A DNA stretch of 49,966 nucleotides, taken from contig JAFLCC010000019.1 of the NCBI GenBank assembly GCA_017302835.1, positions 1 to 49,966 of the forward strand, in the 5' to 3' direction. The DNA comes from Deltaproteobacteria bacterium (lineage in GTDB: Bacteria > Bdellovibrionota > Bdellovibrionia > Bdellovibrionales > Bdellovibrionaceae). Under the pieces are notes generated by a model. That model did no database searches and was not told the origin of the DNA. It saw only the letters and a list, made by a program, of their open reading frames with translations. The translations under genes were made by a program, and so were the position numbers. Shown here piece after piece: positions 1 through 49,966 of this stretch (position 1 is its first letter; every line of letters begins with the position of its first letter).

Positions 1-59
1 TTAAACTTGAAAAAGTAGACATGATTCAACAACTAGAACTTGACTTGTATGCAGCTTAG
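1..59 (+). CDS. 3' end of an unidentified gene (partial)
   Basis: An open frame enters from the left edge and stops at TAG (57-59). The readable tail is KLEKVDMIQQLELDLYAA. It is too short to assign. The frame is the same as that of the DUF1566 fragment that begins just after the stop, so the two could be one broken gene, or this could be the end of an element that truncated the next gene. Confidence 0.3.
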   Translation, partial: KLEKVDMIQQLELDLYAA

Positions 60-728
60 AAAATAAAAATAAAAAATCATTCTGGAGTATTTCTAAAAAG
101 TTTCTACCAGAAACGGGACGCCATCGATAGTACTGGTGGTGCGCCATTTCAGGCCACGCTTATTATCGGATCTGGGGCGAGTGTTTGGACCGTGACCAAT
201 GCTGGTGGCGATTGCACGGGCTCTCCTAGTCCGGGAACTGTGTGCGCTGACGGCACAATTTATGCGGGCCTCAGTCCCGATGCTGGCGGAGTCAAAATGT
301 TTACGACCCGTTGTGACTTTGGCCAATCCTGGGACGGTTCAAATTGCACAGGAGCCCGATCCACCTTGAGTTGGAATAACGGAGTCTATGCTGCAATTAC
401 CACAGGCTATACAAGTTCCTCCACTGGCAAATCAAACACTGCCAGCCTAGCGGCCCTGGTTGGTGGGCCTGCTCCGTATATTGCGGCACAAAACTGTGAA
501 AATCTAAACGTCAACGGCAATACTGACTGGTACTTACCTGCCACTAATGAGCTTCAAGTGCTCTATTCAAACCGAACTGTCATTAGAAATTTTGATGTGA
601 GTGGCGTTCGATACTGGTCATCGACCGAAAATAGTGCCAATATGGCCATGATGGTTTACATGCACACAGGCAGTACTTCGATTACGTCAAAGGATCTCTC
701 CTACTATGTTCGCTGCGTGCGACGGTGA
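60..728 (+). pseudogene. DUF1566 (Lcl C-terminal-like) protein, 5'-truncated fragment
   Basis: The frame is open from 60 to the TGA at 726-728, but no start with a ribosome binding site precedes conserved sequence. GTG at 192 is the first formal start, yet protein-like residues (APFQATLIIGSGASVWTV) continue in frame upstream of it. The C-terminal part has the pattern of DUF1566 domains: a GTVCADGTIYAGLSPD block, TRCDFGQSWDGSNC, then NTDWYLPATNEL and YWSSTE near the end, finishing YYVRCVRR. In this group such domains sit at the end of long secreted fibre-like proteins. The missing N-terminus and the unrelated AT-rich sequence upstream suggest a truncated remnant. Function is unknown; an exposed carbohydrate- or surface-binding role is only a family-level guess. 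Confidence 0.6.
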
Positions 729-1047
729 GCGATGGCATGATTTTTCCAGTTTAAATACGAATCCCAGAAGTCTGGAGCGGGAGCGAACTTTTGTGTTGGA
801 AGTTTGAGAGCCAATACCCATAGAACGATGAAGAAAGTGATAAGTCGCGCAGCCTTCTTTGAAGGCAAAAAGACGTGCAGAAGTATTCTTGGTTCATGCC
901 ACCGGTTTTTTTTGCTTCGGCTATATCTTTTACTTCAAGTTAGCTTGCGCAAGTAAACGCGCCATTCTGATGGCACAACTTTAGCCGAAAAGTAGAAAAC
1001 AAAAAGCAAAGTAAAAATAACTACTACGTTCGTATTGCCAAAAAAAA
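729..1047. other. intergenic stretch without a supportable gene
   Basis: About 320 bases. The minus strand shows a short open stretch around 830-930 interrupted by stops. It could be a decayed partner gene of the XRE remnant next door, but no motif identifies it. No clear promoter or terminator is seen. Confidence 0.4.
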
Positions 1048-1278
1048 TCATGAAGCGACTTCGATTTTCACTTCGGCGCCGGGGTAAAGGGCAGCCAGAA
1101 ATTTAACAAGTCTATCAATCGTAAACTCATCAACATTATAACGAAGGATTTTGCTAATGATGGCTTCTTCTGTGCCGACTTTTTTTGCCAAAGCCTTTTG
1201 AGTGATTTTTGTATTATTCTTGAAAATGACGGACTGATCACAGATGACCCAGTCAGTAATGGTTGGGTCTCTTTGCCA
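1048..1278 (-). pseudogene. XRE/HigA-type helix-turn-helix antitoxin remnant
   Basis: Read on the minus strand, the frame ending at TGA (1048-1050) encodes TQKALAKKVGTEEAIISK, then a recognition-helix-like ILRYNVDEFTIDRLVKFL and a C-terminus ALYPGAEVKIEVAS. This is the order seen in XRE antitoxins of the HigA2/HTH_37 kind. The frame is blocked by TGA (1279-1281) upstream and contains no ATG or plausible start, so the N-terminus is lost or frameshifted. No intact toxin gene is adjacent. Assignment rests on the helix-turn-helix pattern only. Confidence 0.5.
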
Positions 1279-1494
1279 TCAAATCCAAAACAATGGAAAA
1301 TCAAAACAAGAAGACCACCAATTTATAGAAATTAGAGTACAAAAACAGAAGAAAATAAAATATTTTCTTTCAAATTCATAAAATAAGTACCTGAAAATTC
1401 TTGTTGTTTTCAGTAAGTGACGTTTATTGCCCAAGTGTACATTTCTCTACATGCGACAAATTTGAAGTATTACTTTATATTATTGAATCTAAGG

Positions 1495-1546
1495 TACCGT
1501 TGGTTGGAAACCATGGGAAATAAATCCCAACCACTTTGCAACGGTA
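1495..1546 (+). promoter_or_regulatory. folded leader upstream of the 132-aa secreted protein
   Basis: An 8-bp outer stem TACCGTTG (1495-1502) pairs with CAACGGTA (1539-1546). Directly inside it GTTGG (1503-1507) pairs with CCAAC (1527-1531), leaving a loop with CCATGGG. The structure ends 16 bases before the Shine-Dalgarno AAAGGAG of the next gene, so it lies in its probable 5' UTR. It matches no riboswitch class I can recognise and has no U-tract, so a terminator is unlikely. Confidence 0.45.
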
Positions 1547-1576
1547 ATTTAATAACAACAAAAGGAGAGAAAAACA

Positions 1577-1975
1577 ATGAAAGCAGTTTTTTTATTAACA
1601 ATATTATTGTCAGCAATGTCGTATGCACAAGGTAAACAATTTAAAGCTATGTGCGAATTTGTTAATGCAGATAATACAACCGCTACCTTTTTCGTAGCAT
1701 TTAATGACGTCTCTGAACTGAAGGCAACTTCTTTAGTAATAAAAGGTAAAGAAATGATTAGAAGTGTGCCTGTTAACGTATATTGGAACCATAGGGATGG
1801 ATATGTTATACAACTAATTGGTATGCCTAGTGGTAGTGATATAACTGAAATGTTAGTTCAATTAGATACATTCAAAATCTACAAAAATGGTTCAAAGACA
1901 CCAACAAATAAAGGAGTTGATTGTAATTTTGAAGAAATTAAATCTAGTTCTGGTGGACAATCTTTCAATTTTTAG
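1577..1975 (+). CDS. small secreted protein of unknown function
   Basis: 132 aa starting at ATG 1577, preceded by a good Shine-Dalgarno (AAAGGAGAG). It begins with a typical signal peptide, MKAVFLLTILLSAMSYAQG, with likely cleavage after SYA. The mature part of about 115 residues has two cysteines (CEF near the start, DCNF near the end) that could form a disulfide, and otherwise beta-rich composition. I do not recognise a family. It stands alone, behind the folded leader at 1495-1546, with no co-directional partner. A periplasmic or secreted location is inferred from the signal peptide. Confidence 0.7.
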   Translation: MKAVFLLTILLSAMSYAQGKQFKAMCEFVNADNTTATFFVAFNDVSELKATSLVIKGKEMIRSVPVNVYWNHRDGYVIQLIGMPSGSDITEMLVQLDTFKIYKNGSKTPTNKGVDCNFEEIKSSSGGQSFNF

Positions 1976-1978
1976 GAA

Positions 1979-2384
1979 CTAATAATAACAGTAGTTCCAA
2001 GGAAGAAAAATTAAAGCTAACTAATTATCTTTCTGAAAAAAACGTGACTAAAATTACTTTTGCCATGAGTTATTTCAGAATTGCCATAATTGGTTCATTA
2101 ATCACAAAATATTGCGATCTTCGCAGCCTGCTTTTTTTAAAGAATCAATTTGAAGATCAAGACTCTGCGCTAGTGTTGAGATTCTGGCGTAGCCGATAAA
2201 CATAAAACTCCCGTGGCTATCAGCCAAAGAGTTTTAAAAAGGTAACCATAGAGCAATTAGCAATTCTTGCAGATAGGGGTTATAGGACGGGTTTTGAGAC
2301 TAGTAAATCCCCATAACATAAAGGAATATGTTACGAGGTTTTGACTTTTTAAAAGCTCCACAAACGCGCATTTATGACAAGAGC
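1979..2384. other. intergenic stretch, no supportable gene
   Basis: About 400 bases between the secreted protein and the toxin-antitoxin promoter. Only short frames occur (for example a 44-codon plus-strand frame from ATG 2066 with no ribosome binding site). Several short GTTTTGAC/GTTTTGAG-like strings around 2290-2345 hint at decayed mobile DNA, but nothing is assignable. Confidence 0.35.
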
Positions 2385-2414
2385 TTGACTTATTAAAGTA
2401 CCATAAGTATACTT
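2385..2414 (+). promoter_or_regulatory. promoter and palindromic operator of the toxin-antitoxin operon
   Basis: TTGACT (2385-2390) and TATACT (2408-2413) are separated by exactly 17 bases, a near-consensus sigma-70 promoter. The -10 box lies inside the perfect 10-bp palindrome AAGTATACTT (2405-2414). An operator over the -10 fits the usual autoregulation of type II toxin-antitoxin operons by the antitoxin. Confidence 0.7.
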
Positions 2415-2433
2415 GTTATAGTTGGAGGTTGGC

Positions 2434-2658
2434 ATGTCTCAATTAAATTTCTACGTTCCTGATGAAATTGAAGAACAAATTAAAAAAGCTGCAAAAAAAG
2501 AGGGGAAATCTATCTCTGCCTTCTTATCTGAGCTTGTTAAAGCTAAATTTAAACCAAAAACTTGGTCCGATAGTTTTTTTTCTGAGCTCGCTGGCGGTTG
2601 GGATGGCGATGCCCCAGAAATAGATCGACCTAAACCACAAGGGCGCGACAACTTATGA
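2434..2658 (+). CDS. ribbon-helix-helix antitoxin (VapB-type partner)
   Basis: 74 aa from ATG 2434, with GGAGG at 2424-2428 as Shine-Dalgarno; an upstream TTG at 2422 is a less likely start because it lies on that site. The N-terminal segment SQLNFYVPDEIEEQIKKAAKKEGKSISAFLSELVKAKF is a classic MetJ/Arc/CopG ribbon-helix-helix: a short beta strand then two helices. The acidic and proline-rich tail (WDGDAPEIDRPKPQGRD) is the kind that wraps the toxin. The TGA overlaps the ATG of the toxin gene by 4 bases, so the two are translationally coupled. It should bind its own promoter palindrome. Confidence 0.85.
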   Translation: MSQLNFYVPDEIEEQIKKAAKKEGKSISAFLSELVKAKFKPKTWSDSFFSELAGGWDGDAPEIDRPKPQGRDNL

Positions 2659-3050
2659 AATATCTGTTGGATACAAATATTTGTATCGCCTTATTAAAGA
2701 ACTCCGATTTAACAATAGTTAAAAAACTTAAATCGCTAACTCCTGACCAAGTTGTTATTTGTAGTATTGTTAAAGCAGAGCTCCTTTATGGAGCTCGAAA
2801 AAGCCAATCTGTTGAGAAAAACCTATCCCTATTGTCTAAATTTTTTAACCAACTTGAAAGCCTTCCATTTGATGACTCTGCAACTGATTATTACGGAACA
2901 CAAAGATCCATTCTGGAAAAAGCTGGCACAACGATTGGCAATGCCGACCTTCTAATTGCAGGCATTGCCTTAGCTCACGATCTTACCGTTGTGACCAGAA
3001 ATCAAAATGAATTCATTCGAGTTCAAAACCTAAGGGTCGAAGTTTGGTAG
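2655..3050 (+). CDS. vapC: VapC-type PIN-domain ribonuclease toxin
   Basis: 131 aa, the usual VapC length. The acidic PIN residues are visible: Asp6 in MKYLLDTNICIALL, the Glu in KAELLYGAR (about residue 41), and the Asp in GNADLLIAGIAL (about 98), ending with TVVTRNQNEFIRV. These coordinate Mg2+ for cleavage of RNA, in well-studied members tRNA or rRNA. The gene overlaps the antitoxin by ATGA. All catalytic positions are present, so the toxin looks intact. The next gene downstream is convergent. Confidence 0.92.
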   Translation: MKYLLDTNICIALLKNSDLTIVKKLKSLTPDQVVICSIVKAELLYGARKSQSVEKNLSLLSKFFNQLESLPFDDSATDYYGTQRSILEKAGTTIGNADLLIAGIALAHDLTVVTRNQNEFIRVQNLRVEVW

Positions 3051-3064
3051 CGACTGAAATCTCT

Positions 3065-4855
3065 TTAGGCTGCCTTATTGTCCGAACCCGTTTTTTCCGA
3101 AGCTATGAAATGTGGTAAATGGATCACAAATCTTGTGTGGTGAAAATTCTCGACATAAATTTCACCTAAATGGGTCTCGATGATTTGTTTTGCCATCATC
3201 AGTCCCAAACCTGTTCCCTTTCCTAGTTCTTTGGTGGTCAGACCTACTTTAAAAAGAGTTTGTCGGATTTTATCAGGAATGCCTTTGCCACTATCAGTAA
3301 TTGAAATCTCTATCGTTTGGTTGACATCTTTTACCTGAACATGAATCCATTTTTCATCTAGATTCTCAATGGCATCGACAGCATTAGAGATTAAATTAAC
3401 CAAAACCTGAGAAAGCTGAGTTGGATTTCCGTTGGTGTGTAAATTTTTATCTAGACTTTCTAATTGAAAGGTGACCCCCTTCTGCTTTACCTTTAACTCA
3501 ACAAAGAAATAACTTTCTTCTATTAACTGAAACACATTTATTTTTTGAAAATCGGTAGGGCTACTTTTTCTGGCTAATGTTTTGATACTGGCCACGATTT
3601 TTTCGACGCGATTGACTGATTTTTTTACTTTGTCCATTGTTTTCAAAAAGTCTTCTCTTTGAAATTGAAACTGAAGATCTTGGTAAGATTTAATGAGCCT
3701 ATCTACATGAAAAACGATAATAGTTAAGGGGTTTGAAATATCGTGAGCAATATCAGCAGATACCGCTCCAATTGTAGCCAATTGAAATTGATTTTTTGCT
3801 ACTCTCAAATTTTCAATCATGATGTTGAACTCATCCTGTAATTGTTTGAATTCATCCACTCGCGAGAGTTCTAAGTTATGTTCCAAATCACCCCGGCTCA
3901 CTCTTGAGAACATATTTTTCAATATTTCAATGGGTTGTAATAACGATTTTGCTTGCTTTGCCATGAGGACAGATAAAACACCAAATAGAAACACACTAAG
4001 TGTCATTAAAAATAACCATAAATAAGATCTAAGGTCTCTAATTTTTTCATCGAATTTAATTTCGAATTTAGTGACTAACTCGTTTGATTTGTTTTCAATT
4101 TCTAAGGCTTGAATTTGGAGAAGTTTTCGGTCGTTTAAGAGTTTAAAATATAAAGTCATAGAGTTGGAATAGTTGTCAAGGAGTGTGAGTTCTCGATGGC
4201 CAATTCGCCTGTCTTGACTCATATTATCTTTGAGCTGATAAATGACTTTATATATTCTATCAATATACTGATCTTCTTGGCGGGCTAGGAAGTCTTTTTC
4301 ATGTCTTCGCAATTGCAAATATTGAATTAAATAGAGATCTTTATTTTTCCCTTCCAGTTTGTTTATATAAGATTCTAGTTCATGAATGCTGGACCTCCAG
4401 CTTCCTTCAAGTCCCCAATCTTTATAACCAAGCTTAAAAAAAATCTCCCAAATTTTATTTAGCGTCTGATAGTAGTCATCTTCAATTTTTCTAAACTCAA
4501 TAATTTCTTTCTGAAAATCAATGGATACCTGATCAAAGAGAATCTCTTGATTTCTCATGATTTCAAAATGTGATTGTCGAACTTTATCTAGGTAGAGGGA
4601 TTTTCCAGATTGAAAAAATTTTTCATTATGAACTTCGCTAGCAAGAAATTCTCTGCCATTTATTTTTTGATTCATAAATCCGTCGCGAATATGTTCGAAA
4701 GACTCATTCATGTTTCTAAGTTGATTTTCTACACGAAGAAGCATCAAAAACACCAAGGTGAAGATGATCAAACCCACAAGTTGTACGAAAGCAAATCGAA
4801 AAACAATCTCATTGTAGAAACTTTTCTTATATTTTGTAAAATAAGAATTAATCAT
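3065..4855 (-). CDS. membrane sensor histidine kinase (HAMP-HisKA-HATPase)
   Basis: Start chosen at ATG 4853-4855 because TGGAGAAGAA lies just upstream; a TTG 33 bases earlier is open but weaker. The product is 596 aa. A first membrane helix covers about residues 21-40, followed by about 240 mostly helical, highly charged sensor residues, a second helix (LWLFLMTLSVFLFGVLSVLM), a HAMP linker, then the H-box ADIAHDISNPLTII with phosphoacceptor His near residue 370, the N-box QVLVNLISNAVDAI, and G-boxes DSGKGIPD and GKGTGLGLMMAKQII. The H-box spelling and spacing are those of HisKA kinases of the NtrB/ZraS kind. No response regulator gene is adjacent, so this is an orphan kinase. Its input is unknown; the long helical periplasmic domain resembles four-helix-bundle chemosensors. 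Confidence 0.93.
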   Translation of the reverse strand: MINSYFTKYKKSFYNEIVFRFAFVQLVGLIIFTLVFLMLLRVENQLRNMNESFEHIRDGFMNQKINGREFLASEVHNEKFFQSGKSLYLDKVRQSHFEIMRNQEILFDQVSIDFQKEIIEFRKIEDDYYQTLNKIWEIFFKLGYKDWGLEGSWRSSIHELESYINKLEGKNKDLYLIQYLQLRRHEKDFLARQEDQYIDRIYKVIYQLKDNMSQDRRIGHRELTLLDNYSNSMTLYFKLLNDRKLLQIQALEIENKSNELVTKFEIKFDEKIRDLRSYLWLFLMTLSVFLFGVLSVLMAKQAKSLLQPIEILKNMFSRVSRGDLEHNLELSRVDEFKQLQDEFNIMIENLRVAKNQFQLATIGAVSADIAHDISNPLTIIVFHVDRLIKSYQDLQFQFQREDFLKTMDKVKKSVNRVEKIVASIKTLARKSSPTDFQKINVFQLIEESYFFVELKVKQKGVTFQLESLDKNLHTNGNPTQLSQVLVNLISNAVDAIENLDEKWIHVQVKDVNQTIEISITDSGKGIPDKIRQTLFKVGLTTKELGKGTGLGLMMAKQIIETHLGEIYVENFHHTRFVIHLPHFIASEKTGSDNKAA

Positions 4856-5019
4856 TTCTTCTCCAAAAATAGGATCGGTCAATTGCAAGAGAACTTAACT
4901 AGACGAAGGCCTCATCTAGACAATCAACAAAGTGCTCAGTAAATTTTTGACTCTCTAGAGATCGGCATTAGTATAATGAAGATACAGGTCCTAAATCTAA
5001 ATTATTTTTGGGGTTAGTC

Positions 5020-6204
5020 ATGAATTCAGCTGGGGAAGATGGAAAAACAAAAGCAATCAAAGCTGCGAAGGCTTTTGAATTCTATGTTCGCGCGGTTTGG
5101 CCTTTCCATCGCTATTTTGCCCTCAATAAAATCAACAAAAGATGTCAGAGATGTGCGGCTTCCGAAAGAATGATTCCCTTGGATAGCTCGGGGCTTTGTA
5201 AAAAATGTCTTGATTTTTCAAAGTCCTCAGATCGAGAGTCCGTAACGGTAACAAGCTCTAGAAAATCCAAGGAATTACAGGACAAAACACTTTTTCAGGA
5301 GTTATTAAGGACCTATCAAGGGGCTGGAAAAGGACAGTATGATGCCCTTGTGATGTACAGTGGGGGTAAGGATAGTTCTTATTTGATTCGAAGGATTCAA
5401 GAGGAATTCCCACAATTAAGAGTGTTAGCCTTTACCGTTGATAATGGTTTTATGAGTCCTGTGGCCAAGGAAAATATCGAGTTTTTGATTCCTAAATTAA
5501 AAGTGGATCATCTTTTTCTTAAGCCAAAAAAAGAATTATATATCAAGCTGTTTAAATATGCTCTGACTCATCTTAATGAAGAGGGAAGTTATGGGACAGT
5601 GGATTTCAGTGATGGGGAGCTGATGTTGGATTTGGCCCGAAATATAGCGGCAGAAAAAGGGATACCCTTGATTCTTTGTGGATACTCCAAATACCAAGTA
5701 CAAAATGGCTTAAAATTGCAGAATTTTGAGTCCCCCCGTGAACGTGAATTCTCTGATCGCACTGAAACCGCGAAAATTCCTTTAAAGAATATTTTTAACC
5801 CAGAAGAGTTGAAATATAGGTGGCAGGGTTCGCTGTGGCCAAAGGCAAGTGTGGCTCGATTGCTGTTTCCCCTTTATTGTTGGGATTTGGAAGAAGCAGA
5901 AATTTTAGCTAAGGTTCAAGAGTGGGGACTGACCAGTCCCAAAAATTACAGTCCCATTGTAACGAACCATCAGCTGATACCCCTGTGTGGGGTGGTGGAT
6001 GTTCATCAGAATGGGTACAGCAGTTTTGAAAATGAGTTTTGCCGCATGATCAGAGAAGGAAAAGCGGATAAAGACCACTGGCAAAAAGTATTTGAATTTT
6101 TAGAATACACTTCTAAAACAGGCTTATTTGTAAGATCCACAGTTTTGGAATCTTTACAACAATTAGGGCTATCTATAGAAGATGTAGGAATTAAATTTTC
6201 CTAG
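5020..6204 (+). CDS. PP-loop ATPase, N-acetyl sugar amidotransferase-like (WbpG/PseA family)
   Basis: 394 aa from ATG 5020 (TTG at 5008 is open but the GGGG Shine-Dalgarno suits the ATG). Two CxxC pairs (RCQRCAAS and GLCKKCLD, about residues 42-63) frame a segment ending in a DSSGLC turn, as in WbpG/PseA amidotransferases. The PP-loop MYSGGKDSSY lies near residue 112-121. Family members use ATP to activate a substrate for amidation in surface-sugar synthesis, and normally work with glutaminase and cyclase partners (HisH/HisF-like), which are absent here. The neighbours are a membrane protein and tatA, not sugar genes, so the exact substrate is unknown. A tRNA- or sulfur-transfer role cannot be excluded for a PP-loop enzyme. 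Confidence 0.75.
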   Translation: MNSAGEDGKTKAIKAAKAFEFYVRAVWPFHRYFALNKINKRCQRCAASERMIPLDSSGLCKKCLDFSKSSDRESVTVTSSRKSKELQDKTLFQELLRTYQGAGKGQYDALVMYSGGKDSSYLIRRIQEEFPQLRVLAFTVDNGFMSPVAKENIEFLIPKLKVDHLFLKPKKELYIKLFKYALTHLNEEGSYGTVDFSDGELMLDLARNIAAEKGIPLILCGYSKYQVQNGLKLQNFESPREREFSDRTETAKIPLKNIFNPEELKYRWQGSLWPKASVARLLFPLYCWDLEEAEILAKVQEWGLTSPKNYSPIVTNHQLIPLCGVVDVHQNGYSSFENEFCRMIREGKADKDHWQKVFEFLEYTSKTGLFVRSTVLESLQQLGLSIEDVGIKFS

Positions 6205-6217
6205 AGATCGAGGGCTT

Positions 6218-7321
6218 ATGGATCAAAATGAAATTAAAATCAAAAAAGGAACGGTTCTGATTTACCGTATCTTTGATATTGCTGAAGAGATTAATATATC
6301 ACAGGTGGAGGCTATTCTTCGTGATAATCGAGGCCCCGATAGATTCAAAGTTCCTAAGTACATTGATCGTGCTATTGAAATGAAAAAACCTCCTATTACT
6401 TTTGGATTAGGCGATGAAACGATATGGATTCAAGGAAAGAGCTTAAAGGCGGAGGTCTTGGTTAAATTGAGGGACTTTGGCGTGCTCTCCATGATTTATC
6501 AAATTCACATAGAGCCTTCGACAACTTGGAAGCAGCTGATTGATCTGGCTGTCGGTTTAGAAGAAGGTTCAGAAATTGACAATTTAGCCAAGCAGCAGGC
6601 AAAAGAAATTACCAATGCTATCAGCAATACCTTAAAAAAGGAAAGTCACTGGAGTGGTTTTGAAGATTATATTGTTTACTTTATTGAAGAGTTTGAAAAT
6701 AATTTAACAGTAAAAGAATTTTTAGAAAAAGCGGATTTTCCTTCTTTGATAAGTGCTGAAAATCAAGTCAAACTTTCTGAGTCCACTAAAAATTCCCTCG
6801 CCGATTCTATTTATCAGTACAGTGAAAATGATGTCACCATCGTAGAGTGGAATTCCGCCCTGGTGATAGAGCCTGGAGGATCCAGAGATATTCCAGATAT
6901 TTTAGAATTTTCTGTTACGCATCTGATGGAGATGCGCTATTATGATGATTTATTAGATTTAAAGCTGAGTGTTTTGTATGAAGATATTGAAAAAAAAAGA
7001 AGTTCCATTTGGACACCTAAATATGATCGAGTTTATGAAGAAGCGAGTTCAAGGTATATCGAGTTTATTGAGTTTTTAGAGAGAGTGGAAAATTCACTAA
7101 AAGTGGTTGGGGATTTTTATCTTGCCACCATTTATAGAGGGGCAACGAATCAGTTTCGTCTAAAAGATTGGCAAAATAGCGTGACTCGAAAAATGAACAT
7201 TCTGGCTCAAGTGAGTAATCTCTTGCAGGGTGAAATGAATATGCGTCGGAGTCATCTCTTGGAAATCATTATTATCTTTTTGATTACCTATGAAATTGTC
7301 ATGGCAATTTGGAAAAAGTAG
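6218..7321 (+). CDS. RMD1/DUF155-like protein with C-terminal membrane anchor
   Basis: 367 aa, starting 13 bases after the PP-loop gene with GAGG spaced before ATG. The last 20 residues form a single membrane helix (LLEIIIIFLITYEIVMAIWKK) after a conserved-looking coiled region (NSVTRKMNILAQVSNLLQGEMNMRRSHLLE). That arrangement, with a long soluble N-terminal part and an R-R-S/H-LEWIII-type end, is the pattern of the RMD1/Sif2 (DUF155) family, known from yeast mitochondria and some bacteria. Its molecular role is poorly known. It is probably cotranscribed with the PP-loop gene and tatA. The family assignment rests on the C-terminal pattern and is moderately certain. Confidence 0.6.
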   Translation: MDQNEIKIKKGTVLIYRIFDIAEEINISQVEAILRDNRGPDRFKVPKYIDRAIEMKKPPITFGLGDETIWIQGKSLKAEVLVKLRDFGVLSMIYQIHIEPSTTWKQLIDLAVGLEEGSEIDNLAKQQAKEITNAISNTLKKESHWSGFEDYIVYFIEEFENNLTVKEFLEKADFPSLISAENQVKLSESTKNSLADSIYQYSENDVTIVEWNSALVIEPGGSRDIPDILEFSVTHLMEMRYYDDLLDLKLSVLYEDIEKKRSSIWTPKYDRVYEEASSRYIEFIEFLERVENSLKVVGDFYLATIYRGATNQFRLKDWQNSVTRKMNILAQVSNLLQGEMNMRRSHLLEIIIIFLITYEIVMAIWKK

Positions 7322-7335
7322 AGGTAGGATGAACC

Positions 7336-7512
7336 ATGGGCGCATTTAGTTTAACTCATTTATTAATTTTGGCGGTGGTTCTTCTCATTTTTTTAAAACC
7401 AAAAAGACTGAAAGATCTGGGAAGTTCTGTGGGAAAATCAATTAAAAACTTCAAACAAGCTAAAGATGAAATTGAAGTTGAAGTTATTTCTGAAGAAAAT
7501 AAGAAGACCTAG
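7336..7512 (+). CDS. tatA: TatA/E twin-arginine translocase pore subunit
   Basis: 58 aa from ATG 7336, with GAGG (7321-7324) upstream. It has the TatA plan: a short N-terminal membrane helix (SLTHLLILAVVLLIFL), the hinge KPKRLKDLG corresponding to FGPKKLPELG, an amphipathic helix SSVGKSIKNFKQAKDEI, and an acidic, lysine-rich tail. TatA oligomers form the passage for folded twin-arginine proteins in the inner membrane. The gene ends 30 bases before thrA. tatB and tatC are not in the window. The DUF1501-like protein at 45596 begins with an RRDF motif that could be a client. Hinge Phe-Gly is replaced, which is a minor deviation. Confidence 0.85.
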   Translation: MGAFSLTHLLILAVVLLIFLKPKRLKDLGSSVGKSIKNFKQAKDEIEVEVISEENKKT

Positions 7513-7539
7513 TTCGCTGAGAATGAATGAAATATAAAC

Positions 7540-10050
7540 ATGATAAATAAAATTTGGAATGTTCATAAATTTGGTGGAACCAGTGTTTTAAATGCGGATC
7601 GTTTTCGCAATGTCTACAAAATTCTGACTCAGAGTCACTCTCAGCACAAAGAACTTTATTGTAATGATGGGCCTAAAGCGCTTGTAGTTTCAGCAATGAA
7701 AGGCGTCACTGATGACTTAATTCAAGCCGTTTTCGGTGCCGAGAAACGGGATGAGGGGTATAAATCTTTATTGCAGAAAATTTGGAACAGGCATCAAAGT
7801 GAAATCACATCTCTCATCACAGCGGTTGATTATCGTGAGTCGTTATTAGAAGTTTTAAGAAAAGATTTTACCGAGCTTCATGAAATTTTAAGGGGCGTTT
7901 GGCTGGTTCAAAGCGCTTCAAAAACAATTCTTGATCAAGTTTCCGGAATGGGTGAAGTTTGGTCAGCTCAGATTTTAAATGCTTACCTAAAGTCTGAAGG
8001 AAGAAAATCTCAATGGCTCGATGCCAGAGACGTTTTAAGCGTCAGTTCTTCGGGAGTCCGGGTCATTGTGAATTGGGAAAAATCCAAAACACAATTAGAG
8101 TCTCAACTAGAAAAATTAAATTCCGAGGAGGAGCTTGAATTTTTGGTGATCACTGGCTTTGTCGCTCGGGAAGAATCGGGAGCTGTGACCACTCTGGGGA
8201 GAAATGGTAGCGACTACTCGGCCTCAATTTTTGGCGCTCTTTTTCACTCTCAAGAAATAATTATTTGGACTGATGTCGACGGGGTGCTATCTGCAGATCC
8301 CCGATGGGTGCCAGAAGCCGTGCTTCTTGATGAAATGTCGTATTCTGAAGTCACGGAGTTAGCCTATTTCGGAGCCAAGGTGGTTCACCCAGCAACCATG
8401 GCTCCAGCTATTGAGTTGTCTATTCCCATTTGGATTAAAAATTCACTAAAACCGGAGGGACGTGGGACCTGTATCCATAAGGATGCTAAATCAGATCGAC
8501 AAGTAAAGGGATTTTCGACTATCGATAAAATGTCCTTAATTAATTTAGAAGGAACGGGAATGGTGGGCGTTCCTGGAGTGGCAGAGCGCCTATTTGGAGC
8601 TTTAAGATCTGCAGGTGTGAATGTGGTTTTGATTTCCCAAGCCAGTTCAGAGCAATCGATTTGTTTGGCAATTGAGGAATCCCAAGGGCCTCTGGCAAGG
8701 CAGGCCATAGAGCAAGCCTTTGCCTTAGAATTTCAAAAAAACTTAATTCAGCCCCTTCAGATAACAAACGACATAAGCATTCTTGCCGCTGTCGGAGATA
8801 ACATGCAACACACACCAGGGATTGCAGGTCGTTTCTTTACGGCCCTTGGACAGAGTGGAATCAGCGTTCGAGCCATCGCTCAAGGGTCCTCGGAACGAAA
8901 TATCTCTGCGGTTATTGATACCAAAGATGCCGTGAAGGCTTTGCGTACAGTTCATTCCTCATTTGTACTCCCACATCTGAATATTTCCCTTGGACTTATT
9001 GGAACGGGATTGATTGGAAGTACTTTTTTAAAACAACTTTCGGAGCAAACCGAAAGACTCAAAACAAGCAAAAAAATAAATATCCAGGTTCGAGCCATCG
9101 CCGATTCTAAAAAAATGTGGCTTTCTGAAAATGAAATTCCCTTACAGAATTGGAAAGAAGGATTCGAAAAATACTCTCAAGCATTGGATTTAAAAAAATT
9201 AAGTCATCACCTTCAATCTCATTATATTCCCCATTCAGTGCTTATCGAAGCGACAGCAAGTAGTTCTTTGACAACTCATTATGTAAACTGGTTGAACCAG
9301 GGGCTGCATCTGATTTCTCCAAACAAAAAAGCAAATACGGGCTCTTTTCAAGATTACAAAAATATCCGTCTCGCCATGCAAAGTAGCCAGAGACATTTTT
9401 TATACTCGACGAACGTAGGAGCAGGTCTTCCCATCATTCAAACTCTGAGGGATTTGAGAGCCACAGGTGATGAAATCGTCGAAATAGAAGGGATCTTAAG
9501 CGGGACGCTCTCCTATATTTTCAATGAGTTTTCTGGTTCTTTTTTTTCGAAAATTGTCTGTCAAGCCAAAGAGAAAGGTTACACGGAGCCTGATCCCAGG
9601 GAAGATCTTTCAGGTCAGGATGTGGTTAGAAAATTGGTGATTCTGGCACGGGAAATTCAAATTCCTTTAGAAGTGAATGAGGTTGAAGTGATGGGCCTTG
9701 TTCCTGAAAAAATGCAAAGTCTAACCAAAGACGAATTTATGGCACAAATTCAAGAGCTCGATGACCAGATGGAAAAGCGGTGGATGGCAGCAAAGGAAAA
9801 AAATGAAATTCTCAGATTTGTTGCGAGTATTGATTCTTCTGGAAAAGCTAAGGTTGGGCTTAAAAATTTGCCTTATCATCATGTATTTTCAAAAGTGACG
9901 GGAACCGATAACATCGTGCTTTTTAAAACTCGACGCTATTTCCATCAACCCCTGGTGGTTCAGGGACCTGGAGCTGGCCCTGAGGTGACTGCTGCCGGCG
10001 TTTTTGCTGATCTCTTGAGACTTTCACAATATTTGGGAGCTCCCTTATGA
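7540..10050 (+). CDS. thrA: bifunctional aspartokinase / homoserine dehydrogenase
   Basis: 836 aa, close to the 820 of E. coli ThrA. The N-terminal kinase begins KFGGTSV (residues 8-14) and contains TLGRNGSDYSAS and TDVDGVLSADPR. Two ACT regulatory segments follow (VNVVLISQASSEQSI and ISVRAIAQGSSERNI), then a dehydrogenase with nucleotide loop GLIGTGLIGST near residue 485, SPNKKANTG and EGILSGTLSYIFNE. It phosphorylates aspartate and reduces aspartate semialdehyde to homoserine, the first and third steps of threonine and methionine synthesis. ACT domains suggest feedback inhibition by threonine. The ATGA overlap with thrB shows an operon. No leader-peptide attenuator is visible upstream. Confidence 0.96.
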   Translation: MINKIWNVHKFGGTSVLNADRFRNVYKILTQSHSQHKELYCNDGPKALVVSAMKGVTDDLIQAVFGAEKRDEGYKSLLQKIWNRHQSEITSLITAVDYRESLLEVLRKDFTELHEILRGVWLVQSASKTILDQVSGMGEVWSAQILNAYLKSEGRKSQWLDARDVLSVSSSGVRVIVNWEKSKTQLESQLEKLNSEEELEFLVITGFVAREESGAVTTLGRNGSDYSASIFGALFHSQEIIIWTDVDGVLSADPRWVPEAVLLDEMSYSEVTELAYFGAKVVHPATMAPAIELSIPIWIKNSLKPEGRGTCIHKDAKSDRQVKGFSTIDKMSLINLEGTGMVGVPGVAERLFGALRSAGVNVVLISQASSEQSICLAIEESQGPLARQAIEQAFALEFQKNLIQPLQITNDISILAAVGDNMQHTPGIAGRFFTALGQSGISVRAIAQGSSERNISAVIDTKDAVKALRTVHSSFVLPHLNISLGLIGTGLIGSTFLKQLSEQTERLKTSKKINIQVRAIADSKKMWLSENEIPLQNWKEGFEKYSQALDLKKLSHHLQSHYIPHSVLIEATASSSLTTHYVNWLNQGLHLISPNKKANTGSFQDYKNIRLAMQSSQRHFLYSTNVGAGLPIIQTLRDLRATGDEIVEIEGILSGTLSYIFNEFSGSFFSKIVCQAKEKGYTEPDPREDLSGQDVVRKLVILAREIQIPLEVNEVEVMGLVPEKMQSLTKDEFMAQIQELDDQMEKRWMAAKEKNEILRFVASIDSSGKAKVGLKNLPYHHVFSKVTGTDNIVLFKTRRYFHQPLVVQGPGAGPEVTAAGVFADLLRLSQYLGAPL

Positions 10051-11078
10051 CCCGCGCCCTTGTCAGGAAAGCTGCGAAGAAACCTGGGAAGCATTCTGTG
10101 AAAAAATCTTTGAATAGCGCAACAGCTTTTGCTCCTGCAACGGTGGCCAATGTCGCTGTTGGATTTGATATTCTTGGCTTTGCTATTAATGGGCTTGGTG
10201 AAACTGCCTGTGTCGAGAAGATTCCGTCTGCAAAAGTCATTCTGAATCCCATTGAAGGGTATCCTGAGATTCCTCTGGAACCTCATTTAAATACGGCCAC
10301 CGCTGGTTTGTTAGAACTCATAAAAGATCAAAATTTGAATTTTGGTTTTCGTGTCACCCTGAAAAAAAATATTCCCATGGGGTCAGGGCTTGGAGGTTCT
10401 TCGACCTCAGCCGTGGCAGCGCTGGTGGCAGCGAACGCCTTACTAAAAAAGAAATTATCCATGGAACAACTCCTTCATTACGCTCTTATTGGCGAACAAA
10501 TTGCCAGTCAGTCACGACATGCCGATAATGTAGCTCCTTGTTTGGTTGGTGGAATGGTTTTAATACATCAAAATCAAGGGAAAAAGATTTCTGCGAAAAC
10601 ATCAAACTCCTTTTTTCCGATTAAGATCAAATCTCCCAAGGACTTATATTGTGTGATTGTTTTACCTGAAATTTCCATTAAAACGAGTGAGGCACGCAAA
10701 ATATTAAGTCCTCAGGTTCCCTTGGCGTCGGTCATTGAGCAAACTCGCAATTTGGCAGGATTTATCTTAGGCTGTGAAAAAAGTGATTTTGATTTAATGG
10801 GACTCAGTTTGAAAGATGCAATTATTGAAACTCAACGCTCACATTTGGTTCCTTTTTTTAGCGATATTCAAAAATCAGCCCTCGCTGCGGGGGCCTTAGG
10901 TTGTTCTCTTTCTGGCTCCGGTCCTGCGATGTTTGCTTTAGGCAAAGGACCAAGTAAAGCCGTCAAAATTCACAAAGCGATGTTGGCGATGGCTGCGCAA
11001 AAAAATCTTCCTATAAAAGGTTCATGGGTTTCTCGAATTTCCAATCGCGGTGCCCGAGTGATTCGAGGCCGAGGATGA
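10047..11078 (+). CDS. thrB: homoserine kinase
   Basis: 343 aa GHMP kinase overlapping thrA by 4 bases. The ATP-binding loop PMGSGLGGSSTSA lies at about residues 111-123. The N-terminal FAPATVANVAVGFDILGFAI is the conserved substrate-side motif, and SLSGSGPAMFAL is the third GHMP motif. It converts homoserine to O-phosphohomoserine for ThrC. An unusual basic N-terminal extension of about 25 residues (RALVRKAAKKPGKHSVKK) precedes the family core. It may be a late start artefact or a real tail; the next ATG in frame is far inside the core, so the annotated start is kept. Confidence 0.95.
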   Translation: MTRALVRKAAKKPGKHSVKKSLNSATAFAPATVANVAVGFDILGFAINGLGETACVEKIPSAKVILNPIEGYPEIPLEPHLNTATAGLLELIKDQNLNFGFRVTLKKNIPMGSGLGGSSTSAVAALVAANALLKKKLSMEQLLHYALIGEQIASQSRHADNVAPCLVGGMVLIHQNQGKKISAKTSNSFFPIKIKSPKDLYCVIVLPEISIKTSEARKILSPQVPLASVIEQTRNLAGFILGCEKSDFDLMGLSLKDAIIETQRSHLVPFFSDIQKSALAAGALGCSLSGSGPAMFALGKGPSKAVKIHKAMLAMAAQKNLPIKGSWVSRISNRGARVIRGRG

Positions 11079-12439
11079 AATTTTTTTCCACGCGAGGTCT
11101 TGCATTGCCCTGCCATTTATCGGAAGCCATCAGGCAAGGATTAGCTCCTGATGGTGGCCTGTTTGTTCCTAGCCAGTGGCCATCCCCTCAAACTTTTTCT
11201 CAAATACTCCATGATTCAAAATGGAAAGAGCTCTCATTTTCTCAATTTGCAGCAAAATTTTTGGAACCTTTTTTTCAGGAAGACCCTTTAGCTGAGCACC
11301 TTGAAAAAATTTGTGCGAGAGCGTTTAATTTTCCTCTACCCTGTGTAAGAATTGATGATCACACTCAAGTTTTAGAACTTTTCCACGGTCCCACCAGCGC
11401 TTTTAAGGACTTCGGAGCAAGGTTCTTAGCCTTATGTTTTAATCATCTTGAACCGGATCCCAGGAAGCAAAATTCAAAGCGCCAGCCAATGGTTCTTGTC
11501 GCGACAAGTGGAGACACCGGCGGGGCGGTGGCCGCGGCTTTTAGCGAATTTACGGATATTCCCGTTTGTATTCTTTATCCCAAAGGTCAAGTGTCACAAC
11601 GACAGGAACAACAGCTCACTTGTTGGGGAGAACAGGTCAGAGCCTTTTCAGTTGTGGGAACTTTTGATGATTGCCAGCGCTTGGCAAAGGAAGCTTTTTT
11701 ATCGGAATATTTTCGAGATCACCATCATTTAATTTCTGCTAATAGCATTAACCTGGCACGTTTGTTACCTCAAATGGCCTACTTTGCCTATACAAGTTTA
11801 AAGCATAACAGCTTAAAGCATGCCAGCTTAAAGCATCAAAGCCGTTCAGGAGAGGCCAAAGGAGCGCGATTTATTATTCCTTCGGGAAATATGGGCAATG
11901 CAGCTGCCGCTCTATGGGCTCAAAAGCTGGGATTTCCCATAGCAAAAGTAATTTTTGCTCATAATGCCAATAGCACTATTCCTGATTATTTTAAAACGGG
12001 TCAATATCGACCTCGAGCTTCTCTTTCTACTTTGGCAAATGCCATGGATGTGGGGCATCCTTCAAACTTTGAGCGTATTTTAAATTTATTTCCTGACCGT
12101 GAAACTCTCTCAAAAATCAGTGCCGCCTTTTCAGTGACAGATTCGCAAATTAGAGAAACCATCCGTTTTGGGTACAGCAAGGGACAAATTTGGTGCCCGC
12201 ACACTGCTACTGCGGCCTATGTTCGTTATCACCTTTTGCATGCAGGTAATTTGGATATTGCTGATGATGAAATTATCGTGGCTACCGCCCATCCTGCAAA
12301 GTTTGAAAGTATTGTGGAACCTTTGATTCCAGAAAAAGTAAAAGTGCCCTTAACCCTGCAAGCGCTTTTATCTAAGCCTTCTCATAAAATTGAAATTGAT
12401 TCTAACCTAGAAATTCTGGCAGAAAATTTGAAAATTTGA
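11075..12439 (+). CDS. thrC: threonine synthase
   Basis: 454 aa from ATG 11075, overlapping the thrB stop by ATGA; an upstream in-frame start would overlap thrB much further. The start MKFFSTRGLALPCHLSEAIRQGLAPDGGLFVP is typical. The PLP-lysine motif HGPTSAFKDFGARF lies near residues 104-117, with TSGDTGGAVAAAF and the glycine-rich PSGNMGNAAAA. It makes threonine from O-phosphohomoserine. Between the two domains there is a small repeat insertion, SLKH-N-SLKH-A-SLKH-Q, coded by three near-identical 15-bp units around 11800-11840. This looks like recent slippage in a surface loop. Confidence 0.95.
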   Translation: MKFFSTRGLALPCHLSEAIRQGLAPDGGLFVPSQWPSPQTFSQILHDSKWKELSFSQFAAKFLEPFFQEDPLAEHLEKICARAFNFPLPCVRIDDHTQVLELFHGPTSAFKDFGARFLALCFNHLEPDPRKQNSKRQPMVLVATSGDTGGAVAAAFSEFTDIPVCILYPKGQVSQRQEQQLTCWGEQVRAFSVVGTFDDCQRLAKEAFLSEYFRDHHHLISANSINLARLLPQMAYFAYTSLKHNSLKHASLKHQSRSGEAKGARFIIPSGNMGNAAAALWAQKLGFPIAKVIFAHNANSTIPDYFKTGQYRPRASLSTLANAMDVGHPSNFERILNLFPDRETLSKISAAFSVTDSQIRETIRFGYSKGQIWCPHTATAAYVRYHLLHAGNLDIADDEIIVATAHPAKFESIVEPLIPEKVKVPLTLQALLSKPSHKIEIDSNLEILAENLKI

Positions 12440-12480
12440 AAAATTGAAAATATTGAAAATATTGAAAAAATTAAAATTTG
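12423..12480 (+). repeat. AT-rich short tandem repeats after thrC
   Basis: Seven imperfect 8-9 bp units of the type AAAATTTG/AAAATATTG run from the last codons of thrC into the spacer. The thrC stop codon lies inside the array, so slippage here would change the C-terminal residues. No terminator hairpin is seen. Confidence 0.6.
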
Positions 12481-12502
12481 AGAAAGTAGAGAAAATGATT
12501 CA

Positions 12503-13354
12503 ATGAATACTTTTTTAAGGAAATCAATAAAACGTAAGTTCATCTCCAGTTCTCTGATTCTATTTCAACTGTTTCATCCGGGTTGTATACACACTTCATC
12601 TCATGAATATAGAAATATAGAGATTCCTTCTCGTAAAGGACTTAGCGAGCAAAATTTCGGTGAAATAAAAGTAGATAGTGCCATTTATTTACCTTCAAAG
12701 TTTCCATTAACTGATTTTTTTAGTCGTTTGAAAAAGGGAGAATTTACTGATGCTTTTAAACGTATTGATCTTGAATACAAACAATCAACTATCAATGATA
12801 AGGTATTGGAGCAAATTATAGACAGTGGTTTTATACCAGTTTATGTTGAGATAAAAAATCAAGGGAAAAAACCTATTCATATTGATGAAAAAAGCTTTGC
12901 TCTGACAAATTTTGCAAATGGAACAAATGGAACAAGCGGAACAAACGGAAAACAAGAAATCAAGGCGTTCTACTCTGAAACTTTACCCCGGGAATTTACG
13001 AAATTTAATACAAGTGCCGCTGCGGCCAATGTGATAAATACGGGTATAGTTATTGTGGGTTTTGCTGCGGTTCTAGCTGGAATGTTAATTATTACGAGTG
13101 CTTCGTCCGCAGGAAGCTTGAGCTTCCCCAATTTTCATCCCAATGGCAACTCATCTGATATTAAGGTTTTCAATGATATAACTACAGTTACAAAAGTAAA
13201 CTATAATTCATTTTTAATAACCTCTTCGGTTCTAAATCCAGGTGAAAGTAAAAATGGGCTTTTATTTTTTTACACTCAAGATTTAGTAGGAATTCATGAA
13301 TTTAAACTGATTTTTCAGCCAACGATCAACCCCAACAAAAAAAATCAATATTGA
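12503..13354 (+). CDS. putative lipoprotein of unknown function
   Basis: 283 aa. A basic n-region (RKSIKRKF) and a hydrophobic stretch end in LFHPGC, a plausible lipobox with Cys near residue 28, suggesting a lipid-anchored envelope protein. The middle carries a low-complexity NGTNGTSGTNG repeat coded by 15-bp units. A further hydrophobic segment (VIVGFAAVLAGMLIITSASSA) could be a membrane helix or a glycine-zipper-like region. I recognise no family. The 3' end overlaps the convergent TIGR02147-type gene by 29 bases, so the two transcripts are antisense at their ends. Confidence 0.65.
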   Translation: MNTFLRKSIKRKFISSSLILFQLFHPGCIHTSSHEYRNIEIPSRKGLSEQNFGEIKVDSAIYLPSKFPLTDFFSRLKKGEFTDAFKRIDLEYKQSTINDKVLEQIIDSGFIPVYVEIKNQGKKPIHIDEKSFALTNFANGTNGTSGTNGKQEIKAFYSETLPREFTKFNTSAAAANVINTGIVIVGFAAVLAGMLIITSASSAGSLSFPNFHPNGNSSDIKVFNDITTVTKVNYNSFLITSSVLNPGESKNGLLFFYTQDLVGIHEFKLIFQPTINPNKKNQY

Positions 13355-14153
13355 GTTGATAAACCTGTTCAGATTTTTGTTTCACGACTTCGGTTTGTGT
13401 TTCTTTAATGAGATCAAGTAATTTCTTTTTTAAAATATTCTGGAATTTTAGTTCTGAAGAAAAAATTACAGAAAAGAAGTAATCTTCAGTAGAGTCGAGT
13501 TTAGTTTTTTTAATTTTTTCAATGGTTTTGATCCGGTTTAAAATGCTGAATATTTGAAAGACAGGTGAATCTTCTGGAAGATGGAGATTGGGATCTGTTG
13601 TCAAATATTTATTGTTTTTACTTTGAACAAGATTCCAGTCTTTGAGCTTATTAATTAAGAGAAAAAGCCTATTTTTTTCAATACCAATTTTATCACAGAT
13701 AAGTTCTGGATTTTTTGAGTACTGAGGAATTGTAAGAAAAAGATGAATAAGTTGTAATTCAATATTAGTAAAATATTCCCATTTATGGGGCTCGACAGAT
13801 TCCAGAGAATGACTTCGAATTTCCGATGTTATTTTTAGCTTATCAATACGTATTCTATTGATTTTTTTATTTAATAAGTCACCTCTTTTGGCATTGAGAG
13901 CTATTTCTGACTCTCTTAAAAGCAAAAGGAATTCAATTTCATCGAGAGACAGTTTTAAGTACTCACAAGCTGAAAAAAGTTGGTCAGGATTTAGATGAAC
14001 ATGACTATTCATCACTTTCGAAAGATATGTTTTTTGGACTCCGCAATGAATGGCCATTTTTTCAAATGTAAATTTGCCACCAAATATTTGTCGCCTATAG
14101 GACATGAAAGCTTTTAAAGCTTTTTTGTAATTATCAAAATCATATAAATTCAT
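13326..14153 (-). CDS. TIGR02147-family regulator
   Basis: 275 aa. The N-terminus, NLYDFDNYKKALKAFMSYRR followed by KMAIHCGVQKTYLSKVMNSHVHLNPDQLFSACEYLKLSLDEIEFLLLL, is the characteristic start of TIGR02147 proteins, a helix-turn-helix family found mainly in Bdellovibrio and Fibrobacter. A second winged-helix-like region follows (LICDKIGIEKNRLFLLINKLKDWNLV). Usually they are thought to act as transcription factors, but targets are mostly unknown. Its gene is divergent from the secreted-protein/metalloprotease pair, with a 24-bp perfect palindrome in the shared promoter region, so control of those genes and of itself is likely. Confidence 0.85.
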   Translation of the reverse strand: MNLYDFDNYKKALKAFMSYRRQIFGGKFTFEKMAIHCGVQKTYLSKVMNSHVHLNPDQLFSACEYLKLSLDEIEFLLLLRESEIALNAKRGDLLNKKINRIRIDKLKITSEIRSHSLESVEPHKWEYFTNIELQLIHLFLTIPQYSKNPELICDKIGIEKNRLFLLINKLKDWNLVQSKNNKYLTTDPNLHLPEDSPVFQIFSILNRIKTIEKIKKTKLDSTEDYFFSVIFSSELKFQNILKKKLLDLIKETQTEVVKQKSEQVYQLNIDFFCWG

Positions 14154-14180
14154 AAGTTTACCTTTAGTATAATAAAATCT

Positions 14181-14204
14181 TATTAATTAGTTAACTAATT
14201 AATA
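14181..14204. promoter_or_regulatory. 24-bp perfect palindrome, candidate operator
   Basis: The half-site TATTAATTAGTT is followed at once by its exact reverse complement, with no spacer. It lies 28 bases upstream of the TIGR02147 start and 76 bases upstream of the secreted protein at 14280, in the divergent promoter region. TAGTATAAT (14166-14174) next to it could serve as a -10 element. The position suits a dimeric regulator acting on both promoters. Confidence 0.65.
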
Positions 14205-14279
14205 TACTACCAGAAGTGAAAATGGCAATACTATCTTAGAAACAAAGCTTAACAATATATTTCATAAAAGGAGAAATAG

Positions 14280-14621
14280 ATGAAAAAGGCATTATTAATA
14301 ATTGTAACACTGATTACTGCAATTTCACAGGCAAGTGTTTATAGCTGTAATATTTCAAGATCCAGTGCTAATAAAGCGCCAGATGTATGGAGTTTTATTT
14401 TTGATACAGAAAAAGAAAATAGTAAATTTATCGATATAGACATCGAACAACAGACTAAGGCGGGGTGTGTGGTATTAAGAGCTTCAAAAGTATATTTAAG
14501 TTGTGCGTATGGAAGTGAAAAAAATTCAGTGTTTTCTTCTGTTGAAGATGGTACGGCCGTATTTTCTTTCGTGTCTAGAAATGAAAGTGGATTTACCCTT
14601 TTAAGTTGTGTAAAACAGTAA
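14280..14621 (+). CDS. small secreted protein, unknown function
   Basis: 113 aa with an AAAGGAG Shine-Dalgarno. The signal peptide is MKKALLIIVTLITAISQAS, with likely cleavage near QAS/VYS. The mature part has four cysteines (YSCN, AGCVV, LSCAYG, LLSCVK), suggesting two disulfides. It is followed after 21 bases by a secreted metalloprotease and is probably cotranscribed with it; it could be an inhibitor, chaperone or co-factor of that enzyme, but this is only inferred from the linkage. No family recognised. Confidence 0.7.
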   Translation: MKKALLIIVTLITAISQASVYSCNISRSSANKAPDVWSFIFDTEKENSKFIDIDIEQQTKAGCVVLRASKVYLSCAYGSEKNSVFSSVEDGTAVFSFVSRNESGFTLLSCVKQ

Positions 14622-14642
14622 TTATATCAATAAGGGTTATGT

Positions 14643-15803
14643 ATGAATTTTATAAAATTATTATTTTCGCTTACCTTGTTTCATTCAATGTCATTCGCTG
14701 CAGGGGGATGGGTCAGTGGAGGTGGGGAGCTATTAAAGGATTCACATAACCCTTGGTTTATAAACAACACTTCGGATGTTTTTTACTGTGTTATAATTGA
14801 TGAAGCTAATTTTGGGGCTTCAAGTGAAACCATAGAAAGAAATCTTGAGTTAGCGATTAATTACTGGAAATCTGAATTTAATTTTGCAATAACCCCTGAA
14901 TTCAAACATTTTGGAAAACTAAAAATAGCTTCACAAACCTTTATTAAGGTACCATGTCATGAAAAAAAAGTTAACATTCGTTTTCAGTTTGGTTACCTTG
15001 AAAAAGATCAAAAAAATTACTTAAGAAGTCCTAAGAAATATGCAGCGGTTACAGTAAGAACTGATTACGATCCAATAAATTTAAAGGCTAAAGGTTTTGT
15101 CTACCTGTCGCCTTCTCAGGGAGCTTTGGCCTATAATTCTGAAGGTGTAGCTAGAAATGCCTGGAGTCTGAATGATGGAAATTTGTTATACGTTACCTTA
15201 ATTCATGAATTAGGACATGTTTTTGGCTTGCCCCATATAGGAACTATGGGGGTATTGATGTCCGAAGGGTTTGTTGAATTGATGTTAAGGCAAAATAAAT
15301 TACCTGATGCAAGATTGGCGGAAATTTCCTTTTTTTCTTTGATGAAAAAAACTCGGGTTATTTGCCCTCTGGAACCTTTGTTAATTGTTTGGAGAAAATT
15401 CTTTGATTTGGAAGAGACGGATAAATGTATGAGATTTGATTTTGAGCATTTAAAGGCGAATCAGATTTTTGGTGTGAGTTATTTAAAACTATTTTCAGGA
15501 GAAACGAGTGACAGCCTGACACAAAAGCCCTATCAAATTCCTTTAACCATGTTCAAATTTAATCCTGTATTTCCAAATTTAATTTGGTTACCAGAAAATC
15601 AAGTAGTTTTTCAGCCAAGTGAGTTCATTCAAGGTCTTCAGGGAGTTCTTGGAGCTGCCCTCGTTTCCATTGCCAAGAAAGGGAATTTTGTTTCAGCAAG
15701 AAATGGCGCAAAAAGAAATATAGCCATTAAATTTGAACAGGGCAAAGAAGGTGTTGGTATCGAAGGTGTCGACGAGACCGGAGAAATCATATCTTTGCTG
15801 TAG
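14643..15803 (+). CDS. secreted matrixin-like zinc metalloprotease
   Basis: 386 aa with signal peptide (MNFIKLLFSLTLFHSMSFAAGG). The zinc motif HELGHVFGLPH (HExxHxxGxxH, about residues 190-200) is the metzincin signature. It is followed after a short loop by GVLMSEG, a plausible Met-turn. About 180 further residues of unknown fold follow. Matrixins of this kind are extracellular or periplasmic peptidases. In a predatory bacterium, degradation of prey protein is one possible role. There is no recognisable cysteine-switch propeptide. The gene sits in the operon controlled from the palindromic region at 14181. Confidence 0.8.
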   Translation: MNFIKLLFSLTLFHSMSFAAGGWVSGGGELLKDSHNPWFINNTSDVFYCVIIDEANFGASSETIERNLELAINYWKSEFNFAITPEFKHFGKLKIASQTFIKVPCHEKKVNIRFQFGYLEKDQKNYLRSPKKYAAVTVRTDYDPINLKAKGFVYLSPSQGALAYNSEGVARNAWSLNDGNLLYVTLIHELGHVFGLPHIGTMGVLMSEGFVELMLRQNKLPDARLAEISFFSLMKKTRVICPLEPLLIVWRKFFDLEETDKCMRFDFEHLKANQIFGVSYLKLFSGETSDSLTQKPYQIPLTMFKFNPVFPNLIWLPENQVVFQPSEFIQGLQGVLGAALVSIAKKGNFVSARNGAKRNIAIKFEQGKEGVGIEGVDETGEIISLL

Positions 15804-15848
15804 AATCAAAGAAAAAACCCATTAGGTTCCGACAGAATCGACTCCCAA

Positions 15849-16343
15849 TTACTCATTAACAGCATCTCTTCCAAGAACAGGCACCGCTGATTTGATTTGG
15901 TTATCTTCCGTTGGGAAATAGAATTCGTTAGTTTTATCACTTCCTCGTAGGTCTCGGCACAACGAGCCGATTGTGGCCAGGCTATTTAGATGACTGTTTG
16001 TTTTATAATTCAAGGAATTGAACTCAGAAAATTTCTTTGCTAAGACTTTATTTGTTGCTTCATCATGTTTTTTTACAGCCTGGGAATGAAATCTTCCTAA
16101 GCTATTTACAAGAGTCTCACATTTTGAGAGTTCTTTCTCAGTCATTTTTATCGTATCGGCATAAAGTCTCTGACATAACTCCATAGAGACAATTTCACAT
16201 TTTCTGTAAGCATCACATTGTTTAAGATAAGTTTTTCCATCGGTAATTGAATATTCAGAACGAGTTTCTATACCTTTTGAATTAGCTGATTTTTAGGCGA
16301 AAAAAATCAGAAAGACGAATAAAATGAACTGAATTCTCTGAAT
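15849..16343 (-). pseudogene. decayed secreted-protein gene with a stop after the signal peptide
   Basis: On the minus strand one frame reads a hydrophobic segment IQRIQFILFVFLIFFA (16343-16296), then TAA (16295-16293), then continues in the same frame KSANSKGIETRSEYSITDG and on to the stop at 15849, about 148 residues. The hydrophobic segment looks exactly like the core of a signal peptide whose cleavage site would fall at the stop. No ATG, GTG or TTG precedes it before the next upstream stop. ATG 16184 is open but has no ribosome binding site. The mature part has several cysteines (LKQCDAYRKCEI, MELCQ, SKCETL, SLCRDL) and helical heptads. Function unknown; apparently dead. Confidence 0.6.
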
Positions 16344-16411
16344 TTAATTCTTAACTGGTCTTTGGTTTTATTCTTTAAACACCTTGCAATTTGTTTAATT
16401 TATCAGCGTTT

Positions 16412-16476
16412 CAATATTTTGATAAAATATTGGAGTTGACTCCAAAATGTTCATGAATATAATGGAGTTGACTCCA
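16412..16476 (+). promoter_or_regulatory. near-consensus promoter flanked by repeated palindromes
   Basis: TTGACT (16436-16441) and TATAAT (16458-16463) are 16 bases apart. The 14-bp inverted repeat TGGAGT-TG-ACTCCA occurs twice, at 16431-16444 over the -35 and at 16463-16476 directly after the -10, as part of a 32-bp direct repeat. Just upstream CAATATTTT-GAT-AAAATATTG (16412-16432) forms a perfect 9-bp stem overlapping the first palindrome. The Shine-Dalgarno TTAGGAGGGG follows at about 16504. This looks like a strong promoter shut by a dimeric repressor at two sites. Confidence 0.75.
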
Positions 16477-16519
16477 AAATATTCATGATGTCGTTTTTCA
16501 AGTTAGGAGGGGTTTTGTC

Positions 16520-17650
16520 ATGATTAAAACAAGGTATCTCAGGGGAACTATCGAGGAATTTCTGAGAAAAAAGATGGTTTTTTTGGGGGGACCACGGCAG
16601 GTTGGAAAGACCACCCTTTGTCTGAGTTTTTTGGAGCCACCTGATGTACGAAATCCAGCCTATCTCAACTGGGATGAGGTGGGAACCAGGAGTCTTTTGC
16701 GTCAGGGCAAGTTGCCGACAGATCGAATTCTGGTTCTTGATGAAATTCACAAATATAAGCTTTGGCGTGGACTTATCAAAGGATTTTATGATGCCAACAA
16801 AGGGTATCAAGACTATCTGGTGACAGGCTCGGCTCGTCTGGATCACTATCGTAAGGGCGGTGATTCTTTGCTTGGGCGTTACCGGTACCTTCGACTTCAT
16901 CCTTTTTCAGTGAGCGAATTAAAAATTCAAAATTCTGCAAATCTAGAAAGCCTTTTAAGATTTGGTGGGTTCCCTGAACCATTTTTTGCTCAATCGACAA
17001 GGGATCATAAATTATGGTGTGCAGAAAGAATATACCGTGTTGTGAATGACGACATTTCTGATCTTGAAAATCTAAAAGACTATTCTCGATTAGAATTATT
17101 GGCTGAAATTCTGAAAGAAAGAGTGGGGTCTCTTTTTTCTGCAAAATCCCTTGAGGAAGACCTACAAGTATCCCAAAAGACAGTGATTCATTGGGTAGAA
17201 ATATTAGAAAGAGTTTACTATCTTTATCGAATTTATCCTTTTGGAGCCCCTAAGATAAGAGCGCTAAAAAAGACACCAAAAATTTTTTTGTGGGATTGGA
17301 GTGAGGTGGAAAACCCTGGAGCACGTTTTGAAAATTTAGTTGCAGGTCATCTTTTAAAATATTGCCACTTTCTTGAAGATACAGAGGGTGAAAAAATGGA
17401 GTTGAGATATTTACGTGACACCGATCATCGTGAGGTTGATTTTGTGGTTCTGAAAAACAAGAAACCCATTTTTGCAGTAGAGTGTAAAACGGGTGATCGT
17501 CAAGTCTCAAAGTCCATCTTGTACTTCAAGGAGAGGACCAACGTTCCACAATTTTTTCAAGTGCATCTGGGGGCATCAGACTATCTATCCAAGGAAGGCG
17601 TTCGAGTCATTCCATTTGTTAAATTTTGTAATGAATTAAAATTACCTTAA
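16520..17650 (+). CDS. AAA (AAA_14) ATPase with DUF4143 domain
   Basis: 376 aa. Walker A is FLGGPRQVGKTTL (about residues 21-33), Walker B RILVLDEIHK (about 74-83), and sensor LVTGSAR follows. The middle has a winged-helix-like segment (KSLEEDLQVSQKTVIHWVEILERVYYLYRI). The C-terminus is DUF4143, with REVDFVVLKNKKPIFAVECKTG, which resembles the D-ExK core of restriction-endonuclease-fold proteins. These ATPases are widespread, often sporadic and mobile, and their role is unknown; stress, toxin or mobile-element roles have been proposed. Here it is a single gene with an unusually strong, palindrome-covered promoter. Confidence 0.88.
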   Translation: MIKTRYLRGTIEEFLRKKMVFLGGPRQVGKTTLCLSFLEPPDVRNPAYLNWDEVGTRSLLRQGKLPTDRILVLDEIHKYKLWRGLIKGFYDANKGYQDYLVTGSARLDHYRKGGDSLLGRYRYLRLHPFSVSELKIQNSANLESLLRFGGFPEPFFAQSTRDHKLWCAERIYRVVNDDISDLENLKDYSRLELLAEILKERVGSLFSAKSLEEDLQVSQKTVIHWVEILERVYYLYRIYPFGAPKIRALKKTPKIFLWDWSEVENPGARFENLVAGHLLKYCHFLEDTEGEKMELRYLRDTDHREVDFVVLKNKKPIFAVECKTGDRQVSKSILYFKERTNVPQFFQVHLGASDYLSKEGVRVIPFVKFCNELKLP

Positions 17651-17738
17651 TCATTGAAGGATAGACTAAATTCACTCAAAAAAATCAAATTTGATGCATC
17701 GAGAGAATATTTACTAGGTAGGACCAAGATTTTGAATT

Positions 17739-17752
17739 TAAAGTTAACTTTA
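17739..17752. promoter_or_regulatory. 14-bp perfect palindrome upstream of the exported amidotransferase-fold gene
   Basis: TAAAGTTAACTTTA is its own reverse complement. It lies 44 bases before the leader ORF and 67 bases before the ATG at 17819, a position suited to an operator. No strong -35/-10 pair is evident beside it. Confidence 0.4.
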
Positions 17753-17795
17753 GGGAAAACATCACTTATACCCTCAGTATTAAAAGGAGAAACAG

Positions 17796-17822
17796 GTGAT
17801 AAAACACCTTAGATTCATATGA
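17796..17822 (+). other. possible 8-codon leader ORF
   Basis: The only good Shine-Dalgarno in this leader, AAAAGGAG (17783-17789 region), is correctly spaced from GTG 17796, which opens an 8-codon frame (VIKHLRFI) ending at TGA 17820-17822. That stop overlaps the ATG of the next gene (ATGA). Translation of the main gene may depend on re-initiation after this minicistron. Confidence 0.35.
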
Positions 17823-18772
17823 TTAAATCAAAATATTATTTACAAGTTTTTTGTAGTGTTTATTTGGCTCTTTCTGTTGGCTTTTCAAGCCTTGTTTTTG
17901 CTTTTCCTGAATCAGAAATAGAAAGGGATCGTTTACCTGAAGCGCAATGGCCTTCGGAGTTAAAAGAATTTAAGGACACTCTTCCAGATAGATATTTGAA
18001 TCTTACGGAAAGTAAAAAAATAGCATTGTATGTTGGCAAAGGAGCATGGTCTTTTGGTAAAGCTCACTTTAAAAAACTTTTATTGAACTACAGACATTCC
18101 TATGAAGTGATCACGGCGAAAGATATTCTTTCAGGAAAACTGAATGTAATAAACTATAGTATTTTGATTATGCCGGGTGGAAAATCTTGGAAATACATTG
18201 AAGAATTAGGAACTCTTGGGGCAGATGAGATTAAAAGATTTGTTGCCCATGGTGGTGGCTATTTAGGAATCTGTGCTGGAGCCTACTATGCAGTTTCTCA
18301 TCGTCTTGGGCCTAGCACTCAACCAGAGCCCTATGGCATTGGGTTATTGCGTGGAGTTGCTCTTGATGGAACCTCATTGAAGGTGTCGCCGTTTCATGGC
18401 GGAATGATGAAATTCAAAACGGATATCCCGGGGTTTCCAAGTTTCTATCAGATCTTAATGTTGGGGGGACCATCCTTTCATTTTGATCCCATCGAAGGAA
18501 TTTCAAAAAAAATAAAAATTTTAGGAACCATAGATCCAATCCATTTTCCAACATTGATTTATTTTAATTATGGAAAGGGTAAAGTTTTTCTTTCAGGTCC
18601 CCATGGTGAGATTGAAGAAAAGGGTTCCCTCCTAGGCCTCCTCTACAAAGACCCAGATTCAGAGTGGCCACTTCTTGAAAAGATCATGATAGGGTTAGCC
18701 TCTCCAAACTCCAATGCGGATAGCACCATTCTTAAAGTTCTGTCGGAGAATGGAGTAATACCGTCAAAATGA
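17819..18772 (+). CDS. exported class I amidotransferase-fold protein (BPL_N-like)
   Basis: 317 aa with a signal peptide (KSKYYLQVFCSVYLALSVGFSSLVFAFP). The core begins KKIALYVGKGAW, has ILIMPGGKSWKYIEEL, and the nucleophile-elbow GGGYLGICAGAYYA with the Cys near residue 155, then FSGPHGEIEE-type end (VFLSGPHGE) with a His. This order is the glutamine-amidotransferase-like fold named from the N-terminal domain of eukaryotic biotin-protein ligase. Export is unusual for a true amidotransferase; a hydrolase role is possible. Start at ATG 17819 lacks its own ribosome binding site and overlaps a leader ORF. Confidence 0.75.
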   Translation: MIKSKYYLQVFCSVYLALSVGFSSLVFAFPESEIERDRLPEAQWPSELKEFKDTLPDRYLNLTESKKIALYVGKGAWSFGKAHFKKLLLNYRHSYEVITAKDILSGKLNVINYSILIMPGGKSWKYIEELGTLGADEIKRFVAHGGGYLGICAGAYYAVSHRLGPSTQPEPYGIGLLRGVALDGTSLKVSPFHGGMMKFKTDIPGFPSFYQILMLGGPSFHFDPIEGISKKIKILGTIDPIHFPTLIYFNYGKGKVFLSGPHGEIEEKGSLLGLLYKDPDSEWPLLEKIMIGLASPNSNADSTILKVLSENGVIPSK

Positions 18773-18773
18773 A

Positions 18774-19715
18774 TTACCGGGGCCAACTTTTTTGAAAGGA
18801 GAGGAGAACCATTTTGTTGAGAGCCGTATTGGAGGGGTCTCCGTACCAAGCTTGGTCTGAGTAAGTCAAACTGCTGGAAAAATACTCTTGAATTAAATAC
18901 CCAAGACTGAGACTGCCGGTGGCCACACGTTGTTCTTTAGCCACAGAAGTTAAGGTTCCAGATGAATTTACAGGTTCCTCCTGGGCCCAGGATATGGAAT
19001 GTCCAAAACGGAAATTCCCCCAATTGTAACCCAAACCCACAGAGTAGGTGAGGCCGTATCCGGGAATTACTTTTCCTTGAAATTCAGAATTGGAGACATC
19101 TTTCTCAAGAGATCGATGTAACTCAAGATTAAAGAATCCGTCCCATTTGCGAAAAGACTTCGTCAAAAAAGTGCCAAGTCCAAGAGCCCAAAAACCTCGT
19201 CCCGTGGTTTTAAGCCCATTTAAATTATCATTGTCATAGATGGATTTTCCAGAGGGAATCAGGATCGAAGTGTACACGATCCCCTTAGGTCGCCAGGGTG
19301 AGTAATCCCAGTCAGGTAGAAATTCAAACCCACCAAGAAGGGAAATGTCACCTAACCCTACAGAGCGACCTCCTTCAGGACTTGTAACACTTCGTTGTTG
19401 AATGGGAAGTGAGAGACCCATTTGAAAACGGTCGTTAATAATGGTGGCAGCATCTAATTTAAAAGTTTGCGATTGATCATCAGTTTGTCGTTTTTGCCAG
19501 ATTCCTGAAGTAGAGACGTCGCTATCAACTCGAGATTGAGAGTAGCTCGTGGTAAATTGACTTTGATGGTCCCCCGTTATCAGCGCAGGGGCCGAGAACC
19601 CACCACCACAGCAAGAGGCTGCAAAATTCATATCAGAATAAAACAAAATAAACACACTCATAAAGAAGGAAAAGTATTTCTTCCTAGATCGAAAGCTTAA
19701 AGATAACTTGCTCAT
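18774..19715 (-). CDS. outer-membrane beta-barrel-like protein with CCGGG N-terminus
   Basis: 313 aa from ATG 19715, with GGAG 12 bases upstream. A signal-like segment (KKYFSFFMSVFILFYSDMNFAAS) is followed immediately by CCGGG, then alternating amphipathic strands rich in Gly, Ser, Tyr and Trp, ending in a phenylalanine-containing strand (KMVLLSFQKSWPR). This fits an outer-membrane barrel. The adjacent cysteines at the mature N-terminus could bind metal or be lipid-modified. It is last in an operon with a redoxin and a YtkA-like lipoprotein, overlapping the latter by 32 bases. A role in metal (copper-like) or redox-linked envelope transport is a contextual guess. Confidence 0.65.
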   Translation of the reverse strand: MSKLSLSFRSRKKYFSFFMSVFILFYSDMNFAASCCGGGFSAPALITGDHQSQFTTSYSQSRVDSDVSTSGIWQKRQTDDQSQTFKLDAATIINDRFQMGLSLPIQQRSVTSPEGGRSVGLGDISLLGGFEFLPDWDYSPWRPKGIVYTSILIPSGKSIYDNDNLNGLKTTGRGFWALGLGTFLTKSFRKWDGFFNLELHRSLEKDVSNSEFQGKVIPGYGLTYSVGLGYNWGNFRFGHSISWAQEEPVNSSGTLTSVAKEQRVATGSLSLGYLIQEYFSSSLTYSDQAWYGDPSNTALNKMVLLSFQKSWPR

Positions 19716-20274
19716 TTATTTGTTGTGCTCCTTCTTTGATTTGTACTCGGATCTCCCAGTCGCCAGGCATGATAAAAAAAACATGAGTCACCGAAAGGGA
19801 AGTTTTATTGATAGGCGAAATCGCCACCGGTACTGAGCCATGTCCCATGCTTGGCATCCAAAGCACAATGGAGAGTTTTTGGAGTAAAGGGCCTAAAATA
19901 TCTTCTCCAGGCGCTGAATTTGGTTTAAGACTTTCAAATGAAAGATTAAAAGACCCGTATTCTTTTTGAGTTGGAATTTGAATCCATTTAAGTGAAACAC
20001 AAAGATTCTCTTTTCTTAACAAGAAGGAGCAAGCTTTCGGTTTTTCAACTGTAATGGGTTTTTGCGAATCATCCACAGAAGGATTTTTTGAATTTTCTGG
20101 GGAGGTGGGAATCTCTTGATAATTTGAATCATCTGGAGAAGAGGGAATCTCTTGATAATCTGAATCATCTGGTGAAGAGGGAATCTCTTGATAATTTGGT
20201 TTTGCACAAGAAATAAAAATAAGAAGAGAAAAAAATGAAAAGAACAAAAAAGAAATTCTTAGAAAGTAGTTCAT
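19684..20274 (-). CDS. lipoprotein with YtkA/FixH-like domain and tandem repeats
   Basis: 196 aa from ATG 20272-20274, one base after the stop of the redoxin gene. The signal sequence ends LLIFISCAKP, a lipobox. Then come three 12-residue repeats (YQEIPSSPDDSD, YQEIPSSPDDSN, YQEIPTSPENSK) coded by 36-bp DNA repeats, an extendable spacer from the membrane. The C-terminal domain has WMPSMGHGSVPVAI and FFIMPGDWEIRVQI, the MxxMGHG...M.G.W pattern of YtkA/FixH-like domains, often associated with copper handling and cytochrome oxidase assembly. A paralogue lies divergently at 20978. Confidence 0.75.
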   Translation of the reverse strand: MNYFLRISFLFFSFFSLLIFISCAKPNYQEIPSSPDDSDYQEIPSSPDDSNYQEIPTSPENSKNPSVDDSQKPITVEKPKACSFLLRKENLCVSLKWIQIPTQKEYGSFNLSFESLKPNSAPGEDILGPLLQKLSIVLWMPSMGHGSVPVAISPINKTSLSVTHVFFIMPGDWEIRVQIKEGAQQINEQVIFKLSI

Positions 20275-20275
20275 G

Positions 20276-20899
20276 CTAATCTTTTTCTCGAGAAATAAAA
20301 CACCCAAGGGCTTTAGTCTCTGGGGTGGCAATGGAGTTCTTGTTTTCTAAATCTAAAAGAGCCTGGTCCAAATAATGTTTGTCTGCCTTTTGAGCCGTGT
20401 TGCTATTAGTAACCCCACCTTTATAGATAATTTCACCTTTTTGATTAATTATAAAAGCGTGTGGGGTTTTGTAGGCGCTGAATAGATCAGCTATTTTAGC
20501 CTCGGTATCTTGAATCACGGTAATTGGTATATCCAGGCTAGAGAAATACCGTTTAGTGCTTTCTAGGTCTTCATTGACATTGGAATGAACGATATAAAAT
20601 TGAAAATCTTTATGCCGATTTCTGAGAGCAGCTATTTCATCGATATGGCTATGGGAGCAGGGACATTTGGCTGACATAAAAACAAGGACCAAAGCTTTTT
20701 TGTCAGTGAATTTGGTGGGGACATTTAAGTTGAGTCCTGTTTTTAAATCAATGCCTGTAAGAGGGTCAGGGATGGATGTCGAAGCATGGCTATTCAATGA
20801 TGCTGAAAATGAAACCATTGAAGCTGAAAATGAAACCGAAATAGAAATCGTAATTAAAAACAGAAAAAAATAAAAAGGATAATGAATGTGGCGCCTCAT
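20276..20899 (-). CDS. exported redoxin (AhpC/TSA-thioredoxin fold)
   Basis: About 207 aa if started at ATG 20897-20899; a longer frame from 20986 is open but would cover the divergent gene's Shine-Dalgarno. The N-terminus RRHIHYPFYFFLFLITISISVSFSA is a signal or anchor segment. The redoxin core has KALVLVFMSAKCPCSHSHIDEI, placing a CPC in the active-site loop, then VIQDTEAKIADLFSAYKTPHAFIINQKGEIIYKGGV with the cis-proline TPHAF. Such proteins are peroxide or disulfide reductases of the envelope. It heads the operon leading to the YtkA-like lipoprotein and barrel protein, which supports a thiol/metal function. Confidence 0.8.
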   Translation of the reverse strand: MRRHIHYPFYFFLFLITISISVSFSASMVSFSASLNSHASTSIPDPLTGIDLKTGLNLNVPTKFTDKKALVLVFMSAKCPCSHSHIDEIAALRNRHKDFQFYIVHSNVNEDLESTKRYFSSLDIPITVIQDTEAKIADLFSAYKTPHAFIINQKGEIIYKGGVTNSNTAQKADKHYLDQALLDLENKNSIATPETKALGCFISREKD

Positions 20900-20977
20900 A
20901 GTTGAAATTAATAATCTATACAAAACAAACTTGCAATGATATTTGAAATGATGTTCTTTTTTTAAAGGGGGGAAATC

Positions 20978-21409
20978 GTGAGCCAATGGGTCTGTTCTTG
21001 TCTTGTTTTAATTCTATTTTTAACCCAAGTGGGGTTTGCGCAAACTAAAGTATCTTCAGAAGAAATCTGTGCGGTGGGTGAGGTCGCAGTTTGTGCTCAT
21101 CTTCATTTTTCATCGACTCCTAACTCGCTTTCAGAGTCCAGTTTCCTCCTTCATCTTAAGGTTCCAGAAGATCAATCTATCGAGAATTTGAATGTGGATC
21201 TTTGGATGAATATGGAAGGGAGTGTGGGCCATGGATCAGCTCCTGTTACTATCAAAAAAGTATCTGACAATCATTTCCAAATAAGCAATGCATGGTTTGT
21301 GATGATGGGGGTATGGCAGGTAAAAATAAACTTGTTGGTAAGCCAACAAAGCTATCTGGTAAGCCAACAAAGCTATCAAATAAGCATTCCTGTACTTATA
21401 AAGAATTAG
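20978..21409 (+). CDS. secreted YtkA/FixH-like protein
   Basis: 143 aa from GTG 20978 after AAAGGGGGG. The signal peptide is SQWVCSCLVLILFLTQVGFAQ. The domain has WMNMEGSVGHGSAPVTIKKV and AWFVMMGVWQVKINL, matching the MGHGS...M.G.W pattern of the lipoprotein encoded divergently at 20274. Near the C-terminus a 7-residue duplication, LVSQQSY twice, comes from a 21-bp tandem repeat. The Na+/H+ antiporter-like gene follows after 11 bases, so the two are probably one operon. Confidence 0.7.
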   Translation: MSQWVCSCLVLILFLTQVGFAQTKVSSEEICAVGEVAVCAHLHFSSTPNSLSESSFLLHLKVPEDQSIENLNVDLWMNMEGSVGHGSAPVTIKKVSDNHFQISNAWFVMMGVWQVKINLLVSQQSYLVSQQSYQISIPVLIKN

Positions 21410-21420
21410 AGTGATAACCT

Positions 21421-22707
21421 ATGTTTGAAATGAATCCATCTTTGTTTGAAAAAATAGCGAGTTTATGTTTTGCCCTAGCTTTAGGGCATACATTTTCAGT
21501 AAAACAATTTCAAAAAAAGGCTTTAGAATATCCAGCAGGATCCCTTGGAGAAAATTTTTTTCATCTTTTAGGGGAAGTGGAAGTGGTATTTGGTTTATGG
21601 GCCGGAGTCTTTATAGCGCTGAGTCTCGTTTTCTTTGATAGGAATCAGACCCTTGAATATCTGAATCATTGTCAGTTTACTGAACCCCTATTTGTTTTTG
21701 TAATAATGGTGGTTTGCTCAACGAAACCCGTACTTGAAATGGTTGAGGTCGTGGTTTTAAAATTAGCGTATTGGATTTTTAAGATAACGAAAGTTCATTC
21801 CAGTTACTCAATTTACTTTGTTAGTTTGGTTGTAGGTCCATTGCTTGGAAGTTTGATTACAGAGCCAGCGGCCATGACGGTAACAGCTTTGTTTTTGTTG
21901 AAATTTTTGTTTCAGCAAAAGATATCAGTTAAGGCGAAGTACTTAACGCTGGGCTTGCTGTTTGTGAATGTTTCAATAGGGGGTGTTCTGACGCCTTATG
22001 CAGCCCCACCTGTTTTGATGGTTGCTGCAAAATGGAATTGGGATCTCTATTTTATGTTGACTCATTTTGCTTGGAGGGCCCTAGGCGCGATGATCGTATC
22101 TACGTTCATCGTAATCCTTCTTTTAAAAAAGGATCTTGTTAAAATTCATGCAGAACACTTGTTTAGAAATAAAACAACAGTTCCTTCTTGGATTATGATG
22201 GCTCATTTGGGCGCTTTATTTCTAATTGTTTTAACTCATTTGTCCCCTGTGATTTTTGTCGGTCTGTTTTTGTTCTTTCTTGGTCTGGTTAAGGTTACCA
22301 TGGAATATCAAAAAAACTTAAAATTGAAAGAGTCCTTGTTAGTTGGTTTTTTTCTCGCAGGTCTGGTGGTTCTTGGGGGGCCGCAAAAATGGTGGTTGCA
22401 ACCTTTGATTTCTAGTTTAAACAGTTACAGTTTGTATCTGGGGGCGGCGGTCTTAACTGCATTTACAGACAATGCGGCATTAACCTATCTTGGGTCTCAG
22501 GTTGAAAATCTACAGGATATTTCAAAATTTGCATTGGTAGCAGGAAGTGTCGTGGGTGGTGGTCTTACGGTGATTGCCAATGCTCCAAATCCAGCTGGCT
22601 ATTCCATTTTAAATTCTGAGTTTGGAGAGCAGGGAATCAGTCCAATGCAACTTTTTCTAGGAGCCCTGTTGCCGACTGTGGTTTCTGCTATCTTCTTTTT
22701 TCCTTGA
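21421..22707 (+). CDS. putative Na+/H+ antiporter (Na_H_antiport_2-type)
   Basis: 428 aa with about ten to twelve hydrophobic helices. The segments GPLLGSLITEPAAMTVTALFLL and GGVLTPYAAPPVLMVAAKWNWD, and the late SVVGGGLTVIANAPNPAGYSIL, are typical of the ion-transporter superfamily group annotated as putative Na+/H+ antiporter (two inverted repeats each with a broken helix). It likely exchanges sodium and protons across the inner membrane; substrate not proven. Its upstream partner is a YtkA-like secreted protein. Confidence 0.8.
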   Translation: MFEMNPSLFEKIASLCFALALGHTFSVKQFQKKALEYPAGSLGENFFHLLGEVEVVFGLWAGVFIALSLVFFDRNQTLEYLNHCQFTEPLFVFVIMVVCSTKPVLEMVEVVVLKLAYWIFKITKVHSSYSIYFVSLVVGPLLGSLITEPAAMTVTALFLLKFLFQQKISVKAKYLTLGLLFVNVSIGGVLTPYAAPPVLMVAAKWNWDLYFMLTHFAWRALGAMIVSTFIVILLLKKDLVKIHAEHLFRNKTTVPSWIMMAHLGALFLIVLTHLSPVIFVGLFLFFLGLVKVTMEYQKNLKLKESLLVGFFLAGLVVLGGPQKWWLQPLISSLNSYSLYLGAAVLTAFTDNAALTYLGSQVENLQDISKFALVAGSVVGGGLTVIANAPNPAGYSILNSEFGEQGISPMQLFLGALLPTVVSAIFFFP

Positions 22708-22722
22708 AGGTGAGATTCCTAC

Positions 22723-23346
22723 GTGAACAAAAACTTGACCCGAAAAAGAAAAACGAAAAACCCCTGCAATGTTTGTGGAATGAGCATGGAAAATTGCTTT
22801 TGTTCCGAGGTTGAACAAATAGAAGTAAATACTCGATTGTTACTTGTCGTTCATTCTAAGGAGCTCAAAAGGACAACAAATACAGGAAGGCTGGCGGTTC
22901 ATTCTCTGGGAAACAGTCAGCTTTTAGTCAGGGGAGAAATGGGAAATCCCTTGAATTTATCCCCCTTTCTAAATGGCGAATACGAATCATTGCTATTATT
23001 TCCTTCCAAGGAGGCAGAAGAGTTGACTCCCGAGGTTTTAAAAAGATTTCGTCGGCCTATCCAGCTGATCGTTCCCGATGGAAACTGGAGACAAGCAAGT
23101 AAGTTGGAAATTCGTCAAAAAGAGATATCTCATTTGCCTAAAGTTATGATAAAAGAAAAGAACGAAGCGGCATTTCATTTAAGGAAAGAAAATTCTATTT
23201 ATGGAATGTCAACCCTTGAAGCCATTGCCAAAGCAATGGGAATTCTTGAAGGCAAGGATGTCGAGCAGAGGCTTCAGCATCTGTATCAACTTAAGTTGCA
23301 AAGAACCTTAAAGGGGCGTGGAATTAAAATAGAGAATAGGTATTGA
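22723..23346 (+). CDS. DTW-domain protein (tRNA-uridine aminocarboxypropyltransferase family)
   Basis: 207 aa from GTG 22723. The N-terminal CNVCGMSMENCFCSE is the cysteine cluster of DTW proteins. The domain core reads IQLIVPDGNWRQASKL, in which the DTW motif is D-G-N-W, and ends with STLEAIAKAMGILEG. E. coli relatives (TapT, also called TuaA) transfer an aminocarboxypropyl group from SAM to uridine 47 of tRNA. The gene lies between the antiporter and the phosphotransacetylase fusion with short spacing, so cotranscription is likely without an obvious functional link. Confidence 0.85.
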   Translation: MNKNLTRKRKTKNPCNVCGMSMENCFCSEVEQIEVNTRLLLVVHSKELKRTTNTGRLAVHSLGNSQLLVRGEMGNPLNLSPFLNGEYESLLLFPSKEAEELTPEVLKRFRRPIQLIVPDGNWRQASKLEIRQKEISHLPKVMIKEKNEAAFHLRKENSIYGMSTLEAIAKAMGILEGKDVEQRLQHLYQLKLQRTLKGRGIKIENRY

Positions 23347-23395
23347 GAATACGTATTGAGAAGTTATTCTCAAGGAGATTTTTTAAGGAGTATCG

Positions 23396-24841
23396 ATGAA
23401 AGTTCAAGAAGTAGAAACCGTAGAAAATAAAACATTTGATGAGATAAAAATAGGGGATTCAGCGGCCTTTAATAAGGTCTTAACCAAAAGTGATATAGAG
23501 TTTTTTGCTATTATTACGGGGAATGCAAATCCCATTCATTTAAATGAAGACTATGCTGAAAAGCATTCTGAAAACCATAAAATTGTTGGGCATGGAGCTT
23601 GGGTCATTTCATTAATTTCTAATTTATTAGGAAACCATATTCCTGGATCGGGGACCGTGTATGTTTCCCAAGAAAGTCAGTTTCATCATCGAGTTGAAAT
23701 AAGTGATACCTTGACCCTTTCGATAAAAGTGATTGAAAAGATCGAAGAAGGGCAGTTGATTGTTTTTGAAGTGAAAGCAGTCAATCAGCGTGAAGAGTTG
23801 GTTTTGACAGGGAAATCAATAGTTAGAGCACCTAAGAAAAAAATAATTAGCCCGCGGTTAAAATTGCCTGAAATTTCAATTAAAACAAATGTTGATTATT
23901 TTGAAAGTGTGATTGCTAAATGCGATACTCTTGAGCCCGTCGTATTTTCAGTTTGTCATCCCTGCGATTTCACTTCTCTCAAAGGACCAATGGACGCCTA
24001 CAAGGCAGGATTGATAAAACCCATTTTGGTGGGACCTCGACATCTTATCGAAAAAGTCGCTAAGGAAAATAATATTGATTTAACCGGTGCTGAATTTCTT
24101 CATACAGCGAATGCCCATGAGTCTGCCATGAAATCTGTGGAGTTATGTCGTGTTGGAAAGGCTGAAGTATTGATGAAGGGAAGCTTGCATACCGATGAGA
24201 TGCTGCACGCGGTGGTTCAAAAAGAAACGGGACTTCGAACGTCTCGAAGGATTTCCCATGTCTATGCAATGAGTGTTCCCACCTATCCCAGGTTGCTATT
24301 GATAACCGATGCGGCTATCAATATTTATCCAAGTCTTGAAGATAAAGTCGCTATTATACAAAATGCCATCGACCTAGCACATATCTTAGGAGTGACCCTT
24401 CCTAAGGTGGCAATTCTTTCTGCCATTGAAACAGTGAATCCAAAGATTCAATCAACCCTGGATGCCGCAGCACTTTGCAAGATGGCAGACCGAGGTCAGA
24501 TTAAAGGGGGCTTGTTAGATGGTCCCTTGGCCTTTGATAATTCAGTGAGTATGGAAGCCGCAAGAATTAAAAAAATTGTTTCTAAAGTATCAGGACAAGC
24601 TGATATCCTTGTCGCTCCAGATCTTGAGGCTGGAAATATGATCGCCAAGCAGTTGGATTACCTGGCGGGGGCCTCCACAGCAGGGATCGTTTTGGGTGCA
24701 AAGGTTCCCATCGTTTTAACGAGCAGAGCGGAAAGCCCCAAAGCCAGGACGACATCTGCCGCTTTAGCGGTGTTAGTAGCCTATCAACGTAGAGAAAGAA
24801 AAAGAAAAGAACTATCCGGTCAAAGTGATAAAATGGATTAA
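23396..24841 (+). CDS. MaoC-like hydratase / phosphate acyltransferase fusion
   Basis: 481 aa. Residues about 10-145 form a MaoC hot-dog domain (SDIEFFAIITGNANPIHLNEDYA, then KIVGHGAWVISLIS). Residues about 165-470 form a phosphate acetyl/butyryltransferase (GPMDAYKAGLIKPILVGP, VLMKGSLHTDEMLHAV, GLLDGPLAFDNSVS, VAPDLEAGNM, GLVLGAKVPIVLTSRAES-like end). It should swap CoA for phosphate on an acyl group. Acetate kinase follows 3 bases after the stop, giving an acyl-CoA to acyl-phosphate to acid plus ATP route. The hydratase part suggests acyl chains beyond acetate. Confidence 0.9.
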   Translation: MKVQEVETVENKTFDEIKIGDSAAFNKVLTKSDIEFFAIITGNANPIHLNEDYAEKHSENHKIVGHGAWVISLISNLLGNHIPGSGTVYVSQESQFHHRVEISDTLTLSIKVIEKIEEGQLIVFEVKAVNQREELVLTGKSIVRAPKKKIISPRLKLPEISIKTNVDYFESVIAKCDTLEPVVFSVCHPCDFTSLKGPMDAYKAGLIKPILVGPRHLIEKVAKENNIDLTGAEFLHTANAHESAMKSVELCRVGKAEVLMKGSLHTDEMLHAVVQKETGLRTSRRISHVYAMSVPTYPRLLLITDAAINIYPSLEDKVAIIQNAIDLAHILGVTLPKVAILSAIETVNPKIQSTLDAAALCKMADRGQIKGGLLDGPLAFDNSVSMEAARIKKIVSKVSGQADILVAPDLEAGNMIAKQLDYLAGASTAGIVLGAKVPIVLTSRAESPKARTTSAALAVLVAYQRRERKRKELSGQSDKMD

Positions 24842-24844
24842 CAA

Positions 24845-26077
24845 ATGAAAGAAGCTATTCTCGTTATCAATGCCGGGTCCTCCAGTTTAAAATTTTCAAT
24901 TTTTCTAACGGATGCAGGTGAAAAAAATAAAGTGACTAAAAACTTGGACCTTCTTTCTAGGGGGCAGATTGAAGGAATTGGTGTCCATCCTAGTTTTGTA
25001 GTTAAAGATGACAAAGGTGTTATCCTGGCCAAAAATCAGTGGGAAAATTCGAAAGATATTAATCATGAATTTCTATTAAAATATTTGATTGAATGGCTAG
25101 ATCAAAATCTGCAAGGAGCCAAGGTCAAAGCCGCTGGCCATAGAGTGGTGCATGGTGGAACAGAGTTTACGTCCTCAGTTCTGGTCACAGAGGATATTCT
25201 TATTAAGCTAGAAAAACTCATTCCCTTGGCACCATTACATCAAACTCATAATTTAGCTGCCATCAAGGCATTGAAAAAAGTATACCCTGATTTGCCTCAG
25301 GTGGCTTGCTTTGATACCTCTTTTCATACAACGAATCCTGATGTTTTGAGACATTTTTTTATTCCTAGAGAATTAGAAGAGAATGAGGGAATTAAACGAT
25401 ATGGATTTCATGGACTTTCTTATGAATACATCGCCGAGACTTTAAAACAAATGGATCCAGAGTTAGCTCAGAAAAGAGTTTTGATCGCTCACCTGGGAAG
25501 TGGTTCAAGTATGTGTGCGATGAAGGAAGGTCAGAGTGTCACGACATCTATGGGATTAACGGCTCTGGATGGATTGCCAATGGGCACGAGGCCTGGAGCG
25601 ATGGATCCAGGTGTAGTGCTTTATTTGATGAAGGAGAAGAAAATGACTCCAGATCAAATTGAAAATCTACTTTATTATAAATCGGGTCTATTGGGCTTAT
25701 CTGGTATTAGCAATGACATGCGCCAGCTTCAAGAAAGCGATTCCCCTAGGGCCTTGTTAACCATGGAAGCCTTTGCCTGGAAGGTCTGTCAAATGATTGG
25801 AAGTCTTGCTGCCACGATTCAAGGAATGGATGCCTTAGTTTTTACGGCTGGCATTGGTGAAAATTCACCCAGGGTCAGAAAAATTATCGTTGAAAAACTT
25901 TCCTGGATGGGCGTTTTATTAAATGAAGAAGCAAATGAAAACAAAACTGATCTTTCTCGCAAAGACCGTTTTGGCAGTTTCCTTATAAATTCACTTCAGA
26001 GCAAAGTGAAAGTCTATGTTATTCCCACAAATGAAGAGCTCATGATTGCAAAACATGTTTTAAAGGAATCGCTCTAA
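24845..26077 (+). CDS. ackA: acetate kinase
   Basis: 410 aa, normal length. Motifs in order: LVINAGSSSLKFSIF at the start, GHRVVHGGTEF, CFDTSFHTT, RYGFHGLSYEY, LIAHLGSGSSMCAM, TALDGLPMGTRPGAMDPG, and VFTAGIGENSPRVR. It transfers phosphate between acetyl phosphate and ADP, or propionyl/butyryl phosphate in relatives. It is encoded directly behind the phosphate acyltransferase fusion and so completes substrate-level ATP formation from acyl-CoA. Confidence 0.95.
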   Translation: MKEAILVINAGSSSLKFSIFLTDAGEKNKVTKNLDLLSRGQIEGIGVHPSFVVKDDKGVILAKNQWENSKDINHEFLLKYLIEWLDQNLQGAKVKAAGHRVVHGGTEFTSSVLVTEDILIKLEKLIPLAPLHQTHNLAAIKALKKVYPDLPQVACFDTSFHTTNPDVLRHFFIPRELEENEGIKRYGFHGLSYEYIAETLKQMDPELAQKRVLIAHLGSGSSMCAMKEGQSVTTSMGLTALDGLPMGTRPGAMDPGVVLYLMKEKKMTPDQIENLLYYKSGLLGLSGISNDMRQLQESDSPRALLTMEAFAWKVCQMIGSLAATIQGMDALVFTAGIGENSPRVRKIIVEKLSWMGVLLNEEANENKTDLSRKDRFGSFLINSLQSKVKVYVIPTNEELMIAKHVLKESL

Positions 26078-26294
26078 TTTCTTTTGGAGAGATCCATAAA
26101 TTAATATTGTGTCTTCAATAAGATTTAGTAATCTGTTTTGCCGTGCAAAAACTCTAGTTTTTTTATTTTTTAACTTGGGTATTCTTGGAAATTAGATAAC
26201 ATCGTAGACAAAGGATTTTTAGTTTATCGAGTTTAGCTGTACTTTTTTTAAAAATTATTTTTAAAAAGGAGCTAAATCTTCCAAGGGGGGAAGA

Positions 26295-28073
26295 ATGAAG
26301 AACCAAAGAATTTGGATTTTTAGATGGCTATCCGTGTTTCCGTTACTTTTTACGGTGACGATGCTCACTTCTGAAAAATTAAAAAGCGAGACCCAAGAAA
26401 TTCAACAAACTTCACAAGAAACGCAACGAACAGCAGATGATGATCTACTGGAACAAAGAGTGATGTCTTTATCAGAGGAAGCTATTTCATCTCAAAAGAG
26501 TTCTCAAATTCTTGAGATGACAAAGACAATGACCTTATCTGAATCCTTATCAAGACTTCGTGCATTTAAACAAATTGCCGATGGTAAAACATTTAAATGC
26601 GTTGAAAGTAAAAAAATACTTTTTGATTCCAAGTACGCTTTGAGTTTGGATGAGTCCGGAAAGCCCTGCAGAATTTATGATTTGTCTTTTCCTCATTTGC
26701 AGTCTTTGTTGACTCGAAAAAAAGCGAGTCAAGTGCCCGTACGAAGAATGTCTTCCAAGGAATACTTAAATTGGCTCGATGGAAATATCGACGCAAATAA
26801 TGAAAATAATGAACAATACAAAAAATATTTTAATCCTCTTATCGCTGCCAGATATAGCTGGGTTGGTAAATTAAAATTTAAAAACCGACCGGAAGCGGTC
26901 CCTGGATCAAAAGAAAGTTTTTTTGATTTAGGATTGCCTCAATCATTTAGTTTGGCAGATTTAGATTTAGGGAATCATTTTAGTTTTAATAACCAGTTGG
27001 AGAATGAATTTCAATCAGAACCTGAAGAATTTGTTCCTGATTATTTTTTACAGGTTATGAAGAAACCAGAAACGTTTTTGCAGGGAATTAGATTTAATTG
27101 GAATGACTTCGACAAGGTCTATGACGTGGTATTAGATGCGAGCTTTTTACCCATCAAAGGCCCTGTGGCTTTGGTAGATTATCAGAGGCCCTACAAATTT
27201 GCTGTTGAAAAGATGGTACGTTCTATTTTGTCGGCAGGTTTGATTAAATTATCTAAAATGATTCCGAATAAGATGATTTCAACAATTGTCGAAGTCGCGG
27301 TTAACGATACCTTTGAACAGCTCGATTTGATGTATGAATATCAGATGTTGCAGCTGGAAGACTCTTTAAAAACTTTGGTGATGAATCAAAAATCAGGTGA
27401 GGACGAATTGTTTTCAACTAATTTAGCCTTGAATATTCTTTACGGGCAAAGGTCTGATTTGTTTTCAAACTACATTCAGTCGGTGATTCAGAAAAAAGAG
27501 TTTGATTGGCAATCTTTTGACAAAATGGGAAAAGCGGCTCGCTATGGTGTTGAAAAACAACGTGAAGTCACCATGGGAAAAATGAACTCCCGTCTGGTAT
27601 TGGAAAAAAAATGTGAGGTTGAGTTTTTTCAAGATTATTTTGCCATCTGTTTTAAAAATGGTCAGAAGGACGCTCTTTACTCTTTGATTTCAGATCAATC
27701 TTTAGCTGTAAAAAACTTTGGGGCACCCATGATTTTTCGCTATGGTCGTCCCTACGAAACGACTTTGATGCGTGGAGGAACCTGGGTTCTATCAATTGCC
27801 TTAAGAATTATTGGGTTACCTCTTTCTCGAACGGTGACGTATAAATTAGATTCAATTCTAAAAAATTATATGCAGTCGGGCCTTATGGATGAGGCCTTGT
27901 TAAAAAATAATTTGACCCATAAAAAACAATTATCAGGCCTTGCTTTGGAAAATGAATCTCTTTTGAAATGGCTGTTTATACAAAATTTAAACCCATTTTT
28001 GCCAAAAACACTGACTTCTGAAAATAACCTTATTGAGCTAAATAAGCAACTTCTTGGATTGACAGATCTTTAG
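26295..28073 (+). CDS. large secreted protein of unknown function, linked to a subtilase
   Basis: 592 aa with a GGGGGGAAG Shine-Dalgarno. The signal-like N-terminus is KNQRIWIFRWLSVFPLLFTVTMLTSEKL. The rest is soluble, mixed alpha/beta, with no membrane helix and no family that I recognise. Two cysteine pairs occur (FKCVESK with KPCRI; KKCEVEF with YFAICFK). It is followed after 29 bases by a secreted subtilase that lacks a visible propeptide, so a folding helper, inhibitor or substrate of that protease is a reasonable idea from the linkage alone. Confidence 0.65.
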   Translation: MKNQRIWIFRWLSVFPLLFTVTMLTSEKLKSETQEIQQTSQETQRTADDDLLEQRVMSLSEEAISSQKSSQILEMTKTMTLSESLSRLRAFKQIADGKTFKCVESKKILFDSKYALSLDESGKPCRIYDLSFPHLQSLLTRKKASQVPVRRMSSKEYLNWLDGNIDANNENNEQYKKYFNPLIAARYSWVGKLKFKNRPEAVPGSKESFFDLGLPQSFSLADLDLGNHFSFNNQLENEFQSEPEEFVPDYFLQVMKKPETFLQGIRFNWNDFDKVYDVVLDASFLPIKGPVALVDYQRPYKFAVEKMVRSILSAGLIKLSKMIPNKMISTIVEVAVNDTFEQLDLMYEYQMLQLEDSLKTLVMNQKSGEDELFSTNLALNILYGQRSDLFSNYIQSVIQKKEFDWQSFDKMGKAARYGVEKQREVTMGKMNSRLVLEKKCEVEFFQDYFAICFKNGQKDALYSLISDQSLAVKNFGAPMIFRYGRPYETTLMRGGTWVLSIALRIIGLPLSRTVTYKLDSILKNYMQSGLMDEALLKNNLTHKKQLSGLALENESLLKWLFIQNLNPFLPKTLTSENNLIELNKQLLGLTDL

Positions 28074-28102
28074 TATTTTAAACAAGGATGAAAGGTAAAA
28101 AA

Positions 28103-29548
28103 ATGAATCACAAAATTAATTTAATAGGGAATAAATATAATTACTTTATTTCTAAAGTCTTGATTGTAGCCATTTCTTTCTTAATTCCCCAGTTCTCCTT
28201 AGCGGCTCGGGTGGCTGTTACGGATTCGGGAACAGATTTTTCCCATGAATGGCTAAAGGATAAGGTCTTGATCAATTTATCAGAGATCTCAGGAAATCTG
28301 GTGGATGATGATCGCAATGGAAAGGTAGATGATATCTGGGGCTGGAATTTTGTAGATGATTACAGGAAAGTATTCTTCCCCGAGCATTTAAATGTAGTGG
28401 ATGAACAAATGTTCAAAATTTTCGAAGTCCTTTCCCGAATTCAAGCAGAGACGGCGACTGAAGAAGATCTTCTTTATTGGAAACAAAATATAAAAGACCT
28501 AGAAGGTGACGAGAAAGCCGCAATCATTTCTAGATTAAATTTTTATGGACAATATGCCCATAGCACTCATTGTTCGGGAATTATAACTGCCATTTCACCC
28601 AATTCAAAGATTCTGTCTAACAGAGTTTTTCCTGACACTCCTCCGGATACCTCTTCTGAAAGCGCACAGTTGTTTTCAAAGGGTATAGAAAAAAAGAAAA
28701 CGGGAGTTGCCGATATTTTTTATAAGGTTCTTGCCGCTATCAGCAATGGAACCTTCCAAAAAGTAGCAGATTACATTGGCGAAAGAAAAATAGATGTGGC
28801 TAATTACAGTTTGGGAATGAGCTTGCAAACCATGGCGCGCTTAGCTTTATCGGTCAGGGGAGTCAAGGCTCCAACCCCAGAGCAGGTTTCCGAGGAAACA
28901 AAAAGAGTGGCGGCTCAATACGAACCCGTGGGAAAAAAATGGATGGCGAGCGCTTCAAACACTTTATTTGTTGTCGCTGCAGGAAATGATTCCTCAGATA
29001 ACGATAAGCTTCCCGTTTTCCCTGCGGTGGTTAGAGCCGAAAATGCCATCACTGTTGCTGCCTCCAAGGGAAACAGCAGTCTTGCTAGTTTTTCTAATTT
29101 TGGCATCAACTCTGTCGATATTGCGGCTCCTGGAGTGGCCATACGAAGCTCTGTGCCCAGCAAGGATCATAACCAGCTCCTACCTATGTCTGGAACCTCC
29201 ATGGCAACACCCTATGTGGTTGGGGTTGCCGCTAATATCAAGGATCTCAATCCTAAACTAACTCCTTCGCAGATAAAACTTATTTTGATGTCTACCGTGG
29301 ATATAAAAGAATGGCTAAAAACAAAAGTCATCAGTTCTGGCGTGGTTAATCCACAGCGAGCCTATCTAGCCGCTGAGAAATCAGCAACCATGTCAATAGA
29401 TGAGTCCATCGCTTACGCCCGAACTCAAGTTAAGGATTTGCCGGAAGTTAAATCAACAGTGCTGAAAGAAAAATTAAACAGTATTTCTTCAGCAAATTCA
29501 GAATCCTTAGCGGAAATTAAAAAGGAAGCAGATAGTTTGGTTTTTTAA
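28103..29548 (+). CDS. secreted S8 subtilisin-like serine protease
   Basis: 481 aa from ATG 28103 (the ATG at 28088 has its AAGG too close). The signal peptide ends near PQFSLA, and the catalytic Asp is already at residue 41 (VAVTDSGTDF). The His lies in AHSTHCSGI and the Ser in LPMSGTSMATPYVVGVAAN; the oxyanion Asn is in VVAAGNDSSDN. So the triad is complete. There is no room for an I9-type propeptide before the catalytic domain, which is uncommon. About 85 residues after the domain are helical. A periplasmic or secreted digestive protease is likely. Confidence 0.9.
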   Translation: MNHKINLIGNKYNYFISKVLIVAISFLIPQFSLAARVAVTDSGTDFSHEWLKDKVLINLSEISGNLVDDDRNGKVDDIWGWNFVDDYRKVFFPEHLNVVDEQMFKIFEVLSRIQAETATEEDLLYWKQNIKDLEGDEKAAIISRLNFYGQYAHSTHCSGIITAISPNSKILSNRVFPDTPPDTSSESAQLFSKGIEKKKTGVADIFYKVLAAISNGTFQKVADYIGERKIDVANYSLGMSLQTMARLALSVRGVKAPTPEQVSEETKRVAAQYEPVGKKWMASASNTLFVVAAGNDSSDNDKLPVFPAVVRAENAITVAASKGNSSLASFSNFGINSVDIAAPGVAIRSSVPSKDHNQLLPMSGTSMATPYVVGVAANIKDLNPKLTPSQIKLILMSTVDIKEWLKTKVISSGVVNPQRAYLAAEKSATMSIDESIAYARTQVKDLPEVKSTVLKEKLNSISSANSESLAEIKKEADSLVF

Positions 29549-29619
29549 TCAGAGTGAAAAATATTTATCGGTCTCTTTAAAAAAGTTCTATGTTATTTAT
29601 AAAAATTCATTTACAGGAA

Positions 29620-29648
29620 AGCCTATTTTTTGGTAGGCTCACCTTTTA
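29620..29648 (+). terminator. rho-independent-like terminator after the protease gene
   Basis: Stem AGCCTA (29620-29625) and TAGGCT (29634-29639) with an 8-base loop, then CACCTTTTAAT. The U-run is short, so it is a moderate terminator. It separates the protease operon from tRNA-Leu. Confidence 0.5.
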
Positions 29649-29654
29649 ATAAAT

Positions 29655-29741
29655 CCCCGGGTGGCGAAATTGGCAGACGCACTACCTTGAGGTGGTAGCG
29701 CTCGAAAGGGCGTGCTGGTTCAAGTCCAGTCCCGGGGACCA
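29655..29741 (+). tRNA. tRNA-Leu (GAG), CCA encoded
   Basis: Acceptor CCCCGGG (29655-29661) pairs with CCCGGGG (29731-29737), then discriminator A and CCA. The D arm contains AAATTGGCAGACGC; the anticodon stem CTACC/GGTAG encloses the loop TTGAGGT with anticodon GAG; a long class II variable arm follows; the T arm is GCTGGTTCAAGTCCAGT-like. All expected parts for a leucine tRNA are present. Its 3' half is the integration site of the neighbouring element. Confidence 0.95.
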
Positions 29742-29870
29742 TTTTAATTGTGATTGGTTTATGATCTTTGTTTTTTTAGCTCTTCTGACCTTCCTCTACG
29801 GCAATCTTATTATCTCACCACTGATAACCATATATTAGTCCAGCTTGTGTTTGTACCGCTAACCACCGAA
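29677..29870 (+). repeat. left attachment region (attL), two-part direct repeat
   Basis: This matches 42771-42952. Part one (29686-29741) is identical over 56 bp and lies in the tRNA. The next 80-odd bases are diverged but still related around TTTATGATCTT. Part two (29825-29870) is identical over 46 bp, containing CCATATATTAGTCC. It ends 11 bases before the integrase start codon. Confidence 0.8.
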
Positions 29871-29881
29871 AGGGTAACGGT

Positions 29882-31075
29882 ATGATCGATGATTCAGAAT
29901 TAGAAAAAACGATTCGAATTTTAAACAACAGATGGCTTCAAGCTGATCGCAAGAACCGCTGGATGCTGCTTGATGAAGGCGGCGTCTTATATATAAAGCG
30001 CAATGTGTGGATCGCAGCCACCAAAAAGAAAACATTTCAGCGACTTCCTCGTAAAATCTACGGCCACCTAGCTAAAGAGGAACTTGAAAAGCTCATCACA
30101 CGGCTTAACTTTAACCAAGATCGTGAAAAGCGAATGCGGGATAAGTTCAAAATTGAATCGGCATTTATTTCTAAATCTTTGCTGGAAGAATTTTATGAAC
30201 AGTTAGATGCTGAGATCCCTACGAAAAGTATAGTTAAACAACGCTACTCGCATCTTCGCCGTGAGTTCTTGGATTACTTTTTAAAAAAGGATCCCAATCC
30301 CGTCAATTGGCACCGTCATCATCAAGCGGAATGGTGTAATTCTCTCCTTGCAAAGAAAAGAAGCGCCAGTACGCTACGGCAAATCATTGGGGTAGCTAAT
30401 CGGTTTATGAAGTTTCTGCATAAGAAACGGCCTGATGAAATTCCAATGATGGTTTTTACTCCGATTTCACGAGCACGCTTCAGGAAAATCAAAGACGAGT
30501 GGTCTATTGAAGAATTGGGCAGGCAACCTAGCTTTATAAACGAGTTCGACTTTAATTTAATTCAAAAGAAGATTCCGGCCAATTTAAAATCGGTATTTCT
30601 TCTTTGCTATCATTTTGGATTGCGTCGAAGTGAGGCTATGGGTCTTATTGGACGCGTTGAATGTGTGAAAAAAGGATTCTTACAAATAGACAAACAGCTT
30701 CTAAGACACACCCGCGAAGGTAAATTATTAACTGGACCTACAAAGGGGCGGATGGCTCGTAAGGTTCCTTATTGGTATTCAACTCCAGAACAGGCTTATG
30801 AATTGGTTCAAAATATCGTTCCAATGTGCCCGTGTGACTATACTCGTAAATTCAGAGCATTTTTGAAAAAGAATAAACTCGACTATTTTGTCCATGATTG
30901 CCGTCACTCTTTTATTACAAATGCGGTAAATGATTCTCGTCAGCTAAAACTAAATGATATTCGGTTAGCCGCTGGTCATGCAGATCTCCGTGTTACAAAC
31001 GGATATTTAAGGGATAGCACCGATTACGACAATCAAATCTGGAAGCCAGAAGTGGTGAAAAAGATCGCTGGATAG
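29882..31075 (+). CDS. tyrosine recombinase/integrase of the element
   Basis: 397 aa. The N-terminal region (residues about 1-100) is a basic arm-type segment, followed by a SAM-like core-binding domain (about 110-200). Catalytic residues: Arg in FGLRRSEAMGL, Lys candidates in PTKGRMARKV, HDCRHSF for H-x-x-R, AAGHAD for the second His, and the nucleophile Tyr in VTNGYLRDS. All are present, so the enzyme looks active. Its place next to the tRNA-Leu end of the element and orientation away from it fit the integrase that cut the tRNA site. ATG 29882 is preceded by AAAGGG. Confidence 0.92.
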   Translation: MIDDSELEKTIRILNNRWLQADRKNRWMLLDEGGVLYIKRNVWIAATKKKTFQRLPRKIYGHLAKEELEKLITRLNFNQDREKRMRDKFKIESAFISKSLLEEFYEQLDAEIPTKSIVKQRYSHLRREFLDYFLKKDPNPVNWHRHHQAEWCNSLLAKKRSASTLRQIIGVANRFMKFLHKKRPDEIPMMVFTPISRARFRKIKDEWSIEELGRQPSFINEFDFNLIQKKIPANLKSVFLLCYHFGLRRSEAMGLIGRVECVKKGFLQIDKQLLRHTREGKLLTGPTKGRMARKVPYWYSTPEQAYELVQNIVPMCPCDYTRKFRAFLKKNKLDYFVHDCRHSFITNAVNDSRQLKLNDIRLAAGHADLRVTNGYLRDSTDYDNQIWKPEVVKKIAG

Positions 31076-31095
31076 GTCTATTCGCAGTGATCTCT

Positions 31096-31104
31096 TGATA
31101 TAAT
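31096..31104 (+). promoter_or_regulatory. extended -10 promoter for a probably leaderless gene
   Basis: TGATATAAT fits TGnTATAAT exactly. The GTG start of the next gene lies 7 bases after the TATAAT, at the expected transcription start. No Shine-Dalgarno precedes that GTG. Confidence 0.5.
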
Positions 31105-31110
31105 CTTTGT

Positions 31111-31629
31111 GTGCAGCCAAATACACAGTCACAAAATTTAAAAATCTGTAACTCCTGCAAGCGAACCTTGCACCTGAGTTACTTTGGTATCAATCGTAAA
31201 TCCAAGGATGGGTTCAATGCTTGCTGTAAAGAATGTCGGAACTATCGACGACGCAAAAGTTATCATGGTGAAACCAAAACAGACAATTCCAATATTCTGC
31301 CCCTTAATGAAAATAACCGTTTTATTTTAGTATCAGCATTGGATACTTCAAGTTCAGTTGAAATTCCCTGTTTAAATATCTCGACCAATACTAACTTAAC
31401 TTTTAAAGTTGAGAAACTTGATAAAGCCTATCGATTTGAAATCTCCAACGGTACTCAGAAGGACTGCGATACCTTTTATACCGGATACACAGACCTCTTT
31501 GTGGACATTGCACTCAACCTATTGAGGAAGCGAAACATCCGTCTGTTTCCAACAGACCACCAGCATTTAATTTTAGAATGGCAATATGGATCAGCCAATG
31601 TCATTGCCGCGCAGTCCACATATAAATAG
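31111..31629 (+). CDS. zinc-ribbon protein of the element
   Basis: 172 aa from GTG 31111. The N-terminus has CNSCKRTLHLSYFGINR and ACCKECRNYRRRKSY, a CxxC...CxxC knuckle with F-x-x...DGF spacing that is common in small phage and plasmid DNA-binding proteins, followed by a basic patch RRRK. The C-terminal 110 residues are beta-rich with no recognised family. It may bind DNA or RNA; an excisionase-like or regulatory role for the element is conceivable. The mRNA may be leaderless. Confidence 0.6.
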   Translation: MQPNTQSQNLKICNSCKRTLHLSYFGINRKSKDGFNACCKECRNYRRRKSYHGETKTDNSNILPLNENNRFILVSALDTSSSVEIPCLNISTNTNLTFKVEKLDKAYRFEISNGTQKDCDTFYTGYTDLFVDIALNLLRKRNIRLFPTDHQHLILEWQYGSANVIAAQSTYK

Positions 31630-31834
31630 ACAAAATCATATCGTTTTGATGCAACTTTTAAATACTGAACAAAATTGCACAACTGTTCTTTATCGATTTG
31701 AAATGTAGCTTATGATATTAAAATAACAAATAAATCTCTAGTCTGACCGCTCCTCGCAAGTCTTTACTGTGTCTTAATTAAAAAACACTTCATATAGTTT
31801 AATCATGTAATGTTCTCTTTCCATGGGAGGAACC

Positions 31835-32449
31835 ATGATTTCAGCTGATAAGATACTTAGCGAATCCCAACTCGTCAAATTTTTCAAGAAAATTAAACAG
31901 GAAAAAGATAAGTCAATTCTAGCGCTAATTAATTCAAGTAAGAAAAACCCAAAAGAGGTCAGAATTGTTTTCGACTATTTTTTATTTTCATTGATTGCAA
32001 ATACCGGTTTAAGAATATCTGAGGCGTTAAATCTTAAATGGTCCGACATCCATGATGACTTTCTTATTATTCGCCCTGAAGTTTCTAAAAATAAAAAACG
32101 TGGTACCGTATATTATGGAATCAAATCTCAAAATTTATTAGCTGAACTAAAGGATTTTAAATCTCACCTAAGCAACCGAAAACCAACCGACTACCTTTTC
32201 AGTATCAACACAAAAATTCCAAGCCGAAGCTATATGCACATTCGTTTTAAATATTGGACTAGCCAAACTGGATTACCGTCAAGATTGTCTATACATTCCC
32301 TACGCCATACATACGGAACCATGTGTCTAGATAAGGGCCTACCGTTAACTTTTGTCAGAGACAACCTTCGGCATTCCAGTGTGGCCGTCACATCACAATA
32401 TTTACATCTTACAAAAGAAAGTCGAGACAAAGTGAAAGATATATTTTGA
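31835..32449 (+). CDS. second, minimal tyrosine recombinase
   Basis: 204 aa from ATG 31835 (GGGAGGA upstream; an ATG at 31823 lies on that Shine-Dalgarno). Catalytic-domain motifs: NTGLRISEALNLKW with Arg, SIHSLRHTYGTMCLDKG with H-x-x-R, RDNLRHSSVAVTSQYLH in which the usual GH is R-H, and the Tyr in SQYLH. The core-binding domain is reduced to about 35 residues, so it resembles XerD-like catalytic domains or the short recombinases of phase-variation and integron type. A distinct function from the 397-aa integrase is likely. Confidence 0.85.
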   Translation: MISADKILSESQLVKFFKKIKQEKDKSILALINSSKKNPKEVRIVFDYFLFSLIANTGLRISEALNLKWSDIHDDFLIIRPEVSKNKKRGTVYYGIKSQNLLAELKDFKSHLSNRKPTDYLFSINTKIPSRSYMHIRFKYWTSQTGLPSRLSIHSLRHTYGTMCLDKGLPLTFVRDNLRHSSVAVTSQYLHLTKESRDKVKDIF

Positions 32450-32639
32450 AAACTATGTACCAATTTCTAGAGACAGAAGTCAGACCAAAGAAAAAAATAA
32501 ATTATTTTTTTATAACAGAATTTATTCTGTAAAATCGGTACCGTAACTAGCCAGCTTTCTTTTTCCCATGAGAATCCTTTGACTGACCACTTATACTTTT
32601 AGTGTCGTCAAACGGTCCGTCGTGCAAACCTCTTTCATT

Positions 32640-33215
32640 TTATTTTTTTTTGGATCTTCTACTATGGTCTGCGACCCGCGCAACAACAAATGTCTTAACG
32701 TAGCCACTCTTTTCTCTTTTAGTCTTCATATAGTCGTAATTACCAGAAGTTAAAATTGACATAAAAACTTGTTGAGCAATATCTTGATACTCTTGTTCAA
32801 GATCAATCTTATTTTTAAATGCACGTAGTATCCTCTTGGAATACATTTTGGCAACTCTAAGAACCCAATCCGCCTCTGAAAAGAACTCAGCCGAGTCTTT
32901 AACGTAATTTTCCATCATCAGTTTTAAGGTACTTCTATCTTCATTACTAAGTCCATTTGAGGCATTAAATACCAAAGACTTAATTTGTTCATAAACCGGT
33001 GCGTATACTTTTTTTAGTCTAATAGATCGATCCCATTCTTCTTCAGCAAGTGCTTCAATACGAAAATACTCATCAGGACTTTTAACGCTGTCAATCTCAG
33101 CCAATTGATTAAAAATTCGATAATACTCGTCGCTAACGTGTTCCACACTTTCAAGATCGTCAGAAAGACTGTGCATTTTAAAATCGACTTTCTTTTTTGG
33201 TCTTCCACCGGCCAT
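32640..33215 (-). CDS. protein with sigma-70 region 2-like C-terminus
   Basis: 191 aa with GGGGGG upstream of ATG. It begins MAGGRPKKKVDF, an AT-hook-like basic motif. The final 60 residues (KIDLEQEYQDIAQQVFMSIL, then YMKTKREKSGYVKTFVVARVADHSRRSKKK) follow the order of sigma region 2: acidic D-x-x-Q-x-V-F, then a WLY-like segment, then V-x-D-x-x-R-R-x-K. Region 4 is absent. It could be a partial sigma-like regulator or an unrelated helical protein of phage type. The homology is a pattern judgment and should be tested. Confidence 0.5.
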   Translation of the reverse strand: MAGGRPKKKVDFKMHSLSDDLESVEHVSDEYYRIFNQLAEIDSVKSPDEYFRIEALAEEEWDRSIRLKKVYAPVYEQIKSLVFNASNGLSNEDRSTLKLMMENYVKDSAEFFSEADWVLRVAKMYSKRILRAFKNKIDLEQEYQDIAQQVFMSILTSGNYDYMKTKREKSGYVKTFVVARVADHSRRSKKK

Positions 33216-33473
33216 GAATATCCCCCCTACGTGATTGAATCACTCATGGATCGTCTAAAAATATGACATTCTTAAGTCCTAAACCAAAAAAATATTTATT
33301 TTTATCAAATTGAGGCAATTCCAACTCATTTTTTATTCGGGGTAGTTTCGTATTCACCAGTAAGGGCAATCAAGCCCGTTTTACCTGGAGGAATGAATGG
33401 ACCCACCATAAAGAAATTTAAGTTCATGGGCAAAATTAATTGAAATCACAACATCAAAAGTAAAGGAATTTAA

Positions 33474-33791
33474 ATGAAAACACTTAAATATAAAGAAATC
33501 GAAACCAAAAAATACTTGAAGCTACAGGACCTTAAAGGCGAAGAAAATTTCGTAGAAGGCAAATATGTCGGCACCGAACCGCTTGCATACAGCCCTGCAT
33601 TCCTAATTGAAAATGATAATCAAATTTTCAGAATTATAGGAACTACGGACTTAAATTCAAAAATGAATAAAATCCCGATAGGCACGCAAGTAATAATTGG
33701 TCTTAAGGAAGAGGTACCGACAAAGCACGCAAACGCTTGTTTGATAGCTTTTGTCGGCATCATCGATATTTCTGAAGAATCTGTAGGGTAA
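33474..33791 (+). CDS. small protein of unknown function, possible OB fold
   Basis: 105 aa with TAAAGGAATTTAA before ATG. Composition is beta-rich: LKLQDLKGEENFVEGKYVG, then YSPAFLIENDNQIFRIIGTTDLNSKM, then GTQVIIGLKEE and ACLIAFVGII. This alternation resembles an OB-fold nucleic-acid-binding protein such as those encoded near replication genes in phages, but no motif is decisive. It precedes the helicase remnant, separated by a terminator. Confidence 0.5.
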   Translation: MKTLKYKEIETKKYLKLQDLKGEENFVEGKYVGTEPLAYSPAFLIENDNQIFRIIGTTDLNSKMNKIPIGTQVIIGLKEEVPTKHANACLIAFVGIIDISEESVG

Positions 33792-33809
33792 ATTTAATGA
33801 TCGCTAACC

Positions 33810-33841
33810 AAGGGCTCACGGATTTGCCGTTGAGCCCTTTT
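33810..33841 (+). terminator. rho-independent terminator
   Basis: AAGGGCTCACGG (33810-33821), loop ATTTG, and CCGTTGAGCCCTT (33827-33839), a stem of about twelve pairs with one bulge, followed by a short TTT run. It lies 18 bases after the 105-aa gene's stop. Confidence 0.7.
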
Positions 33842-33859
33842 AACTTAATGAGGTATAAA

Positions 33860-34612
33860 ATGAAAGAAAATATAGAGCAAAAAATTATAAATGCATTTCC
33901 AGAAATTACAAACAAACTGGAATACTTTGAATCCAAGTGGTTTAAAATAAATCAAAATGGCAATCGCGAGATAACGGAAAAAAATGCCCGTGATTTAATC
34001 GAAAAACATTTTCCAGATGTTTTCAATTCCTACACCCTTGAGGATCTAAAAATAGAGTTGGGAAACTACGCAAAACTTTCGCGAAATGAGGAACAAAAAA
34101 AGCGCCAGCAAAATGGTTGGACAGATTATGACGATGAAACTGCTTTTATTTTGCATATGAATAAACGTCATCAGCTTTTTAACGTTAATGCGTCGGGCTC
34201 CGTGATGGTATTAAACGGCAAATCCCGACTTATCGAAAGACTTCGGGTATTAGCCAGTCGGTACGTAAAGGAAACCGGCGATAAAGAAATTAAGCCAGCA
34301 AGTCTATCTGATCACCTAGATGTAATAATTGATGACATGGCTATTTCCGGCAAAGAAGATCTTAAACGTAAAATTGCCTTTGATCCTCACGCTTCTGATC
34401 ACTTTGACGAATTACTATCTGCTCTAAGAATAACTGATTCTAAAAATATTCATAAAAATGCGATCAAGCACTATATGTGGCAAGTTAAAAGGAAGCTGTG
34501 GGGGTTTGAACCACGGTATCATTTCATGTTAATCTTATTTACAAACAGACAAGCGTTTGGAAAATCAACATTTCTCAGGGAGTTTCATCTTATAGGTCAC
34601 AGGCCAAAATGA
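33860..34612 (+). pseudogene. truncated VapE/D5-like replicative helicase
   Basis: Frame from ATG 33860 (GAGG upstream) gives 250 residues, much shorter than VapE-type proteins. The middle (SLSDHLDVIIDDMAISGKEDLKRKIAFDPHASDHFDELLSALRI) and IHKNAIKHYMWQVKRKLWGFEPRYHFMLILF lead directly to a P-loop, as in VapE. The P-loop reads NRQAFGKSTF, lacking the first glycine of GxxxxGKS. The frame ends 8 codons later, so Walker B and the rest of the ATPase are missing. The 3' end overlaps a minus-strand gene by 48 bases, which suggests a recombination junction. Replication of the element by this protein is therefore doubtful. Confidence 0.6.
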
Positions 34613-34906
34613 CTTTTTAATCATGAACGGCCGTCTACGACTATACCCCAAACCAATTTTACATCCAAATGCGCACAGGACGCGCACCAATTCAACCGGC
34701 TGAACTCGGCCAATCAAACCCCAAAGGGCCAATTCTGACCAAACCTGGTCGATACCGGCGCGGTTAAAATCAAATATCCCGCCCGCTATGCCTTTTTCGT
34801 AATGCCGTAGACATTGGTCTTCGCTTAAGAATCTAAACTGACTTTCAAAAAGCGGGATTTCGAGATGTTTCCAGACCAAATAATAGTAATACTTTTTAGA
34901 ACCCAT
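34565..34906 (-). CDS. small protein of unknown function
   Basis: 113 aa, whose ATG overlaps the stop region of the upstream surface-protein gene (11 bases). It is rich in aromatic and basic residues (SKKYYYYLVWKHLEIPLFE). The last 14 residues are antisense to the helicase remnant, so its natural C-terminus may have been lost. No family recognised. Translational coupling to the preceding gene suggests it is real. Confidence 0.4.
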   Translation of the reverse strand: MGSKKYYYYLVWKHLEIPLFESQFRFLSEDQCLRHYEKGIAGGIFDFNRAGIDQVWSELALWGLIGRVQPVELVRVLCAFGCKIGLGYSRRRPFMIKKSFWPVTYKMKLPEKC

Positions 34907-36020
34907 AGTTGATCCCCAATCCGCCCATGAATCCTGGACTATTTTGATCTCTATGTTTTCGAGCTCCTAACTCAAAAAAGATACCCCATCCTTTTTTATC
35001 GTCACGGGTATCAAAGCCAAGATGTCCACCATAATAGTTTGATGAAAAAGTATTTGTGGTTTTGGTTGGAACACCAACGCCTGAATTATTATAAGTCACA
35101 TCAAAATACTCTTTACGACCATTCACGAACCCAAAATCAAGTTTAAAATAGGTTCCTCGCCAACCGGAATAGATAACAAGTGCAGCACCGATATCTGAAT
35201 ACATCACGGGTCCATTAAAATTCTGTGTTGAATTGGATGTACCCATCGTTGGCACATCTTCATCACTATTTTTTTGATTACTTAAACGACCGCGCCCAAA
35301 TCCACCATAAAATTGAACTCCAAACCAGCTGAAAGGTCGCTTCTCATACGCAGCTATCCACATAATATCGTTTTCAGAGTTAGCTGTGAACTTAGAATCC
35401 CAAAAATGAAATGAAAATTTAAAACTATTTCTATAAACCTGGTGAAGATAACGGAATCCGCCCGACTTTATTGTTTCACTCGAATTCAAATCCTGAAGCT
35501 TCAGGGCTTTAGCTTCTTTTTGATTTAGACTTTCTTCTAATTCTGCAAGCTCGTTCTTTTTGGCAATTGATTCTTGTTCTGACTTTTTTATCTGATTTAT
35601 TTTTTCTATCCGTTCCTGAATATTTTGAATTTCTTTGCTGCTGTGAATGAACTCACGCTCAAGCTCCTCAATGTCCAGGGATACCGACTTTCTTTTTAAA
35701 TCGCTAATTTCAAAATCCAAAGCCCGAAAACAAATATGATTTCCATTTTTAAACTCACACTCGGTCCGTTTTGGAACGACAGTGTAGTCAAATGCCGTAC
35801 AATCAGATGATAGTTGACACAACCTTTTAAACTCTTCTATGGCACTTTCTCTCGACTTGATTCTGGCCTCCCCCAGGTTTCGTGACTGTCCAACACCACA
35901 TGCAGTAATAACTTGCCCCCTTCGCGTAGAGGATGCTTCACGGCAAAGCCACTGGGCATTTGCCGTGGAAACAAAGATAAAAATTATAGGCACTATGACC
36001 ACAACCGGTTTAACTTTCAT
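34896..36020 (-). CDS. secreted coiled-coil protein with beta-barrel-like C-terminus
   Basis: 374 aa. Signal peptide KVKPVVVIVPIIFIFVSTANAQW. Residues about 25-100 have several cysteines (WLCREAS, ITACGVG, RLCQLSSDCTAF, CEFKNGNHICF) in a domain reminiscent of small LPP20-like modules (SRNLGEARIKSRESAIEEFKRLC). About 105-185 is a charged coiled coil. The rest alternates Tyr/Gly/Phe strands and ends GGLGINYGF with terminal Phe, typical of an outer-membrane barrel. It is probably anchored in the outer membrane with a periplasmic coiled coil. It is followed by a small overlapping gene and preceded by another secreted protein. Confidence 0.7.
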   Translation of the reverse strand: MKVKPVVVIVPIIFIFVSTANAQWLCREASSTRRGQVITACGVGQSRNLGEARIKSRESAIEEFKRLCQLSSDCTAFDYTVVPKRTECEFKNGNHICFRALDFEISDLKRKSVSLDIEELEREFIHSSKEIQNIQERIEKINQIKKSEQESIAKKNELAELEESLNQKEAKALKLQDLNSSETIKSGGFRYLHQVYRNSFKFSFHFWDSKFTANSENDIMWIAAYEKRPFSWFGVQFYGGFGRGRLSNQKNSDEDVPTMGTSNSTQNFNGPVMYSDIGAALVIYSGWRGTYFKLDFGFVNGRKEYFDVTYNNSGVGVPTKTTNTFSSNYYGGHLGFDTRDDKKGWGIFFELGARKHRDQNSPGFMGGLGINYGF

Positions 36021-36024
36021 AATA

Positions 36025-36663
36025 CTACTTTAAAACTTTTGCGTACGGCTCGCACTTTTCTGAAGAACTGCAAAATCGTATCTCTTCTATATTGAAATAT
36101 TTTTTATTATTTAATCTTCCAAGTAGTTTGACCGTTGTCGACGTACCAGGTTTTAGCCCATCAATTAAATATTCGATCATGTCCTTTTTTTCTTTAGGAA
36201 CAGCTAGGCATATCCAATCATTATCTGTATATATACAAGGACCCGATGTTGAATCGCCCATCGAACCACAATAACCATCGAGCACTCCTCGATCGGCAAC
36301 ATATTTTATAATTTCACATTTCATCACCACCAATTTACCTTGATACTTTTCGGGCGAGGCCTGAAGCCGCCGATAGGCGACTTCCTCGTGCTTGTTTTCG
36401 TTCACAATTTTCTCTTTTATAATTCCACCATCTTTTTTGCATTTATCAATATCTGGATAAATTACTACAAGGGCCTCGGCCTTACATTTCAGAGTTGTCT
36501 TATCATTAGTTTCTGATGACTTTTCACAGCCGACCAATTTATAGTCTGGACTCTTGGCGATCGAATCTGTGAACTCAACGCATTCGTTTTTATCATTTTT
36601 TTGATAAAGACAAAACGCGGACACTGGAAACAAAAGTATTACGATTAAAAATGTGTTTTTCAT
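36025..36663 (-). CDS. secreted protein of unknown function
   Basis: 212 aa with signal peptide MKNTFLIVILLFPVSAFCLYQ. The mature part has many cysteines (NECVEF, VGCEKS, LKCKAE, DKCKKD, MKCEII, YCGSMG, GPCIYTD, WICLAV, FCSSSEKCEP). The segment SPEKYQGKLVVMKCEI followed by VKLLGRLNNKKYFNIEEIRF resembles small OB-like export domains seen in other secreted proteins, but the family is uncertain. It lies 4 bases before the surface-protein gene and directly after the XRE regulator gene, in one operon. Confidence 0.6.
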   Translation of the reverse strand: MKNTFLIVILLFPVSAFCLYQKNDKNECVEFTDSIAKSPDYKLVGCEKSSETNDKTTLKCKAEALVVIYPDIDKCKKDGGIIKEKIVNENKHEEVAYRRLQASPEKYQGKLVVMKCEIIKYVADRGVLDGYCGSMGDSTSGPCIYTDNDWICLAVPKEKKDMIEYLIDGLKPGTSTTVKLLGRLNNKKYFNIEEIRFCSSSEKCEPYAKVLK

Positions 36664-36664
36664 T

Positions 36665-37021
36665 TTACCCCTTTACTTTTTCGATGTTGACTCGATACTG
36701 AACCCCACGGTCTGTAAATGTCGTAGAGCTAATTATCTGACGCTCAACTTTTTCATCAAATAAAATCTGCACTAAACTTAATCCTAAATAGTCAGCTAAT
36801 TTTTTTAGTTGCCACATATTTTTAGCCGACGGCTTTCTGGATGAGCTATACCAGTCGTGGAGAATGGAAACGCTGACGCCGATCTCTTTGGCGATCCTAG
36901 ACAAGACTTTGCCCTTTAGTTCACGCTGTAATACTTGTGATAATTTGATTTCTTTTTTCACAAATATAAGTTTGTTCGTAAAAATCTGGGTTTGATTCTG
37001 ATTTCCGATAAACGTAACCAC
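36665..37021 (-). CDS. XRE-family transcription regulator
   Basis: 118 aa from GTG 37021 (GGAAAG upstream); a shorter start at GTG 36961 is also possible. The helix-turn-helix is visible as RIAKEIGVSVSILHDWYSSSRKPSAKNMWQLKKLADYLGLSLVQILF. It heads the minus-strand operon of two secreted proteins and is divergent from the exported-enzyme operon at 37301, with 279 bases between. It could govern either or both, or the element itself. Confidence 0.75.
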   Translation of the reverse strand: MVTFIGNQNQTQIFTNKLIFVKKEIKLSQVLQRELKGKVLSRIAKEIGVSVSILHDWYSSSRKPSAKNMWQLKKLADYLGLSLVQILFDEKVERQIISSTTFTDRGVQYRVNIEKVKG

Positions 37022-37250
37022 CTTTCCGACATAATATGATTTTAAACTGTCGGTTGGTCGTGTACATTAGTGATTGGTATAGTTGGGCCGGTTGATTCAG
37101 GTAATCAGAGGACACTTATGGACATTTCGATTTGATGCATATCCAAAATATATTCTGATATTTGTGCGCACGAATTTTTCTCCAAAATCCAGGCACGCTT
37201 ACTGCAAATATCTTTTGTGAACAGCATTTTTAGCTTAACTTAGTTCTATT

Positions 37251-37279
37251 TTGACGAAAGGGCTCGGGCTGTCCATAAA
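37251..37279 (+). promoter_or_regulatory. candidate promoter of the exported-enzyme operon
   Basis: TTGACG (37251-37256), 17 bases, CATAAA (37274-37279). The -35 is strong and the -10 weak (4 of 6). The start codon lies 21 bases after the -10, allowing only a short leader with a weak GGAAAC ribosome site. Confidence 0.45.
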
Positions 37280-37300
37280 CTAGACACCTGGAAACAAAAA

Positions 37301-39511
37301 ATGAATCATATTGATATTGCATTTTTCGATCTATTGTTAGTATTGAGTTTAGCTCTGGGCGTTCCTGCGTTTGCCGCGCCTGAATGTTTAACATTTTACA
37401 GTGGAAAACCAGGGACTAGGGTAATTTCGATACTTCCGGCAAGCTCTAAATTAAGTGTGAACCCGGTTACTACCAAATTGAAAGGCCAGATTGTAATCAG
37501 AAGGCAATTTGCTGGCGTCTTATCAATACCTGAATCCGTTGAAATCGCCCAAATTGTTATTAAATCTCTTCCCGAAAATACCGTTTCAGACAATACCCTG
37601 ACCGTAATAAACTTGTTTGACTCACAGACATCGAAAATAGCCAACAATGTAATTATTAACGATGGAGAAAATCGGACGGTCATCATTTCGATAAACATTC
37701 CAATAGTGGGAAACGCTATTAAATTTCCAAAAATTCTGACGATTGCGAATACACCAAATCCAAACTTAAAATTTAAGGTTTCAAAAAAAGTGGATGATAG
37801 TATTTATGTTAGCGGTCTAATTTCGATCTCGGCGGAGCCTCCAGAAGCATTTTTTGCTTCGTCAACACGTACGGAAATGAAAGAATTTGGTTTCAAAAAC
37901 ACACACTCAAATCTAGCATCTACTTGGGTGGTGCGAGCTCCTGACTCACGAAGCGAAACAGTTTTCAAATATAGTTTTGCTGCCGAGGGAAGAGAATTTG
38001 ATCTTGCATACAATGATAAATTTTTAGTTGTTGCGGGCATTGGCCCAGAAAGCGCTCCAACCTCTAGTGGGTTTCGGGAATCAGATATGATGATTTCCGG
38101 TGATGAACAGAAAGGAGTGCTTGCAAAAGCATTGCAAATTTTAAAAACCGACAAATTAGATCTTAAAGCACTTAATGACCTTAAAGGTATTGCACTTAGA
38201 CCAAATGCAAATGACGTTATTTTAAACGGTCTGAATTATACTTGGTCGCTGACTAAATCAGGTTTCAGTGATTTAGTCACTAATCCCGTTGATTATCGTA
38301 AAATAATCTCTACAGAGTATGACCAGTTTCTATCGACACTCTTTGAAGATGGAAAAGTAAAAAGAAATAAAATTAGCTATCTATTAGCAACGTCTCGAGG
38401 ATGCACCCAGGGATGCGCAATTTGCTGTTCTGGAGGACTTTCCCCTTTTCAATTCTTTACGGGTGACCGCGTGTTGCAAGATTTGAAAAAAATTGCAGAT
38501 CTTCATCGCGATCAACGTCAAATTGACATTTTCTTTGTAGATAGTAACTTTAACAATAACCCAAATCGAATTATTGAAATTGCCAACCTTTTAGAAAATG
38601 GCGAGCTGCGTGGACGCTTTAGATTTTTTGTACGTCATAACACATTAAATGGGTTTTTGTCAGGTCAGGTGGAAGGCCATAAAAAAGTAAATATCGAACT
38701 AATTGATGCCTACCGCAAATTAGGAATTACCGAAGTTATGATGGGAATAGATACGTATGATAACAATTCATCAGTCACATTAAAATCAAATCGTAAGGTG
38801 TTAGCCAAAAAAGGTATTAATCTTCGCCCAATATATAGTTATCAAGAAATTTTTAATGCGGTTCATGAAATGAATACCCGCAATATGAAAACACGCGGGT
38901 TTCTTCTAACCAATAATCCGTTTGTAAGCGATCTCGACAGACTTGATTCTTATTACAATCTTACATTACTCTGGGCATCCAACCCTTTATTCTCAGTAGA
39001 CGCAAGGGAACGAAATATTATTCAATTAAAGCCATTTGAAGGGAGCCCCGTCGGTGACGCTGCGAAATCAAACCCTGAATTGGTAAAGGATGGTAGATTT
39101 AGAACTAAAGGACTTTACGGCGAGCTCGATGAGTCGATGGACTTTATGGTCTTTAATAGCAGAGCCGAGGTCATTGGAATCAAAATGGGACTGAAAGCCT
39201 TATTTGATCAGAGACAGAAAATTATAGAGCGTAGTCTCCAAGTCATAGAGACACCAGGATACGACTCAAAACAAAAAATGAATGCCCACGCTATGCTAAC
39301 AAAAATTTCCCAAAGAGACATTGAAATCTATGCATTTATAGATAGGTCACAGAATAAAGACTCGCAAGTCCTTGAAATGATGGCCTCCATGAAAAGGGAC
39401 TTAAGCCGCTTCCCTAAAAGTTCAATCAATTTATTTGAATATCAAAATTTACTTTTTTCAGAATCCATCGAACCGTTGCAAAGATCATTGAGTGGAGCAT
39501 CTGGTGATTAA
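37301..39511 (+). CDS. radical SAM protein with signal-peptide-like N-terminus
   Basis: 736 aa. The N-terminal stretch AFFDLLLVLSLALGVPAFAAPECL looks like a signal peptide with an AFA cleavage site, although its n-region has no lysine or arginine. Residues about 30-190 are beta-rich, like an immunoglobulin-type module. The radical SAM motif CTQGCAIC (CxxxCxxC, about residues 368-375, with a further Cys next to it) follows LATSRG. Downstream are IDIFFVDSNFNNNP and ITEVMMGIDTYDNN, as in TIM-barrel radical SAM enzymes. Such enzymes cleave SAM with a 4Fe-4S cluster. The C-terminal 150 residues are helical. The 3' end overlaps the next gene by 8 bases. A periplasmic radical SAM enzyme would be exceptional because SAM and reductant are cytosolic; membrane anchoring, or action inside another cell, are alternatives. 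Confidence 0.75.
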   Translation: MNHIDIAFFDLLLVLSLALGVPAFAAPECLTFYSGKPGTRVISILPASSKLSVNPVTTKLKGQIVIRRQFAGVLSIPESVEIAQIVIKSLPENTVSDNTLTVINLFDSQTSKIANNVIINDGENRTVIISINIPIVGNAIKFPKILTIANTPNPNLKFKVSKKVDDSIYVSGLISISAEPPEAFFASSTRTEMKEFGFKNTHSNLASTWVVRAPDSRSETVFKYSFAAEGREFDLAYNDKFLVVAGIGPESAPTSSGFRESDMMISGDEQKGVLAKALQILKTDKLDLKALNDLKGIALRPNANDVILNGLNYTWSLTKSGFSDLVTNPVDYRKIISTEYDQFLSTLFEDGKVKRNKISYLLATSRGCTQGCAICCSGGLSPFQFFTGDRVLQDLKKIADLHRDQRQIDIFFVDSNFNNNPNRIIEIANLLENGELRGRFRFFVRHNTLNGFLSGQVEGHKKVNIELIDAYRKLGITEVMMGIDTYDNNSSVTLKSNRKVLAKKGINLRPIYSYQEIFNAVHEMNTRNMKTRGFLLTNNPFVSDLDRLDSYYNLTLLWASNPLFSVDARERNIIQLKPFEGSPVGDAAKSNPELVKDGRFRTKGLYGELDESMDFMVFNSRAEVIGIKMGLKALFDQRQKIIERSLQVIETPGYDSKQKMNAHAMLTKISQRDIEIYAFIDRSQNKDSQVLEMMASMKRDLSRFPKSSINLFEYQNLLFSESIEPLQRSLSGASGD

Positions 39512-40706
39512 GAAAATTTTAACATTTATATTTGTCTTTATATCGTTTGTCAGCGCAAATGACATTTGTAGGCAATTTTATCTAAAGAAATCTTTTGATG
39601 CACAGATTGACCATACAATTGAAAATTTACCCATATATGTGGAAGATAATTTGGGCGCTTTATTTATAAAAAATATCTCTCAAGGAAAAAAGGTTTTTAT
39701 TATTCTTGGAGACGGGTTTGAAGCTCGTGAAAAACTTCAATCTGAAGGATTCACAAATATTCAATCCATTGAGAAGCGAGTGGGCTTTCATCAGACCTGG
39801 ACTGCTATAAAAAATGGTGAGGCCGTATTAGTTGTTACCAGAGTAAATGGTGTCGATAGAGTTGAACATATAGTCTCTTTTTTTGATCTACTAAATGTAC
39901 AACCAAAAATAGAATTTATAGGCCAGCACCGATCATGGAAGGCGGAATATCTTAATCTATTTACTAAAATAGGACCTCCTCCCGATTTAGCTGTCATTGG
40001 ATTTTCTAATACTTTTACACAAAGTCTTCTCCCAATTAGTTCATTTCTGCTAAATCCTAGACTTGCATGGCAGCGCCTGAACGCACTTAGACAGAAAAAA
40101 CGAACAGGTGGAACCTCTGACATTTCTACACTGCCAGTACAGGTGGTTAAACTAAAGAACGGGCAGAGAATTTGGTTTTTCCAAAATGTTTATGGTGACC
40201 TAGTCCTGGATATCGCAAAAGCGCTTGACCAATTTGGAGTTAAAAATATTCTTTATGCTGGCACTGCGGGTTCAGTTAATGAAAATTTTCCCGTCGGACG
40301 AATAGTTCAACCGACAGAATGGCTAGATGAAAACAAAATCTTACATCCAATAACGTGGAACAGTAAACTCTCAGGCGTAGATAGAGTAGGTCGATACACG
40401 AGAGTTTCAACACCAAATGTTGAAACAAAAGATTGGTTGAGAAAGCAAATTCTTGACCGAATTGACTTGATTGAAGTCGAAGTCGGCCACTTGTTAAAAT
40501 TTTTCTCGAATAATCACGAGACTGATTTTGATGCTGTACTGGTGGTGTCAGATATCTTGGTCGGAAACAATAAAAAAGATCTCACATCATGGACTAAAAA
40601 AAACTTAGTTGGACTTCTTACTCCATTTAAGAAAATCATAGCTCAAAAACTGAAGACGTCTGATTCTAATTTGGATGTACAATCCTACGAGGTTTTTACA
40701 CCATGA
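39504..40706 (+). CDS. nucleoside phosphorylase-like protein with signal peptide
   Basis: 400 aa from GTG 39504, with TGGAG spaced 7 bases upstream and the start overlapping the previous stop; GTG 39492 is a poorer alternative. The signal peptide is IKKILTFIFVFISFVSAND. The C-terminal half has NVYGDLVLDIAKALDQFGVKNILYAGTAGSVNENFPVGRIVQP (GTAGS at about 251-255), then LIEVEVGHLLKF at about 322, corresponding to the VDMEx substrate segment, and AVLVVSDILVG. This is the order of PNP/UDP phosphorylase family 1. The enzymes split nucleosides using phosphate, or hydrolyse N-glycosidic bonds. The N-terminal 190 residues are not recognised. It is coupled on both sides to the other two genes. Confidence 0.75.
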   Translation: MIKKILTFIFVFISFVSANDICRQFYLKKSFDAQIDHTIENLPIYVEDNLGALFIKNISQGKKVFIILGDGFEAREKLQSEGFTNIQSIEKRVGFHQTWTAIKNGEAVLVVTRVNGVDRVEHIVSFFDLLNVQPKIEFIGQHRSWKAEYLNLFTKIGPPPDLAVIGFSNTFTQSLLPISSFLLNPRLAWQRLNALRQKKRTGGTSDISTLPVQVVKLKNGQRIWFFQNVYGDLVLDIAKALDQFGVKNILYAGTAGSVNENFPVGRIVQPTEWLDENKILHPITWNSKLSGVDRVGRYTRVSTPNVETKDWLRKQILDRIDLIEVEVGHLLKFFSNNHETDFDAVLVVSDILVGNNKKDLTSWTKKNLVGLLTPFKKIIAQKLKTSDSNLDVQSYEVFTP

Positions 40707-41989
40707 AATCTCTTAAAAATCTAATTGGCATTACTCTTTTATTGTTATCAACTAATGCTTTCTCCGCTTGGATTGAAGACATTTCTGGACGCAATTTAAG
40801 TTTAGTTGTTTATATTGGAACTTTTGACCCAATACACGAAGGACACCAAGAGATTATAGATTGGCTTGTTCGATCTGGTAAATACGATGGAGTAGTCGTC
40901 ATACCAAATGATCGCCCACTTCATAAACCAGGTGCAACGGCTTATGAAACTAGGCTCAATGATCTTCGACTAATTTATGGTCAACATCAAAAAGTATATG
41001 TCCCTAAAGAATATAGGGAGTCTTTTCCTGTCCCCATGTCTATTTCACAAATTAGAGGTATTAAAAAAAATTGTAGAAACTGTTCATTTGTGGGTGCGTT
41101 TGGGGATGACATTTTGTCGTCCACATTTAAGCTGACTACTACCAGATTTTTATTGAGTGATTTAAAAAAATGGTTAGTTTTTACTAGAAACTTCAGGGAC
41201 CAAATTCCAAAGTATTATTTAGGCCGGCCAATTGAACCAATTGAGTTTTCCAATCCTGAGTCGTCAAGCCACATAAAAAAACAACTTCTAGCTATTTCTG
41301 ATAGAGATTCTTCTCAATCAGCTAAATTAAATATTCACCAAAACGTCTTAGATAGAATTCTATTTAGTAATGCTTATTCAAATGGCGGTACCTATTTTAA
41401 AACGGGAGATATAATTTCGTTTTCTTTACGCCGCGGAATGACCCCAAAAATCGTTCAAGCTATCTCTGATAGTCCGTTTGACCATGTCGGAGTTTTAAGC
41501 TGGGAGCAGGACTTACTTTTTATTTATGAATTTATTTTAGGAAAGGGTATTGTTAAATCTAAGCTATCCGATCGCTGGAATTACTATAGAGACTCGAATG
41601 GACAAGTCCACTTCGCCTTAGCTTATGGCAAAAAAGACCTTGGTGAAAAAGATTTGGAACGGATAAAAATGTTCCTTGCTAATGCTGCCGATTTTTCAAA
41701 TCAAAGCTTTAAGTCATGTACTGATTTTGTACTTAAATCGTTATCTGAGCTGGGAGTTACACTTAAATTTGATCCATCTGAAAGAATAAAAATACAATCA
41801 AGAGTTAAATCAATAGCGAATATGGAAAAATATAAAGACATTCCGATTTATGAAACCATAACTCCCGTGGAAATTTTAAAAAAACTTAATCTAGTTTATT
41901 CTTCAGAACCCTCGCTTCATTGGACTGGCTCCGATCTTCAAACTGCCTGGGGTCACTCGACTCCGAGTTGCTTAGGCTTTTATAAATAA
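40703..41989 (+). CDS. exported nucleotidyltransferase (HxGH) fused to a permuted papain-like domain
   Basis: 428 aa, overlapping the previous gene by 4 bases. Signal peptide KSLKNLIGITLLLLSTNAFSAW. GTFDPIHEGHQ (residues 39-49) is the HxGH motif of NadD/cytidylyltransferase enzymes; PNDRPLHKPGATAYETRL resembles the NadD second block and SSSHIKKQL resembles the ISSTxIR motif. Residues about 234-345 carry GDIISFSLRRG, SPFDHVGVL and KSCTDFVLKSLSELG, the H and C order of YiiX-like permuted NlpC/P60 or papain-fold hydrolases. So one protein joins adenylyl or cytidylyl transfer with a possible amidase or acyl-hydrolase. An NMN/nicotinate-nucleotide substrate is a guess. Confidence 0.78.
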   Translation: MKSLKNLIGITLLLLSTNAFSAWIEDISGRNLSLVVYIGTFDPIHEGHQEIIDWLVRSGKYDGVVVIPNDRPLHKPGATAYETRLNDLRLIYGQHQKVYVPKEYRESFPVPMSISQIRGIKKNCRNCSFVGAFGDDILSSTFKLTTTRFLLSDLKKWLVFTRNFRDQIPKYYLGRPIEPIEFSNPESSSHIKKQLLAISDRDSSQSAKLNIHQNVLDRILFSNAYSNGGTYFKTGDIISFSLRRGMTPKIVQAISDSPFDHVGVLSWEQDLLFIYEFILGKGIVKSKLSDRWNYYRDSNGQVHFALAYGKKDLGEKDLERIKMFLANAADFSNQSFKSCTDFVLKSLSELGVTLKFDPSERIKIQSRVKSIANMEKYKDIPIYETITPVEILKKLNLVYSSEPSLHWTGSDLQTAWGHSTPSCLGFYK

Positions 41990-42005
41990 GTTAAACGACT
42001 CAATG

Positions 42006-42248
42006 TTATGCCTTCTTTCTAAAAACCGTCTGCTCCAGCTTTTCCAAACGCTCTTCAACAGAGTCATGAGTATCCATAGACTTACGAAGAAACCAGTTCA
42101 AGAATGTTTGATAACCCATCCCTTGCTTTTCGCCCTCGACCTCAAGCCAATTCAATATTTCCGGATCCAACCGGAATGTCTTAATGACTTTTAAATCTTT
42201 AGATTTTTTTGCTTTCTTTGCTTTTGAAAAATCATATTCATCTCTCAT
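42006..42248 (-). CDS. brnA: BrnA-like antitoxin (CopG-type)
   Basis: 80 aa beginning 3 bases after the BrnT stop. The core KVIKTFRLDPEILNWLEVEGEKQGMGYQTFLNWFLRKSM fits the ribbon-helix-helix arrangement of BrnA, with a lysine-rich N-terminal linker (SKAKKAKKSKDL) and a short heptad-like tail. It should neutralise BrnT and repress the operon through the palindrome upstream of brnT. Confidence 0.85.
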   Translation of the reverse strand: MRDEYDFSKAKKAKKSKDLKVIKTFRLDPEILNWLEVEGEKQGMGYQTFLNWFLRKSMDTHDSVEERLEKLEQTVFRKKA

Positions 42249-42251
42249 AAA

Positions 42252-42539
42252 TCACCTCGAATTATATTGTTCAATTTCCCGTGGTTTGGCTTTTCTGGCC
42301 GAAATAATCCTGACTCTTTCGCCTTCGACTTTTTCAACGTAGACGACAACCAGAACTCGTATATTTTGCGATAGCCCTAAACGAATCCAGCGCTCTTCCT
42401 TTTCACTATGATCAGGGTCCGTCATCTCGACGGCTGAATCATCACTCCACACCGTAGCCGCCTCAGTAAAGCGAACCCCGTGCTTCTTGTAATTGCTATC
42501 GGCCTTTAGGTCGTCCCATTCAAAATCCACAGAATCCAT
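42252..42539 (-). CDS. brnT: BrnT-like ribonuclease toxin
   Basis: 95 aa, typical length. VDFEWDDLKADSNYKKHGVRFTEAATVW and ERWIRLGLSQNIRVLVVVYVEK, ending RVRIISARKAKPREIEQY, is the standard BrnT sequence pattern (RelE-like fold, F-E-W-D-x-x-K-x-x-x-N start and R-I-I-S-A-R-x-A end). It likely cleaves mRNA and inhibits growth. The pair sits just inside the right end of the element, a common place for genes that stabilise mobile DNA. Confidence 0.9.
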   Translation of the reverse strand: MDSVDFEWDDLKADSNYKKHGVRFTEAATVWSDDSAVEMTDPDHSEKEERWIRLGLSQNIRVLVVVYVEKVEGERVRIISARKAKPREIEQYNSR

Positions 42540-42546
42540 CCTAATT

Positions 42547-42562
42547 CATTGTTACAACAATG
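42547..42562 (-). promoter_or_regulatory. operator-like palindrome upstream of brnTA
   Basis: CATTGTT-AC-AACAATG, two exact 7-bp arms. It begins 8 bases upstream of the brnT start codon (42539), so a bound antitoxin would block initiation. Confidence 0.55.
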
Positions 42563-42770
42563 TAAATACATTTATTAAAATACCACTCGTACCCTGCTTA
42601 AAACGGTTTAAATCAAAATCCAACTTTCTTTTCCCCCTTTGTTTACCTAACACTCAAAACTCGATAAAACTTGTTTAGGTAAGTCACACCCTAATTAAAT
42701 TTCGCGTGATTTCAATCATTTAGTTGTCTTTTTTAGACTCCTCAATATATCCATACTAAAAACTGGTACA

Positions 42771-42952
42771 CGCACTAGCTTGAGGTGGTAGCGCTCGAAA
42801 GGGCGTGCTGGTTCAAGTCCAGTCCCGGGGACCAATTTATTGTGCTTGAGTTTATGATCTTGGTTTGTTGAACTTCTCGATGATTAAAACCGCAGCCCGC
42901 CACCGTTAACCATATATTAGTCCAGCTTGTGTTTGTACCGCTAACCACCGAA
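42771..42952 (+). repeat. right attachment region (attR) with tRNA-Leu 3' half
   Basis: Positions 42779-42834 repeat the tRNA-Leu 3' half exactly; the 5' half is replaced by unrelated sequence, so this is not a working tRNA. After a diverged middle, 42907-42952 repeats the 46-bp block that precedes the integrase at the left end. The open frame of the adjacent fibre-like gene runs into this block and ends there. Confidence 0.85.
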
Positions 42953-43950
42953 GATGGCGTACTTTTTCAAGGCTAATTTTATTCCAAAGCTGGTTGATTA
43001 ATTCGTTCACTTTAACCCTTTGCTGAAGGTAGGAATAGTTCATAGAGACTTGATAATAGCCACCCAGTGCGGGGGCCGCGAGTTCGACATAATTAGCGCC
43101 ATTAAAAATACGAAGATTGGTAGCTCCGACAACAGCTCCTTGTCCTGTTCCAGTGGTCACCAGATTTCCCGTTGAATTGATCGAAGTACTTCCACCGATG
43201 GTCCCCAGCGTTAACAGGGGGTTAAGGGCACCGCCACTGACCTTGCCCGCGGTCGAAAGAGTTGGGATATCGCTCTCAGCCAGGGTAGTTCCACTTGTCA
43301 CGCGGCCCTTGCTATCCGTAGTCACTTTTGTATAGGTGCCCGCCGTCCCCACATTGGGAAGACCTGCTGCGAGCATTATTGAGTTCTGTTCCCGTTGTCG
43401 ATACGCCGTCGGCAAGCTTGAGGATTAGGTTTGCCTTGTAGCCACCAACTTGAAGTACCTCGACGGCCATAGGGACATAGTTGATCGGGAGCGCCGGAGC
43501 GGCTTCCCAGGTTCCTGAGGCAAAGGTTCCATCATTGAAGGAAAGCTGAATGCGACGACCATCCGAAGAATTGGGAGTCCACGAGCTACCACTCGCGCAT
43601 TGCCCGCCGCCAAAAATATAGCTTTCCTTGTTAGCAAAGATTTGCTCAAGAGTGTAGCCGCTGGAATCCACGCGGGATCCAGAACCATCAAAAAGGCTCA
43701 AAGAAAACATTCCGCTTGTTTCAGACAGGTTCTTGGTCTGAAGCTCTTCGTAGAGCAGACATTCTTCGCTGCAAGAACTACGAATCTGCACTTTAAACTG
43801 AACGCTACTGGCAACGACAGGATTACCGCTGGGATCAATCAATTGCCCTTGGCAGGTGACACCTGTCCCGAATAGACCATGGTTCAACCCCGTCTTATTA
43901 TGGAACAGGTCCAAAGATTTAAATGCCTTTAATTTCGTCAATAAGATCAA
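42906..43950 (-). pseudogene. fibre/adhesin-like secreted protein, frameshifted and truncated
   Basis: The upstream frame (43950-43312) reads GQLIDPSGNPVVASSVQFKVQI, LQTKNLSETSGMFSLSLFDGSG, and ALPINYVPMAVEVLQVGG. The natural continuation after DGVSTTGTELN lies in another frame (SIMLAAGLPNVGTAGTYTKVTTDSKGRVTSGTTL), so a one-base frameshift occurred near 43380. The second frame goes to VNELINQLWNKISLEKV and then runs into the right repeat, where its last 15 residues (LRWLAVQTQAGLIYG) are repeat-encoded. So the 3' end of the gene was replaced by the element end. The N-terminus also lacks a good start. Fibre-like proteins of this type are abundant in Bdellovibrio; the role here is lost. Confidence 0.7.
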
Positions 43951-43994
43951 AAAGCCCTGAAACTCGAATTATTATGGAATATGTCTCGAAAATA

Positions 43995-44010
43995 GTTCTA
44001 CAATTAGAAC
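43995..44010 (+). promoter_or_regulatory. inverted repeat upstream of the DUF1501-type operon
   Basis: GTTCTA-CAAT-TAGAAC, two exact 6-bp arms, 20 bases before the first start codon. A third related half-site (CGTTCT) follows at 44018. It could be an operator or a small leader hairpin. Confidence 0.35.
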
Positions 44011-44030
44011 AGTAATTCGTTCTGGGGGGA

Positions 44031-45599
44031 ATGATGAAGTCCAAACTATTTTCAATTGTTGCCAAAGCCTTGGTGCTGGGGGCTGTAGGCTATTCCCAGC
44101 ACTCTATGACAATCAACAATCCTAAGGACCAACTGAGTCCCGCTGAAATCTTCGCCCGATGCTATGCCAAGCTCGTCCGCAAACCGGTGATGAGTAACGA
44201 TGAAACCCTCATTGCTCTTCGTTCTGGGTCCTATAGCGATGCCGAATCTGCCTGCTCTTTATTACTAAACAGGGCTAATCTGGGTGCAAATGGAGTCCTT
44301 GCAAACCCCAGGGACAATGTGGCCAGAGATATCCTTACGACTATGCAAATGGTACACAACTCATGGTTTACGTCCCAATCCATTATCCTTTTAGAGGCGG
44401 TTTCTGAAAATAAATTGGTTTCGGATCTGGATGAGCCGGGCTTGTATTGGACACGGGCTCTTTTTAAGACCGGGGAGACTGCCGATTCCGTATTGAAGTA
44501 CGGAAATGGCTTGAAGTCAGTCCGTCGTCGCGACAGTGAAGATGTTTCATTGACGCATTTTCAGGCTCGTTCATTTTTTTCTTATGATAGCAGAATCACC
44601 GGTGTTGATAATCGGAATCTCCTCTTTCGTGTCGCATTTATGAACGATATAAAACTCGCTGCAGACGATGGAGCCAATTATTCCTTTCTCGATATTCCAG
44701 ATCCACAGCTCTCACAATTTGGAGAAATGATAGGAATTTCTGATCAGACCCCACTAAGGATTGGGCGCTTGGTGATTCCCTCGGTCGGACATACACCCAC
44801 TAACACTCTTTTGCGCGATCCCACCCAGGGGCCTAACCTCAATGTGGATCTTCATCGACACTTTGGCGGTGGAGTTTTGGGAAGTGTTATGTATGGTCTT
44901 AAGAATACCAACTTAGTCCGAAATGATATTCCCAGGGACTATACCATCATTGACCGTCGATTTGCCTCGAGGGTCTTTCAGGACTTCTTGTGCTACCAAT
45001 TGCCAGTTTTGAATGCAAGCGACGTCGATGTGGTTCCTAATTCCAACTTCCCATTTCAGCAAAGCAAAAGCTGTATGCAATGCCATGCAACCATGGACGA
45101 ATTGGCTCTGATTCAAAGGAATTTTATTTGGGCCACGTCCAGTGCCCTTCCAGGAAACTTCAAAATTCTAAGTCCTCCAGACCCTGCACGTGAGCCCAAA
45201 GGTGCCCAAGTTCTTACGCGTTTTCAACTTCCCATAAGTACTGATGCCGGAGCCCCTTTTGCTCTGCAAGAGCCAAGGGGTCGCCTCCATTTTCGCACGC
45301 GCTCGGGAACCCTTGTTGATCTTCCGATCACTAATTTTGCCGAAGTGGGTAATGCCTTGGCAAGCCAAGATGACTTCTACTCCTGCGCTGCTAAGAGATA
45401 TTACAGTTACTTTACTGGAGTCGATGTTGTTCTAGAGGCAGAACCTGCCAACGAATTGGAACGGGAACATTTGGAATTCGTAAAGAAGTTAGGCTTTCAA
45501 TTGAAAGAGGACAAAAGCCTACGCAAGGTTATCGAAAGTATATTTAAGTCCGAAACCTTTCAAAGTCGCAACTATAAGACAGAGGGAGATGCCCAATGA
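44031..45599 (+). CDS. exported CxxCH protein of unknown function (DUF1588/1585-like)
   Basis: 522 aa from ATG 44031; the second ATG (44034) is better spaced from GGGGGG. The N-terminus KSKLFSIVAKALVLGAVGYSQ is a signal or anchor. A single CMQCH haem-binding or cysteine site lies near residue 349, preceded by long helical domains and LNVDLHRHFGGGVLGSVMYGL. The end (YSCAAKRYYSYFTGV, LGFQLKEDKSLRKVIESIFKSETF) resembles the C-terminal DUF1585 module of planctomycete-type cytochromes, where a late helix follows S-E-x-F. It overlaps the DUF1501-like gene by 4 bases, which is the usual partner of DUF1588/1585 proteins. Substrate unknown. Confidence 0.7.
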   Translation: MMKSKLFSIVAKALVLGAVGYSQHSMTINNPKDQLSPAEIFARCYAKLVRKPVMSNDETLIALRSGSYSDAESACSLLLNRANLGANGVLANPRDNVARDILTTMQMVHNSWFTSQSIILLEAVSENKLVSDLDEPGLYWTRALFKTGETADSVLKYGNGLKSVRRRDSEDVSLTHFQARSFFSYDSRITGVDNRNLLFRVAFMNDIKLAADDGANYSFLDIPDPQLSQFGEMIGISDQTPLRIGRLVIPSVGHTPTNTLLRDPTQGPNLNVDLHRHFGGGVLGSVMYGLKNTNLVRNDIPRDYTIIDRRFASRVFQDFLCYQLPVLNASDVDVVPNSNFPFQQSKSCMQCHATMDELALIQRNFIWATSSALPGNFKILSPPDPAREPKGAQVLTRFQLPISTDAGAPFALQEPRGRLHFRTRSGTLVDLPITNFAEVGNALASQDDFYSCAAKRYYSYFTGVDVVLEAEPANELEREHLEFVKKLGFQLKEDKSLRKVIESIFKSETFQSRNYKTEGDAQ

Positions 45600-47239
45600 A
45601 GCCAACGACTAATCGACGTGACTTTATGATGCGTTCTATTCAATCACTGGGCGCTATAGGACTCTCACAGGGTACAATTGCTTCACTGATGGGGGCCATC
45701 TATTCAAGAGCTTTGGCAACCGAGGCTCAAAAATTGAAATTAAATGAAAAGGGTTTCCGTTATGTTTTTGTGAACCTATATGGGGCTCCGCCGCGTTGGA
45801 TGTTTGACATGCCGCCAACACCGATGGGTTCAAGTCCAAGCAACTACGTTAGTGGAGGATTTGGCAACTCCTTTGAAATTTCTGGTCAGACGATCCAATT
45901 GCAAAACCGAACTTTTACTTACAACTATGGATCGGGGAAATCCCTTTTTCTTCCCCCAGTTTGGGGAATGAGTCCGACGGGTTTAGACTTCACATCGATT
46001 TTGCCCCATGCCCTTTTTGTTCGAGGGATAGATATGGAAATTAACAGCCATCCTGTTTCAAACGCTCGTCAAGTGGCCCCGATTTCCGGTGGCCACTCAC
46101 TTCATGGCGTTGTCGCCGACCAAATGGGAAGCCCCATCGCCGCCGTTGTGACCACTCTTCCTTCCGGAGCAGCATTCAAATCGGCAAAGGGTCTGGGATC
46201 AACACCGGCCAATCCCAGTGGGAATCCCATTGATGCTATCATTGCCCCCTTTAGAAATATGCCCAACTCAATTCCTTTTAGACAGGAATTAGCTAAGCCG
46301 GTGGTGACTCAGTTTTTGGATCGTATCGACAGGTACGCAAAGATAAATAAGATGCCGGGCTCAACCCTTCGAAATGCGCTCGATTCGGCAGATCAGTTGA
46401 TTAGATTGAATATTGATTCCCTGGCCGCGCTTTGGCCCGGTCTATTGAACAAATACACCGACATTGTAAATAGGGGAATCCGACCTTCAAAGGGAGAGTT
46501 GCCTGGAGTGTACGACAAAATTATTCCTTGTGTTTCTGGAGATTTACGCTTGCGGTTTAGAATTCAAGATTCAAACCTAATGGATCATTCCGACGCTAGG
46601 GACATGATTCAAAGTGATAGCACACACGCTCAGATGTCTCGCCAATTTGCTTTAACGGAATTTCTTTTAACGACAGGGATGAGCTCCTGTGTGGATTTGG
46701 CCGCAGGAACAAATGTCTTGGATAAAGCCTTAGTTAGAACCGGACTCAGTGTCCCCATCATTGCAGATCAACATGGTGTGGGAGCAGTGACCAGTATCGT
46801 TGCAACCACCCTGTACTATCGTGCCCTCCTGGGATCCCTCACAGAACTTGTTTCATCGCTTAAGTCTCAGCAGCTATTTGATAAAACTGTTTTGCATATT
46901 TCTTCTGAGTTTAATCGCAATCCAAGAGTGGATGGTTCCGGATCTGATCATGGAGTTAGGGGCGGGAACAGCACTATTATTTCGGGAATGTTTGATGAGG
47001 TTTCCTATATTGGGAATATCCAAAAAAACGGATTCAGTGGTTCTCCTGGGACATGGGGCCTTGCAGCTGATTGGACCTTCGAAGATGGAACAAGGAGACC
47101 AATTAAGGTCAATGACATTGCTAGGACCATCACTGGCATGACTAACTCGGCGGAGATTGTTGCCAATGGGTATTCGCTGGTTAGGCCTGCTGCCAATGGA
47201 AAATGGACTCCAAAAACTTCTGGGGGCGAAAATGTTTAG
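45596..47239 (+). CDS. DUF1501-like exported protein
   Basis: 547 aa. It starts with TNRRDFMMRSIQSLGAIGLSQGTIASLMG, a twin-arginine-like leader with a weak hydrophobic region. Downstream GFRYVFVNLYGAPPRWMFDMPPTPMG, then LFVRGIDMEINSHPVSNARQ and HLSSEFNRNPRVDGSGSDHGVRGGNSTII-type sequence correspond to the sulfatase/phosphatase-like DUF1501 fold (D, H near SDHGV). In other bacteria such proteins are paired with cytochrome-like DUF1800 or DUF1588/1585 partners. The catalytic activity is unknown. ATGA overlap with the upstream gene and 8-base overlap with the next gene indicate tight coupling. Confidence 0.75.
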   Translation: MKPTTNRRDFMMRSIQSLGAIGLSQGTIASLMGAIYSRALATEAQKLKLNEKGFRYVFVNLYGAPPRWMFDMPPTPMGSSPSNYVSGGFGNSFEISGQTIQLQNRTFTYNYGSGKSLFLPPVWGMSPTGLDFTSILPHALFVRGIDMEINSHPVSNARQVAPISGGHSLHGVVADQMGSPIAAVVTTLPSGAAFKSAKGLGSTPANPSGNPIDAIIAPFRNMPNSIPFRQELAKPVVTQFLDRIDRYAKINKMPGSTLRNALDSADQLIRLNIDSLAALWPGLLNKYTDIVNRGIRPSKGELPGVYDKIIPCVSGDLRLRFRIQDSNLMDHSDARDMIQSDSTHAQMSRQFALTEFLLTTGMSSCVDLAAGTNVLDKALVRTGLSVPIIADQHGVGAVTSIVATTLYYRALLGSLTELVSSLKSQQLFDKTVLHISSEFNRNPRVDGSGSDHGVRGGNSTIISGMFDEVSYIGNIQKNGFSGSPGTWGLAADWTFEDGTRRPIKVNDIARTITGMTNSAEIVANGYSLVRPAANGKWTPKTSGGENV

Positions 47240-47960
47240 AGCTGCTTTACCCAAATCAATTTTTCGAGTTTTGATTGCCTTTGTTGCCTTCTGGGGACTA
47301 GGAGCCTTGTTTCAGAATTGTTCTCAGGGGTTCGAGACTTCTCCTTATGAAATGATGTCGACAATGGAGAAACAGGTAGAAGAACACTCCATCCAGACTA
47401 AAAAATTGTCGACGACCTTTGATTTACAACTTTCCGATAGGAACTACGTCGCGGGAGTTCTAGAAGATGTTTTCGGTCCTTCTGCGAAAACTAAACTGAC
47501 AGAAATGGTTTACTCGAAGCCAGATGAGTTCGGAGGTCCTTGTTCTGAATATGCTCATTATAAGTACAAAAGAGGAACAGCCTATTTGGACAAAGACCCC
47601 AACCTGGTTTGCAACATCAACCGATCCATCAAGCCCCTTGTCGCCCCAGCCCAAGCAGTCCGTCAGGGATGGTTAATTCAGGCCTGCGCTGCTTTAGTTG
47701 GAACCTCTGGGGATACAACATCTGAATTGAACTATGCTCTTGGAAAAATTAAATACGGATCCAGCGACTCTAACCTACCTGAGCCAAACGATGCCAATCT
47801 TTTGAGTCTGCATAAATTATTCTATCGCGAGCGACCATTGCCTCCGCGGTCTGTTTTAGACGCACTGAGAGTCTTATTCCAAGAAGAGCGTCCAACAAAG
47901 GAAGAATGGCGCTCTGCTATTTATAGCTATTGCATTTCTTCTCAATGGCAGGTGCTTTAA
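47232..47960 (+). CDS. lipoprotein of the DUF1501-type operon
   Basis: 242 aa from ATG 47232; longer in-frame starts lie inside the previous gene. Signal sequence KSIFRVLIAFVAFWGLGALFQNCSQGFE has the lipobox LFQNC. Mature sequence is helical, with four later cysteines (GGPCSEY, NLVCNINR, QACAALV, YSYCIS). LSDRNYVAGVLEDVFGPSAK resembles the entry of DUF1588/PSD-type helical modules. It is probably an outer-membrane lipoprotein acting with the two upstream proteins. Confidence 0.75.
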   Translation: MFRAALPKSIFRVLIAFVAFWGLGALFQNCSQGFETSPYEMMSTMEKQVEEHSIQTKKLSTTFDLQLSDRNYVAGVLEDVFGPSAKTKLTEMVYSKPDEFGGPCSEYAHYKYKRGTAYLDKDPNLVCNINRSIKPLVAPAQAVRQGWLIQACAALVGTSGDTTSELNYALGKIKYGSSDSNLPEPNDANLLSLHKLFYRERPLPPRSVLDALRVLFQEERPTKEEWRSAIYSYCISSQWQVL

Positions 47961-47961
47961 T

Positions 47962-48645
47962 ATGAAAATTGAAACGACAAGTCTTAAATCTAAGGGATTC
48001 GCCCTATGGTTCTGGAGCTCGCTCTTTTTCTTTATGACAGTATCAATCTCTTTGGCCGAAGATTTCAGGGGTATTGTTTCGCTCTTGAAAAGTTCAAACT
48101 GGATTGCAGGACTTAATATTCCATTGCGTGTTAGCGGAATTGATTTTTCAGCCAAACCTAGTGTCTTTGCTGAGGTCGTTCCTGGCACTCTCAGTTCTCG
48201 TGATTGCAAAGTCCTTAGAGACCCATTTATTCCGGAAAACTTTCTATTACGCTGCCTTAAGGAAGGAAGTGTTTCGTTGAGGTTCACGGTCAGTTCCGCC
48301 TCAGGTTCTGGAATGATTCTTAACTATGGTCCTTTGAACATTGTAAAACTCGATGGTCTCAAAACTCCCGATTCCTCTTCTGGTGGAGGATCTGACAATC
48401 CAGGTGGAGGAGGAGGTGGGAACCCTGACGTATTGGCAGGCGGGCAACTTTTCACTACTTACTGTATCAGCTGCCATACCAACAAATCTAGCTTTCTGAG
48501 TCGATACCCCTCATCCAGCACGGCCATTGATGCTGCGATCAATAGCCCTGTTCAAGGAGTGGCCATTCCAGCTATGACCTATCTGGCTTCTTCTTTGACT
48601 AAGTCTCAGATCGATCAAATTTCTTCTTACTTGCAAGCCCCTTGA
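47962..48645 (+). CDS. exported cytochrome c-like protein with glycine linker
   Basis: 227 aa, one base after the previous gene. Signal peptide WFWSSLFFFMTVSISLAE. An N-terminal beta domain (about 30-130) is joined by a glycine/serine linker (SSGGGSDNPGGGGGGNP) to a short class I cytochrome c: GGQLFTTYCISCHTNKSSF with the haem motif CISCH, VQGVAIPAMTYLAS with an axial Met, and SQIDQISSYLQAP. It probably carries electrons on the periplasmic face, supporting a redox role for the operon. Confidence 0.85.
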   Translation: MKIETTSLKSKGFALWFWSSLFFFMTVSISLAEDFRGIVSLLKSSNWIAGLNIPLRVSGIDFSAKPSVFAEVVPGTLSSRDCKVLRDPFIPENFLLRCLKEGSVSLRFTVSSASGSGMILNYGPLNIVKLDGLKTPDSSSGGGSDNPGGGGGGNPDVLAGGQLFTTYCISCHTNKSSFLSRYPSSSTAIDAAINSPVQGVAIPAMTYLASSLTKSQIDQISSYLQAP

Positions 48646-48663
48646 TAGGGAAGAGGACAACTT

Positions 48664-49143
48664 ATGAACAAACAAACTAAACATACCCTAGGAGTAATTT
48701 CCGTCATTCTAGGCACGCTCGTCGCCCTTGTATTTTTTCAGAATTGCTCGCAAATTATGAATTCAGAGTCGTTGAAGTCTCCGAGTGATTCAGGGCTTAT
48801 TGATTTCTTTCAATACAAATATACAAAAAAACCGAACCTCTACTCCAACCTGGCACTCATCTTCCCTTCAGAAAACGAAATTGGAAATTTTGCTGTGTTC
48901 AGAATACAAGGCATGCTGGTTCCTGCCAATGGCAGTAACGGCGAGATATCTTACAACGTTTCCATTACGGATGATACCGGAAAATCAATCTGCGCTGGGG
49001 ACTCCGGAATTTTGGAGCCCGGCGAGCAGAATTTTGATTTTGAATGTCTTGGTAAGATGGATATCTCTAAAGCTCATGTTGAAATGGCGGCCACCTACAA
49101 TCAGATCCAAGAGAATTTTCAAGCCACTTTTACCAAAGATTAA
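48664..49143 (+). CDS. small lipoprotein of the same operon
   Basis: 159 aa with a GGAAGAGGACAA Shine-Dalgarno. The leader KHTLGVISVILGTLVALVFFQNCSQ ends in the lipobox FFQNC, as in the upstream lipoprotein. The mature beta-rich domain (FAVFRIQGMLVPANGSNGEISYNVSITDDTGKSICAGDSGIL) has two cysteines. Function unknown. It is the last gene before the IS66-type sequences. Confidence 0.75.
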   Translation: MNKQTKHTLGVISVILGTLVALVFFQNCSQIMNSESLKSPSDSGLIDFFQYKYTKKPNLYSNLALIFPSENEIGNFAVFRIQGMLVPANGSNGEISYNVSITDDTGKSICAGDSGILEPGEQNFDFECLGKMDISKAHVEMAATYNQIQENFQATFTKD

Positions 49144-49340
49144 TTTCAGAAATTGAAGGCGTAGCAAGTACTTATGCTTACACCCTCAAGTTTTTAAGGA
49201 ATTGAGCCGAATTAAAGTCCATGGATTCAAATGGTATGAATCGCTGCCATTGCAATGTAAACCAACAAACCTCCCCACACTTTGGTATTTGGTAAAAATT
49301 GTTAGCCTGACTTCAGTCCATAACTGTAGGAGGTTTTCAT

Positions 49341-49532
49341 ATGAAGTGTTGGGTCTCTGCTGACGAGCTTTTAAAAGAAGCCAGGGGATTTTCTTCTACA
49401 GATTATTTATTGGTAAAGCTTTGTTTAGATCTTTGGTGTGATCAAGGAAAATTCAAAGTTCATGAGCTTTTTAAGCTTGAACCAGACATTTTTAAACAGG
49501 CCCTTCAGGCCCTGGAATACTTAGCTTCTTAA
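49341..49532 (+). CDS. small ORF inside the IS66-type element
   Basis: 63 aa with a strong AGGAGG Shine-Dalgarno before ATG 49341. Sequence VSADELLKEARGFSSTDYLLVKLCLDLWCDQGKFKVHELFKLEPDIFKQALQAL is helical. Its last 13 codons overlap the convergent transposase 3' end. It is not a usual IS66 protein (TnpA, TnpB, TnpC). It may be a passenger or an accessory protein of this IS lineage. Confidence 0.45.
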   Translation: MKCWVSADELLKEARGFSSTDYLLVKLCLDLWCDQGKFKVHELFKLEPDIFKQALQALEYLAS

Positions 49533-49818
49533 AGTCATCAGGTGTGTAAGCCTTTTTACCTTGAAGTAAATCTTTGGTTAGTTGCTCAAAATACTCTCGA
49601 GGATTGACTTGATTTAATTTACAGCTCTCCACTAATGAAAATAAAATGGCAGCTGTCTTGGCTCCTCGTTCAGAATGAGTACCGTACCAGGTCTTTCTTC
49701 CAACAACATGACTTCTTAAAAGTCTTTCTTGAGCATTATTATCTATAGGCACTTCCGCATCTTCTAAAAACAAAGTCAGCCCCTGATAATTATTTAGTAC
49801 ATCAACAAACCTCCCCAC
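49492..49818 (-). pseudogene. IS66 transposase (TnpC), C-terminal fragment
   Basis: The frame ends at 49492. It reads NNYQGLTLFLEDAEVPIDNNAQERLLRSHVVGRKTWYGTHSERGAKTAAILFSLVESCKLNQVNPREYFEQL, the conserved IS66 C-terminus with DNN.xER and GRK.W. The preceding residues (VGRFVDV) come from the inserted element's end, so the N-terminal 400 or so residues are cut off at about 49800. Confidence 0.85.
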
Positions 49819-49877
49819 ATTTTAAAAGTAAATTAAATTTAGTAAATTGATATCACAACAATACATGGAGGTATGTT

Positions 49878-49966
49878 ATGGATTTAGAAGTATTAAAGAA
49901 AAAGATCAGCACTTTTCGTAGTGAGGGCGGTCGAGTTCGTAAAGTAAGTGATGAACTACTTATGGA
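49878..49966 (+). CDS. IS66 accessory protein TnpA-like, N-terminal part (partial)
   Basis: ATG 49878 with GGAGG upstream. DLEVLKKKISTFRSEGGRVRKVSDELLM is the start of IS66-type TnpA proteins. The gene runs off the right edge. Confidence 0.7.
   Translation, partial: MDLEVLKKKISTFRSEGGRVRKVSDELLM

Follow-up and report, generated by a model that had tools for sequence, protein, structure and literature searches.

An 18-bp sequence core, overlapping a perfect 24-bp palindrome between divergent genes for a DUF4423 regulator and a secreted protease operon, was found in 9 of 15 orthologous intergenic regions, and the palindrome region is probably the operator of that regulator. The direct basis of this reading is the sequence itself, the core in these syntenic orthologs, a site upstream of an unlinked protease gene and the rarity of the element elsewhere in these genomes. 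The window, the whole stretch of DNA that was analysed, comprises 49,966 nucleotides of a contig from the Bdellovibrionaceae. Its relevant features are as follows.

13326-14153, minus strand: DUF4423 regulator, 275 aa, with a predicted XRE-like helix-turn-helix (HTH; residues ~5-92), a predicted winged-helix-like domain (~118-191) and a low-confidence C-terminus
14166-14171, minus strand: predicted regulator -10 element, TATACT, with a 17-nt spacer (consensus scan)
14181-14204, no strand: palindrome TATTAATTAGTTAACTAATTAATA, 24 bp, perfect, centred between GTT and AAC; candidate operator
14189-14194, minus strand: predicted regulator -35 element, TTAACT, inside the palindrome (a consensus scan result, not evidence of function)
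14190-14207, minus strand: conserved core GTATATTAATTAGTTAAC, 18 bp, overlapping the palindrome and extending 3 bp beyond it; consensus GTAWATTAWTTRGTTAAY, with the R sometimes absent
14203-14208, plus strand: possible -10 element of the protease operon, TATACT, overlapping the palindrome edge and read from the sequence
14280-14621, plus strand: first ORF of the putative target operon, coding for 113 aa with an N-terminus that reads as signal-peptide-like
14643-15803, plus strand: secreted metzincin-type protease, 386 aa, with HELGHVFGLPH; conserved partner and second gene of the operon

The locus and its palindrome

Both plus-strand products (113 aa and 386 aa) have N-terminal starts that read as signal-peptide-like. 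The protease scores 25.6 bits against the Matrixin profile (cut-off, 24) and contains the HExxHxxGxxH motif, which places it in Matrixin M10. A preliminary description of this DNA had referred to a metalloprotease operon; the protease is indeed present, but it is the second gene, behind that for the 113-aa protein, which is replaced or missing in several orthologs. The predicted -10 element of the regulator promoter is kept in orthologs L019, L020 (as TACACT) and L091. The TATACT on the plus strand has a poor -35 element (TTATTA, a 3/6 match, at 17 nt), and the consensus promoter scan reported no plus-strand promoter at 14203-14208. Further along the window, 25-bp direct repeats of GGAGTTGACTCCAAAATRTTCATGA are present at 16432-16456 and 16464-16488, 32 bp apart and each with a GGAGT-TG-ACTCC dyad, directly upstream of an ATPase-like ORF (16520-17650, with a GGPRQVGKTT motif). 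The sequence TGGAGTTGACTCCA, taken from these repeats, has no other occurrence in the genome, and the repeats at 16432-16488 look like a private tandem operator.

The palindrome TATTAATTAGTTAACTAATTAATA is a 12+12 perfect dyad without a spacer and lies inside the 126-bp gap separating the divergent ORFs at 13326-14153 and 14280-14621, exactly as had been described before. It is the longest perfect palindrome of the window, the runner-up being 18 bp long (2670-2687) and located within an ORF. Under a second-order Markov model of the window, 20-bp palindromes occurred at 0.05 per 50 kb and none longer was seen in 40 runs; given the local base composition, the expected count of palindromes of at least 24 bp in the 126-bp gap is ~1.3e-4. 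The earlier statement that such a palindrome is unlikely by chance holds under these models but was too strong for real DNA, as 400 kb of other sampled regions of the same genome contained 4 perfect palindromes of at least 24 bp (~1 per 100 kb). Length by itself is, therefore, weak evidence and does not prove function.

The palindrome is single-copy in the genome. Searching the same genome with 2 to 3 mismatches gave a few additional matches; those inspected were mostly inside or between unrelated genes, and on these grounds a wider regulon is not proposed for this genome. Two other palindromes were observed. A perfect 46-bp palindrome, ATTTAATCTGCAATTTTGGATCATGATCCAAAATTGCAGATTAAAT, occurs elsewhere in the genome (L191, 19558-19603), and TATTTTAAGCTTAAAATA begins at base 4-9 of contigs C3, C5 and C9 (L179, L185 and L188; first 26 bases), a palindrome shared by these contig ends and probably a repeat by which the assembly was interrupted.

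Conservation of the core in orthologous intergenic regions

Regulator relatives were gathered from genus, family, order and named genomes. At 15 syntenic loci, the divergent neighbour was the same protease (SGGGELLKD...NPWF or a variant), either immediately adjacent or behind a small secreted protein. The core, which was defined after looking at the sites, was present in nine of these 15 intergenic regions, which come from different families of the order. Read toward the regulator gene, it is GTATATTAATTAGTTAAC in the window, the identical 18 bases in L019, GTAAATTAACTAGTTAAC in L020, GTAAATTATTTAGTTAAT in L021, GTAAATTATTTGTTAAT in L048, GTTAATTAATTGTTAAT in L049, GTAAATTAATTGTTAAT in L091, ATCAATTAATTAGTTAAT in L233 and GTAAATTAATTAGTTGTG in L235; the last two are from named metagenome-assembled genomes of Oligoflexales and Pseudobacteriovorax, respectively. 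A clear copy of the core was absent at this position in the other six syntenic orthologs (L051, L052, L097, L231, L232 and L239).

Conservation in orthologous promoters had been proposed as a check on the palindrome, and the outcome differed between the core and the full dyad. In the nearest ortholog, L019 (59% amino acid identity), GTATATTAATTAGTTAAC is kept letter for letter and the second arm is lost: the left arm and centre remain, and CATTTTTTA replaces the TAATTAATA of the window. Neither L019 nor L020 has a dyad, and the perfect 24-bp symmetry is not conserved. The conserved unit, as judged from these alignments, is the 18-bp core at 14190-14207 and not the 24-bp perfection. L049 and L091, which come from different families, are near-identical across ~26 bases, while their flanks do not align. 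A motif search with one site per sequence in six divergent intergenic regions returned a 16-bp block of 21.1 bits, compared with 16.5 ± 0.64 bits (maximum, 18.2) in 60 shuffled sets. The hexamer GTTAAC was found upstream of 9/12 regulators of the clade and of 0/105 control genes from the window's own genome.

Dyads are also present in L048, L049, L091, L094 and L273, with spacing that varies among orthologs. That of L049 and L091 is AATTAATT-GTT-AATTAATT, and that of the paralog L094 is GAGTTAACTATTAGTTAACTC. L048 has a second site, AAAGTTAACAATTAGTTAACTTT, located at -47 to -21 from the regulator start and downstream of the conserved core; this second site is a dyad with the same core, AAAGTTAAC-AATTA-GTTAACTTT. 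In L021, L233 and L235, too, the regulator promoter is overlain by a second site of the GTTAAC type.

A site upstream of an unlinked protease gene

A degenerate pattern built from the known sites, TTAACN{0,1}ARWTAATWWAC, was used to scan 141 genomes of the order (~0.4 Gb). The pattern gave 24 matches and a reversed control pattern gave 33; hence, any enrichment is one of position only and not of number. Seven of the 24 matches were the clade intergenic regions used to build the pattern. The eighth came from outside that set and had not been anticipated; in this single case, a second protease gene of genome G065 (C23) has the match 68 nt upstream. No DUF4423 gene was found around this site in the 19.5 kb read (8.8 kb before and 9.4 kb after), and the regulator of this genome is on another contig, beside the first protease gene. 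The unlinked site has the form of an inverted repeat, 11+11, with the sequence AAAGTTAATTA-ACAAA-TAATTAACTTT. By our own estimate, the chance of a stray match within 200 bp upstream of any other protease gene is ~2e-4. As the second protease gene has the site without a DUF4423 neighbour, the element thus appears to go with the target gene as well as with the regulator gene, and this supports an operator that would work both in cis and in trans. The earlier suggestion of a candidate operator is, therefore, sustained for the core, which is conserved and recurs at the unlinked protease gene, but not for the full 24-bp symmetry.

Pairing of regulator and protease

Regulators of this type were present in 20/24 genomes with the protease family and in 18/117 others (Fisher's test, 2e-10). 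Of 31 protease matches, 21 had a listed DUF4423 gene no more than 2.5 kb away, in divergent order in 12 cases, and wider reading gave further neighbouring pairs, e.g., L276, L279, L280 and L283. In L283 (G107), a 17.7-bit match to the core was observed at 1891-2000 between a divergent protease gene and a DUF4423 gene that does not belong to the clade; this locus was left out of the counts because its HTH differs. The motif was found with 7/11 regulators having a QKTY helix and with 3/116 others, an association confounded by descent; one of the three, L091, is actually QKTY, its start having been mis-read. The window's own genome has a second divergent DUF4423/protease pair (C5:226000-230500, L285) without the motif, and this pair probably has its own separate operator.

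The regulator protein

The regulator scores 44.2 bits against Pfam DUF4423 (PF14394; gathering cut-off, 30) and 18.2 bits against NCBIfam TIGR02147 (Fsuc_second; cut-off, 50; E, 0.0013), with residues 1-272 aligned in the latter case. The previous assignment to TIGR02147 was, accordingly, replaced: because its cut-off is not reached, DUF4423 is the better family label. Against HTH_3 the score is 14 bits (cut-off, 23). An AlphaFold2 model (mean pLDDT, 81; pTM, 0.42), of low confidence in its C-terminal part, contains two predicted DNA-binding-like domains. Residues ~5-92 of the model are similar to XRE repressors, among them P22 c2 bound to its operator (Z, 8.1; rmsd, 2.0; 66 residues), and the stretch at ~118-191 is similar to winged helices of the ArsR/MarR kind (Z up to 8.9); these Z values are middling. 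Foldseek with the model found nothing at an E value of ≤0.001, and a sequence search of solved structures gave nothing significant, with weak HTH matches only.

Proposed mechanism and alternatives

These comparisons of sequence give good support to the operator reading as far as the core is concerned. In the mechanism that we propose, a protein dimer would bind the AT-rich dyad around GTTAAC, most likely via the XRE-type N-terminal HTH. The bound dimer would cover the predicted -35 element of the regulator's own promoter and, in addition, a segment that abuts the possible -10 element of the protease operon on its upstream side. With elements of both promoters lying under a protein bound to 14181-14207, synthesis of the regulator and of the secreted protease would be controlled together by the regulator. 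In the simplest form, it would be a repressor of both promoters, with autoregulation, and would be freed by some signal. The regulator probably does repress both divergent promoters; we infer this polarity (repression over activation), as we do binding, dimerisation, the promoter positions and the signal.

A DUF4423 protein might, instead, bind here and activate the protease operon, perhaps while repressing itself, a proposal that differs from the operator reading in polarity only and that we consider rather unlikely. Activation could, for example, compensate for the weak -35 element of the plus strand, and the failure of the consensus scan to report a promoter there would fit with this, whereas the site would be at about -11 to -34 of the putative plus-strand promoter, a position from which most regulators, when bound, block polymerase. 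It is improbable that the block is the operator of another, unlinked transcription factor controlling both the protease and the DUF4423 gene. Such a factor would account for the G065 protease gene having a site without an adjoining DUF4423 gene; however, the other placed matches all lie beside DUF4423 genes of this clade, and the concentration of the motif among QKTY regulators, confounded by descent as it is, also speaks against it.

We also give little credence to the block being mere shared promoter sequence, that is, back-to-back -35 and -10 elements in AT-rich DNA with an incidental palindrome. The palindrome does contain a predicted -35 element and touch a possible -10 element, and perfect palindromes of its length occur at the frequency given above in this genome. 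Nevertheless, the block exceeds promoter hexamers in both length and conservation (as in L049 versus L091), TTTAC stands in most orthologs at the place where a -10 element would start with TA, the control upstream regions are without the block, and the block precedes an unlinked protease gene. The perfect inverted symmetry would also suit a structural element, such as a terminator, a cruciform or a relic of a mobile element. This explanation is disfavoured and highly improbable: the terminator scan found no terminator-like site at the palindrome, which is positioned between divergent starts and is present once in the genome, and L019 and L020 conserve one arm only. The reading that we prefer is that of an operator for the divergent DUF4423 regulator.

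The wider DUF4423 family

Genomes of this genus have 9 to 29 DUF4423/TIGR02147 proteins each. A literature search found no operator or binding site described for DUF4423 or TIGR02147, in agreement with the preliminary description, and did not find TIGR02147 named; DUF4423 was named in one paper, which does no more than include the member Bd3700 among those up-regulated as the bacterium grows in prey (PMC12546842). Inverted repeats upstream of 120 DUF4423 genes had a mean z of 1.11, compared with 0.52 for 105 control upstream regions, which came from one genome and had less exact starts (Mann-Whitney, p = 0.002). This excess is modest and too weak alone for a family-wide claim. Among 17 DUF4423 ortholog groups examined for conserved dyads, 5 had p ≤ 0.05 (combined p, 0.007), which is suggestive and may be taken as a lead, not a result. 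Promoter dyads conserved between genomes in other groups were TGTTTCA-N5-TGAAACA and GTTTAC-AAA-GTAAAC; a further group has TGTTT-N9-AAACA, with matched changes on both sides beside it. The GTTTCA/TGAAAC repeats seen upstream of L059, L060 and L064, as conserved TGTTTCA-N5-TGAAACA dyads, belong to an unrelated DUF4423 ortholog group.

As a tentative generalisation, DUF4423/TIGR02147 proteins might form a family in which each member regulates its own gene locally, through a private AT-rich dyad operator within the promoter of that gene, and in most cases also controls a secreted protein encoded next to it. The dyad would be GTTAAC-centred at the present locus and TGTTTCA-N5-TGAAACA or GTTTAC-AAA-GTAAAC elsewhere. 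If this were true, the operators of the whole family could be read by comparing orthologous promoters. The element described here is of an ordinary kind, in an unstudied regulator family. It is a first candidate binding site for DUF4423 regulators, none being on record in the literature searched, and the combination of a candidate operator, a target and a paired regulator makes the function of the family directly testable. Some members of this bacterial group are predators that live off secreted hydrolases, and the target here is itself a secreted protease.

Comparison with known systems

The closest parallels are with the operators of Lambda/P22-type XRE repressors (P22 c2 and synthetic operators; PDB 2r1j and 3jxb). 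In both cases there is an XRE-like HTH, here in a model, and an AT-rich palindromic site over divergent promoters, here predicted, including that of the regulator gene itself. Unlike those repressors, the DUF4423 regulator has a second domain resembling a winged helix (ArsR/MarR-like) and a DUF4423 C-terminus, and, unlike in their operators, the half-site symmetry is loose across orthologs. With TIGR02147 (Fsuc_second) proteins the regulator aligns over its full length, yet below the cut-off. The protease shares the HExxHxxGxxH motif and an above-cut-off score with the Matrixin/metzincin secreted proteases (PF00413) and differs from them in a lineage-specific N-terminal motif, SGGGELLKD...NPWF.
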